This document shows positions 1 through 46,218 of a stretch of 46,218 nt of DNA, one piece after another (position 1 is the stretch's first letter; each line of letters begins with the position of its first letter). A model generated the notes under the pieces. That model did no database searches. It was not told where the DNA came from and was given only the letters and a program-made list of their open reading frames with translations. Source of the DNA: Desulfurococcaceae archaeon (GTDB lineage: Archaea; Thermoproteota; Thermoprotei_A; Sulfolobales; Desulfurococcaceae); contig JAPWUD010000011.1 of assembly GCA_028275705.1 (NCBI GenBank), positions 1 to 46,218 of the forward strand, written 5' to 3'. A program made the translations under genes and the position numbers.

Positions 1-1
1 T

Positions 2-289
2 AGAAACCCCGATCTCGTGGCACCGGGAGTTAATATTCTCTCGACATATCCAGGTAATTACTTAGCATACATGAGCGGGACGAGTATGGCTTGTCCACAC
101 GTGTCGGGTGTTGTTGCATTAATTCAGTCTCTGAGGCTTGCTGCTGGCAAATCTAAGTTAACTCCATCACAGACATACAACGTGCTAGTGTATACAGCCA
201 TAGACTTAGGCAGTCCGGGATACGACTCGCTATATGGGTATGGACTAGTTGATGCGCTAGAAGCTGTTCAATATGCTCTTACCATATAA
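2..289 (+). CDS. Subtilisin-like serine protease (S8), C-terminal fragment
   Basis: The open frame runs in from the left edge, so only the last 95 or so codons are present. The visible residues read N-P-D-L-V-A-P-G-V-N-I, typical of the segment before the catalytic serine in subtilases. Then comes the signature GTSMACPHVSG, in which the Ser of GTSMA is the nucleophile. The C-terminal helix and the closing segment YGYGLVDALEAV are also family-like. The protein ends directly after the catalytic domain, so no C-terminal extension or anchor is present. Secretion is likely for this family, but the signal peptide would lie outside the window. A GTG at position 17 is an internal codon, not a credible start. 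A run of T follows the stop and may end transcription. Confidence 0.9.
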   Translation, partial: RNPDLVAPGVNILSTYPGNYLAYMSGTSMACPHVSGVVALIQSLRLAAGKSKLTPSQTYNVLVYTAIDLGSPGYDSLYGYGLVDALEAVQYALTI

Positions 290-358
290 TTTTAAAACTC
301 TTTTTTAAGCGAGTGTAGTATTTAGTTAATACCGTTGTTACCGCAACTTGTAGTTGTA

Positions 359-1675
359 TCATGGTTTTCTCGGGAATACTTGGAAGCCTGGGTAGCGTGG
401 TTTCTCTAGCTCCTCGTAGATTTCAAGGAGTCTATTGTACTTAGCTGTTCTCTCGCTCCTAGCTGGTGCACCGGTCTTAATTAACTTTGAGTTTAACCCT
501 ACTGATATATCTGCGATGCTTGTATCCTCTGTCTCTCCACTTCTATGGCTTATTATAGTCTTCAACGAGTTTTCATGCGCTAATTTAACTACATCAATAG
601 TCTCTGTTAGTGTCCCTACTTGATTTACCTTAATTAATATTGCAGAAGTTGCACCTACTTCAATGCCCTTCATTAATCTCTTTGGATTCGTAGTGTAGAG
701 ATCATCTCCCACAATTAACACTTTTCCTCCGAGTGCTTTAGTTAACTCTGAATACCCCTCAAAGTCCTCCTCGTAGAGAGGATCTTCAATGCTGACAAGT
801 GGGTAATCTCTTACCAGTTCTTCGTAGAATGAGATCATTTCTTCACGAGTCAATTGCCTCCCCTCACCCTCTAATACATAGATCTTAGCATCCTCTCTAT
901 AGAGCCTGGAACTTGCAGCGTCTATTGCAATTGCTATTTGACCGCCTGGCTCATACTTTGCTTTTTCAATTGACTTTACGAGGAGGTCTAGTGCATCTCT
1001 AACTTTCTCTAGTGGGGGTGCATAACCCCCTTCATCTCCAACATTTACAGCACTCAAGCCATACTTCTCCTTTAAAATTGTTTTCAGTGCATGATATGTT
1101 TCTACAGCGGCTCTCATAGCGTCTGCAAAGTCATTAAACCCCGCTGGAACGATCATGAACTCTTGGAAGTCAAGTTTATTCCCTGCATGTACTCCTCCGT
1201 TGATAATGTTTAGTAATGGTACCGGCATGAAATCCGCTGATCTACCACCAAGGTAGAAGTATAGGGGTAGACCGAGCGTGCTGGCAGCTGCCTTTGCAAC
1301 AGCTAAACTAGTAGCCACTATGGCGTTTCCACCTAGTCTACTCTTGTTTTCAGTACCATCCATCTCTATCATCTTATAGTCTATTTCGCGCTGCCTTGCG
1401 GCATTCATCCCGGTAATTGCTGGAGCGATGATCTTGTTGACGTTTTCAATAGCTCTCTTAACACCTCTACCCAAGTATTCTCCTCCACCATCTCTCAATT
1501 CAACTGCTTCATGTTTACCAGTAGAGGCCCCGCTAGGTGCATTTGCAACTCCAACTCCAAGTCCTTCCGTAATTACTCTAACTTGTACTGTTGGATTCCC
1601 CCTGCTATCAAGGATCATTCTTGCCCTTACATCTCTTATTATAAGAGACTCCCAGTATATGTCAAGCATAGACAT
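359..1675 (-). CDS. eno: Enolase (phosphopyruvate hydratase)
   Basis: Enolase converts 2-phosphoglycerate to phosphoenolpyruvate in the cytoplasm, in glycolysis and gluconeogenesis. The protein has the N-terminal signature ARMILDSRGNPTVQV, the metal-binding region SIEDPLYEEDFEGY, GDDLYTTNPKRL and the active-site segment SHRSGETEDTSIADI. Its length of about 438 residues is normal. Three starts are possible: GTG at 1684 and ATG at 1675 and 1669. The ATG at 1675 is chosen because a TATA-like GTATACAT lies about 25 bases upstream, as in leaderless archaeal genes. The next gene diverges, with its ATG only 23 bases away. No operon partner is visible downstream. Confidence 0.97.
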   Translation of the reverse strand: MSMLDIYWESLIIRDVRARMILDSRGNPTVQVRVITEGLGVGVANAPSGASTGKHEAVELRDGGGEYLGRGVKRAIENVNKIIAPAITGMNAARQREIDYKMIEMDGTENKSRLGGNAIVATSLAVAKAAASTLGLPLYFYLGGRSADFMPVPLLNIINGGVHAGNKLDFQEFMIVPAGFNDFADAMRAAVETYHALKTILKEKYGLSAVNVGDEGGYAPPLEKVRDALDLLVKSIEKAKYEPGGQIAIAIDAASSRLYREDAKIYVLEGEGRQLTREEMISFYEELVRDYPLVSIEDPLYEEDFEGYSELTKALGGKVLIVGDDLYTTNPKRLMKGIEVGATSAILIKVNQVGTLTETIDVVKLAHENSLKTIISHRSGETEDTSIADISVGLNSKLIKTGAPARSERTAKYNRLLEIYEELEKPRYPGFQVFPRKP

Positions 1676-1698
1676 CGCAATCACACAGGGTCTAGTAC

Positions 1699-2010
1699 AT
1701 GTATACCGAAATAGCTCTCTCGGTTAATATAGCGTTTTCATATGTTTTATGGGTTTTACTAACGACTAGAATTGGGGGTAAAATAAAGAATATCTATATC
1801 TATGTTTTGTTTCCACTAAGCCTCTACACTATTCCCGCACTATACCTCTCCAACTTCCACTTAGACTACTTATTTATAACTATATTATCAACGAGTATTG
1901 CTCTATACGCCTACCTAGTTCTAAACTATACTCGAAGCAATAGCTTAAATATAGCTTTAACCATACCACTACCCTTGGTAGCATATACACTGTGGAAACT
2001 ATTGGTGTAG
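1699..2010 (+). CDS. Small four-helix membrane protein of unknown function
   Basis: This 103-residue protein is not recognised. It is almost entirely hydrophobic, with four likely transmembrane stretches at about residues 5-22, 31-50, 55-77 and 81-101, separated by short basic or polar loops (TTRIGGKIKN, NYTRSNS). It diverges from enolase and is followed after 4 bases by a zinc-ribbon gene and then by signal peptidase I, so the three probably form one transcript. A role at the membrane is inferred only from composition. The tight spacing and consistent hydrophobic pattern support it being a true gene. Confidence 0.65.
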   Translation: MYTEIALSVNIAFSYVLWVLLTTRIGGKIKNIYIYVLFPLSLYTIPALYLSNFHLDYLFITILSTSIALYAYLVLNYTRSNSLNIALTIPLPLVAYTLWKLLV

Positions 2011-2014
2011 AGAC

Positions 2015-2308
2015 ATGGGTGAAAAAGAGGCGGGGAAATGTCCCAAGTGTGGTTCAAAAGACGTAGAAGTAGTGAAAACATGGAATCTAACTTCTCCGCT
2101 TCCAGATAAATATGGAAGATTAACGGTTACAGTAATGGGTGTTATGAAGTGCAGGAACTGTGGATATAGCTGGAAAGGCGTTGTGAGCAAGTTAAAGATT
2201 GGTGGAGGTGTTGAAGTAGAGGGTGTACGAGAGGTTTTTAAGGAGGAAGAAAGACCTCCCAAGGAAATAGTTCTCGACATGGATGAAATTAGGAGAGAAA
2301 GTGAATAG
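2015..2308 (+). CDS. C4 zinc-ribbon protein
   Basis: A 97-residue soluble protein with two cysteine pairs, CPKCG near residue 9 and CRNCG near residue 46, which should bind one zinc as a ribbon. Between them lies a beta-rich segment with VVKTWNLTSPLPD and RLTVTVMGVMKC, and the C-terminus is acidic and helical. The layout recalls small archaeal zinc ribbons that bind nucleic acid or other proteins, but no specific family can be named. The stop codon TAG overlaps the GTG start of the signal peptidase gene by one base, showing tight coupling. Confidence 0.8.
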   Translation: MGEKEAGKCPKCGSKDVEVVKTWNLTSPLPDKYGRLTVTVMGVMKCRNCGYSWKGVVSKLKIGGGVEVEGVREVFKEEERPPKEIVLDMDEIRRESE

Positions 2309-2760
2309 TGGGGTTCATGAAGGCATTGAAGCTAGCAAGATTATTGATATTAATTCTATTGCTAGTGGTAATTGGTGTATTAGTATATTCATCGGTTACT
2401 GGCTGGTTTACAGTAGCTGTTGTTAAAGGTAGGAGTATGTTGCCAATGCTTAGAGAGGGGGACATTGTATTTATAACCCGCGTAGGCCCTGGCGAAATAA
2501 AGATAGGAGACGTTATTGTGTACAAATCCCCGTCAAACTCTCTAGTAATACACAGAGTTATATCTATAGTTAATGAAAATGGCGATTACTACTACGTAAC
2601 AAAAGGCGATAATAATCCAGGCCCCGATACATGGAACTTTATAAGTGGGAAAGGCATTCCATACAATCGAGTTATTGGTAGAGTTATTGAGGTAAATAGA
2701 TGTATACTTAAAATACCATACATTGGAGAGATCACACTACTACTAAGACGTGAGTCTTAA
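2308..2760 (+). CDS. Signal peptidase I, archaeal/ER (Ser-His) type
   Basis: This membrane peptidase removes signal peptides from secreted proteins on the outer face of the membrane. An N-terminal transmembrane helix (about residues 8-28) precedes box B, GRSMLPMLREGDIVFI, which carries the nucleophilic serine. Box D follows as VIHRVISI with the general-base histidine, and box E as TKGDNNPGPD. A catalytic His in place of Lys marks the Sec11-like type used by archaea and eukaryotes. At 150 residues it is short but complete. The start is GTG overlapping the previous stop codon; an ATG nine bases downstream is the alternative. Confidence 0.93.
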   Translation: MGFMKALKLARLLILILLLVVIGVLVYSSVTGWFTVAVVKGRSMLPMLREGDIVFITRVGPGEIKIGDVIVYKSPSNSLVIHRVISIVNENGDYYYVTKGDNNPGPDTWNFISGKGIPYNRVIGRVIEVNRCILKIPYIGEITLLLRRES

Positions 2761-2791
2761 TTCCGGTTTTCCAGGGTGGGTAAAGCTATTG

Positions 2792-4891
2792 CTATTTTGT
2801 CCTCGAGTAGTAGTTAATTACTTCTTTGACATACCTACCCGTAGACTTCATCGCGTTTATTTTAGCTAGGTATTCTTCGAATGAGATTTTCTTTCTCCTA
2901 GCCCACTCTTGGTAGGTTTTATCAATAGCTTCGAGTGCACTATAGTGTATTCTACACAGACCCTTTGAATATACATCGGACCTGCAGCTTGGAATGGAGC
3001 ATTTCTCGTAATTCTCTACTAGTGATAGTTTCTTGGCGAGGCTTACTCCCACATTGCCTATATCTCGGTTAAACTTCTCTAGTAGACTCGATATGACTCT
3101 CTTCGCTTCACTTATAACCTCCTCTCTCTTCCTCCTACCACGTATTATTTCATCCATTAAAACCTCGAATTTCCTCGTTAACTCAACACTCGCTAAATCA
3201 GGGAAAAAAGTGTCTATTACCTCAACTATTCCAACACCGAGATCTGATATTTCAACACCATCTCTAGTGCTTTTGAGGTAGCCACGATCGAAGAGCTTCT
3301 CGATAATAATAGCTCTTGTAGACTCTGTTCCTATACCGACGCTCTCCATCCACTTTAAAATATCTATTTTTCTAAGTCTTGGCGGAGGCTTAGTAAATGT
3401 CTCACGTATAGATACATTGAGTATTTCAAGGCTCTCTCCTCGGTTTAATCGGGGTATTTCCCTGGGAGAAGGTGTGTGGAATGGATAGTAGGCTAGCCAA
3501 CCTGGGTATTCAATAGATAAACCAGTTGTAGTGAATGCGAATCTATGGTCTGGGGTTGAAAACTCTGCTTTGACGTGTGATATACTTGCAGGTGGTGCAA
3601 AGACCGCGAGGAATCTCCTAACAATTAAGTCGTATATAGCGGCTTGTTCGCGTGTTAATTTTTCCGGCAATACGCCGGTTGGATAGATAGCTGGGTGCGC
3701 TGGGTCTTCTTTCTCACCCTCCACTGGTTTTAAAATACCCTTCGTCTCATTGATTAGTCTATGGACTAGCTCTCTGTACTCTCTGATCTCTGCTAGGTTG
3801 CTAAGGATGTTCTTATAATTTAGCCTGGGTGGTAGCTTCTGGCTATTAGTTCTAGGGTAGCTTATTAATGCATCTAGATAGAGTTGCTCAGCGATCTCTT
3901 GGGTTTTCATAGGGCTGAATCCATATATGCGTGAAGCCTCTTCTTGTAAATCACTGAGGTTAAATGGTGGTGGCGGCTGATACCTCGATTTACTGAATTC
4001 AATGTTTCTCACTACGAGGTATTTTTGTTGCTCAACGTTCACTTTTATTAATTCAGCTTGACTCTGACTCTCCACGGGGTTGTTAATATATTCAACTTGT
4101 ATTTTGACATTATTCTTCTTCAACGACGCCGTAATAATGTACTGTGGAACGGGGATGAAAAGCCCCCGCTTAGCCTCATGTTCGTAAACCTGCTTTAGTG
4201 TAGGGGTTTGAACTCTACCAGCACTTAGAATAATCTTCTTCTTTGTTGACATATACACCGCCTGCATTAAAGCTCTACTAATATTTATGCCCCAAATCCA
4301 ATCCAGTTCATGCCTGCACAACCCAGCCTCGATCATTGGGTAGTCTAAGGGGAGTAGCCTCGTAAAAGCCTCTCTTAGCTCTAATGGCGTTAGACTCGAA
4401 TACTTTGCTCTGAGAGCTCTTTTCTCATTGCCGTGGAATTTTATCAATAAAAACCCAATGACGCTTCCCTCAATATCGTAATCGCAGGCATTTACATAGT
4501 AATTACAGTTCTTGGAAACCTCTCTTAGTAAGTCTAGGTAAGTTTTAACATATCTCTTCTCTCTACTAGCTATGTATGCTGGAACCCATTCATATGTAAA
4601 AATAGGGTAACCCTTCTCCCATGTATTTAATTCATATAAGTGACCAGCAGCACTTGCAACAGTGATTACAAGGTCTCTTTGTACAATCTCGTAGTAAGCT
4701 AAATTATGATATCTCCTAGTAATGTGGTTTTGTGAGAGAGCATCGGCTATTTTCTTAGCGGCTTTTGGTTTCTCGGCTATAACTAGTACTCTACCCCTTA
4801 GACTCCAAATACTGATTGGATTTGCAGAGTTTGATCTAATGTTATTGCTGGAGTACTTATTCAATTCCAGTAATCCTCGTAAATCCTCCAT
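2792..4891 (-). CDS. topA: Type IA DNA topoisomerase (TopA / topoisomerase III-like)
   Basis: The enzyme relaxes or decatenates DNA by cutting one strand through a tyrosine. A TOPRIM domain opens with RVLVIAEKPKAAKKIADAL, with its first acidic residue at about position 40, and contains the metal motif DYDIEG. The active-site tyrosine lies in LISYPRTNSQ. The toroidal domain segments GIGTESTRAIIIEKL and RGYL are typical. The C-terminal zinc-like patch CSIPSCRS...CRIH is compact. The open frame extends to 4978, which would overlap the M50 protease gene by 61 bases. ATG at 4891 leaves a 26-base gap and keeps the whole TOPRIM domain, so it is preferred. About 699 residues. Confidence 0.95.
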   Translation of the reverse strand: MEDLRGLLELNKYSSNNIRSNSANPISIWSLRGRVLVIAEKPKAAKKIADALSQNHITRRYHNLAYYEIVQRDLVITVASAAGHLYELNTWEKGYPIFTYEWVPAYIASREKRYVKTYLDLLREVSKNCNYYVNACDYDIEGSVIGFLLIKFHGNEKRALRAKYSSLTPLELREAFTRLLPLDYPMIEAGLCRHELDWIWGINISRALMQAVYMSTKKKIILSAGRVQTPTLKQVYEHEAKRGLFIPVPQYIITASLKKNNVKIQVEYINNPVESQSQAELIKVNVEQQKYLVVRNIEFSKSRYQPPPPFNLSDLQEEASRIYGFSPMKTQEIAEQLYLDALISYPRTNSQKLPPRLNYKNILSNLAEIREYRELVHRLINETKGILKPVEGEKEDPAHPAIYPTGVLPEKLTREQAAIYDLIVRRFLAVFAPPASISHVKAEFSTPDHRFAFTTTGLSIEYPGWLAYYPFHTPSPREIPRLNRGESLEILNVSIRETFTKPPPRLRKIDILKWMESVGIGTESTRAIIIEKLFDRGYLKSTRDGVEISDLGVGIVEVIDTFFPDLASVELTRKFEVLMDEIIRGRRKREEVISEAKRVISSLLEKFNRDIGNVGVSLAKKLSLVENYEKCSIPSCRSDVYSKGLCRIHYSALEAIDKTYQEWARRKKISFEEYLAKINAMKSTGRYVKEVINYYSRTK

Positions 4892-4917
4892 TATGCTTGA
4901 TACCCGGGGGAATTCAC

Positions 4918-6066
4918 TTATACTATAGGTATTGGAGCCGTTAAGACTAGGAGTAGTATGTAGAGTATTATACACCAACTACAATGACTTTCATCATATT
5001 GATTTGCCGAACCCGGATGGCCATGTCTACCTGTTATTAGATAGAGAATTGTAGAGGCTATTCCAACACTGATATAGATGTCTCCAATTCCATAGAATAC
5101 CTCGAGGATAAATCCAAGCGATAATAATAAAACAGGGACTGCTAATCCCATAGCATTAAATGTTTTTCCACGAGTAAAACTTCTTACAACGTGTCCCCCG
5201 TCGAGCTGTCCTATAGGTAGGAGGTTTATAAAAGTCACAATGTACACTATGTAGGCTGCAAATAGCACGGGGTGTATTAAGAGTACTCCATTAACTACTC
5301 TCATGTTAACTAACAAGTAAAACATTAAACTAGAGAAGCCTAGTGGTTGAATCTCGCCTGACTCCATGGCTTTAACCGCAACATCTAGAGGTATAGTGGG
5401 GGATATGAAAACCCCAATTAAGCCTATTATTGTTGCTACAATAAACCCCATGAGTGGGCCCATTATACCGAGCTCTGCAAGAGTTTTCTTTGTCGGGGGA
5501 GGGGTCTTTGTGAATATTACTGCCCCAAAGGTTCCAATGAAGCCTAATTGTATAGGTGGTGCAGGTAGTAGTACAGGGCCTTCAGCGTCAATTAATTCCC
5601 TCCTACTAATGAATAAATGACCTAGTTCATGGGCTAATAGAGCTAGTAGAAAGGTAGCTGTATATAGGATCGACTCTGCAATAATCCTTGTGGAGTTTGC
5701 TTGACTAATCAAACTTAGAAAGCTACTTGTTAAACCATATCCAGTTAAAAACACTGTAATAAACGTAGTGGCTGTGAGTGCCCAGCGGTATTTGTAAATC
5801 ACGTGGTGTTTTTCTACGTATGGTACTAGCCTAATAATAGGGCTTTGGGCTTTAAGCTGGAGCATAATTACTCTATAGTTAACTAATAGCTCTTTATACA
5901 GTTCATTAAATTTCTCTGGATTGATCTCTCGATCTAGTACAATGTCTACAAATACACCGTAGTCTCTATATTCCAAGACCCGTACTCCAGCTTGCGAGAA
6001 TAGATTCAAGATATTTTCTAATCTCTGGTGTAATGAGTCTGTTGACTGGTACAAGTTCATATCCAC
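4918..6066 (-). CDS. M50 (site-2 protease-like) membrane metalloprotease
   Basis: An intramembrane zinc protease of the S2P family. The zinc motif HELGH is at residues 146-150 inside a transmembrane helix, and the third ligand region is NLLPIGQLDGGH at 281-292. Several further hydrophobic helices follow. The first 90 residues form a soluble N-terminal domain. The ATG at 6066 lies 101 bases inside the upstream rpoK frame. No ATG, GTG or TTG replaces it before the conserved region, so the long overlap seems real. Substrates are unknown; relatives process membrane-bound regulators. Confidence 0.92.
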   Translation of the reverse strand: MDMNLYQSTDSLHQRLENILNLFSQAGVRVLEYRDYGVFVDIVLDREINPEKFNELYKELLVNYRVIMLQLKAQSPIIRLVPYVEKHHVIYKYRWALTATTFITVFLTGYGLTSSFLSLISQANSTRIIAESILYTATFLLALLAHELGHLFISRRELIDAEGPVLLPAPPIQLGFIGTFGAVIFTKTPPPTKKTLAELGIMGPLMGFIVATIIGLIGVFISPTIPLDVAVKAMESGEIQPLGFSSLMFYLLVNMRVVNGVLLIHPVLFAAYIVYIVTFINLLPIGQLDGGHVVRSFTRGKTFNAMGLAVPVLLLSLGFILEVFYGIGDIYISVGIASTILYLITGRHGHPGSANQYDESHCSWCIILYILLLVLTAPIPIV

Positions 6067-6295
6067 CTACTCCACTTGGTCTGAGAATAGACATTGGTAA
6101 AACACCGTTAATTAATTCTAGTATAGCTATATAAACTGGGTCATATACTTTCACACTCGTCATTTCTATTAGTGGAGGAGACCCCATTGCTAATTGTAGA
6201 GCTCTAATACCAATCACTCTTGCAATTTCAAACCTTGTCAGTCTTTGACTAAACACTCTCCTATAGGTTTCTAAGAGTGGAATACTCAAAAGCAC
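5966..6295 (-). CDS. rpoK: DNA-directed RNA polymerase subunit K (Rpo6)
   Basis: RpoK is the archaeal counterpart of eukaryotic Rpb6 and bacterial omega, helping assembly of the large polymerase subunits. The core LTRFEIARVIGIRALQLAMG followed by SPPLI and the ELINGVLPMSILRPSG segment is diagnostic. At 109 residues it is slightly longer than relatives, which usually end soon after the region matching YELVPVNRLI. Here about 20 more residues (TPEIRKYLESILASWSTGLGI) follow, encoded in the stretch that overlaps the start of the M50 protease gene. RpoK, the protease and topoisomerase probably share a leftward transcript. Confidence 0.93.
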   Translation of the reverse strand: MLLSIPLLETYRRVFSQRLTRFEIARVIGIRALQLAMGSPPLIEMTSVKVYDPVYIAILELINGVLPMSILRPSGVGGYELVPVNRLITPEIRKYLESILASWSTGLGI

Positions 6296-6407
6296 TCACC
6301 GGAAGACAATAATAGTCAAAAAGAGTGTAATGATAAAATGGTTTAAAAAGCAAAAATAGGGGATTTTTGAAATTCAACTATGTGGAGAAAAACAACCTAG
6401 TTTACTC

Positions 6408-8066
6408 CTAGAACTCTGGTTTACTCATTTCTTCTCCTGTTTTCTCCTCTTTCTTCTCCTTCTCTTTTTCCTTCTTAAGTGGACTTGCTGCAATAATGTC
6501 GTCGATCTTCATGATCGTCAGTGCAGCCTCTGCAGCTGTCTTAATCATTGATTCCTTGACGAGTAGTGGCTCAATGACGTTTCTCTCAGTCATATCTTCT
6601 ACTACTTCACCACTTATGACATCAATACCTGCGTTTCTCTTACCCTCTGCGTGGAGTTTTCTCAACTCCATTAAGACTTCTAATGGGTCTTTTCCACAAG
6701 ACCCAGCAAGTATCATTGGGATCTCTTCAAGGGAGCTTGCAAATGCCTCTATCGCTAATTGTTCTTTACCACCAATCTTAGCTGCATACTCTCTAAGCTT
6801 CATTGCAACCTCGATTTCCACCGCGCCGCCGCCTGCTGTAATGTATGGAGACTTCATAACGTTTCTCAATACATTTAATGCATCCTTCAAGCTACGCTCA
6901 ATTTCATCTAGCACCATGTCACTTGCTCCACGTACAAGTATTGTAACCGCCTTCGGGTTCTTACAGCCCTCAATAAACACCATTTTGTCATTACCGATTT
7001 TTCTCTCCTCCACAAGCTCCGCGTACCCGAGATCCTCTGGTTTTAGATCACGCACACTACTCACGATCTTTCCTCCACTCGCTCTCTCTAGTTTCTCTAA
7101 GTCGCTTCTCTTAACTCTCCTAACGGCTAGAATACCCTTCTTGGCGAGGAAGTGCTGTGCAACTTCATCAATACCCTTCTGGCATACAACAACATTTGCT
7201 CCAACTTCAGCGATCTTATCGACTAGCTCCTTCAGCATTTTTGCTTCTTCGTCTAGGAAGGCTTTGATCATTTCGGGGCTGGTGATGTTTATCTTCGCGG
7301 TAATCTCTGGTTTCTCAACCTCGAGGGCGGCATCCAGTAGGGCTATTTTTGCTTTCTCAACTCTCCTAGGCATACCTGGGTGAACTACCTCCTTATCGAG
7401 TACAATTCCGTAAACTAATTGAGTATCTAGTACGTTTCCACCCTTCTTCTTCTCGATTTTTACATCATCTACTCTAAACTCTCTTGTACCATCTGGTCTG
7501 GGCTCAGCTACTGCTAGTGCAGCGTCTATTGCTATCTCAGTTAGCTTACTAGATATCACATCTCCTCCAACATACTTACTCGCAATAGCTGTTCTAACGG
7601 TTTTTCTAAGCGAGTCCCTGTCATTAATATCTATTGATATGGCAGCCTCACGAAGGATTTTAAGGGCTTCTCTAAGAGCCTTAGTGTAGCCTTCTATAAT
7701 TATACTTGGATGGATATCCTGGTCTAATAGTTCCTCTGCTTTTGCTAAAAGACTACCAGCTAAGACAACGGCGCTGGTTGTACCATCACCAACCTCGGCA
7801 TCTTGGGCTTTTGCAACCTCAACAAGGAGTTTTGCAGCTGGGTGTTGCACTTCCATTTCCTTGACGATAGTGGCTCCGTCATTAGTGACAGTAACGTCTC
7901 CAAAGCTATCAACAAGCATTTTATCAAGTCCTCTCGGGCCTAGACTACTCTTTAAAACCTCAGCTAGTGCTTTAGCAGCCGCAATATTGGATCTTAAAGC
8001 GTCTCTACCAACAGTTCTCCTGGTTCCTTCTTTAAGTACTAAGACTGGTATACCATACAGTGCCAT
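6408..8066 (-). CDS. Thermosome subunit (group II chaperonin)
   Basis: The thermosome is the ATP-driven double-ring chaperonin that refolds proteins in the archaeal cytosol. Nucleotide-binding motifs are TNDGATI (61-67) and GDGTT (93-97), with [11 protein letters not shown] before them and the GGGAVEIE segment in the equatorial domain near residue 400. The protein is 552 residues, normal length, and ends in a charged Lys/Glu tail. ATG at 8066 is preceded by GGTGAT eight bases upstream, a strong archaeal ribosome binding site, and by a clear TATA box. High expression, possibly heat induced, is expected for the family. It is transcribed alone. Confidence 0.98.
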
Positions 8067-8108
8067 TACCTATCACCTACAAACCCGGTATTCTCGTAAT
8101 CTAAACGG

Positions 8109-8122
8109 GTTCTATATAAACT
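8109..8122 (-). promoter_or_regulatory. TATA box of the thermosome gene
   Basis: On the minus strand this reads AAGTTTATATAGAACC, a strong archaeal TATA element with purines before it as a BRE. Its centre lies about 50 bases before the ATG at 8066, leaving a leader of about 20-25 bases that contains the ribosome binding site TAGGTGAT. Confidence 0.7.
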
Positions 8123-8227
8123 TTTTTGTTGTGTGTGAATAAATGATCTTTAGAACGCTTCCACGGAGGAGCTGCGTAAATAATTAAATAATTACCCCTC
8201 TAACAAAGTCAATAATTGGAGACAAGT

Positions 8228-8575
8228 ATGTATGAATTAAAATCCAGAGAGGAGTTTATAAGAGCAATTCGAGGCAATGAAGTAGTCCTTGTAGAGTACT
8301 ATAAACCAGAGGATAAAGACTGTGAGATAATGTATGAATCAATGAAGGAGTTCTCAAAATACGCAGATAAGAACATATTGTTCTGTAGAGTGAATATAAA
8401 GGATCACCCAGAGCTAGGAGACGTGGACTCGGCTCCAGCTGTGAGGGTTTACTACAAGGGTGAATTAATATTTGAACAACTAGGTGTACTTAGTAATGCA
8501 GATTTAAATTTGAAGATTATACGGAGAAGTATTAGGGAAGTTCTTAGTAAACGAAATATATATGTAAGAGTCTAG
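8228..8575 (+). CDS. Thioredoxin-fold protein lacking the CxxC motif
   Basis: A 115-residue protein with thioredoxin secondary structure: EVVLVEYYKPEDKDCEIM takes the place of the WCGPC strand-helix junction, followed by LFCRVNIKDHPEL and the cis-proline-like segment SAPAVRVYYKGEL. Only one cysteine sits at the redox position, so it cannot form the usual intramolecular disulfide. It may bind proteins or form mixed disulfides; the function is unknown. The frame opens with TTG at 8216, but ATG at 8228 has a GGAG seven bases upstream and is preferred. An AT-rich TATA-like run lies around 8178-8193. It stands alone between two convergent or divergent neighbours. Confidence 0.82.
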   Translation: MYELKSREEFIRAIRGNEVVLVEYYKPEDKDCEIMYESMKEFSKYADKNILFCRVNIKDHPELGDVDSAPAVRVYYKGELIFEQLGVLSNADLNLKIIRRSIREVLSKRNIYVRV

Positions 8576-8705
8576 AGAAACGTACAATACTCCATAAGAT
8601 CATAAGGAACATAATCAACTAGAGGAAACTAAATCGATTCGTACTCTTAGATTATGAATTAACACTCTTATAGAAGCATCGCCTTTCAAGGCAAGTGGAG
8701 GTCTG

Positions 8706-9536
8706 CTAGATAGGTAATTCCCTCGAATTAACTTCTTCAATTACTCTGGATTGCTCTACTCTATTCAGATAAACTATATATACAACTGGGTTTTCGAGGC
8801 GTGCCCTCTGGGATCTAGGATTATATATACCCCTCTCACCGAGTAGTACATATCCATAGTTTAGAACTTCATTTAATTCTGCAACACTAGCGTTCTTTAA
8901 AAACACTTCGAACTTCTCGACAAAGTTTAGTCTTCTCTTAATGTAATCTTCCGGTGCTAGTTTACCGCAGACTATGCATGATCGATCTGGGCCTATCGCA
9001 TTGAATCCGCAACTAGGGCATTCAATCATGCCCCTAGGACCCTGCTTATTCCATACGTAGCGAAGGGTTTCAACAAGATCCTCTCTGCCAGTTTTTACCG
9101 CTAGATTATACAACCTACTAGCCTCAGGTATTACCGCTCTTCCACCCCTCGTTATGACGTATTCAAGCTGCGTTGGTGTGAGGTTCTCTAGCTCTGAGAG
9201 TATTCTTGAAGCAACATATTCATTGAGGATATTTACGTATTTCTTCGCTTTTTTAACGATCATTTCACCTGTTGGTCTACTGGAATAGCTGGAGGCAATC
9301 TGATCAACTATTTCTTTGATCAACTCTCGTGCTTTCTCCTCCGGTAGCTGTAGATCGCTTGTCAGGGAGAACAATGCATTCAATTGATCAAAAACTTCAC
9401 TTACAAGAACATCTATATTGAAGCTAGTTTTAGTCTTCTTTTTCGTGGTTTTCTTCGGGGTTTTTCCTTCTCCAGCCTCTTTTGACTTTTGCTTAGATGA
9501 GTACTTAGTCGTGGGTGAAACGTGAGACCTCTCCAA
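8706..9536 (-). CDS. Unknown protein with Lys-rich tail and zinc ribbon
   Basis: A 276-residue protein that is not recognised. The first 40 residues are polar and lysine-rich (KKTTKKKTKT) and probably disordered. A helical region follows at about 40-165. A zinc-ribbon candidate has Cys 173, 176, 187 and 190 (CPSCGFN and CIVCGK). The rest is a mixed domain. The basic tail and zinc ribbon suggest nucleic-acid or ribosome binding, but this is inference. It starts with TTG at 9536 (ERSHVSP). It lies downstream of a phosphatase gene set on the same strand, separated from its neighbour by 116 bases that hold no other gene. Confidence 0.75.
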   Translation of the reverse strand: MERSHVSPTTKYSSKQKSKEAGEGKTPKKTTKKKTKTSFNIDVLVSEVFDQLNALFSLTSDLQLPEEKARELIKEIVDQIASSYSSRPTGEMIVKKAKKYVNILNEYVASRILSELENLTPTQLEYVITRGGRAVIPEASRLYNLAVKTGREDLVETLRYVWNKQGPRGMIECPSCGFNAIGPDRSCIVCGKLAPEDYIKRRLNFVEKFEVFLKNASVAELNEVLNYGYVLLGERGIYNPRSQRARLENPVVYIVYLNRVEQSRVIEEVNSRELPI

Positions 9537-9652
9537 TGTTGATTTAGGAGTAACTGTCTCTATGGATAATTTTCCCCGTTTCCTATGCTTTGAAGACTTT
9601 GAAGAAATGAAAATCCCCTACTCGTGTTTACTTACTAACTGGTTTATCTCCA

Positions 9653-9949
9653 CTATTGAACCTCGCTAACTTCTTCCTCAATAGACCTCGCTATAAAGTA
9701 GCTTAGAACTAGTTTAGCAACACTTCTCCTCGATCTAAGTTTTTCCAAGTACTCGATAACATCATTTAATGTCGCTTTATTATTAAAGATCTCTTGTTTC
9801 ACTTGGTGAGCTATAGAGTAGAGAATTCTTTCATAGTCGTAGTCTGTTTCAACTCGATCACTGTAATACTTATCTATTAGCTCGCTGACTATATCGCCAA
9901 CAACGCTTTCAATAGTGTCTATTAGTTTCCTCCTATACTGTGTTTTCAT
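9653..9949 (-). CDS. Small helical protein of unknown function
   Basis: 98 residues, charged and almost wholly alpha-helical in pattern, with no cysteines apart from none at conserved spacing and no membrane segment. No family is recognised. It begins with ATG at 9949 and lies between the PPP phosphatase and the zinc-ribbon protein on the same strand. The inverted repeat at 9966-9988 sits between it and the phosphatase gene, so it may be transcribed separately. The steady helical heptad-like pattern (IESVVGDIVSELIDKYY) suggests oligomerisation, which is inference. Confidence 0.65.
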   Translation of the reverse strand: MKTQYRRKLIDTIESVVGDIVSELIDKYYSDRVETDYDYERILYSIAHQVKQEIFNNKATLNDVIEYLEKLRSRRSVAKLVLSYFIARSIEEEVSEVQ

Positions 9950-9965
9950 AATTATCCCTGCGTTT

Positions 9966-9988
9966 AACTCCTATAGATTAAAGGAGTT
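9966..9988 (-). terminator. Inverted repeat after the phosphatase gene
   Basis: AACTCCT at 9966-9972 and AGGAGTT at 9982-9988 form a 7-bp stem with a 9-base loop just where the leftward phosphatase gene ends. It could be a terminator, or an mRNA hairpin or operator ahead of the 98-residue gene. No long T run follows, so the role is uncertain. Confidence 0.35.
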
Positions 9989-9989
9989 A

Positions 9990-10952
9990 TTAAGTATTAT
10001 GGCTGTGTAGAAAGGGGTCCATGCATTTCTTTTCTAACTTGTAATCCCCTTCAACTTCTTGTTTCTTAAATACGAGTACTCCTCCACACGGTAACTCATA
10101 GACCAAGGGCGAGGAAAACACCGTTATGACCAAGCCAGAGTGGTTTTCACGAAGACCTTCAACAGCCTCGTGGCCTCTAATAATTACTCTCCCATTGATT
10201 AGTGAGAGTGCCTTCTTAGAGACTATCTCTCCATATAAAACACCTGCTCCCCTAGGAGAGGGAGTATATGTTTCAACGTAGTCTGAGGGATCACTCCATA
10301 AAACATCTTCAATTAATTTACGGTACTCTTCATCACTTGAGTAGGAAAATGCTTCATGCCAACTACCTATATCCATAACTTTTAATGGGGGTCCCCCGTG
10401 AACTGCTAAAAATAATCTCTCCTTGAAAACCCCCAGTGGGAGCTCGTCAAAGAGATCTAGGGTCACTTCGTACAACTCATTTGCTTCAATACCATATTTA
10501 AGGCGCAGTATGATTGGGTAGTCATGTGGATACGGCTTTAACCATCTTGGAGGCTCGTGGTTACCTCTTAATAGTATAACACGCTGTGGATAATTGGTCT
10601 TTAATTTTAAGGCGAATAATAGAGATTCTACTTGCATATATCCTCTATCAATGTAATCTCCTAGAAGCACTACCACAGGCTCTCCCGGGGCCCCCCAGTA
10701 GTGGTCTAGTATTTTTAAAAGGGTGTAGTAGTCTCCGTGTACATCCCCTATGAAGACGTAATTGTCCTCACCGTGGAGCTCGATGAGGTTTTTAAAGTGT
10801 AGAGAAGAGCCTCTCGGCGGTGTTTTAACAGTATTAAAGGCGTTTTCAACAATAGCTCTATATCGTTGCGGTGAAGAAGAGTCTTCCAAGACCTCTTCGT
10901 GTAGTCTACGTATTTCACTATTCTTTAAGTCAATGCTCTGAAATTTAACCAT
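9990..10952 (-). CDS. PPP-family serine/threonine protein phosphatase
   Basis: A metal-dependent phosphatase of the PP1/PP2A superfamily. All the signature motifs are present in order: GDVHGDY, GDYIDRG, RGNHEPP, LAVHGGPP and a late RGHEAVEG histidine segment. They bind two metal ions and position water for phosphate hydrolysis from Ser/Thr (and perhaps Tyr). The frame opens at 10991, but ATG at 10952 (MVKFQS) overlaps the upstream gene by only 8 bases and is preferred, giving about 320 residues. The upstream gene has a helix-turn-helix, so the pair may form a regulatory unit; this is inference. Confidence 0.92.
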   Translation of the reverse strand: MVKFQSIDLKNSEIRRLHEEVLEDSSSPQRYRAIVENAFNTVKTPPRGSSLHFKNLIELHGEDNYVFIGDVHGDYYTLLKILDHYWGAPGEPVVVLLGDYIDRGYMQVESLLFALKLKTNYPQRVILLRGNHEPPRWLKPYPHDYPIILRLKYGIEANELYEVTLDLFDELPLGVFKERLFLAVHGGPPLKVMDIGSWHEAFSYSSDEEYRKLIEDVLWSDPSDYVETYTPSPRGAGVLYGEIVSKKALSLINGRVIIRGHEAVEGLRENHSGLVITVFSSPLVYELPCGGVLVFKKQEVEGDYKLEKKCMDPFLHSHNT

Positions 10953-11835
10953 ATTGAACACCCAGCACTGGGTACACAGTGTAGGATACATTCTTTAAAT
11001 GTGAATGAACGGCTTCTTCAGCTAAGAACTTCTCGTAGAAACCCCATGCATGTATAACCGCTTCTACAGGGACTTCGCTGAGTATATGTACTTGTGAATA
11101 ACCAACTGTAAACCCGGCTTGAATTAATTGATTCATTAATTGATTTAAGTCTTTTTTGGAAGCAGATGTAGCGTATATAAGTAGATAGTCGCCATTAAAT
11201 CTCGGGACGTAGTGCTCAACTATGACTTTACGTACGTATGTGTAAAAATAGCTCTTTGGATTTTTTAAACCAAGTTTTTTCTTCAAGTACTCTATGATCT
11301 CGCTGGTTTTATGGAGTAGTGTTAGGGATGGATTAAATAACTTGAAGATTTCGAATAGAATCAGGGCAGCGTTTCCATTCAATTCCACAGGCTCCTCTAT
11401 ATTAACCTCCGCGAGGTCTACTTTTAGGAGGTCTGGGTCTTCTATTGGTAGTAGGGTTTTTCGTATGGATTCGCATAGAACGATCCTACATGCGGGGTAC
11501 TCAAGGCACTCCTCGATCTTGGAGCACTCGTCATCAATGTAGTATAGATAAGTGGGGTTGCCTGTGTACGAGTAGTAACTTATAATTACCCTATTTGGTT
11601 TCTTAAAGCACTCATGGCTGGATTTCTGTGATTTATATATAATGGCTATAGAGGGCCTTGCCTTAGAGATCTCTAAGGGGACCACGTAGTGCTTTACTAC
11701 AATATTCTTCTCGATGAGGCTTTTAAGAGTTTTTGATAGCTTTGGCGTGCTCCATCCAAGAAACTCGCTTGTTTTACCTATAGACCTATACTTGTTAACC
11801 AAAGCTACAATTCTCCAGATGTCGTTTCTCTGCAA
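10945..11835 (-). CDS. Winged-helix protein of unknown function
   Basis: A 296-residue protein. The N-terminal 50 residues (DIWRIVALVNKYRSIGKTSEFLGWSTPKLSKTL in shape) fit a winged helix-turn-helix, with helix 3 around TPKLSKTLKSLIEKN and a wing after it. The middle contains several cysteines (DDECSKIEECLEYPACRIVLC), possibly a metal or redox site. The C-terminal half has two alpha/beta repeats resembling a ligand-binding sensor domain. The family is not known to me. It overlaps the PPP phosphatase gene by 8 bases and must be co-transcribed with it. A DNA-binding regulator is the likeliest role. Confidence 0.72.
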   Translation of the reverse strand: MQRNDIWRIVALVNKYRSIGKTSEFLGWSTPKLSKTLKSLIEKNIVVKHYVVPLEISKARPSIAIIYKSQKSSHECFKKPNRVIISYYSYTGNPTYLYYIDDECSKIEECLEYPACRIVLCESIRKTLLPIEDPDLLKVDLAEVNIEEPVELNGNAALILFEIFKLFNPSLTLLHKTSEIIEYLKKKLGLKNPKSYFYTYVRKVIVEHYVPRFNGDYLLIYATSASKKDLNQLMNQLIQAGFTVGYSQVHILSEVPVEAVIHAWGFYEKFLAEEAVHSHLKNVSYTVYPVLGVQYG

Positions 11836-11883
11836 TTAAATCACAATAGGTAATTAATGTAGAGGAGGTAGTAATTAGTTTCA

Positions 11884-11940
11884 ATAGTCAGCACGCTCGT
11901 GCTTAATCACCAGTTCATTAAACCATTTTTCATCATATTT
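11884..11940 (-). ncRNA. Candidate C/D box sRNA
   Basis: On the minus strand the order is C box ATGATGA (11930-11936), a 12-base spacer, a weak D' (TGAA), three bases, C' GTGATTA, a 12-base spacer and D box CTGA (11888-11891). The 38-base C-to-D distance and both 12-base spacers equal those of the stronger sRNA near 22.3 kb. Archaeal C/D sRNAs guide 2'-O-methylation by Nop5, fibrillarin and L7Ae; the first two are encoded in this window. The D-side guide AGCACGAGCGTG is self-complementary, which is odd. D' is degenerate. It lies alone between two leftward genes. Confidence 0.6.
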
Positions 11941-11993
11941 GCTCGGTCAAATGCCTTTCAATCACTATTCATTGTCGGGAGTACTCCTCATCG

Positions 11994-13922
11994 CTAAGTC
12001 TCTATATTCAACAAGTCCCTTAATTTAGTTTTCACTCTTTCAGCGACTAATCTACCATCTACTCTACCTCTAACAGTCTTCATTACTTCGCTCATAACTA
12101 TATTGAATGCTTTGTCACGTCTTGAGAGTAGTTTTTCCTTGTTAGACTTAATTACGTCCTCTATGAGCTTATCGAGTTCTCCCAGCTCCGGCTTTTTCAA
12201 TCCAAGGGATTCTATTGCTTTAAATACCGTTATACCTGGGTTTTTCGCGATGAATGCCAGTACATCTGGAATAGCCTCCTTGGCTACTACGCCTTCAGCT
12301 ATTGCTTTTATAACCTGCTCAATTACCTCCTCGTCAACACTATCTATTGGTATACCCTCTCTTCTAAGCATTGGTATAGTGTTGACAAAAATACTTGCTA
12401 TAACACTACAGGGGACTTTGTCTCCATATTTGTCTGCAAGATACTCATAGAAGTCTAGTCTAAGGTCATTAATAATGGTCTCCGCGAGAGTCTTGCTTAA
12501 ACCGTGTTTTTCAACAAGTTTCTTATACTTTACATCTGGGTGTTCTGGTACATACTTCTCAGCCATCTCAAGTATCTCTCTCGTTATCGCTATTGGCGGT
12601 ATATCGGTCTCAGGGTACATTCTTGCAGCACCAGGACGGGGTCTAGCATACCTAGTTGTTCCATCGGGGTTGGCAGCTCTAGTCTCCTCAGGTACACCGA
12701 TGAAGGAGTATTTGGCTCTTTCAATCAGTGCCTTTAATGCTTTCTCCCCCTTTGATTTCTCATCGGCAACAATCACCACTGCGTCCTTTTCCTGGTTAGC
12801 TCCTAGTTCTTCATAGAGTTTTTTCACTTCGTCCAGCGTGATACCATAGCCTGGGAGTTCATCGCTATGTATAATTCCCCCAACACCACCCCATACTCTC
12901 GCATAGTCGCTTAACTCTGTTCCAAATCTCCTCCCTGGTTGTAGTTCTATGCCAAGCAGCCCCTTGAATCCAGGTAGTGCAACCGCGAGTACTGCTCCAT
13001 TTGGTGTTGAAAGTGCTTTCCTAATAATCTTGGATTGCGATTTCTCAAATACATGTGTTACGTCAACTATGTCTCCACGGAGCACTGAGGGGTTTAGTCC
13101 TCTTCTTGCAAGTTCATCTCTAACTTCTAGTAGTTTAAGCTGCCTTTGAACTTCGTACTCAACTACTTTTGGAATCATGAACAAGTGCTGTATGCCTTTA
13201 ATCTCTATTTTAGCTCCACTAGCAATACTTATATTAACGTCTTGCCTAATACTCCCAAGACCACGCTTAGCCTTACCAGTTAGCCTTGCAAGCTGGCCTA
13301 TTTTGAGGGCTGTTTTTAAAGCTAGTTCCGGGGAGTCTATGCTAGGGTCTGTTGCAACCTCAACTAGTGGTATTCCGAGTCTATCTAGTGCGTAGTGTAC
13401 TTCTAGTTCTCTCTCTTCAAGCTTCCTAGCGGCATCCTCCTCTAGGCACAAGGTTTGAATTCCAATCCTTCGATCCTCGATCTTGATTTCCCCATCAACA
13501 GCGACAAGCATTGTTCTCTGGAAGCCGCTTACATTGCTTCCATCAATAACTATCTTCCTCATAACGTGTATTTCGTCAACTATCTTCATATTTAGGGCTT
13601 TCGCAATTGCCAATGCTATAAGCAATGACTCCTCATCAACCATGTGTGGTGGTTCTTCGTCAGTTTCTACAAGGCATGATGAACCCTCCGCGGTGTCGTA
13701 GATGTATAGCCTATTGCGCCTCCACTCCAGTAGTGCGGCTGGATCAACTTCACCGATCTCGCTTCTAGCAGGCCTTAAATACCTCTTGAAAACCCACTTG
13801 TGTTCCTCAACAGGCTCAGGGCTTGTTGGGCAATGGCAAAATAGCTTTCTCTTCGTGTTAAGTTGTATGTGTATTTCAAGACCTACTTTTAACCCTATTG
13901 ACTTGTAGAAATTACTATTCAT
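11994..13922 (-). CDS. gatE: Glutamyl-tRNA(Gln) amidotransferase subunit E
   Basis: GatE binds misacylated Glu-tRNA(Gln) and, with GatD, turns it into Gln-tRNA(Gln) in archaea that lack GlnRS. The GatB-like catalytic cradle begins [20 protein letters not shown] and contains [15 protein letters not shown] and the [17 protein letters not shown] motif. The archaeal AspRS-like insertion (about 280-400) and the C-terminal YqeY-like helical tail that grips the tRNA elbow are present. The frame is open to 13973, but ATG at 13922 overlaps the gatD stop by 8 bases and is preferred, giving 642 residues. gatD lies directly upstream in the same operon. Confidence 0.96.
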
Positions 13923-15288
13923 TATTCCACCTTGGATACAATCCGAGTACGTGTCTATCATTGAATTCTCCAACGAGGTTTAATTCAAACCACTTCCTCA
14001 CCTCTCTGAGATCCCTAGTGATCGAGCCTAGGATCCACGATAACTTCACGTATGCTGTTTCAGGTAGGATATCATGTCCTGGTATTACCCCAGCTTCTAT
14101 TAACCTTCTACCCGTGCTATAGACGTTCATATTTACTCGTCCAAATAGGCATTGGCTAGTCATAACAACTGGTATATTGTTTTCCACGGCTCTCTTAATA
14201 GACTCGATTAATCTATTTGCAATATGCCCTAAGCCGGTCCCCTCGACTACTATTCCATGAAACCCTCTATCCACTAGGAAGTCAATAATTTCCTGCTGGA
14301 GGCCAGGGTATACTTTAATGAGGGCCACTTTTTCATCAAACTTAGCCCGTAACTCTGGTTTCTTTACTCCACGATACTCAATGATCTTACCTACAACTTT
14401 GATTTCACGCGTAATGGGGTTTACGAGAGCTATTGGCTTATCATTTATAGATTGAAAAGCATCCCTCCTACTTGTATGCATTTTCCTAACTTTAACACCT
14501 CTATGTACACTATTTAATTCATCCGAGGTGTTACTATGCATTACAACAACGGATTCTGCGAAGGGGGCTTTAGCTGCAACTAGGAAAGCACTTATAAGGT
14601 TGAATACAGCGTCTGTACTGGGTCTATCGCTACTTCTCTGTGCACCAACAAGTACTATTGGTACTGGCTTGTTAAATATACTGAAAGCCATTGCCGAGGC
14701 GGTATAGGACATGGTGTCTGTTCCATGAGCTATAACTACTCCTTGAGCTCCACTATCTATCTCCCGATACACCTCAAGCGCTATTTTCTCCCAGTGTTGT
14801 GGAGTCATGTCTTCACTAAATATGCTCATTACCTCTCTTGCATTAACAAACGCTACTTCACCTAGCTCAGGGATCCACTCAATAATATCCTCCGGCTTCA
14901 ATGCAGGTGTTACTGCACCTGTTGAGTAGTCTACTTTAGAAGCTATTGTACCACCAGTACTAATCAATGTAACCCTAGGTAGCATAGGATTTTGAGTAAT
15001 CCTTGAAACTTCAACCTGTCTTGCCTTTCCTTCTATAGTAGTAGTTTTTTCTATCGACTCTATTTTTGCCAAATCTAATCCAACATTATATCCGTTTTCA
15101 AGCTTAACTACAATTAGTGAAGAGCTAGCATAGATCTCTGGCCTGGGAAGCAGTATTCCCCTAAAAACCACTCCCTCGATGAGTTTAACTATTACATAGT
15201 CGCCTGGCTTAATTCCTCTAGATATTAAATAATCAGCAGCTCTACCAGTATATCCATGGTAAATAATCAACGACACCACCATTGACAC
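13915..15288 (-). CDS. gatD: Glutamyl-tRNA(Gln) amidotransferase subunit D
   Basis: GatD is the asparaginase-like subunit that frees ammonia from glutamine for GatE. The first 70 residues form the archaeal N-terminal beta domain ([12 protein letters not shown]). The asparaginase fold follows, with nucleophile motif [14 protein letters not shown] and the second motif [14 protein letters not shown]. Length 457 residues is normal. Leftward orientation with an 8-base overlap to gatE makes a two-gene operon. A TATA-like TTTTTATTAAAG lies about 30 bases upstream of the start, immediately beside the right end of the IS605-type element, so the insertion nearly reaches this promoter. Confidence 0.96.
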
Positions 15289-15310
15289 ACGATTAATGGA
15301 TACTAAGAAC

Positions 15311-15324
15311 CTCTTTAATAAAAA
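15311..15324 (-). promoter_or_regulatory. TATA-like element of gatDE
   Basis: The minus strand reads GGTTTTTATTAAAGAGG here, upstream of the gatD start at 15288. Spacing allows a transcript start within a few bases of the start codon. The adjoining element's hairpin and T run end only about 15 bases further upstream. Confidence 0.45.
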
Positions 15325-15334
15325 CCATAGTCGC

Positions 15335-15456
15335 TTGAAAAGAGGAGCTGACTTCCTCCCCGCACTAACGGGCGAGGGTTCCTGCTAGGGCGGGGAGGTT
15401 TGGGATTACATCCCCTCTTCTTGAGGGTTCAATCCCGGGCTGGGTCTCCAGCCCAT
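15335..15456 (-). ncRNA. Candidate omega (right-end) RNA of the tnpB element
   Basis: The 3' end of tnpB and the sequence after it are GC-rich and fold strongly, as in right-end RNAs that guide TnpB nucleases. Stems seen on either strand: GGGCTGG/CCAGCCC (15437-15454), GGGAT/ATCCC (15402-15414), and CCTC-CCCG/CGGG-GAGG with one bulge (15355-15377), whose loop holds the tnpB stop codon. GAGGA/TCCTC (15342-15358) competes with the last stem and is followed by TTTT on the minus strand. TCAA at 15335-15338 resembles cleavage-site sequences of the family. Transcription and exact ends are unproven. Confidence 0.5.
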
Positions 15457-16627
15457 TACCCCTATCCCTCTCGGGACTCGGGGTTATGAGTATGTTGTAT
15501 GCTCCTACTAAGTCCGCATTAAATACTTTATTCAGTCTTGTGCATTTGAATAATCCACGCTTAACTCTACTGCCACATCTCTCTCCATGAATCGGGCACT
15601 TGGATGATGTGTATGCCTCGCTTACGTAGACTACTGTTATCCCATACTCTTCTGCAACTTCGTGGATTCTCCTCAGTAGGTAGCCATATGTCCATACATG
15701 GACGTTGTTGAAGTCTCCGTTCTCCTGGGCAATATATTTAGGATAGCCGACCTTCACGACTGAGACTCCCACGCTATAAAGCCACTCAATAGCCTGTCTA
15801 ACCCTCGAGTCAATATAGGCTTTGACCCGTCTCCTCCACTTGGAGTACATAGACCTAAGCCTTCTAGAAGTCTTCAAACCGTATTTATTCAACATAGACT
15901 GATATTCAGCAATTCTCAATCTCCAATAGTGAGATACAGCTTTCAATGGTTTGCCATTAACAAGCTTCGCCAAACCACTCTCGACGTATATAGCCACCAA
16001 GTTATTAATGCCGATATCGGTACCTGCTACTAGATTACCTCTCGGTTTCCCCGGGACACTAACCCAAACTCCTCTAACTGTCTTCTCTAACACCTCGAAT
16101 GATATGTGAACATACCACTTCCTCCTGTCTTGGTCGTAGTGTATTTCTAATCTACCCCGCTCCCCCTTCAAGTGTATTAAGCCCTTGTATTTCAGCTCTA
16201 TCCATCCAATAGCTCCCAGACCCTTGAGAACTATTTTATCGCCCTCTACCCTATACTGGTCTTTCCTTAGGACAGTCCATAGAGTCCTCTTATTGTTTTT
16301 CTTCTTGTAGCCTGGCGGGTTAACCCTCGTAATGAATGGTGGCAGTCTACTCTCTTTCTTAAGCTTTAGTAGCTTGAAGAAGCTCCTCCACGCCTCATCA
16401 TTCTTATTCAAAACGTGCTGTGCTGTGGCAGAACCTATGAGCATCTTATACTTCTCGTAGTATTCTTTATATGTTGCATTGAGGTCTACTCCCCTCTTCT
16501 CGAAGAACATCCTCCTCTTAGCGTAGTTCGCCTCATTCCACAGCTTGGAGGATAAACCACAGAGTAGCTTCAGCTTCTCCTCAGAGCTTTTATCAACTAC
16601 AAGCTCTACTATGCTTGTCCTCTTCAT
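15365..16627 (-). CDS. tnpB: TnpB-family protein (IS605 OrfB) with atypical RuvC/zinc residues
   Basis: TnpB proteins are RNA-guided nucleases carried by IS200/IS605 elements and ancestors of Cas12. RuvC-I is AGTDIGINNLVAIYV with Asp204. RuvC-III is FNADLVGAYNIL with Asp372. At the RuvC-II position, where most TnpB have E-D-L or E-N-L, this protein has VVKVGYPKY with no acid; the nearest is Glu302 in AQENG. The zinc ribbon is also altered: Cys344 and His347, then Cys351, and a lone Cys362 in FKCTRLNK. The 420-residue length is full. ATG at 16627 overlaps the tnpA stop as ATGA; a GTG 15 bases upstream is less likely. This GYP-type branch seems to occur in other crenarchaea. Confidence 0.92.
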   Translation of the reverse strand: MKRTSIVELVVDKSSEEKLKLLCGLSSKLWNEANYAKRRMFFEKRGVDLNATYKEYYEKYKMLIGSATAQHVLNKNDEAWRSFFKLLKLKKESRLPPFITRVNPPGYKKKNNKRTLWTVLRKDQYRVEGDKIVLKGLGAIGWIELKYKGLIHLKGERGRLEIHYDQDRRKWYVHISFEVLEKTVRGVWVSVPGKPRGNLVAGTDIGINNLVAIYVESGLAKLVNGKPLKAVSHYWRLRIAEYQSMLNKYGLKTSRRLRSMYSKWRRRVKAYIDSRVRQAIEWLYSVGVSVVKVGYPKYIAQENGDFNNVHVWTYGYLLRRIHEVAEEYGITVVYVSEAYTSSKCPIHGERCGSRVKRGLFKCTRLNKVFNADLVGAYNILITPSPERDRGNGLETQPGIEPSRRGDVIPNLPALAGTLAR

Positions 16628-16833
16628 CCCTCTTTCTCCCACTGCTCCTCAACGTACTTCTTAACGATGTCGGCTGTCACTTTTCCAACTGTTGCTACGA
16701 AGTAGCTCCTACTCCACAACTTCCCACGGACGGCACCCGTCTTCAGCCCTGGAAACCTCTGCAGTATTCTCCTAGCACTCTTCCCCTTAAGATAGTTCAC
16801 GATATAGGCTGGAGAGTGCCTTGGAGGTGAATC
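16624..16833 (-). pseudogene. tnpA: tnpA (Y1 transposase) remnant, 5' half deleted
   Basis: The minus strand encodes about 69 residues matching the C-terminal half of IS200/IS605 TnpA: SPAYIVNYLKGKSARRIL, then GKLWSRSYFVATVGKV and IVKKYVEEQ. The last segment carries the catalytic tyrosine and the glutamine four residues after it. The HUH motif and everything before it are missing: an in-frame TAG lies ten codons upstream of SPAY and no start codon precedes the homology. The TGA stop overlaps the tnpB ATG. The protein would be inactive even if made. Confidence 0.85.
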
Positions 16834-16935
16834 TCTAGAGATCTAATAGTTGCTTGGAAAATGAAGGATGCTTTTACATATTTCTCAGAAAATAATTAGT
16901 GAGAATTATCTTCAATAAGCACTATAGCTGCATGA

Positions 16936-17097
16936 TCATGTGGGGAAAGTCTCAGCTGCCTGTGGCTTTAGGAACCTTCTTGCGTACTCAACTCTATTCC
17001 TAACTCTCGGCGGCTTATTTTTCTTAGGCTTTGGCGGTATTTTCGGAGTTGCGCTTCTAACCTTTCCCGCTTTTGTCAGTGAGCCGTGTGTAGGCAT
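16936..17097 (-). CDS. rps30e: 30S ribosomal protein S30e
   Basis: A 53-residue basic protein beginning [20 protein letters not shown] and continuing with [15 protein letters not shown] and a REYEKR-like VEYARRF. This is the archaeal/eukaryotic S30e of the small ribosomal subunit. It begins with ATG at 17097 and diverges from nop5. The C-terminal tail PQAAETFPT is a little longer than in some relatives. The shared 87-base intergenic region with nop5 contains TATA-like runs in both directions, which fits paired expression of ribosome and ribosome-maturation genes. The IS605 remnant lies about 100 bases downstream. Confidence 0.93.
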
Positions 17098-17127
17098 ATA
17101 TATGCACCCATCTAGTTAAACCTAGAT

Positions 17128-17160
17128 TAGTTATATTTAAAAATATCTTTTTAACTTAAC
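17128..17160. promoter_or_regulatory. Divergent promoter region for S30e and nop5
   Basis: Two AT-rich elements lie between the divergent genes. CTTTTTAACTTAA (about 17147-17159) is about 30 bases before the nop5 ATG. Minus-strand ATTTTTAAATATAAC (about 17128-17142) is about 38 bases before the S30e ATG. Both have the form of archaeal TATA boxes. Confidence 0.55.
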
Positions 17161-17184
17161 ACTATTGGTAGATGGGTAAAGAAC

Positions 17185-18408
17185 ATGTCTCTGCAGCAAA
17201 GTAAAGTCTATTTCGTGGAGGCTCCATTTGGAATTATACTAGTGAGCGATAACGATGAAATATTGGATTTTATTCAAGCACCCAGTAGACTAGACGACTT
17301 AGTTGAGTACTTGATTAGCATTGAGAGAGGCGAAGTAACACCCATACATGAAAAAGCAGTTGCTAAAATCAAGGAGAAAGGGTATTTAAACGTTGTTGTA
17401 GAACACTATGGTACAGCGAAAGCAGTGTCTCAAGCTGGGTTAATTCCCGAGGTGAAGCCAGGTAACCCCAAGGCTCTCTATATTAGATCCCTACTACCAG
17501 AACTAGCAGTTAGATATGGTTTCGCCTCCTCCCAAGAGGAGTTTTTTGCTAAGCTCCACGAGGTAATGATGGAGTATACGAGGAGGAAGTTGAGGAGAGA
17601 GGCTCAAAAGAGAGACTTACTCGCTGTGCAGGCGATTAGGGCTATTGACGACATTGATCGAACAATAAACCTCTACATTGCGAGGCTTAGGGAGTGGTAT
17701 AGCGTGCATTTCCCAGAGCTTGACGAACTTGTTAGAGACCACGAGGAGTACGCTAGGCTTGTCCACGAGCTTAGACATAGAGGGAACTTCACTGTGGATA
17801 ACTTGCGTAAACTAGGTTTATCTGAGGAGAGGTCTTCTAAGATAGCGGATGCTGCAGCTAAGAGTATTGGTGCAGACTTAAGTGATTTTGACTTAGACTA
17901 CATAGCGGTATTGGCTGGCATTATACTGGACTTGTATAGGCTTAGAGCAACCCTTGATGAGTACATTGACGCGGTAATGAAGGAGGTGGCGCCAAATATT
18001 GTTGCCCTCGTAGGGCCTAAACTAGGTGCAAGACTTATGAGTATTGCTGGAGGCCTCGAGAAACTAGCTAAGCTACCGGCTAGCACTATTCAAGTACTTG
18101 GCGCAGAGAAGGCGTTATTTAGGGCTTTAAGGACTGGTGGTAAGCCACCTAAGCACGGCGTGATCTTTCAGCATCCAGCAATACATAAAAACCCCAGGTG
18201 GCAGAGGGGTAAAATCGCTAGGGCTCTTGCAGCTAAACTAGCAATAGCCGCTAAAGTAGACTACTTTACGGGTAGATACATTGGGGACAAGCTACTGGAG
18301 GATTTCGAGAAGAGGGTTGACGAAGTCAAGAAGCTTTATTCAAAACCACCACCTAAACCGGAGAAACCAGTGGAGAGGGAAAGGAAAAAGAGGGAGAAGA
18401 AGAGATAG
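17185..18408 (+). CDS. nop5: Nop5 (Nop56/58), C/D box sRNP core protein
   Basis: Nop5 is the scaffold of archaeal C/D sRNPs, bridging fibrillarin, L7Ae and the guide RNA. The N-terminal fibrillarin-binding domain comprises about the first 120 residues. A long coiled-coil segment (about 120-250) mediates dimerisation. The Nop RNA-binding domain has GPKLGARLMSIAGGLEKLAKLP, TIQVLGAEKALFRAL and the GVIFQHP loop followed by NPRWQRGKIARALAAKL. The C-terminal tail is very basic (KKREKKR). Length 407 is normal. It is followed 21 bases later by the fibrillarin gene, the usual archaeal operon. Confidence 0.97.
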   Translation: MSLQQSKVYFVEAPFGIILVSDNDEILDFIQAPSRLDDLVEYLISIERGEVTPIHEKAVAKIKEKGYLNVVVEHYGTAKAVSQAGLIPEVKPGNPKALYIRSLLPELAVRYGFASSQEEFFAKLHEVMMEYTRRKLRREAQKRDLLAVQAIRAIDDIDRTINLYIARLREWYSVHFPELDELVRDHEEYARLVHELRHRGNFTVDNLRKLGLSEERSSKIADAAAKSIGADLSDFDLDYIAVLAGIILDLYRLRATLDEYIDAVMKEVAPNIVALVGPKLGARLMSIAGGLEKLAKLPASTIQVLGAEKALFRALRTGGKPPKHGVIFQHPAIHKNPRWQRGKIARALAAKLAIAAKVDYFTGRYIGDKLLEDFEKRVDEVKKLYSKPPPKPEKPVERERKKREKKR

Positions 18409-18429
18409 TATTGATTGGGGTGATTAGAG

Positions 18430-19137
18430 TTGGGTACGCCTGTATCGATTAAACCCCATGATAAATATAGAGGAGTATATGTAGTGGAGTTAGAGGACGG
18501 TAGCATTAGATTAGCCACTAAAAACCTAGTACCTGGGCACAGAGTCTACGGTGAGAGGCTCTTTAAGCTCGAGAACGTAGAGTACCGAGAGTGGAATGCT
18601 TTTAGGAGCAAACTTGCTGGTGCGTTATTGAATGGTTTGGCTGATCAACCTATATCCGAGGGGGATAAAATACTCTACCTCGGTGTAGCTTCAGGCACTA
18701 CGGCTAGTCATATATCCGATATCATTGGCTCCAAGGGGAGAATCTATGGACTCGACATAGCACCGAGAGTGATGAGGGAGTTCATCATGGTCGCCGAGGT
18801 TAGGAAGAACTTGTACCCAATTCTAGCTGATGCACGTAAGCCTCAGGAGTACCGCCACGTAGTTGAACTCGTAGATGGAATATACGCTGATATAGCTCAA
18901 CCCGAGCAAGCATCAATAGTAGCCGACAACGCGGATATGTTTTTGAAGGATGGTGGATACTTACTACTAGCTATTAAAGCGAGGAGTATTGATGTAACCA
19001 AAGAGCCAAGTGAGATCTACAAGAGGGAGATCAATACATTGAAGGAAAGAGGATTTGAGATCGTTAGTGTAGTCCACTTAGAGCCATACGATAAAGACCA
19101 TGCAATGATCCTTGCAAGGTATCATAGAAAGAGGTAA
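18430..19137 (+). CDS. flpA: Fibrillarin, 2'-O-methyltransferase of C/D sRNPs
   Basis: Fibrillarin transfers methyl groups from SAM to 2'-hydroxyls of rRNA and tRNA at sites chosen by C/D sRNAs. The SAM site is [18 protein letters not shown], followed by [13 protein letters not shown], the DARKPQ segment and [14 protein letters not shown]. The catalytic K-D-K-H set fits [13 protein letters not shown] and the C-terminal DHAM region. The 235-residue protein starts with TTG at 18430. It is co-transcribed with nop5 and acts with the sRNAs proposed elsewhere in this window. Confidence 0.97.
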
Positions 19138-19186
19138 TACTTGTAGAGAGATTAGAGATTAAAGCCTTTTTAATTAGATAATTTAA

Positions 19187-20095
19187 ATGGGTATAATGTT
19201 GCCAATGGAGGATGAGTTACTAGAGGAAGTTTTAGGGATAATAAAAAGGGCTCAATCTAAGGGGGATTTAATACTATATCCACGAGAAGGCAGGAGTGTG
19301 GATATTGTAACACGAGTACAGAATAAAGCACTATTATTGAAAGTCACTGAAAACCTCGATGAGCTGTCAAAACAAGAAGTCTCAGACTTAAAGAAGGCTA
19401 GAGTAGCCTATGATGCATACACAGTGATTATAGCTCAAAGAGATGAGAAAGGGGATTTAGAGGATGAAGTAGTATACTACAAATACGACAATATAGCTGT
19501 AACCCCCAAGACACTTGAAGACTACATTGTTAAGGGCCAGAAATCGCTTGTTGCATATATTCGTGGAAACTATGTATTAAAAATAAATCCAGAGAAACTC
19601 CGAGAGAGAGCTAGTGAGTCGGGGATTTCAAGAGGTGAATTAGCGGATTTACTAGGTATTAGCAAGAAGGCTGTGTACATGTATGAACGCGGAGAAATGC
19701 ACATTGTACTCGAAAAGGGGGTTAAACTAGCGTCAATACTTGGCGAGGATATATTCGAGGAATTCGACATATTTAGAGATACTCGTCTTCATGGTAAAAT
19801 AAATGTAGGTTCAATGCCGCGAGATGAAGTTGAAAATGCACTGTATAGAGTCGCTAGCACTATGCGAAAGCTATGTATCTCATTCTCGAGAATGCCTATA
19901 GATATAGTCCTGAGGACTGAGAAGCCTATTTCAATAGTCAAAGAGACGAGTATGGATAGTAATAGAGAGAAAGTTGAAAACGCGGAGAAAATAGCTGAGA
20001 ACACTAATACAAAGTTGTTCATTATTAAGACCCCTGGAGATGTAATACATCTAAGAAAATTCATCCAGAGAATCCGGGATGAGGATAGCCATTGA
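19187..20095 (+). CDS. Archaeal XRE-type HTH transcriptional regulator (COG1395-like)
   Basis: A 302-residue protein. The first 140 residues form an alpha/beta domain resembling a nuclease-like or sensor fold with strands ending in YTVIIAQRDE. A helix-turn-helix of the Cro/XRE class follows, RERASESGISRGELADLLGISKKAVYMYERG. The C-terminal part is another alpha/beta domain with KLFIIKTPGDV. This order matches a conserved archaeal family annotated as putative HTH regulators; targets are unknown. ATGs at 19187, 19196 and 19205 are all possible starts. It follows fibrillarin by 50 bases, with its own AT-rich promoter-like run near 19167. Confidence 0.88.
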   Translation: MGIMLPMEDELLEEVLGIIKRAQSKGDLILYPREGRSVDIVTRVQNKALLLKVTENLDELSKQEVSDLKKARVAYDAYTVIIAQRDEKGDLEDEVVYYKYDNIAVTPKTLEDYIVKGQKSLVAYIRGNYVLKINPEKLRERASESGISRGELADLLGISKKAVYMYERGEMHIVLEKGVKLASILGEDIFEEFDIFRDTRLHGKINVGSMPRDEVENALYRVASTMRKLCISFSRMPIDIVLRTEKPISIVKETSMDSNREKVENAEKIAENTNTKLFIIKTPGDVIHLRKFIQRIRDEDSH

Positions 20096-20160
20096 GATCG
20101 ATATTGATTAAAACACTTCATTAGAGTGGTCTAATGTAATAGAAACTTTAGGGGGTTGCA

Positions 20161-20712
20161 TTGAAATTCGTGATCTCTGGTAGGCCGGGAGTCGGGAAAT
20201 CAACTTTATTTAATTCAATAATAGAGGCATTGAAAAAGAGGGGTTACGTGGTTGGAGGGTTTATAGCCCCTGAAGTGAGAGAAGGCGGGATTAGACAAGG
20301 CTTTAAACTCGTGGATTTATTAACGGGTGAAGAGACATGGCTTGCTAGAAGAGGCTATCCAAGCAGCACCAGAGTTGGTTCTTATGGAGTCCTCGTAGAA
20401 ACCGCTGATAAATTAGCGTCTAGGGCTTTGCTAAGAGCTCTTGAAGTAGCTGATGTTATAGCTATTGATGAGGTTGGCCCCATGGAGTTAAAGCTTCCTT
20501 CTTTTAAACAAAACTTATTGAGAGCTTTGGACTCGGGTAAACCCATGCTACTAGTTGTCCATCATAGGCTTGAAGACTCTGAAATTATGTCTAGACTAGG
20601 AAATGCTGTGAAAATCTTCGTCTCTATAGAGAATAGAGAGGAGTTGAGAAATAAGACTCCTGGAGAGGTGGTTACAGCTTTAGAGCGATTTAGACGAGTC
20701 TTAAAATCCTGA
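20161..20712 (+). CDS. THEP1-type nucleoside-triphosphatase
   Basis: A P-loop NTPase of the THEP1 family that hydrolyses various NTPs; its cellular role is unsettled. Walker A is GRPGVGKST at residues 7-15 and Walker B is VIAIDEVGPME. Family features GGFIAPEVREGG and the RVGSYGV-like segment are present. Length 183 is typical. It starts with TTG at 20161. Its last 23 bases overlap the end of the convergent DUF167 gene. Confidence 0.93.
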   Translation: MKFVISGRPGVGKSTLFNSIIEALKKRGYVVGGFIAPEVREGGIRQGFKLVDLLTGEETWLARRGYPSSTRVGSYGVLVETADKLASRALLRALEVADVIAIDEVGPMELKLPSFKQNLLRALDSGKPMLLVVHHRLEDSEIMSRLGNAVKIFVSIENREELRNKTPGEVVTALERFRRVLKS

Positions 20713-21034
20713 GTAGTTTTCTCTCTAGTTCTTCTCTCTTAGTGTTCATTATGAGTACTCTCTTCACGTATCCTCCTCTAGAACCATGTACTATGTCTAT
20801 TCTCGATGAAGGTATTTTTAGACTCGTAGATAAGTAGCCTATTAGGCTTGAATTACACCTACTGTTGTTCCCAGCATCCCTGGTTTTAAATACTACTTCG
20901 TCATTTTCTATTGTAAGGTAGTTTTCACGGGGATCTTCTTCGACACGGATGGTTAATACTACACCCTCACTAGTCTCAGATGTGTTTTTATCAAGGATTT
21001 TGAGAAGGTATTCGCGGAGTTCATCCATAGCCAA
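20690..21034 (-). CDS. DUF167/YggU-family protein
   Basis: A 114-residue protein of the small DUF167 fold, recognised from VVLTIRVEEDPRENYL at the start and IVHGSRGGYVKRVLI near the end. The middle LIGYLSTSLKIPSSRI matches the family's helix, although the family's A-KG-AN segment is replaced by an unusual GNNSRCNS. The family is widespread, structurally known and functionally unclear. It lies just downstream of trm1 on the same strand with 48 bases between, and converges on THEP1 with a 23-base overlap. The start could be ATG at 21034 or 21028. Confidence 0.82.
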   Translation of the reverse strand: MAMDELREYLLKILDKNTSETSEGVVLTIRVEEDPRENYLTIENDEVVFKTRDAGNNSRCNSSLIGYLSTSLKIPSSRIDIVHGSRGGYVKRVLIMNTKREELERKLLRILRLV

Positions 21035-21082
21035 GGCTTCTTACACCAAATATTATTCCGCGGGCGGAGTTTATATGCATTA

Positions 21083-22276
21083 TTACGTTGCATGCCGCTG
21101 AGACATACTCCTCAGTACTTCTACTAGTTCACCGTAGTCTGCATTAGTTTTTACTCCCCGGGGATCCATGTGTGTTCTAGAGCTAATCCAGCCTATTTCT
21201 CTGAGTCTCTCGATAACTCTAATAGTGCTCGGCATGTTTATTTTTAGTATTGAGCAGAGTTTATCAAGTCTATAGTAGGGAGCGTTGATCATGGATTCCT
21301 GGGCTAAGATCTCTAGGACTCCTCTAGATAAGCTACTAATCCACGGTAATTCACCTGTGGAGGCCTGCATTTTGGAGGCTACTTCAGGATCTATTATACT
21401 ACAGATCCACAAGCGTCCTAGAACAACTGGTTTAGAGCCATCGCTACACTTGAAGTCCAATTCTTCGGGGTTTTTAGTAAATCCCCTCTCAATAGTGTTT
21501 GTACAATACCATAGGTATCCAGTGCAATTGTTGATTGTTTTATATGCTTCAACGGCGCCTCTTCTAGCCTGGAAGAAAACTCTCACATAGTACTTGTAAA
21601 CAAGGGTTATAAGCGGCTTTAGATTTATCTCTAGGGCAGCCGCTCTTAGTGCGATATTGGAGATCAATAGTCTGGAAGCGAATTCTTTTTCGAAATCTAG
21701 TTTAATGCATTTACTCCAATACCTAGTTAGTGTCTTACGTGGATATGTACAGGATAGAGGCCCTGTATCTGTAGCTGTTACTCCTAAATATGCTTCTCTT
21801 CCAAGGGATTTTAAAGCAGAGTCTATGTGTGGTATTGGCGAGCCATATGGATCTATGTCAACGTAGTCTGGAACAACACCGGTTACCACTAGGTTATTTA
21901 GTAGTGAGTTTGCTTCACTATTGAATGCCTCTAGTCTCCCAGCTAGTTTGTTTAGCTTTATATTCTTATTGATATAATAGTATGCCCTCGGATCTACATC
22001 GTTGAGTATTCCTCGGCCACCAACTTCAAGCGCGATCCTTATACCCCTCACTCCAGTCCCGGATAGAGAGTCTATGAAGAAGTAGTCTCTACTGCCAAGT
22101 ACAACTCTAAGGAAGAGGACTGTGAGATCTCTACTCAAAACAGCTTGTGGGTTGTAGAATACAGGCATCCACGCAGGTTCTAACCTTCCATCTGGTCTCC
22201 TATAGTACTCAAACCTGGGAACAATTACCTTTGCAAGGCCCTCCTCAATAACCTGCTCACTCTTATAATACATCAT
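21083..22276 (-). CDS. trm1: tRNA (guanine-26-N2)-dimethyltransferase
   Basis: Trm1 methylates G26 of many tRNAs twice using SAM. The N-terminal segment EEGLAKVIVPRFEYYRRPDG, with WMPVFYNPQAVLSRDLTVLFL, is diagnostic. The SAM fold contains SLSGTGVRGIRIALE, and the catalytic VDIDPYGSPIPHIDSAL follows. A C-terminal domain has Cys residues and a winged helix-like end. The frame is open to ATG 22294, but ATG at 22276 or 22273 (MYYKSEQ) fits the family better and leaves the C/D sRNA upstream intact. About 397 residues. Confidence 0.94.
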   Translation of the reverse strand: MMYYKSEQVIEEGLAKVIVPRFEYYRRPDGRLEPAWMPVFYNPQAVLSRDLTVLFLRVVLGSRDYFFIDSLSGTGVRGIRIALEVGGRGILNDVDPRAYYYINKNIKLNKLAGRLEAFNSEANSLLNNLVVTGVVPDYVDIDPYGSPIPHIDSALKSLGREAYLGVTATDTGPLSCTYPRKTLTRYWSKCIKLDFEKEFASRLLISNIALRAAALEINLKPLITLVYKYYVRVFFQARRGAVEAYKTINNCTGYLWYCTNTIERGFTKNPEELDFKCSDGSKPVVLGRLWICSIIDPEVASKMQASTGELPWISSLSRGVLEILAQESMINAPYYRLDKLCSILKINMPSTIRVIERLREIGWISSRTHMDPRGVKTNADYGELVEVLRSMSQRHAT

Positions 22277-22291
22277 TGCAGACACGCAAAG

Positions 22292-22352
22292 CATTAGTCA
22301 GGATGAGAGCTCCTCTTCACTACTCAGGCGGTTTACTACTCATCACCAATTG
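22292..22352 (-). ncRNA. C/D box sRNA
   Basis: On the minus strand: C box GTGATGA (22340-22346), 12-base guide GTAGTAAACCGC, D' CTGA (22324-22327), 3 bases, C' GTGAAGA (22314-22320), 12-base guide GGAGCTCTCATC, D box CTGA (22298-22301). Both spacers have the archaeal length of 12, and three of four boxes match the consensus exactly. Targets would pair as GCGGUUUACUAC and GAUGAGAGCUCC; the methylated base is the one opposite the fifth guide base before D' or D. It lies directly upstream of trm1 and may share its transcript. Nop5 and fibrillarin of the same window would assemble on it. Confidence 0.87.
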
Positions 22353-22379
22353 TTATTATTTTGCAATGGACTAATATAT

Positions 22380-23267
22380 CTACTTTCTCACCTTCATAAT
22401 CACGTGTTCCACAATAGCATCCGGTGGATTAACCCCTGTAGCCCTCCTTAAACCCTCCCAGTTTGGAAAAGCGTTAACCTCGAGGAGGTAGTATTTCTCA
22501 GTCCCAAGGTCGTATGCAACGTCTACACCTGCATAGTCGAGCCCTAAGTACTTCGTCGCCTTTAAAGCGATCTTGAAGGGCTCCGGCTCCTCCTCCTCAG
22601 TCACTTTGACTCCACCGGCTCCCTGGGCAATATTCGTCTTCCAACTACTACTAACTCTCTTCATTGCCCCGATAACAGTGTCTCCAACAACAAATACTCT
22701 ATAGTCGTATCCAGGCTTCTCGAGGAAAACCTGGTAGTAGCTTGGTAATCCAAGGTTTTTAAGACTCCTAGTTATGTGGAAGGATATGTCTGGGTCGTTT
22801 ATTAGAGTACTCCCTAATCCAAGGCTCCCAATTATTGGTTTATACACAACTCTCCCCTTCTCCCTCGTAAACCTCATAGCTGAGAATGGGTTTTCCGTTA
22901 CGAGTGTTTCAGGCACTGGTAGACCAGAGAGGTATAGTTTCAGGAGGCACCTCCACTTATCTCTCGTTACAATGATTGAGGCTGGGTTGTTGACTACGGG
23001 GATTCTACTAGCTAGTGCCTCTACAACACCCATTCTCTTTAGAAAAGTATCTAGTGATAGATATAACCCAATATTCCTCAATAAGCCAGCGTCTACATCA
23101 ACTAATTCAACTCCATGATACACTTCAACACCCCTACTAGTGATCTTTGCATCTAGCATGTGTGCTTTTAAGTAGAGAGGTGTATGCCCCTTCGCCTGGA
23201 TAGCGCTCATGAGCTCTTGAGCTGTTGGGGGAGGACTCCTTCTATACTCTATTACAGCTATTTTCAC
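22380..23267 (-). CDS. RimK-like ATP-grasp ligase
   Basis: A 295-residue ATP-grasp enzyme of the RimK group, which joins amino acids such as glutamate to a carboxyl acceptor. Seen are VVYKPIIGSLGLGST (nucleotide loop), VFLEKPGYDYRVFVVGD, NIAQGAGGVKV and the metal site YLLEVNAFPNWEGL. Relatives include MptN, LysX and RimK, and the sequence alone does not decide the acceptor. Its ATG overlaps the stop of the upstream membrane protein as ATGA, so the two are co-expressed. Confidence 0.88.
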   Translation of the reverse strand: MKIAVIEYRRSPPPTAQELMSAIQAKGHTPLYLKAHMLDAKITSRGVEVYHGVELVDVDAGLLRNIGLYLSLDTFLKRMGVVEALASRIPVVNNPASIIVTRDKWRCLLKLYLSGLPVPETLVTENPFSAMRFTREKGRVVYKPIIGSLGLGSTLINDPDISFHITRSLKNLGLPSYYQVFLEKPGYDYRVFVVGDTVIGAMKRVSSSWKTNIAQGAGGVKVTEEEEPEPFKIALKATKYLGLDYAGVDVAYDLGTEKYYLLEVNAFPNWEGLRRATGVNPPDAIVEHVIMKVRK

Positions 23268-23602
23268 CTCTCACGCACCTTTAAGGCAATGATGAAGTAT
23301 ATGGTTGAGACGATAGCTATTGATAGTGAAATGAGAGTGTTTAATAGTGTGTGGGCGACTACAGCGCCTATCACAGACCCCGTGGTCAAGGCGGCGAGTA
23401 TTAATACGTAGAATCCCACAGCTTCTCTCGCATCTAGCCTAGTATCTATTATCCTTGTTGCAGCTAGTAGCGTTGCTACTAGAAGACAAATTGATGCAAC
23501 TTGCCAGTAGGCATCTCTCGCAGCTACTAAACTTAAGGATGCAATTAAAACGAGTATTAGAATTAAACCAATTACTCTCTCTAATCTAGGCGTAGTCAAC
23601 AC
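23264..23602 (-). CDS. Small membrane protein coupled to the RimK-like ligase
   Basis: 112 residues with four likely transmembrane helices (about 9-28, 33-48, 62-84 and 87-108) and basic ends. No family is recognised. Its stop codon overlaps the ligase start by four bases, which suggests translational coupling and perhaps a joint role at the membrane; this is inference. The start is ATG at 23602 following an unrelated gene by 43 bases. Confidence 0.75.
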   Translation of the reverse strand: MLTTPRLERVIGLILILVLIASLSLVAARDAYWQVASICLLVATLLAATRIIDTRLDAREAVGFYVLILAALTTGSVIGAVVAHTLLNTLISLSIAIVSTIYFIIALKVRER

Positions 23603-23645
23603 CTCGCAGATTATTTTGGTAAAAGTGGCTTTTAATGTTGAATAC

Positions 23646-24557
23646 TCATTGCTTTAATTTATACAATACGTATGATAATATAGCTAGATATACTATTGCT
23701 TCGAGAGGCTCCAGGTTTAACAATAATTCTAAGCCTTCTCCAAGACTACGTGTTTTAAACTCTCTTCGCACTCTTTCATCTGTTGAAGCAAAAACCCCTA
23801 GAATTCTCTGTTTAATGGATAATGCCTCCTCAAGTGGTAAATAAGTGGATGCTAGCCCGTGTTCACGCAATACGCTAGATAATAGGATAGATGGAGCCTC
23901 GAGAAACCTCGTAGATGTAACAACAACAGGGGATTTACTTGATACAGCTTCTAATACCTCTACATACTTCTCGATGAAAGACTTCACGGTGAAGGCAAAC
24001 CCTTCTCTACCATGCTCAAACAGCCTCTTCCCCCTAGCATTCAACTCTGTTTTATATAGCTCTGAAGCCGTGAAAAACGAGGCTAGAGTCATGTATAGTG
24101 TTGCCTCCACTAAGTTGCCTACGGGGATTATTTCAACCCCGTAGTGTCTAGCCATGGACTCAATGCTTCCAGTAGGGGGTTTTGGAGCTATTGCATAGTA
24201 ATTAACTCCTAGAAGCCTCATTACTTGGATTGACTGTATTAGCTTCGAGTACTCACCCGTACTAAAGACTATGACTGAGTAGTCTTCACGGTAGGGTAGT
24301 AGATAGATGCTTACCTCCTCGCTTTCAGCGAGGACAGGGTGTTTACTGCTTTGGAATATTAATGAAGACCAGTAAAGGAGGCTTGCAGGGGTGTACCCGT
24401 AACCTGTGTACGAGTAGATTATGATGGGCCCGGAGCATTGGTTTAAAAAACCAATTATTTTACTAGTTAAACCCCGGGCTTCTCTCTCGACTCTCTCTAA
24501 ATCCCCTACTAGTGAGTCTATAGCACTGCTGTCTCTAAGCTTTTGCAGCAACTGCAT
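23646..24557 (-). CDS. SIS-like alpha/beta protein, function unknown
   Basis: A 303-residue protein with sugar-isomerase-like patterns: a strand and glycine turn [14 protein letters not shown], then [31 protein letters not shown], which resembles the VIAISQSGET-type phosphate loop of SIS domains but lacks the usual Ser-x-Ser/Thr. A second similar half follows ([20 protein letters not shown]). It could be a bi-lobed phosphoglucose isomerase-like protein, possibly non-catalytic. The ending is hydrophobic ([16 protein letters not shown]). It overlaps the MTA phosphorylase gene by 40 bases, so the true start may be further in. Confidence 0.68.
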
Positions 24558-25339
24558 TCTCTTTCATCTGGTTCGCTTGGTAGTAGCTCCACTATACGTG
24601 GTATTAGCTTCTTGACTTTATTTACATTTTCATTCATGGTTTTCATAACTTCCTCAGCTGTCACGGGTTTCTCAGCCCAGACATCGTAGTCAGTCACCAT
24701 TGCGATAGTTGCGTAGCATAACTGTGCCTCGCAGGCTAGATTAATCTCGGGTACTAGAGTCATGCCTATAATGTCTGCCTTAAATACATCCTTCCAAACT
24801 CTACTCTCAGCTCTAGTGCTAAATCTCGGTCCCTCAATGCAGACGTAGGTTCCACGCTCGTGGATCCTTATCTCTGGGAATTCTGAGGCAGCTCTTAGAA
24901 TTATCTTCCTTAAGTGATTGCAGAATGGGTCAGCCATACTTACATGGGCTACTACTCCTCCCTCGAAGAAAGTGTGTGGTCTTATACCCTTTGTCATATC
25001 TATGAATTGATCTGGTGTAACGAAGTCTCCTGGTCTATAGTCCTCTCTGAGGCTCCCAACGGCTGATACAGCCAATACCCATTTTACACCAAGTGTTTTC
25101 AAAGCCCATATGTTAGCACGGTAGTTGACTCTATGTGGTGGTATTTTATGACCTCTTCCATGTCTAGCTAGAAAAGCTACTCTACGACCCTTCAACTCGC
25201 CGACTACAATATTGTCGCTTGTAGCGCCATATGGTGTATATATCTTCAATTCCTTGAGATTCTCAATTCCAGGTAGCTCGTATAGTCCACTACCTCCAAT
25301 AACTCCTATTTCAACTTGTAGAGGTGGTTTAACAAGCAA
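24518..25339 (-). CDS. mtnP: S-methyl-5'-thioadenosine phosphorylase
   Basis: This enzyme splits methylthioadenosine, left from polyamine synthesis, into adenine and methylthioribose-1-phosphate. The opening [55 protein letters not shown] and [13 protein letters not shown] are family signatures. The C-terminus has ECSCCKS, a cysteine cluster like the stabilising CxC disulfides of hyperthermophilic relatives. Length 273 is normal. A phosphoribosyltransferase gene lies just upstream on the same strand, consistent with purine salvage. Confidence 0.95.
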
Positions 25340-25349
25340 TTCTACCAGC

Positions 25350-26036
25350 CTAAGTAGCTATGAGTTTATAGGTCTTCCGGGATGGATCATACGTAATAAC
25401 CCCCTTCTCCAATAGAACGTCTAGTGCTCTCCTATAGTATGTTTCTCCAACGTCTATACCATACCACTCATTGAATCCCTTGACTACTTCTTCATAAGTC
25501 CACTCAAATTTACCCATCTCCTTATAGGCTTCACTCATCATTCTCTTGATGAATTGATATGTATCCTCTAGCCTTGTCCATGGGTATTGAAACCAAATCC
25601 ACTCTTTAACCTCTAGATAGTAGTAGTCAGGCTTAAACTTCGCAACGGGGCTAATCCACTGTAGTGCAGCCGTCTTCACGGTTTTTGGACTCCAGTTCGC
25701 CTCAATGTGGTCTCTAGCTAGCTTCAATGTATCTCCCGTGTCTACGATGTCGTCAACCACAAGGATGTTTAAGCCTGAAGCATTGATTCTATATGAAAAC
25801 TTCAATATAGCCTTCTCCTCAACTTTAGCTGCCTCAGTCCAGTGCTGGCTCTGCACACTAGCTAGGTTTTCCACACCTAGGAAATCACATAGTAGTCTCG
25901 CGGGGACATAGCCCCCTCTAGCTACAGCTACAATTAAGTCTGGCTTATATCCATCTCTCTTAATTATATCTGCGAGATGCATAGACCAGTCTACAATCTC
26001 ATCCCAGGAGACTAGCTTAGTCCTTACACGCGGCAT
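25350..26036 (-). CDS. Purine phosphoribosyltransferase with C-terminal extension
   Basis: A type I phosphoribosyltransferase that joins a base to PRPP. The PRPP loop is [14 protein letters not shown], preceded by [17 protein letters not shown]. The rest matches crenarchaeal guanine/hypoxanthine-type enzymes. After the catalytic domain (about 170 residues) there is a 55-residue extension, [30 protein letters not shown], shaped like a winged helix. The base specificity cannot be fixed from sequence. It stands 10 bases upstream of mtnP, which supplies adenine, so a shared salvage role is likely. ATG at 26036 follows a TATA-like AAACCCTTATCATATATA region. Confidence 0.88.
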
Positions 26037-26140
26037 GCTCTCACATAGTCAATATATATGATAAGGGTTTAAAACCCCACTCGCTGAGTCATCTACGAGG
26101 CTGTTGAAAAGCGTTTGCGCAATGAACCCGTGATCTAGGG

Positions 26141-26713
26141 TTATCTCTGCGCTAGTAGTAGTCTTGAGGGTGTTGTAAAACCACGTCCACAATGGTGAAG
26201 CAGTATTTTTGCCTTGTAGAGGTCCCATCCGTACTTTGTATAGACTTCTCCCATTACGTGTATTGCTTTAACTTCAGCTATGAATAAACTAGATTCTCCA
26301 ACTTCAACCTCTTTTACAACTTTACACTCTAGGAAGCCCAGCATGTCTTCGAGGCCTGGTGTCTCTATTACACTTGACTTCACAGTCTTCAACCCTAATT
26401 GAGCGATCTTATCTACTTCTCTACCACTAACGCTTCCAGCTCTATAAACTAAGTCAACGTGTTTATCACTTGGAATATTAATAGTGAACTCTCCTGTCTC
26501 CCTTATATATTGATAAGTAAGAGAACCCTTCCATATGGATAGTGCAATGAGGAATGGCTCATCAGAAACAGGTGTAACCCAAGACGCAGACATTACGTTT
26601 AATAATCCACTACTACTCCTCGAGACCACTAAGTACACTGGGCGAGGGTGGAGAACGTGGTACTCTGAGGGGTCAATACTCTTGTACATGTATTCCACCA
26701 ATCTACAATTCAA
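26141..26713 (-). CDS. Flavin reductase-like FMN-binding protein
   Basis: A 190-residue protein of the flavin reductase-like fold: HPRPVYLVVSRSSSGLLNVMSASWVTPVSDEPFLIALSI, with a following FTINIPS and the GREVDKIA segment where the family has AGxxSGR-x-x-DK. The protein would bind FMN and reduce it with NAD(P)H or act in electron transfer; the partner is unknown. The start may be ATG at 26713 or at 26689 (MYKSIDP), the latter giving 182 residues. It lies back to back with tRNA-Leu. Confidence 0.85.
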   Translation of the reverse strand: MNCRLVEYMYKSIDPSEYHVLHPRPVYLVVSRSSSGLLNVMSASWVTPVSDEPFLIALSIWKGSLTYQYIRETGEFTINIPSDKHVDLVYRAGSVSGREVDKIAQLGLKTVKSSVIETPGLEDMLGFLECKVVKEVEVGESSLFIAEVKAIHVMGEVYTKYGWDLYKAKILLHHCGRGFTTPSRLLLAQR

Positions 26714-26725
26714 TGCAATTCAAAG

Positions 26726-26736
26726 AATTTAAAGCA
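26726..26736 (+). promoter_or_regulatory. TATA box of tRNA-Leu
   Basis: GAATTTAAAGC is centred about 29 bases before the first base of tRNA-Leu, the usual archaeal TATA distance. Confidence 0.55.
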
Positions 26737-26759
26737 TTAATAAATTACAATTGATTGAA

Positions 26760-26844
26760 GCGGGGGTGCCCGAGCATGGTCAAAGGGGTCGGGCTCAGGA
26801 CCCGATGGCGTAGGCCTGCGTGGGTTCAAATCCCACCCCCCGCA
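26760..26844 (+). tRNA. tRNA-Leu (anticodon CAG)
   Basis: A class II tRNA. The acceptor GCGGGGG pairs with CCCCCGC before discriminator A. The anticodon stem TCGGG/CCCGA holds the loop CTCAGGA with anticodon CAG. A long variable arm TGGCGTAGGCCTGC follows, then the T arm GTGGG-TTCAAAT-CCCAC. No CCA is encoded and no intron is seen. The long variable arm and A73 agree with leucine identity. Confidence 0.96.
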
Positions 26845-27006
26845 CTTCTACACTCTATACTTGCTTAGAGAATGGAGAATGACGGGAGCATGCTCGGTAA
26901 GGAAAAATAATGCACCCCGGTGCTGTAACAAGTATTTGATTTGAAAAGAGATATATTGATGTAAATGCATTATGACCTATTGGATTGAAGTAGAGGTATT
27001 TGAGTC

Positions 27007-28341
27007 GTGGTTTTCGAGGGTATTAAAGAAGCATTGAAGAAGTTTCTTGGGCACGAGAAGTACGAGGAGGCTGTTAATGAGTTTATTAGGGATCTTCAGA
27101 AGGAGTTGATAAAGTCTGATGTAGACTTGAAACTAGTATCGGAGATCTCTAGTAGGATCAAGCAAAGGGCCCTCAGTGAGAAGCCACCTATAGGGGTTTC
27201 TAGGAAAAACTGGTTTATCACGATTGTATACGAGGAGTTACTCAGGCTTTTAGGAGGGGAGAAAAAGCCTGTTGTAAAGCCAAGTAAGAAGCCTTGGATT
27301 ATTCTCCTAGTGGGATTACAGGGTAGTGGTAAGACGACGACTGCAGGTAAGTTAGCATACTTCTATAAACTTGAAGGGTACAAAGTGGGTTTGGTTTCAG
27401 CGGATACCTATAGACCAGCAGCCTATGAGCAACTCAAGCAGCTGGGTGAGAAGATAGGAGTCCCAGTGTATGGCGAGCCTGGGGGGCAAGACGCTGTAGA
27501 TATAGCTAGGAAGGGTGTAGAGTACTTTATGCAGAGGGGCTTCGACATAGTTATAGTTGATACTGCTGGGAGACACCACAAGGAGGAGACGCTACTAGAG
27601 GAGATGAGGGAAATATATAAGTTAATTAATCCAGACGAGATAATGCTAGTTCTAGATGCAGCGATTGGCCAGCAAGCATACAGTATTGCGAAGAAATTCA
27701 ATGAATCCACTCCTATAGGATCAATCGTAGTGACAAAACTAGATGGTACAGCTAAGGGTGGAGGTGCTTTATCAGCTGTCGCGGCAACTGGTGCGAGAAT
27801 CAAGTTCATTGGTGTAGGGGAGAAGATCGAGGATCTAGAGGTGTTTAAACCACAGCGCTTTATATCGAGGATTCTAGGGCTTGGAGATGTAGAGAGCCTT
27901 GTTGAGTCAGTTAGGAAAATGCAGTTAGAGTTTACAGAGGAGGATGCAAAGAAGATCATTGAGGGAAAGCTAAACATGAGGCTTGTATATAAACAACTAG
28001 TTAGCTTGAGGAAACTAGGCCCACTTAGAAAAGTCCTCCAAATGATACCTGGATTTGAGTATAAGTTGCCAATGGAGATAGACTCAAAGGAGCTAGAGAA
28101 GAGGCTTGATAAGTGGATCGCTATAATAAACTCAATGACTTACGAAGAACTAGAGAACCCCGAGATCATTGATAAATCGAGAATGAAGAGAATAGCCTAT
28201 GGAGCAGGCGTCTCGATTGATGAAGTACGCGAGTTGATTAAACAATACGAGGCAATGAAGAAGCTTGTGAAAACCCTGAGGCGGAAGGACTTATTGAAGA
28301 AGCTCGGTGTATCCTTGCCTGAAGACATAGGTGAGTCTTAA
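27007..28341 (+). CDS. srp54: Signal recognition particle protein SRP54
   Basis: SRP54 binds signal sequences on the ribosome and, as a GTPase with FtsY, directs them to the Sec translocon. The N domain covers about residues 1-95. The G domain has G1 GLQGSGKTTT (103-112), DTYRPAAYEQL, DTAGRH (185-190) and TKLD (243-246). The Met-rich M domain, with the RNA-binding GPLRKVLQMIPG region, follows from about 300. At 444 residues it is full length. It starts with GTG at 27007, with a GAGGT about ten bases upstream. It opens the translation-related run that extends to 33.3 kb. Confidence 0.97.
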   Translation: MVFEGIKEALKKFLGHEKYEEAVNEFIRDLQKELIKSDVDLKLVSEISSRIKQRALSEKPPIGVSRKNWFITIVYEELLRLLGGEKKPVVKPSKKPWIILLVGLQGSGKTTTAGKLAYFYKLEGYKVGLVSADTYRPAAYEQLKQLGEKIGVPVYGEPGGQDAVDIARKGVEYFMQRGFDIVIVDTAGRHHKEETLLEEMREIYKLINPDEIMLVLDAAIGQQAYSIAKKFNESTPIGSIVVTKLDGTAKGGGALSAVAATGARIKFIGVGEKIEDLEVFKPQRFISRILGLGDVESLVESVRKMQLEFTEEDAKKIIEGKLNMRLVYKQLVSLRKLGPLRKVLQMIPGFEYKLPMEIDSKELEKRLDKWIAIINSMTYEELENPEIIDKSRMKRIAYGAGVSIDEVRELIKQYEAMKKLVKTLRRKDLLKKLGVSLPEDIGES

Positions 28342-28355
28342 ATAGATAATAATCT

Positions 28356-29702
28356 ATGCTGGGGTATTGCTCTATGAGCCGAGAATTTACTGTAATAGTA
28401 AGTGACATTGTAGAGCGATCCGAGAAAATACTCCTAGAAACCCCACTATGTAGTAGGTGCTTGGGGAGATTATTCGCGAAGTATGGATTAGGCTTATCTA
28501 ACCAAGACCGCGGTCTAATGATCAAGACTCTACTCGCGCTAAAGATCTTTACCGAGTACTCAAGAGGAGAGAGTAGTAGACGAAATCACTACATGCTTGC
28601 ACTAAATGGAGGAGATCAATTGGCATCTAGCTACATGAAGATCTATGGTGAGGAGATCTCTCCATTGAGTTGCTACATATGCGGAGGTAAATTTACAAGT
28701 AGCTTTATCCATGAAGTTTCCGAAAAAGCATGTGAGATATTGAGAGAACACGATGCATCCTCTTTTCTCATAGGAGTAGTAGTCGACGAGGAGATCTCTA
28801 GGAGGGAGCTTGATTTACTAGTAAAGTACGGCTTAGAATCCATGGAGTCTATTAAGAGGGAGTTGAAGCGGGAGATTGGGAAAAAAGTGGCAGAGAATTG
28901 TGGATTAACGCCTAATTTTACAAATCCAGATGTTGTAGTCGTAGTCAAGATCGAAAGAGACTTTACGTATAGCATAACCTCTGAGCCAAACCCGGTTTTC
29001 ATTAGTGGTAGGTATTGGAAACTAGGTAGGAATATATCACATGTACCGTGGATTACACGTAGTGGATTTAAGAAATACCCAGTTAGTATTCAGGAATTCG
29101 TCGGCGAAGCACTAAGGAGTATTTATCAATCAGAGGATGTTGTAATCCATGCTGCGGGGAGGGAAGACGTTGATGCTAGAATGATTGGTTCTGGTAGACC
29201 GCTCATCATAGAGATCAAGAAACCAACGAAGAGAAGTGTTGGGATTGAAGAGGCAAATAAAGCACTTAGAGAGTTGTCTAGGCGATACCCTGTAGTAGTG
29301 GAGTTATTTGGTAAGACTACGAGGAGTAGTAAGGTTTTTGTGAAGAATGAGGCTAAACTCAGGCGGAAGGTGTACAGGGTAGCAGTATACTCACCAGAGG
29401 AGATATTGCCTCAAGACCTAATTAAACTCGAAGAGTTCTTTTCAAATAGGGAAGTGAAGCAGAGGACTCCAACTAGGATACTAAGGAGGAAAAAAGATCG
29501 TGAGAAAACGAAGAGAGTTTATGCTGTAAGGGTTGTTCAAGTATCACAAAGAGTCTTTGAGTCGCTCATATATTGTGATGGAGGATTATATGTGAAGGAG
29601 TTAATCCACGGTGACTATGGAAGAACAGTTCCCAGCTTCGCAGAGGTCGTTGGCAAACCACTCGTTCCAATAGAACTAGATGTTGTTCTCGTCGAAGATT
29701 AA
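28356..29702 (+). CDS. pus10: tRNA pseudouridine synthase Pus10
   Basis: Archaeal Pus10 makes pseudouridine 54 and 55 in the T loop of tRNA. A zinc site is formed by CSRC (Cys32, Cys35) and CYIC (Cys106, Cys109), next to a THUMP-like N-terminal domain. The catalytic domain begins with SGRYWKLGRNISHVPW, and the catalytic aspartate is in GREDVDARMIGSGRP (Asp271). The thumb loop region and C-terminal KELIHGDYGRTVPS are also typical. Length 448 is normal; ATG at 28374 is an alternative start. It follows srp54 by 14 bases. Confidence 0.95.
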   Translation: MLGYCSMSREFTVIVSDIVERSEKILLETPLCSRCLGRLFAKYGLGLSNQDRGLMIKTLLALKIFTEYSRGESSRRNHYMLALNGGDQLASSYMKIYGEEISPLSCYICGGKFTSSFIHEVSEKACEILREHDASSFLIGVVVDEEISRRELDLLVKYGLESMESIKRELKREIGKKVAENCGLTPNFTNPDVVVVVKIERDFTYSITSEPNPVFISGRYWKLGRNISHVPWITRSGFKKYPVSIQEFVGEALRSIYQSEDVVIHAAGREDVDARMIGSGRPLIIEIKKPTKRSVGIEEANKALRELSRRYPVVVELFGKTTRSSKVFVKNEAKLRRKVYRVAVYSPEEILPQDLIKLEEFFSNREVKQRTPTRILRRKKDREKTKRVYAVRVVQVSQRVFESLIYCDGGLYVKELIHGDYGRTVPSFAEVVGKPLVPIELDVVLVED

Positions 29703-29752
29703 AAATAAAAGTCCCGGTGCAACTAGTTCATTCCCATAGACTAGGGAGGAGT

Positions 29753-29762
29753 GCTTATATAG
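29753..29762 (+). promoter_or_regulatory. TATA box of the L21e gene
   Basis: GCTTATATAG, centred about 20 bases before the GTG start at 29778, implies a leaderless or nearly leaderless transcript for L21e and the genes after it. Confidence 0.6.
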
Positions 29763-29777
29763 TGTGGGTGGTTACAC

Positions 29778-30092
29778 GTGGTGAAAGCGCCAAAAGGGTA
29801 TAGGCATAGAACGAGGAAGATGTTTAGGAAGAATATACGGGAAAGGGGCTTAGTGCCTAGTTTAAGCCTACTAATGGTAGATTATAACGTAGGTGACAAA
29901 GTCCACATTGTTGTTAATCCATCTATTCACAAGGGTATGCCTCATAGGAGGTATCATGGCAAAACCGGGGAGGTTATTGGTAGAAGGGGGCGTTGCTACA
30001 TAGTGAAGACTATTGTTGGGAGTAAAGAAAAGATTTTATTTGTTAGACCCGAGCACTTGAGGCCTGTTTCCCAGGTAATCCAGTCTCAATAG
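29778..30092 (+). CDS. rpl21e: 50S ribosomal protein L21e
   Basis: A 104-residue basic protein with the L21e opening APKGYRHRTRKMFRKN, RERGLVPSLSLLMVDYNVGDKV, the highly conserved HKGMPHRRYHGKTGEVIG and the ending EKILFVRPEHLRP. It belongs to the large ribosomal subunit. It starts with GTG at 29778. The gene for Rpo4 follows after 24 bases, as in many archaea. Confidence 0.97.
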   Translation: MVKAPKGYRHRTRKMFRKNIRERGLVPSLSLLMVDYNVGDKVHIVVNPSIHKGMPHRRYHGKTGEVIGRRGRCYIVKTIVGSKEKILFVRPEHLRPVSQVIQSQ

Positions 30093-30116
30093 GGGAGAAG
30101 TACTGGGTGGTTTTTC

Positions 30117-30488
30117 TTGAGTCTCCCTTTAAAGGTTAAAGTTGAGAAAGTTAAATTGCTCTCAAATGCAGAGGCATTAAAGATCCTTAAAGAGCATAGT
30201 GAGAGGGAGAGGGAGAAGACGGGGGCTGTATCACTCCTTGTTCAGCGTGTATTAGAATACCTGTATAAGTTTAATAAAGTTCAAGTTGAGAAAGCAGAAG
30301 AATTTGCTGAGAAGTTAGTGGCCATTGGGTTGAGAGAGGAGAGTATACTTATGATTATGAATATGTGTCCTCGGAGTGTAGATGAACTTTTAACTCTACT
30401 TGTATACGAGGAGAGGGTCCCTGAGAAGGAGCAATTGGAGAGAATACTTGGTATTGTGAGTGAATACTGCGTGGAGAGCAGAGAGTAG
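30117..30488 (+). CDS. rpoF: DNA-directed RNA polymerase subunit F (Rpo4/Rpb4)
   Basis: Rpo4 pairs with Rpo7 to form the polymerase stalk that contacts emerging RNA. The 123-residue helical protein shows LLSNAEALKILKEHSERE, RVLEYLYKFNKV, the HRDC-like AEEFAEKLVAIGLREESILMIMNMCPRSVDEL and a C-terminal helix ending in YCVES. The order L21e, rpoF, DUF655, rsmA is conserved among archaea. It starts with TTG at 30117. Confidence 0.94.
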   Translation: MSLPLKVKVEKVKLLSNAEALKILKEHSEREREKTGAVSLLVQRVLEYLYKFNKVQVEKAEEFAEKLVAIGLREESILMIMNMCPRSVDELLTLLVYEERVPEKEQLERILGIVSEYCVESRE

Positions 30489-30518
30489 AGTATTTACTAT
30501 TACTATGGGGTCATAGAC

Positions 30519-31148
30519 TTGTCTTCTCCCCACTGGAGACACCGTCATCTCGATAAGCGCTACGAGCCAGCGGTATATATACTAGACTACTTGGAAATGG
30601 GTAATCCGTCAGATATACACTATGAGCATAGGAATCAGCCGTTTATTCAAGGTATTGGAGTTAAGTACTTTTCGCTACTAGAGGCTACACCACTTATTGG
30701 TGTTAGAATCGACTACCTTGAGAGAGTGGATCTCAGCTACCCGAGTAAACTCAAGAGGATTATACATGTATCATACAGTGAATTGACCTCGGTAGCTAGA
30801 TCTAATCTACCAGAGGCTATTCGCAGAATATTGTTGGAGAATGAAAAGGTATTCATAGAGTTCTTTAACATAGCTGAACCCATAAATATAAGGCTTCACT
30901 CTCTAGAACTACTCCCAGATATAGGTAAGAAAACAATGAATTCCATACTCGACGAGCGTAGGCAGAGGAGGTTTACTAGCTTCAATGACGTGAAGGAAAG
31001 AGTTGGATTGGACCCTGTTAAAGCCTTAGTTGAAAGAGTGATTAGAGAGCTGGGAGGTGGTGAAAAGTATTACTTGTTTATTAAGCCAAGGGATAGAACT
31101 GCCCTCTACCTTGGCTACTTGGAGAGACTCTATGGAGAGGTTTTTTAA
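30519..31148 (+). CDS. DUF655 protein with helix-hairpin-helix
   Basis: A 209-residue archaeal protein of the DUF655 family. A beta-barrel-like N-terminal part (YEPAVYILDYLEMGNPSDIHYEHRNQPFIQGIG) precedes a helix-hairpin-helix region, LHSLELLPDIGKKTMNSILDERR with FTSFNDVKERVGL, which would bind nucleic acid without sequence preference. The gene is nearly always next to rpoF and rsmA, as here, suggesting a role in ribosome or RNA metabolism; this is inference. It starts with TTG at 30519 and overlaps rsmA by 17 bases. Confidence 0.9.
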   Translation: MSSPHWRHRHLDKRYEPAVYILDYLEMGNPSDIHYEHRNQPFIQGIGVKYFSLLEATPLIGVRIDYLERVDLSYPSKLKRIIHVSYSELTSVARSNLPEAIRRILLENEKVFIEFFNIAEPINIRLHSLELLPDIGKKTMNSILDERRQRRFTSFNDVKERVGLDPVKALVERVIRELGGGEKYYLFIKPRDRTALYLGYLERLYGEVF

Positions 31149-31962
31149 CCCATTAAATGCATCAAGGCATGGTTTAACCACGTGGACAAAGAAGATTCTT
31201 CGTGAAAATGGGTTTAAACCACGTAAGAAGCTTGGTCAAAACTTTGTTGTTGACCCACTACTCCTAAGAGAAGTTGTTTCAAATGTTGATAATGGGTCGG
31301 ACGCGATTGAGGTGGGTTGTGGTATTGGGACACTGTCTATTTCATTAATTGAGAAAACTCGTTTACTACTCTGTATAGAGATCGATGAGAGGCTATGTAG
31401 TATTGCTAAATCCATCGTGGAGGATGCTAGATTCATTGTGTTAAATGCTGATGCGTTGAAAACCCCATTTACTAGGAAAATGTTGGTTTCAAATGTACCC
31501 TACTACATTACATCAGACTTATTAGTTAAGATCGCGAGGGAAAACCCTGTAGAAAAAGCTGTTTTAACTCTTCAAAGGGAGGTGGCTGGAAGGCTAGTGG
31601 CTAGGCCTGGCTCTGAGCAATATGGTAGATTAACAGTCTTGGCATCAATAGTTTTCAATATTAAACTTGGAAATGTGTATCCTCCATCAAGCTTCTACCC
31701 TAAGCCCGAGGTGTCTCATAGATTGGTTGTTTTAACTAGGAAGCGTGTTTATAGTGAGGAGGTTAGGGCATTGGAAGAGGTAACTAGGTTGTTTTTCTCA
31801 CAGAGGAGAAGGTTATTTGAAAAAGTACTGGGGGGATTGGGTATTGGCTTAGGGGAGCTGGGTTCTATAGCTTCGAGACTTACTGGGAGAAGAATTTATA
31901 TGATTGATCCTGATTCATGGCTTCAACTCGCTATTGAACTCCACTCTAGGGGTTTGTTATAG
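31132..31962 (+). CDS. rsmA: 16S rRNA dimethyladenosine transferase RsmA/KsgA
   Basis: RsmA dimethylates two adjacent adenosines near the 3' end of 16S rRNA late in small-subunit assembly. Motifs: KKLGQNFVVDP, the SAM loop EVGCGIGTLSISL, and the catalytic NVPYYIT. The C-terminal helical domain includes FFSQRRRLFEKVL. The frame opens at 31057, but ATG at 31132 (MERFFNP) matches family length (276 residues) and overlaps DUF655 by only 17 bases. It is followed with no gap by a HemK-like gene. Confidence 0.95.
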   Translation: MERFFNPLNASRHGLTTWTKKILRENGFKPRKKLGQNFVVDPLLLREVVSNVDNGSDAIEVGCGIGTLSISLIEKTRLLLCIEIDERLCSIAKSIVEDARFIVLNADALKTPFTRKMLVSNVPYYITSDLLVKIARENPVEKAVLTLQREVAGRLVARPGSEQYGRLTVLASIVFNIKLGNVYPPSSFYPKPEVSHRLVVLTRKRVYSEEVRALEEVTRLFFSQRRRLFEKVLGGLGIGLGELGSIASRLTGRRIYMIDPDSWLQLAIELHSRGLL

Positions 31963-32556
31963 ATGATTAAACACCCTGTATTGAAGTTTGTTGGAGATGT
32001 TTATAGACCTAGCGATGATTCATGGATGATCGTTAATGCCCTCATTGAGACTAACCCAATGGCTGATCTCTGCTTAGACCTAGGTTCTGGAACAGGGGTT
32101 TTAGGCCTATATGCTCTACTAAATGGCTACTGTAGAAGAATCGTATTCATTGACGTCTTGGATGATGCAGTGTACTCTACGAGGGTAAATATTGAGTTAA
32201 ATAGTGCGTGGATGAGTATTGTTGTTCAGAGCGATGACTACTGCTTGAGAGAGGGGTCAATGGATATTGTTCTTGCGAACCCCCCATACCTACCTGTATT
32301 TGAGGGTGGAATTGTTGATGTAGCAACAGAGGGGGGTTTAGAGGGGTATGAAGCTGTATTGGTGTTTATAGACTATGCCTCTAGAGTCCTTAAGAGGGGT
32401 GGTTTACTATACATTGTTTTCTCTAGTTTCTCCAAGCCTGATGTTATACATAGCTACCTAGAGTCCAAGGGGTTTAGAGTTAAATACTCTTCATTAAAAC
32501 ACTTCTTTCTCGAGACTCTATTCGTACTTGGGTGTATTAATCTTGGTGGCAATTAG
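31963..32556 (+). CDS. HemK/Mtq2-like N5-glutamine methyltransferase
   Basis: A 197-residue SAM-dependent methyltransferase with LCLDLGSGTGVLGLYAL and the substrate motif ANPPYLPV that marks enzymes methylating glutamine (NPPY). Its short single-domain form, without the N-terminal helical domain of bacterial PrmC, matches eukaryotic and archaeal Mtq2, which modifies the GGQ loop of release factor aRF1, with Trm112 as partner. The release factor role is inferred from the family. ATG at 31963 abuts the rsmA stop codon. Confidence 0.88.
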   Translation: MIKHPVLKFVGDVYRPSDDSWMIVNALIETNPMADLCLDLGSGTGVLGLYALLNGYCRRIVFIDVLDDAVYSTRVNIELNSAWMSIVVQSDDYCLREGSMDIVLANPPYLPVFEGGIVDVATEGGLEGYEAVLVFIDYASRVLKRGGLLYIVFSSFSKPDVIHSYLESKGFRVKYSSLKHFFLETLFVLGCINLGGN

Positions 32557-33256
32557 AGTGGTATTAGTTGGTATTGAAGGCGCGGTAAACCTCGGGGTTA
32601 TTGCAAGAACTTGTGTTAACTTCAACGTGGGAGAGTTATACTTAGTTAAACCAGTTGCAAGTATAGAAGAGGCCCTCCACTACGCTGCTCACGGTAGAAA
32701 CTTGTTGTCGAGTAGTATTATAGTTGAATCACTTGATGAAGCTATAAGGGGTGTTGACGTCTCGGTTGCAACGAGTGCTAAGGGATACTCGGAAGGGGAT
32801 GTATTGAGGCAGGCGATCTCTATTGGGGAATTCGTAGAAGAGATCGTGCCTAAAGCAGGTAAAATAGCATTAGTTTTTGGAAGAGAGAGTACTGGTTTAA
32901 CGAGGGAGGAGCTTGCAAAATTAGATTTTCTAGTCTCGATCCCCGCGAACCCTGAATACCCGGTTTTAAATGTGAGCCAAGCTGTTGCAATATTTCTCTG
33001 GGAGATTTGGAAGAAGCAGGGTGTGAAGCCAGTAAACATACCTCCAAGGGCTACGAGGGATGACATTGATAAAATAACGAGTTTACTGGGTGAAATTACC
33101 TCTATTGTTGTATCATCTAGGGATAAAGTAGATAGATGCAGTAGAATACTCAGGAGGGTTATTTATAGATCCATGCTTTCAAATTATGAAGCAAGAGTAA
33201 TCCTCTACTGGGCTAGGAGAACCCTTAGAAAGCTATCTGGGCAATCCAAGTGTTGA
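32546..33256 (+). CDS. trmJ: tRNA 2'-O-methyltransferase TrmJ (SPOUT)
   Basis: A SPOUT-fold methyltransferase that in archaea methylates C32 of tRNA. The opening VVLVGIEGAVNLGVIARTCVNF, the motif KIALVFGRESTGLTREEL and the knot segment SIPANPEYPVLNVSQAVAIFLWEIW are those of TrmJ/LasT proteins. GTG at 32546 is chosen, which overlaps the previous gene by 11 bases; the frame is open from TTG at 32528. About 236 residues. It ends the rightward run that starts at srp54. Confidence 0.9.
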   Translation: MAIRVVLVGIEGAVNLGVIARTCVNFNVGELYLVKPVASIEEALHYAAHGRNLLSSSIIVESLDEAIRGVDVSVATSAKGYSEGDVLRQAISIGEFVEEIVPKAGKIALVFGRESTGLTREELAKLDFLVSIPANPEYPVLNVSQAVAIFLWEIWKKQGVKPVNIPPRATRDDIDKITSLLGEITSIVVSSRDKVDRCSRILRRVIYRSMLSNYEARVILYWARRTLRKLSGQSKC

Positions 33257-33264
33257 GGAGTAAG

Positions 33265-33945
33265 CTAAGATGGTATAATAATGGAGCCAGGGTTCTCTCC
33301 TTTAAGAGCGCTATAGATTAGACATGGCTCTCTATAGTCAATTAACTGGATTTCAATACGACTTCTAATAGCTAAGTCTAGTGCTTTTTCATCGATTAAC
33401 GCGTATTCCCCGGGTAGTAGCTTTTGCTCTAGGATCGACTTTAACTCCGATGCCGTAATTACACTATATGGTTTTGCATCGGGGTATTTCATGGGGTCTT
33501 TATTGTAGACTCTACCCACTGCGGAGTAATAGTATACTTTTCTAGCTCCAAGAGCCTCAGCTACTTCAATTAGTGTAGAGGCTGTTGATTGACCGGGTAT
33601 GAGTCCACCCATAACTACTAGTTTAGAGTACTTCACCGCTCTCAGGGCTTCTTCAATAGTTATTGGTGTAAAGGGGTATGCGTAGTTACTAAGCGCCGAG
33701 ATTAATAGTAATCCATTTAGACGCGAAGCCCAGATCCCTATTAAGTCAAGCCAGTAGTTGGATTTTACACCTACACGTGTTGCCAAGTCAATGTATTTTC
33801 GCGCTATACTACCACCTCCAGTTACAACTAGGATTCTATATTCCTCGAGTAGTTTTCTCAAGACATCAATGTACTTTGGCAGTAGTTCAGAGTCATCAAA
33901 AGCTTTACCAGTTATCTTAATGACTAGTGGTGTTTCAAAATCCAT
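33265..33945 (-). CDS. pyrH: UMP kinase (archaeal type)
   Basis: UMP kinase phosphorylates UMP to UDP in pyrimidine synthesis. It has the amino-acid-kinase fold with VIKITGKAF at the start, RILVVTGGGSIARKYID, the VVMGGLIPGQSTAS segment and VYYYSAVGRVYNKDP binding nucleotide. ATG at 33945 (MDFETPLVIKI) fits family length, 226 residues; an ATG at 33972 adds 9 residues. It stands convergent to trmJ with only 8 bases between, and diverges from glmS. Confidence 0.93.
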   Translation of the reverse strand: MDFETPLVIKITGKAFDDSELLPKYIDVLRKLLEEYRILVVTGGGSIARKYIDLATRVGVKSNYWLDLIGIWASRLNGLLLISALSNYAYPFTPITIEEALRAVKYSKLVVMGGLIPGQSTASTLIEVAEALGARKVYYYSAVGRVYNKDPMKYPDAKPYSVITASELKSILEQKLLPGEYALIDEKALDLAIRSRIEIQLIDYREPCLIYSALKGENPGSIIIPS

Positions 33946-34065
33946 TATATAATCCACCGTGTTTAACGACATTGACTCCTCTAACTATGTTTAATATCCG
34001 AGGATTGATTAATATACACAGTGGTCATAGATAAACCAAGGTCTGCCAACATTGGTGCAGTGAGC

Positions 34066-35907
34066 TTGTGTGGAATTATAGGTATATGCCTGAGGGATAG
34101 GAGTCAACTACCTCTCGGGGAGGCGTTATTCAGGGGATTAATGAGGCTAGAGTATAGGGGGTATGACTCAGCGGGTATAGCGGTTATAGACTCGAGTAGA
34201 CTACACGTTGTGAAGGGTAAGGGTAGACTACACGAGCTTGAAGCTAGATTTGGCTTTACAAAGTATACTGGAGAGACTGGTATTGCTCACACTAGGTGGG
34301 CTACGCATGGTCAACCATCGGATATAAATGCACACCCCCACGTGGACTGTAGTGGTTTATTTGCAGTTGTACACAATGGGATTATCGAGAACTACCTCGA
34401 AGTCAAGGAGAAATTAGAGTCGAGAGGACACGTATTCAAATCTGAGACTGATACAGAGGTCTTCGTCCACCTCGTTGAAGAGCTATATAGGGAGCTGGGA
34501 GATGTCTACAGCGCGTTTAAGAGTGCTATTAAACATATTCGCGGTGCTTATGCAATACTGTTAATTACCCCAATAGAGCCCAACAAGATCTTTTTTGCGA
34601 AGAAAGACAGCCCCCTCGTTGTTGGAATAGGATCCAGCTATAATCTATTAGCTAGTGATATACCGGCTCTCCTGGATCACACGCGTAGAGTAGTTGTGAT
34701 TAGAGATCACTGGGTTGGATATATAACCCCGAGTAGTGTATTCATCGAGGATTTAGAGCGCGGATTCTCGGTAGATCATGAACAGTACGCTATGACTGTA
34801 CTATGGTCTCTCGAAGACGCTTCACGCGAGGGCTACCCTCACTTCATGTTGAAGGAGATTTATGAGCAGCCTAGAGCACTTGTACAGACTCTGAGTGGTC
34901 TCCGTAGTGATGCTGTATTAGAGCAAGTGGTTTCACTACTGGTGGATGCAGATAACATATATATTACAGGAGCCGGCACGAGTTATCATGCATCAGAGTA
35001 CTATGCATATGCCATGTCGAAGCTGGCTGGTAGACTAGTGACTCCATTCATAGCTAGTGAGTATGAGTTATACGAGGAGACTGCTAGTAGTAGAGATGTC
35101 TTGATAGCTGTTAGTCAAAGCGGTGAGACCATTGATGTATTGAAGGCAGTTAGAGCGTTTAGGAAGCAGGGGTGTAGAGTTGTAGCGATTTCAAACATAG
35201 TGGACTCTGCTATTCCAAGGGAGAGTGATTACGCTATCTACATGAGGGCTGGGCCTGAGATTGGTGTTGCAGCTACAAAGACATTTCTCACTCAGACACT
35301 AGTACTTGGGTTCCTAGCCGTAGCTTACGCTAAATCATCTGGAGATTTAAGTGAAGCGGAGTATAGGCAAATACTCTTGGAGGATATTGAGGGATCTGTT
35401 AAAGTAGTGGGTAAGGTAATTGAGAAAGGAGATGTACTTGCACGTAGACTCGTTGAGAAGCTTTCAGGCGTGAAAAGCATGTACTACCTCAGTAGGGGTG
35501 TAGGAGTCCCCATCGCGAGAGAGGGTGCATTGAAAATCAAGGAGATTGCGTATGTTCACGCAGAGGCTTACCCAGCTGGTGAGTCTAAGCATGGCCCAAT
35601 AGCCCTCGTAGAGCCAGGTTATCCAGTAGTGTTTATTGTACCAAATGATCCATTATTAGAGAGGAAAATACTTGGAAACATCGAGGAAATGAAGGCTCGT
35701 GGTGCATACTCTATAGGCGTCCTCCACGAGGAGTCTCCCTTGATCAACAGCGTTGACTACCCCATCACTGTCCCGTCACTCCACTGGGTAACCACACCAA
35801 TAACACACACTCCATTCCTACAACTACTAGCATACCACCTAGCAGTGAAGCGTGGACTAGACCCAGATAAACCGAGAAACCTCGCTAAAACAGTTACTGT
35901 TGAGTGA
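34066..35907 (+). CDS. glmS: Glutamine-fructose-6-phosphate aminotransferase
   Basis: GlmS makes glucosamine-6-phosphate, the entry to amino-sugar synthesis used in archaeal surface glycans. The glutaminase domain must begin with a cysteine at position 2 after the initiator; the sequence CGIIGICL supplies it and is preceded by TTG at 34066. Although the frame is open from 34021, this start is chosen because an N-terminal Cys is the nucleophile. Motifs: MRLEYRGYDSAG, HTRWATHGQPSDINAHPH, then two SIS domains (ITGAGTSYHAS, VSQSGETIDVL, SRGVGVPIAREGALK) and the closing NLAKTVTVE. 613 residues, complete. Confidence 0.94.
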   Translation: MCGIIGICLRDRSQLPLGEALFRGLMRLEYRGYDSAGIAVIDSSRLHVVKGKGRLHELEARFGFTKYTGETGIAHTRWATHGQPSDINAHPHVDCSGLFAVVHNGIIENYLEVKEKLESRGHVFKSETDTEVFVHLVEELYRELGDVYSAFKSAIKHIRGAYAILLITPIEPNKIFFAKKDSPLVVGIGSSYNLLASDIPALLDHTRRVVVIRDHWVGYITPSSVFIEDLERGFSVDHEQYAMTVLWSLEDASREGYPHFMLKEIYEQPRALVQTLSGLRSDAVLEQVVSLLVDADNIYITGAGTSYHASEYYAYAMSKLAGRLVTPFIASEYELYEETASSRDVLIAVSQSGETIDVLKAVRAFRKQGCRVVAISNIVDSAIPRESDYAIYMRAGPEIGVAATKTFLTQTLVLGFLAVAYAKSSGDLSEAEYRQILLEDIEGSVKVVGKVIEKGDVLARRLVEKLSGVKSMYYLSRGVGVPIAREGALKIKEIAYVHAEAYPAGESKHGPIALVEPGYPVVFIVPNDPLLERKILGNIEEMKARGAYSIGVLHEESPLINSVDYPITVPSLHWVTTPITHTPFLQLLAYHLAVKRGLDPDKPRNLAKTVTVE

Positions 35908-37000
35908 GAGAGGTCTCCTTCGAGATCAATACTCCATTCCTCTTGAGGTACTCCTCATAGTCCTCCTTATATTCATATAGCTCCTCCGGAGCCACTACTC
36001 CAGGCTTTAATCCCCCCTTTAAAGCTAGCTTAGAGGTATAGGCGTGAACTAGTGCTGTGAATACTGGCGTAGCTGGGTTTTGCGGAGACCCCTTTAGTAT
36101 TGCTATCTCCCTATAGTATTTGTCGCCATCCTCAGCGAGTACTTGTAGAATAGCTAGCTCATCGGTCTTAATAGGTAATTTCTTCTCGAAGATCAACGCG
36201 GTGAAGTCTATTGGTTTAACCCCGACATCCCCGATCACTACCTCCTCTGAGTCTAGGAAGCCCAAGTCGCGTAGAATCTTCATTGCGTAAACGTGTCCGG
36301 GCCACCTCAGAGTGTACTCTCTTAGAACCCTTGCATGGATGTTCCTCAGCATTGTCCTTAATCCATCACTCGGGAAGCCCTCGAAAAACCCTACTCCAGG
36401 GACTTCTATTCTCTTAATTACACTCAGTGGATCAAGAGACTTCACGGTGTAATCCTCGATCACTCTAGCGGGTCTAATGTACTCCTCTAATAGGTCTCTA
36501 GCACTCCATGATATAGCGTGGTTTAATGGGGAAGCGGGGTTTTCGGGGATTCCGCCAACATCTATCTCAATGGAGTCTCTTAATCCAATCCTATAGTATA
36601 CATAGCCAACAACTATGTTACTGTAACCTGGTGCAAAGCCAGCGTCAACCACGAGGAGTGAATTGCAGTCTTCTAGCACCTTGCCTAGTATATATGGGTC
36701 TTCGGGCAAGTAAGATACATCAACTATGCTGATACATCTACTAGTAAGCTCTAGTATAATCCTCCATGCCCGAGTGGATGGAAGCGCTGTAACAGCGAGG
36801 TCAGCTCTCTCACTTAGTCTACCGAGAACACCAGGTCCGTAGAGATATACCTCTACCCCCTCCATTTTCCCCGCTTCTTCGAGCTTCTCTCTATCAACAT
36901 CCACCACTATGAAGTCGCAACTCGGCTCTAGTTCTCTCAGATACTTCATAGTTCTAGATCCAACTCGTCCATAGCCAATGAGCAGTATTGTAGGCATCAA
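35894..37000 (-). CDS. Saccharopine dehydrogenase-family oxidoreductase
   Basis: A 368-residue NAD(P)-dependent protein. The Rossmann start is ILLIGYGRVGSRTMKYL, followed by DFIVVDVDREKLEEA and the ADLAVTALPS segment. The second domain with DAGFAPGYSNIVVGYV and GGIPENPASPLNHAISWS is typical of saccharopine dehydrogenase-like proteins, including lysine 6-dehydrogenase. The exact substrate cannot be told. It is convergent with glmS, overlapping by 14 bases. Confidence 0.87.
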   Translation of the reverse strand: MMPTILLIGYGRVGSRTMKYLRELEPSCDFIVVDVDREKLEEAGKMEGVEVYLYGPGVLGRLSERADLAVTALPSTRAWRIILELTSRCISIVDVSYLPEDPYILGKVLEDCNSLLVVDAGFAPGYSNIVVGYVYYRIGLRDSIEIDVGGIPENPASPLNHAISWSARDLLEEYIRPARVIEDYTVKSLDPLSVIKRIEVPGVGFFEGFPSDGLRTMLRNIHARVLREYTLRWPGHVYAMKILRDLGFLDSEEVVIGDVGVKPIDFTALIFEKKLPIKTDELAILQVLAEDGDKYYREIAILKGSPQNPATPVFTALVHAYTSKLALKGGLKPGVVAPEELYEYKEDYEEYLKRNGVLISKETSLTQQ

Positions 37001-37070
37001 ACCACCAGAGTACCTATAAGTCTACAGGGGCTGTTTCGGTCTTCATAATCATTTGTAGCATTCATATTCA

Positions 37071-38138
37071 TTAATGTCTAAGACCTCTCAGGGCTATTAG
37101 GTATGCCGATGCTGTGTGCCTATCTAGTCCATACTTCTTCATGAGTTCACCGTGTTCTCTGGAGTTTGTTGTTCCCTTCGGGTCTACGAGGAGTGCTCTG
37201 AGCCCGTATTTTAATGCCATTACAACGCCGTGCTGTATTAACTGCTTCTTAGCGAACCGATTTATTTTCCTATTAGCTTTCTTGCTTCTTGTAAACCTCT
37301 TTCTTTTGACTGAGAGAAGATTTTCGAAGACGACGACGCTAACACCGTGTCTATGGCAATACTTTAGTAGTCTCGCTAGTGCATTAAGCCTCAACGCCTT
37401 CGCCTTCTCTCTTGGAAAACCATGGGAGGTTGCCTCGGGAAACCACGCTGTCCTAACATCCACTATTTCCCCATGCTCGTCGATGATCACAAGGTTCACC
37501 CTATCGCTGTTCAAGTCGAAGCCTGCGATGAGTCTTCCCCTAGCCTCCCCCTCCTTGAAGTATTTGAGGTAGAGCTGGATTAGAATCGAGAGGTGTAGGT
37601 ATATGTCGCCTTCTCTAAAAACTATTCTAGCCGTATAGCTCAGCTTCTTCTGCTTTGCAAAGTCTACTAGCTCCCTGAGTAGTGAGAGGTATTTCTCCCC
37701 GAACTCGGCTTGTAGCGTTATCCACGAACCGTTATATGGGTACTTGACTTTGACAAGGCATGTATCCTCTAGTCTCACGTTTCTATTCCCAAGCCTCGAA
37801 GACTCTCCTTCACTAACTATGAAGGGCTTCTTTACCTCCATGTTCAGTGGATTGCCACCATTGAATACACATCCCTCCACCATTGCCTTGGCTGCCTTGT
37901 ATGCTGAGTCAGCGTATGCTTTGTTCAGTACTCTCCTGAGTTCTCTGAGGACGCTGTTTTCTTCTAGCCCCCTAGCGATCATTCTAGTGGCTACTTGAAC
38001 AGCTCTTCGGAAATCCCATGCAAGTCTTACTAAACGCATATAGTCCTCGCTCGAGACTGGATATACCCTGCCAATAATAGTTACGTAGTTCACTATTGAG
38101 GATGCATCTACAATACTACTTGTCTGGCACCGTGACAC
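37071..38138 (-). CDS. TnpB-like protein, RuvC triad intact, zinc finger absent
   Basis: A 355-residue relative of TnpB/IS605 OrfB. RuvC-I: IAGFDLNSDRVNLVII with Asp208. RuvC-II: VSVVVFENLLSVKRKR with Glu272, followed by a very basic stretch. RuvC-III: GLDRHTASAYLIAL with Asp339. The zinc ribbon normally found between II and III is missing; DPKGTTNSREHGELMKKYG bridges the gap. The acidic triad suggests nuclease potential. There is no tnpA, no right-end hairpin after the stop and no target duplication seen, so it looks settled in the chromosome. It starts at GTG 38138, overlapping the upstream 48-residue gene by 23 bases; GTG at 38093 is an alternative. Confidence 0.87.
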   Translation of the reverse strand: MSRCQTSSIVDASSIVNYVTIIGRVYPVSSEDYMRLVRLAWDFRRAVQVATRMIARGLEENSVLRELRRVLNKAYADSAYKAAKAMVEGCVFNGGNPLNMEVKKPFIVSEGESSRLGNRNVRLEDTCLVKVKYPYNGSWITLQAEFGEKYLSLLRELVDFAKQKKLSYTARIVFREGDIYLHLSILIQLYLKYFKEGEARGRLIAGFDLNSDRVNLVIIDEHGEIVDVRTAWFPEATSHGFPREKAKALRLNALARLLKYCHRHGVSVVVFENLLSVKRKRFTRSKKANRKINRFAKKQLIQHGVVMALKYGLRALLVDPKGTTNSREHGELMKKYGLDRHTASAYLIALRGLRH

Positions 38139-38262
38139 GGATTACCACCAATCTCCTATGTAGGTGTCTCATCTTCTCACTCAGCTCCTTGGGTATGTAG
38201 ATGCAGAGAAGCCCGTGACTAGTCTTTGAAACCCTGGCGTGAAACACATACTCCTCCGGCAC
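38116..38262 (-). CDS. 48-residue AbrB-like protein coupled to the TnpB-like gene
   Basis: A small frame beginning GTG at 38262, with GGGAGAAGC just upstream as ribosome binding site, and ending TAG at 38116. The protein reads PEEYVFHARVSKTSHG followed by LLCIYIPKELSEKM and LVVIRVTVPDK. The strand, IPKEL turn and strand order is like the swapped-hairpin AbrB/SpoVT DNA-binding fold (compare IPKEIREKL in that family); this is inference from pattern only. Its 3' end overlaps the TnpB-like gene by 23 bases, so the two are translated from one mRNA. It could control the divergent promoter 30-40 bases upstream. Confidence 0.68.
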   Translation of the reverse strand: MPEEYVFHARVSKTSHGLLCIYIPKELSEKMRHLHRRLVVIRVTVPDK

Positions 38263-38287
38263 GCTTCTCCCTCATCAGAATACCGCA

Positions 38288-38304
38288 GAAAAGCTTATAA
38301 GGCT
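38288..38304. promoter_or_regulatory. Palindromic, probably bidirectional TATA element
   Basis: AAAAGCTTATAAGGCTTT contains the palindrome CTTATAAG. In the rightward direction it is an AAGCTTATAAGG TATA box about 25-28 bases before the structured RNA. Leftward it is AAGCCTTATAAGC, about 35 bases before the GTG of the 48-residue gene. Both distances fit archaeal initiation. Confidence 0.6.
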
Positions 38305-38322
38305 TTCCATAATCATTAATTA

Positions 38323-38530
38323 AGTGGTAGGGATGAACTCTGTGAGCTAGACGAGGGGGACTCTGAGGTAGCCGTCTTCGGCGATGGGAGCCGGGGATGA
38401 GCCACTAGGCAACTAGTGGCAACCACTCCCGTAGCACGGGGACGGCCTCGAAAGAAGCCGTTGAGAAGTAGATGGTGGAGAGCTGGAATCAATGAGCATG
38501 AAGGACAATGAACCACCATCTACCGAGAAA
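38323..38530 (+). ncRNA. GC-rich structured RNA of unknown family
   Basis: About 200 bases markedly richer in G and C than the neighbours and full of perfect stems: GCCG-TCTT-CGGC (38371-38382); GGGAG/CTCCC (38386-38390 with 38426-38430) enclosing an 8-bp stem closed by a GCAA tetraloop (38401-38420); ACGGC/GCCGT (38442-38461); and an 11-bp stem GTAGATGGTGG/CCACCATCTAC (38468-38523). The GNRA-type loop exists only on the plus strand, and a TATA box lies at the right distance upstream. It lacks the conserved segments of RNase P RNA, SRP RNA and C/D or H/ACA sRNA. It may be a free RNA or a long leader of the next gene. Confidence 0.6.
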
Positions 38531-38555
38531 CGGTTATTCTAAATAGGGGGCTTGG

Positions 38556-38816
38556 TTGAGGATAGTTGTTAAGGGGAAGCCGAATTACTGGAGGTTTACG
38601 CTGTATAGCTGGTTGCTTGAAGTGAGAGATATTCTAAGCTTGGAGATTGGTGAACCAGTGGAGGTGTTACTAGTGGATGGTGAGAGTGATGAGCCAGAGT
38701 TGTATATCAATGGATTACTAGTTTGTGTTGGTGTACCCGGGGAGGAGGGCTACTTAATAGAGGTTGTTAAGAAAGCGGTTGCTTCTCTACGGGGTTTTAG
38801 TCGTGGAGACTATTAG
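38556..38816 (+). CDS. Small protein of unknown function downstream of the structured RNA
   Basis: An 86-residue alpha/beta protein starting with TTG at 38556 behind AGGGGG. It reads RIVVKGKPNYWRFTLYSWLLEV, then VEVLLVDGESDEPELYINGLLVCVGVPGEEG and a final amphipathic helix. The strand-helix-strand-strand-helix order is like a compact thioredoxin-like or ferredoxin-like fold; one cysteine is present. No family is recognised. Because the structured RNA ends about 25 bases upstream, the RNA could be its regulatory leader. Confidence 0.68.
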   Translation: MRIVVKGKPNYWRFTLYSWLLEVRDILSLEIGEPVEVLLVDGESDEPELYINGLLVCVGVPGEEGYLIEVVKKAVASLRGFSRGDY

Positions 38817-38842
38817 TATTTCTCTCTGGGCGTTCTAGTATA

Positions 38843-40045
38843 TTATGTCTTCTCTCTAATCAACTTCTCTACTTCGTCTTTAAACTCCTCTTGGTAAACC
38901 AGTATCAACTTGTCTCCTGGATTTAGTGATAGGTTTCTCGCTAGTGGATATGCTATCCAGCCGTCACTGGTTTTAACTGCTAATACGTGCCCTCCATACT
39001 TTCTCAAGTAATGCTCGAAGTTAGATAGTATTATGGGTTTACTAATTGTAATTGTCTTAACTCTCTCAGCAGTGCTCTCAAAGACGTGTTTAAATAGCTC
39101 TTTGTACTCCTCTGGGAACTCCTCTTGGAGACCTAGAATCCTACTAATTGATGCTCCTGCATCTGCTATGTCTTCTAGTTCTTTTATCATTGATATAAGA
39201 CCCATGAATGTACCTGAGTCTACTTCTCCCATTAACTCGTTTAGTTTATTCAGAGTCTCCATGTGGATCCAGTCCATGTGTACCTCGAGGTCTTCGACTT
39301 CATCCATTAACTCCTTGTTTTGCTCCATGAGGACGTAGTGTGCTAGGTCTAGTATTAGTATAGAGCAGTCTTTTATGTCAACGAGGTTCTTTATAACTTG
39401 CTCTAGTTTTGGTGCTTCAATATCCTCTACTTCATACTCTACTCCCTTGTCTTCGAGTAGCCTCAATACTACTTCTTTAAACCCCCTTACATATACTGTG
39501 GAATTCTTCTTCACTGTGTAGTCTAAACCGGGGTTGAAGACGTAGTTGCCTCTCTCTACAACTAGGAGTATGTCTACGGGGTATTCATCAGTTAGATCAA
39601 CGACTTTGAAGTCCTCTAGATTATTGAATCTACCGACAACCTCCCCCTCCGCGTATAGTAGTACTTGGTTGTATGATAATCTCGGTGCGTAGCCGACGAG
39701 TAGTGTGTATACTATGTCTTTAACGGAGTCTGAGATGCCATCCATTGCTGAGCCATAGTAGAAAGCTAGGAGGTTTGCATACGCACCTTTTCTTGTTCTT
39801 CCATAAGCCATTGAATTGTGGAGTATGAATTGTGCAATATTCTCTGTTATATGCTTGTCTAGTTCAAGTATCCTGGTGGCTAATTCCTTCTCCTTTGCGA
39901 AGTATGTGTAGAATGCTAGGTCTATCGCTGTACTAGCGTACTTCCATATGTCCTCAAGTATTGTCTTAACACCTACAGGTTTGTACTTAACCATTGATGG
40001 CTTTATTTGGAACATTCTATGTGTATCTAGCGTGAACTGTGACAA
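38843..40045 (-). CDS. PhoU/TrkA-C domain protein, probable transport regulator
   Basis: A 400-residue soluble protein with helical PhoU-like segments at the start (ILEDIWKYASTAIDLAFYTYFAKEKELATRILELDKHI) and a C-terminal TrkA-C/RCK_C region (KYGGHVLAVKTSDGWIAYPLARNLSLNPGDKLILVYQ) of the kind that binds ligands and gates cation transporters. The middle has a second helical PhoU-like part. This architecture matches archaeal proteins encoded beside MgtE/SLC41 transporters; here such a gene diverges from it. Start TTG at 40045, or ATG at 40015. A TATA-like AAGTTTAAAACC lies about 40 bases upstream. Confidence 0.87.
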   Translation of the reverse strand: MSQFTLDTHRMFQIKPSMVKYKPVGVKTILEDIWKYASTAIDLAFYTYFAKEKELATRILELDKHITENIAQFILHNSMAYGRTRKGAYANLLAFYYGSAMDGISDSVKDIVYTLLVGYAPRLSYNQVLLYAEGEVVGRFNNLEDFKVVDLTDEYPVDILLVVERGNYVFNPGLDYTVKKNSTVYVRGFKEVVLRLLEDKGVEYEVEDIEAPKLEQVIKNLVDIKDCSILILDLAHYVLMEQNKELMDEVEDLEVHMDWIHMETLNKLNELMGEVDSGTFMGLISMIKELEDIADAGASISRILGLQEEFPEEYKELFKHVFESTAERVKTITISKPIILSNFEHYLRKYGGHVLAVKTSDGWIAYPLARNLSLNPGDKLILVYQEEFKDEVEKLIREKT

Positions 40046-40201
40046 TATAGACTCCTCACAGAAATCATTTAACCAACGGGGTTTTAAACTTATCGATGTA
40101 TATATCAGTGGAGTCAGTATTGAAGGGATGGGAGCATTGCAAAGTACAGTGATTTAAGGAACTGGCTGACGCCTCTGGCGTCACTAGCTCTAGCCGAGAT
40201 A

Positions 40202-41287
40202 TTGGCTGGCTTGACTTTGAGGCTAAATGTGGATCTATTGGTGCAGTACTCTGTACTACTAGTGGTTACACCTGGCTTAATGGATTTAAGGGGGGATGTT
40301 TATGGAGCTATGGGCTATAGGCTTACAAAAGCACTACACTTGGGTTTAACGCAGCCTAGGTTTAGAACAAGGTATAACCTCGTAAATGTCGCCACTGCAT
40401 ATGTGGTATCCACTGTTGCATCAATAATTCTATGTGTCATCGGCTACACTCTATCGCTTCTCTCCCGCCTCGGCTCTCCGGATCCACTATCACTATTATT
40501 CCTCGCATTGTCGTCTACAATAATAGTATTCACTGTTTTAACACCTATTACGACAATGGCCATTATCCACTTGTTTAATAGGGGTAGAGACCCCTCATCC
40601 TTCGTAGCAGCTATTGTAACTGGGATTGGAGACTTTGCAACTCCCTTTGTATTAATTACCACGGCTTACCTACACGGGGCTTTCCCATGGGTAGTTAAAC
40701 TACTAGTTGTTGCATTGCTTACTTCGATATGCATAATACTTGCCATCTACGTTTCACGTAGAGGTGGGTTGAAGGATCTCGTTGAAAACCTATACTCATC
40801 AATAATTGCTTCAACTGGGAGTAGTATGGGGGGCTTTATACTCGCATCTAGAACTAGCTTTATATCCGAGAACCCTGAGCTACTTGGTGTAATCCCCGCA
40901 TTTAACGCTGTAATAGGGGCCTCTATGGGTTATCTTGGTAGTGTATTAAACATAGATATACACATCGGCTATGAGAAGCCATACTTGGCCTTCCGTGGGA
41001 GAGCATTGATTGGCTTTATAGCTACGTATGCATCTATATTCACAGCCTCGTTGATCTCTCTATTCGCATCTCCAATAGAGCCTATTGGAGTAGCACTATT
41101 CCTACTCGTAGTATCACTCTCCACGATCATAGTGTACACTACATCCACAGCTATAACATACTACCTAACAATCTACTCATATAGACTCGGCTGGGACCCA
41201 GACAACATAGTATTCCCAATAATGACCACAGTCGTAGATATCATAGGCCCCGCCACAATATCCCTCATTGGAGCATTAATCCTCTAG
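40202..41287 (+). CDS. MgtE/SLC41-family divalent cation transporter
   Basis: A membrane protein with two MgtE-like halves and about ten transmembrane helices. Typical are VTPGLMDLRGDVYGAMGYRLTKALHLG in the first half and DPDNIVFPIMTTVVDIIGPATISL at the end. It probably carries magnesium or a similar ion. The first standard start in frame is TTG at 40202, but the same frame is open back to 40124 and encodes DLRNWLTPLASLALAEI, which completes the first helix, so translation probably begins upstream at a non-standard codon or after a frameshift. The divergent PhoU/TrkA-C gene probably regulates it. Confidence 0.88.
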   Translation: MAGLTLRLNVDLLVQYSVLLVVTPGLMDLRGDVYGAMGYRLTKALHLGLTQPRFRTRYNLVNVATAYVVSTVASIILCVIGYTLSLLSRLGSPDPLSLLFLALSSTIIVFTVLTPITTMAIIHLFNRGRDPSSFVAAIVTGIGDFATPFVLITTAYLHGAFPWVVKLLVVALLTSICIILAIYVSRRGGLKDLVENLYSSIIASTGSSMGGFILASRTSFISENPELLGVIPAFNAVIGASMGYLGSVLNIDIHIGYEKPYLAFRGRALIGFIATYASIFTASLISLFASPIEPIGVALFLLVVSLSTIIVYTTSTAITYYLTIYSYRLGWDPDNIVFPIMTTVVDIIGPATISLIGALIL

Positions 41288-41517
41288 TAAATCCACAATA
41301 GGCGATTGAGAGAGTATCAAAGCCCGGGGGCTCACTATAATCTACCCCACATACTTGAAGCCTCAATATGAATTCGCTGGTTACTGGATTTACTTGGTCA
41401 TGTGTAGTGCATTCACGTATGACTTTGAATTATCAAATATCACATAGTTTAACCGCCACTCCGTAGTTGAGGAGTTTGGCTGATTATGTGTAAAAATACC
41501 GATGAGGTAAATTAATC
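41288..41517. other. Intergenic region between the transporter and the AbiE pair
   Basis: 230 bases with no credible coding frame. ACTCC and GGAGT around 41461-41478 form a weak hairpin with an 8-base loop that might end the leftward AbiE transcript. Nothing else is recognised. Confidence 0.4.
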
Positions 41518-42282
41518 TTATAAATTGCCTAGATCTTCCAGTAGTTCCTCTAGTTTAGCAATTACTCTATTTTTATCCTCCTCACTATATCTTGATGTTC
41601 CGAAAACTCCTCTCCAGCTATTTATGAATGTACTTTTTCTAATCTCGGGGAGTACTTTATTTCTGAGTTTAATAAGAAATATTGATGAGTGTGGTAGGAT
41701 TTCCATTATTCTTTTACTTAGGTTTTCTGGGACTCCATTTTCGAGGATTAGCGAGGCAATATCTCTTACATCTATGGCCCTAGCGGAGACTATTTTCATG
41801 ATAAAATAATCAATATAGCTTGGAAATGGTAGTTTAATGGAACTATTCGCGATTGGAATAGACTTAAATATTCTATTCTTGATCATGTTATCGTCTATTA
41901 CGATGATCTTTCCAGGTTCCCTCCCTCTAATTTCTCCTTCCATAAAGTCTATGGAAACCTTAATCTTAGTTTTACCATGCTTAATCAACTTCGTGCATTT
42001 TAGGAACCCATAGTTTTCATGTTTTTGTATTTCATCAATTAAATACCCCTCTGGTAAAGTATCTTTTAATTTATCTATATTCCAGCCATTCTTCTTCATT
42101 AATGCGAAGTCGCAGTCTCTTGTGTATCTCGAGAGAGATATGTATGCTCTTAACGCGTATCCTCCGATAACCATTAACTCGGGATTCATAAATTCATTTG
42201 TTCTCTTGGAGATCGTGGTTAAGGTATTCAGGATCTCTTCTTCACATCTCTTCATGAGTTCTATTGCTCTACGCATGTTCAA
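41518..42282 (-). CDS. AbiEii-type nucleotidyltransferase toxin
   Basis: A 254-residue protein of the DUF1814/AbiEii group. The nucleotidyltransferase core is MVIGGYALRAYISLSRYTRDCDFAL, with the GG(Y)xLR motif and the acidic DxD pair, then IKVSIDFMEGEI carrying a further acidic residue. The C-terminal region is helical. Such proteins are the toxins of type IV toxin-antitoxin systems and nucleotidylate tRNA or GTP-binding targets. It overlaps the upstream AbiEi-like gene by 14 bases. The coding is richer in ATA, AAA and ATT than the neighbouring core genes, which suggests transfer. Confidence 0.87.
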   Translation of the reverse strand: MNMRRAIELMKRCEEEILNTLTTISKRTNEFMNPELMVIGGYALRAYISLSRYTRDCDFALMKKNGWNIDKLKDTLPEGYLIDEIQKHENYGFLKCTKLIKHGKTKIKVSIDFMEGEIRGREPGKIIVIDDNMIKNRIFKSIPIANSSIKLPFPSYIDYFIMKIVSARAIDVRDIASLILENGVPENLSKRIMEILPHSSIFLIKLRNKVLPEIRKSTFINSWRGVFGTSRYSEEDKNRVIAKLEELLEDLGNL

Positions 42283-43006
42283 TGACCTTTTCTACAGCTT
42301 CTTTCACTAACTCCTTGATGTCTATTTGCTTTATTTCAGTGGACTTGATCTTGAAGATCCTTTTGCCGAGGTATTCATTTAGTAGGCTACAGCCGTATTT
42401 GATCAATGTCCACGCTCTCAGATCTGTGTTAGAAATCCTCTTCCACCTACTTAGTGTCTTTAGTTTACTGAAATCTATTTCTCTCCTCCTAAAGTATAGT
42501 GTTGCAAATGCATCTATAAATGACCAGTCTACTATGCAGCTAACTATGCTCGACTCTATTGTTTCAATATATAGGTTATTTATTTTTCTATATTCGTAGG
42601 GGATCACCTTGTGGTATTCAACCTCGAAATTCCACCTCATTATTTTACCAAGTGCTTCAAGTGCTCTCCCATATGCTTTGTCGTTTACAGCTAGATGGAT
42701 GACATCGCGGTGTATGAAGTCATAGTTCCATATGCTTGCAGCAGTTTGCTTAATAATAACTTTGAAGCCTTTATCTCTAGTTATGAAATCCCAGGGGTCT
42801 CTATAGTCTATTGGTATTATGTACCAGCCGCGGACTACGCGTTTAATTTCATTTCTCCTACTTAGTCTATATAAATACTCCTTAGCCCTTGGGTGTAGTT
42901 CTCTTGCGTGCTTTAAACTAATCAAACTACCAGGCCAATTTGTTTCTATCATGGTTTTAAATTTATCTAAATGCACAAAGTCACCTTTAAACATCACTTG
43001 GCACAC
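42269..43006 (-). CDS. AbiEi-type antitoxin
   Basis: A 245-residue protein with an N-terminal winged helix (SLKHARELHPRAKEYLYRLSRRNEIKRVVRGWYIIP), the form of AbiEi antitoxins that repress their own promoter. The remaining domain contains VIHLAVNDKAYGRALEALGK and YIETIESSIVSCIVDW, matching the antitoxin's C-terminal nucleotidyltransferase-like domain. The order antitoxin then toxin with a short overlap is standard. The start may be ATG at 43006 or 42994. Self-regulation at its 5' region is likely from the family. Confidence 0.85.
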   Translation of the reverse strand: MCQVMFKGDFVHLDKFKTMIETNWPGSLISLKHARELHPRAKEYLYRLSRRNEIKRVVRGWYIIPIDYRDPWDFITRDKGFKVIIKQTAASIWNYDFIHRDVIHLAVNDKAYGRALEALGKIMRWNFEVEYHKVIPYEYRKINNLYIETIESSIVSCIVDWSFIDAFATLYFRRREIDFSKLKTLSRWKRISNTDLRAWTLIKYGCSLLNEYLGKRIFKIKSTEIKQIDIKELVKEAVEKVIEHA

Positions 43007-43389
43007 TAAACTATTAGGAATATTCGGTTATAAGTCTTTCTAATTGTGCAAGGGATGCATCCTCCACTCAAGGAGAGGTAGATAATTCACAGTTTTAAAG
43101 CACATTTCCCCGTGCTTGGGAGCACAGCTGATATAAATAATGATTTCAATAGCTTTTTACTTGTAAGCCCGTATTTAAGATGATCTTGGAGATATAGGCA
43201 ATTGTAAAGGTTGGTGCTCACACTAGACAAGTTATTGGAGGAGATGTATATCGTTAGATCAGTGTTTATACCTATTAATGTCTTTTTACAATTTATTGAT
43301 TTATTGATTGCTTGCCTTGTTCTTGAACTACTTGATGTGAGCACTTGGTTGAGTTAATCGCGAATTAACTAAGCAGGAGTATAGTTAAC
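43007..43389. other. Gene-poor stretch with inverted repeats
   Basis: No convincing gene is found. AGCAC, GTGCT and AGCAC repeat around 43098-43125. GTGCTCACA (about 43213-43221) and TGTGAGCAC (about 43334-43342) form a 9-bp inverted repeat over 112 bases. AGTTAAT-CGCGA-ATTAACT (43351-43369) is a near-perfect hairpin or operator. Together they could be remnants of a small mobile element or a regulatory cluster; the evidence is limited. Confidence 0.4.
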
Positions 43390-43455
43390 ACGGAACCCCA
43401 CTGTGGAGCCCCGATCCAATGAAGACCCGTGGAAGTCTGCACGAGTGGGGCGCAG
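43390..43455. ncRNA. Possible structured RNA or long hairpin
   Basis: A GC-rich island in AT-rich DNA. CCCCACT-GTG (43395-43404) pairs with CAC-G-AGTGGGG (43439-43449) to give a ten-base-pair stem with one bulged G. AGAC/GTCT (43422-43437) makes an inner stem. The strand and promoter are unclear; a TATA-like GTATAATG on the minus strand lies just outside. It is not a tRNA and has no full C/D box set. Confidence 0.3.
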
Positions 43456-44196
43456 ATCAATCAATACATTATACAAATACAGTATTACACATGGAAAAGT
43501 ACAGCATATCATGACACAATAAAAACTGCAGATCCATTTAGGGTAATATAGAGCGGGAAGCCAACATGGAGTGAGTTTAGAAGTTACTAAGATACTATCC
43601 AGGCTGAAATGCATGATCAACTCAAGTATGTAATACCCCTTAATAGTTTATAGCACTAACACAATAAATATAAAACAGTATCAAGGATTGAGAAAATCTA
43701 AATTGTTATTGCTGAATAATACACATTTAACCCTACAAATCCCCCAACCACTCTAAGATACTAGATGACTCGTAAAATAGACTCAATGATCAACACTAAT
43801 AAGTAATACCTAATGGCTGGTCATAGCACTCTTATTAAACACAGCATGTCTTTATAAATGGCAATTAGTTATTCATATAAAATGTGTATAAAAAATAGAA
43901 TTTAAGCGAAAGTAATGAAGAAATTTAGAGTGTACTAATGAATAATTAATAATACAATGAAATAAAACATAGTTCCTACAATAAGTGTAGGCAATGATCG
44001 CTCAAACAAACTAAAAGCGAAGGAACTACTTCGCCAATAGGTAAGAATAGATCTCCATAGTTCTAAACGATGAATTCACTATGTAGGTGCTATGTAGTAA
44101 AAACTATGTGTTTTAAACCCCCTACCCCCAAAGAAGGAATGGAGAGGGTGGGGTAAAAAGATTAATAGTGTTAAGGGGTGTAAGCCTTAATTTACC
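43456..44196. other. AT-rich non-coding stretch
   Basis: About 740 bases of low GC with many stops in all frames. Short open frames here have no family features or ribosome binding sites. No repeat array, origin-like box cluster or tRNA is seen. The sequence may be decayed accessory DNA beside the AbiE pair. Confidence 0.45.
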
Positions 44197-44256
44197 CTAC
44201 TTTTTCTTCTTCTCTTTCTTTTCTTCCTTCTTTGGGGCTTCCTTCTTCTCGGCCAT
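44197..44256 (-). CDS. Lysine-rich micro-gene (19 residues)
   Basis: The minus strand has ATG at 44256 followed by AEKKEAPKKEEKKEKKKK and TAG. A near-perfect ribosome binding site, GGGGGTGATC, ends four bases before the ATG. A TATA box lies about 50 bases upstream and a T run follows about 30 bases after the stop. An in-frame ATG at 44289 would give 30 residues (TTGPGKGVIE added), but it would sit at or before the predicted transcript start. The peptide has no known family; the charged Lys/Glu composition suggests nucleic-acid or ribosome association, which is inference. Confidence 0.6.
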   Translation of the reverse strand: MAEKKEAPKKEEKKEKKKK

Positions 44257-44302
44257 CTCGATCACCCCCTTTCCGGGGCCGGTAGTCATTTTATTATATT
44301 AG

Positions 44303-44314
44303 TGGTTTAAAAGC
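44303..44314 (-). promoter_or_regulatory. TATA box of the lysine-rich micro-gene
   Basis: Minus-strand GCTTTTAAACCA, centred about 20 bases before the ATG at 44289 and 52 before the ATG at 44256. Transcription would start around 44283, which favours the shorter peptide. Confidence 0.55.
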
Positions 44315-44362
44315 ATTTACATAGGGAATGTTTATTTTTGTTTAACCGCGCTTCTAGGTATT

Positions 44363-44530
44363 ATGTTACTACTGTTGTTTCTACTTAACAACGTGTTTCC
44401 CCTGGTAGTATTACTTATGGGGGGTGATCTGGGCTTCACGGCTTCAATTAATCCATGTAGTATAGTAGTAAGACATTTTCAACCGCAATACATGGTGTTA
44501 CTTGTATTTTTCACGGGTTTCAAGCCATGA
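44363..44530 (+). CDS. Doubtful 55-residue hydrophobic ORF
   Basis: ATG at 44363 opens a frame with an apolar start (LLLLFLLNNVFPLVVLLMGG) and a second apolar patch (YMVLLVFFTGF) ending at TGA 44530. No ribosome binding site precedes the ATG, and a GGGGGTGATC lies inside the frame rather than before it. It could be a membrane peptide or chance. It lies in the otherwise empty region between the micro-gene and the BtpA gene. Confidence 0.2.
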   Translation: MLLLLFLLNNVFPLVVLLMGGDLGFTASINPCSIVVRHFQPQYMVLLVFFTGFKP

Positions 44531-44637
44531 TCTATTATTATAAACACTGGTTTCAAAATTTATAAAGATCTATGAATCAAGGACATTAGTCTATGGCTAA
44601 TCTAGATAGCCATATCGGTTTCCAGGAGGGGAGTGTA

Positions 44638-45471
44638 TTACAAAAGGTGCTCCCGTAGTTTCTTTATAAATGCCTCCGCTCTTGCTGTATCTAGTGAATT
44701 ACCTGCTTTTCCATTTTTCTTTATATACGAGCCCACTATTACTCCATCAGCTACTTCAACAACCTTACTAATATTCTCCACTGTTACACCGCTTCCAACT
44801 AGGACTGGTATAGGCGAGTACTTCTTTACCAGGCTCACAAGGTTTAATGGCGGTGCCTCGCCTGTTTTAATCCCCGTTACTATTAAAGCATCTGCTTTCC
44901 CCCTCTCAACGTACTCTTCAACGAGTTCTCTTACATAGTCCTCAGTGCTAGCCTTTGATATAATCGAGGAGGACTCAATGAGGCTGAGTGATGTACGTAG
45001 TCCAGCAGCATGCTTCACGAAGATATCTGCATACACTTCTACGCCTGGATAATTAATCCTCACACTCCTCAATCTCGAGGCATCAGGCTCTATAACTCCT
45101 GAGTCGGATACTATTGGCTCAACGAGTGCGTTTACTCTTATGAATTTAGCCTTGGATGCAACAGCAATTGAGTATGCTTCAAAACCCGAATTCCTGAGTA
45201 GATTAACACCTACTTTAAACCCAGTGTTTTCAACGACTTCATGGACTATAATAGCCATTGTCGACAACGCCAATGGATCCTGGACTCTTGCCTCGAATGG
45301 TGCATCCCCATAGTTCTCTACTATTACCCCTGTGTATCCAAGACTAGAGAGTGTTTTTGCCTCTAATACTGCATTCTCTACTAATTGATCAAGGCTAGAT
45401 TTATAGACATGACTAGTCCTTGGAAGCCCCGGTAGGTGGATAACACCAAAAACCTCAAATCCCCTAGTCAA
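44638..45471 (-). CDS. BtpA/SgcQ-family protein
   Basis: A 277-residue TIM-barrel protein of the BtpA family, named for a cyanobacterial photosystem I factor but widespread in non-photosynthetic archaea. Seen are FGVIHLPGLPRTSHV, YTGVIVENYGDAPFEARV, VGVNLLRNSGFEAYSIAVASKAKFIRVNALVEPIVSDSG in pieces, ADALIVTGIKTGEAP and VLVGSGVTVENI. The function in archaea is unknown. TTG at 45471 is the likely start because a strong GGTGGTGATT lies directly upstream. It diverges from the acetyl-CoA synthetase subunit gene with 62 bases between. Confidence 0.9.
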   Translation of the reverse strand: MTRGFEVFGVIHLPGLPRTSHVYKSSLDQLVENAVLEAKTLSSLGYTGVIVENYGDAPFEARVQDPLALSTMAIIVHEVVENTGFKVGVNLLRNSGFEAYSIAVASKAKFIRVNALVEPIVSDSGVIEPDASRLRSVRINYPGVEVYADIFVKHAAGLRTSLSLIESSSIISKASTEDYVRELVEEYVERGKADALIVTGIKTGEAPPLNLVSLVKKYSPIPVLVGSGVTVENISKVVEVADGVIVGSYIKKNGKAGNSLDTARAEAFIKKLREHLL

Positions 45472-45533
45472 GAATCACCACCATAACGAATATTTTTAAT
45501 CCTCCAAACAATATAAGCATATAAAGGGCAGAA

Positions 45534-46208
45534 ATGGCTAAAGCAAAGCTACTAGAACACGAGGCATTTGAGCTGCTTAAATCATATGGAGTCCCACACC
45601 CTCCATTTGGATTAGCGAAAACCCCAGATGAGGCAGGTGAATTAGCGGATAAAATAGGGTACCCTGTGGTATTAAAGGTAGTTTCTCCAGATATAAGCCA
45701 CAAATTCGATGTTGGAGGAGTACTCCTAGGCGTGGAGTCGAGATTGGAAGCAGTTAAGGGATTCGAGACCATAACTAAGAATATTGAGAGGAATGCTCCA
45801 GGAGCTAGAATAATAGGTGTCTTAGTACAGAAGATGCTAAATCCCGGAGTAGAAGTAATCATTGGAGGATTAAGAGACCCAACATTTGGCATCGTATTAA
45901 TGCTTGGACTAGGAGGAGTCTTCACAGAGGTATTTAGAGATGTCTCATTTAGAGTATCACCACTAAAGAAAAGCGACGTATACGAAATGATCGAGGAGTT
46001 GAAAAGCACTCCACTACTCAAGGGATTTAGAGGACTCCCACCAGTAGATTTAGAATCCATAATAGACATAGTCTTAAAACTCGAGAAGATCATGAAGGAC
46101 CATGAAGAAATAGAGTCAGCAGACTTAAACCCTGTATTTGCCTATCCAAATGGTGCACTCGTAGTAGATGCGAGATTTATACTCAAAGGTGATAATCCAT
46201 CAAAGTGA
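45534..46208 (+). CDS. Acetyl-CoA synthetase (ADP-forming), beta subunit
   Basis: The ADP-forming synthetase turns acyl-CoA and ADP into acid and ATP, the energy-yielding last step of peptide and sugar fermentation in hyperthermophiles. This 224-residue ATP-grasp subunit has LEHEAFELLKSYGVPHPPFGLA, YPVVLKVVSPDISHKFDVGGV with the phosphate-carrying His, VQKMLNPGVEVIIGGLRDPTFG and LMLGLGGVFTEVF. The ending ESADLNPVFAY is typical. Length agrees with a complete beta subunit. The alpha subunit is not in this window and may be elsewhere or to the right. Confidence 0.95.
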   Translation: MAKAKLLEHEAFELLKSYGVPHPPFGLAKTPDEAGELADKIGYPVVLKVVSPDISHKFDVGGVLLGVESRLEAVKGFETITKNIERNAPGARIIGVLVQKMLNPGVEVIIGGLRDPTFGIVLMLGLGGVFTEVFRDVSFRVSPLKKSDVYEMIEELKSTPLLKGFRGLPPVDLESIIDIVLKLEKIMKDHEEIESADLNPVFAYPNGALVVDARFILKGDNPSK

Positions 46209-46218
46209 GAGGTGTTGA

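What the first reader, a model, noticed from the sequence alone, without database searches (positions are those of the whole stretch)
37071..38555. TnpB-like nuclease, AbrB-like mini-protein and divergent structured RNA: possible domesticated RNA-guided system
Three parts sit around one palindromic TATA region. Leftward is a 48-codon AbrB-like frame overlapping a TnpB relative that keeps the RuvC triad (Asp208, Glu272, Asp339) but has lost the zinc ribbon. Rightward is a GC-rich, strongly folded RNA of about 200 bases. There is no tnpA, no right-end hairpin after the tnpB-like stop, and no visible element boundary. TnpB nucleases normally use an RNA from their own 3' end; a separate, divergent RNA would be a new arrangement. 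The link between RNA and protein is inference.
Basis: partly seen in the sequence, partly recalled or inferred. Interest (0 to 1): 0.8.

Follow-up and report, generated by a model that had tools for sequence, protein, structure and literature searches.

The report
Jumping gene with back-to-back guide RNA
This is a mobile DNA element of heat-loving archaea that carries a TnpB-like RNA-guided cutting enzyme and, back to back with it under its own promoter, a structured RNA that looks like its guide; in the TnpB systems I found described the guide comes from the end of the enzyme's own gene, so this decoupled layout, conserved across many archaea, appears new.

Summary
The three parts are real, but they form a mobile element, not a domesticated locus. 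Element: window 37029-38533 (1.5 kb), bounded by GG. A sister species has the empty site with a single GG. GG ends and insertion at (G)GG are IS607 hallmarks; tnpA is absent inside, but IS607 transposases are in the genome. The TnpB-like protein keeps the RuvC triad, lacks the zinc ribbon and folds like Cas12f/TnpB. The RNA ends exactly at the right end, after which every copy differs, as in TnpB guide RNAs; its helices covary strongly. In 49 of 80 relatives, mostly Thermoproteota, the RNA lies upstream and divergent; once downstream on the same strand. The canonical 3'-end position is unstructured. These TnpBs form one clade apart from sampled canonical ones. Short copies (255-406 bp) keep both ends plus the RNA, usually with a promoter, without intact tnpB. 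RNA expression, binding and guided cleavage are untested. Verdict: new variant of IS607/TnpB (OMEGA) elements with a separately promoted, divergent guide-like RNA.

The parts
37029..37070 (.). Left end (LE) of the element: GG|CTGTTTCGGTCTTCATAATC...; the GG core is 37029-37030
   Evidence: Shared by short copies whose upstream flanks are unrelated; the empty site in G006 has a single GG here
37071..38138 (-). TnpB-like RuvC nuclease, 355 aa, D208/E272/D339, no zinc ribbon; its 3' end points to the LE
   Evidence: ORF; clade alignment; AlphaFold2 pLDDT 87.6; Foldseek to Cas12f and TnpB
38116..38262 (-). 48-aa conserved small protein (AbrB-like by eye) overlapping the tnpB start; perhaps an autoregulator
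   Evidence: ORF; conserved beside tnpB in over 20 relatives, about 40-94% identical; no family hit
38287..38308 (.). Near-palindrome AGAAAAGC-TTATAA-GGCTTTC centred on a TATA box placed to serve both divergent transcripts
   Evidence: Sequence; CAGAAAAGCTTATAA..TTTCTG recurs in relatives; TATA-like motifs peak 20-40 nt upstream of the RNA model match
38325..38534 (+). Divergent structured guide-like RNA; its 3' end coincides with the element's right end. Model match 38331-38534; 5' start inferred from the TATA box
   Evidence: Fold z -4.3; covariation; R1 match 184.7 bits
38457..38461 (+). Terminal stem, 5' strand GCCGU, pairing with ACGGU at 38530-38534
   Evidence: 97.2% of cells paired in 75 RNAs; 4 of its 5 pairs show changes on both sides (helix 4)
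38468..38523 (+). Right-end hairpin GUAGAUGGUGG...CCACCAUCUAC, separated from the terminal stem by a GA-rich internal loop
   Evidence: Individual folds of copies from different RNA groups; 3' ends listed
38524..38533 (.). Right end (RE) CGAGAAACGG; the GG core is 38532-38533
   Evidence: Constant in copies with unrelated flanks; the empty site has one GG followed by TTATTC
38534..38555 (+). Variable sequence just 3' of the scaffold: predicted guide (host flank), first base a pyrimidine
   Evidence: Differs in every copy; first base T/C in 48 of 49 distinct insertions; guide role inferred

Best explanation
An IS607-type mobile element without its own transposase. It carries a compact, zinc-ribbon-less TnpB-like RuvC nuclease, usually with a 48-aa partner in this sub-clade, and, divergently from a shared TATA region, a structured RNA that ends exactly at the right end. 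Proposed mechanism: RNA polymerase starts at the RNA's own promoter and reads through the right end into host DNA, giving a scaffold plus a guide copied from the insertion site. The nuclease binds this RNA in trans and cuts DNA carrying (R)GG followed by the guide sequence, that is, the empty site left after excision or on a copy lacking the element; repair from a copy that has it restores the element. A resident IS607 serine transposase moves the element, and short copies with the same ends and RNA may be kept by the same nuclease. Shown: ends, empty sites, mobility, conserved divergent order, covarying RNA, promoter-like position, TnpB fold and triad. Inferred: transcription, RNA-protein binding, guided cleavage, transposase in trans.
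For: Empty sites with one GG for four copies including the window's, matching IS607 insertion at (G)GG with GG termini and no duplication (PMC6188088). PF00239 serine recombinases in the own genome and 12 of 17 other genomes searched; autonomous IS607 elements there share LE GGCTGTT-like starts and RE ..ACAAACGG. Constant scaffold then variable flank in 49 distinct insertions. RNA covariation: 94.4% of cells paired against 74.1% shuffled and at most 58.1% slid; 14 of 17 pairs with changes on both sides. RNA upstream and divergent in 49 of 80 relatives, downstream on the same strand in 1. Element 3' end on the tnpB strand unstructured (z -0.5 to 0.8), while canonical IS607 right ends fold (z -2.8 to -6.3). 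Triad intact, Cas12f/TnpB fold. Short copies keep LE, RNA and RE, usually with a TATA-like box. IS607 TnpB target motifs reported as GGG or AGGAG/GAGGG (PMC10711439; PMC11061315) fit the (R)GG next to the LE.
Against: No expression data. No direct evidence that this protein binds this RNA. The terminal DNA must also serve the transposase, which could constrain part of the sequence near the right end. In 31 of 80 relatives no RNA was recognised upstream, through contig ends or divergence (not resolved). The first-base pyrimidine is target sequence and does not covary with its pairing partner (counts), so it may be a transposase preference. Loss of the zinc ribbon could mean altered activity.
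Confidence: 0.74

Rival explanations
1. The structured region is only the transposase-binding end of the element (DNA-level function): its hairpins serve transposition, and no guide RNA is made or used.
For: It sits at the right end and is kept in short non-autonomous copies; transposon ends must be conserved for mobilisation.
Against: The conserved structure reaches about 200 nt inward, and helices of domain 1, far from the end, covary. IS607 transposase needs only about 80 bp of end (PMC6188088), and the LE keeps only about 40-50 bp in some short copies. TATA-like motifs peak 20-40 nt upstream of the RNA. The sense strand folds better than its complement in 80% of copies.
Confidence: 0.12
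2. The RNA is a guide, but for the canonical IS607 TnpBs in the same genomes (acting in trans); the divergent TnpB-like gene is not its partner.
For: Canonical IS607 elements share the AAACGG right end and a GCCGTT motif upstream (seen); they coexist in the own genome. Right-end types seem to follow host or transposase family rather than TnpB clade.
Against: RNA and the divergent TnpB clade are adjacent in 49 of 80 loci over several orders, and the members tested have no structured RNA at their own 3' end.
Confidence: 0.09
3. A domesticated, immobile RNA-guided system serving the host, such as a regulator or defence system.
For: No transposase gene inside; intact nuclease gene next to a separate RNA.
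Against: Element ends, an empty site in a sister species at this very locus, many copies at unrelated sites, and relatives up to 86% identical in other genomes.
Confidence: 0.03
4. The RNA regulates expression of the divergent small protein and TnpB-like genes (for example by titrating the small protein) and is not a guide.
For: Shared palindromic TATA region; small AbrB-like protein beside it.
Against: It does not explain why the RNA ends exactly at the right end or why short copies keep it without the genes; one sub-clade lacks a detectable small protein but keeps the RNA.
Confidence: 0.02

Closest known systems
IS607-family elements with TnpB and right-end (RAGATH-18-derived) RNA
   Same: GG at both ends, insertion at (G)GG without duplication, TnpB-type RuvC nuclease, structured RNA running to the right end with a flank-derived 3' tail, G-rich target-adjacent motif; a kink-turn is reported in RAGATH-18 RNA (PMC11061315) and a TGATGA/GA internal loop is seen here
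   Different: No tnpA inside; tnpB points to the left end; the RNA is upstream, divergent and has its own promoter-like TATA box; no zinc ribbon; no Rfam match
IS200/IS605 TnpB with omegaRNA (ISDra2)
   Same: RuvC nuclease fold, scaffold plus flank-derived guide
   Different: IS605 uses a Y1 transposase and its omegaRNA overlaps the tnpB 3' end; the canonical IS605 copy in this window (15365-16830) ends ..TTCAAG, unlike this element
Cas12f (type V-F CRISPR effectors)
   Same: Best structural matches of the predicted protein; nuclease with a separately encoded RNA
   Different: No CRISPR array; one guide per element, taken from the insertion site
Short repeats (MITEs) of Staphylothermus marinus (PMC2678158)
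   Same: About 260-nt repeats reported as related to the region upstream of IS607 one-ORF elements
   Different: The S. marinus ORFs examined here are canonical-layout TnpBs with other ends, so those MITEs are at most a parallel

Membership tests
IS607 family (mobile element type) | GG dinucleotide at both termini, insertion at GG, no target duplication | tested here: met
   Four empty sites in G006
IS607 family (mobile element type) | Own serine recombinase TnpA | tested here: not met
   No such ORF in 37029-38533; IS607-type TnpA elsewhere in the genome
TnpB (OMEGA) nucleases | RuvC D-E-D triad | tested here: met
   D208, E272, D339
TnpB (OMEGA) nucleases | TnpB/Cas12f fold | tested here: met
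   Foldseek E 7.8e-10 to AsCas12f, about 1e-5 to two TnpBs
TnpB (OMEGA) nucleases | Zinc ribbon (CXXC pairs) between RuvC-II and RuvC-III | tested here: not met
   Absent in the whole clade alignment
TnpB (OMEGA) nucleases | Passes curated family cut-off | tested here: not met
   guided_TnpB 27.9 bits against cut-off 100
TnpB guide RNA (omegaRNA/reRNA) | Scaffold ends at the element's right end, followed by flank-derived sequence | tested here: met
   49 distinct insertions; empty sites
TnpB guide RNA (omegaRNA/reRNA) | Encoded at the 3' end of tnpB on the same strand | tested here: not met
   Upstream and divergent; 3' end unstructured
TnpB guide RNA (omegaRNA/reRNA) | Bound by TnpB and directs cleavage | not testable with these tools
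   Needs biochemistry
IS200/IS605 family | Insertion after a short motif by Y1 TnpA, IS605-type right end | tested here: not met
   GG-core insertion; ends differ from the IS605 copy in this window
TldR (nuclease-dead TnpB repressors) | Degraded RuvC triad | tested here: not met
   Triad intact

The most novel reading that the evidence does not exclude
In this archaeal lineage the guide RNA has been uncoupled from the nuclease message and given its own promoter, so that one nuclease gene serves many dispersed RNA-bearing short copies (11 RNA-model matches, two divergent-type tnpB loci, one of them broken, in the own genome): a distributed set of trans-acting guides, a possible halfway step between cis-encoded omegaRNA and CRISPR-like trans guides.
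Probability: 0.42. Interest if true: 0.86.

Novelty: new variant of a known kind. Interest (0 to 1): 0.74.

Why it matters
Described TnpB nucleases take their guide from the 3' end of their own gene, which ties guide supply to the nuclease transcript. A conserved archaeal clade that turned the gene round and gave the RNA its own promoter offers a natural experiment on how guide and nuclease became separate genes, a step needed on the way to Cas12. It also supplies compact, zinc-ribbon-less, probably hyperthermophilic RuvC nucleases that standard family models miss, and a testable account of short archaeal repeats as RNA-carrying passengers.

Tried and rejected
Rfam scan at gathering and relaxed thresholds: only chance matches near the element. 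Y1 transposase and canonical IS605 as the driver: present, but with different ends. Peptide ..STEKR (P0001) as the tail of a canonical partner TnpB: only two decayed remnants found. Staphylothermus marinus MITEs as the same family: its ORFs have canonical layout and other ends. Viral contigs: no relatives. A pairing explanation for the first guide base: not supported, because C is as common opposite A as opposite G (counts). A 3'-end omegaRNA at the left end: no excess structure. Using a gene interrupted by the element in L037 to read the junction: the left flank did not fit; comparison with sister-species empty sites worked instead. Literature searches for a TnpB with an upstream, divergent guide RNA found none; the library lacks most subscription papers and bioRxiv.

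Full report
What is there. The fold of 38323-38550 is 4.3 standard deviations better than dinucleotide shuffles, and no Rfam family matches.

It is a mobile element. A search with the RNA region found nine places in the own genome and copies in other genera and families of the order; a covariance model later found 11 matches in the own genome and 17 in G047. In the aligned copies the sequence is constant up to ..GAGAAACGG and unrelated after it. Upstream, copies share a left end GGCTGTTTCGGTCTTCAT.., which in the window lies just beyond the tnpB stop (37029). Full elements are 1,315-1,507 bp; short copies are 255-406 bp and keep left end, RNA and right end. Joining the flanks of eleven copies and searching the genus found empty sites in G006 for four own-genome copies, including the window's own site. 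The empty site reads TCTACAGA-GG-TTATTC where the window has ..GGGG[CTG...AAAC]GG-TTATTC. A single GG in the empty site and GG at both ends, with no duplication, is the reported behaviour of IS607 elements, which prefer (G)GG (PMC6188088). The 86-aa ORF is host sequence next to the empty site.

Who moves it. The element has no transposase. PF00239 serine recombinases occur three times in the own genome and in most relatives searched. Autonomous IS607 elements in these genomes start GGCTGTT.. or similar and end ..ACAAACGG. Trans mobilisation is inferred. The Y1-type IS605 elements present, including one in this window, have different ends.

The protein. Sequence models see it only weakly (NCBIfam guided_TnpB 1.4e-6, below cut-off; no significant Pfam hit). 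Twenty-four relatives share D208, E272 and D339, the last nearly invariant (L182 has N), and none has a zinc ribbon. AlphaFold2 gives pLDDT 87.6, and the best PDB matches are Cas12f and Cas12k, followed by ISFba1 TnpB (an IS607 TnpB) and ISDra2 TnpB. In a maximum-likelihood tree the divergent-type proteins form one side of a branch with 100/99 support against IS607 and IS605 TnpBs of the same or related genomes; branches are long, so deep placement is unsure.

The RNA. A model from 18 copies was used to collect 79 matches. Over 75 distinct rows, 94.4% of cells pair (74.1% shuffled, at most 58.1% when slid), 14 of 17 pairs change on both sides and no shuffle reaches the observed scores. That alignment was fitted to the structure, which favours it; the slid controls were counted on the same alignment. 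Seventy copies fold with a mean z of -5.1, better than their complements in 80% of cases. The terminal stem next to the variable tail changes type between elements (GCCGU/ACGGU, AGCGU/ACGCU). TATA-like motifs peak 20-40 nt upstream of the model start. In 49 distinct insertions with an ACGG-type end, the next base is a pyrimidine in 48, while positions 2-8 are near background. Empty sites show that this base belongs to the target, so it may be a transposase preference; it does not covary with its partner. In ISXfa1, an IS607 TnpB, the nucleotide flanking the right end is reported to be part of the guide RNA scaffold and the target motif is GGG (PMC10711439).

The layout. In the first 61 genomes every significant RNA match beside a clade member lay upstream and divergent; one distant, weak same-strand match (L078, E 0.8) is at chance level. 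A scan of 84,980 species genomes gave 142 relatives; the best 80 come from Desulfurococcales, Caldivirga, Vulcanisaeta, Thermocladium, Metallosphaera yellowstonensis and MAGs labelled Bathyarchaeota, Baldrarchaeota, Geoarchaeota and Nezhaarchaeota. In 49 of these 80 the RNA is upstream and divergent, in one upstream on the same strand, in one downstream on the same strand (L191, a locus with several copies). Some of these loci are the same as those. On the tnpB strand the last 200 nt of four elements show no excess structure (z -0.5 to 0.8), while canonical IS607 right ends in related genomes do (-2.8 to -6.3). For canonical IS607 TnpBs the RNA is described downstream of the gene (PMC11061315).

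How it most likely works. The RNA is read from its own promoter through the right end into host DNA; the nuclease binds it and cuts RGG-plus-guide targets, that is, empty sites, so that repair copies the element back. This is the reported model for TnpB (my knowledge and the papers cited), here with guide and nuclease as two divergent genes. The short copies keep the RNA and, mostly, a TATA-like box without the gene, which suggests use of the nuclease in trans. Transcription, binding, cleavage and trans action are not shown.

Novelty and limits. I found no description of a TnpB with an upstream, divergent guide RNA, but the library is incomplete. Short repeats related to IS607 one-ORF elements were reported in Staphylothermus marinus (PMC2678158); the three ORFs of that genome examined here have canonical layout.

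Noticed in passing
window 15365-16830: A second, unrelated TnpB element on the minus strand: canonical IS605 TnpB (425 aa) with a truncated Y1 TnpA and a ..TTCAAG right end.
   Followed up: partly
L031:2497-2558 (G000:C34) and L036:2511-2573 (G047:C32): The same right-end sequence forms the last codons (..MKGDEPPSTEKR*) of a decayed ORF with no other relative in 117 genomes of the order; possibly the tail of a canonical TnpB sharing this right end.
   Followed up: partly
upstream of tnpB in the sub-clade without the 48-aa gene (e.g. L122, L123, L124, L126, L256): Short palindromes (CAAGGCTATAGCC, GGGGATATACCC, GGGGAATCCCC) lie near the RNA's TATA box; possible operator sites.
   Followed up: no
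RNA 3' domains, e.g. L050, L182, L221: A TGATGA motif faces GA on the other strand of the internal loop next to the terminal stem, resembling a kink-turn or box C/D motif; L7Ae binding would be worth testing.
   Followed up: no
L198 (Bathyarchaeota MAG) and L190 (Caldivirga sp. MU80): Relatives 60% and 73% identical in distant archaea, the first with an RNA nearly as close to the model as the window's (172 bits): horizontal transfer or, for the MAG, mis-binning.
   Followed up: no
   Followed up: partly
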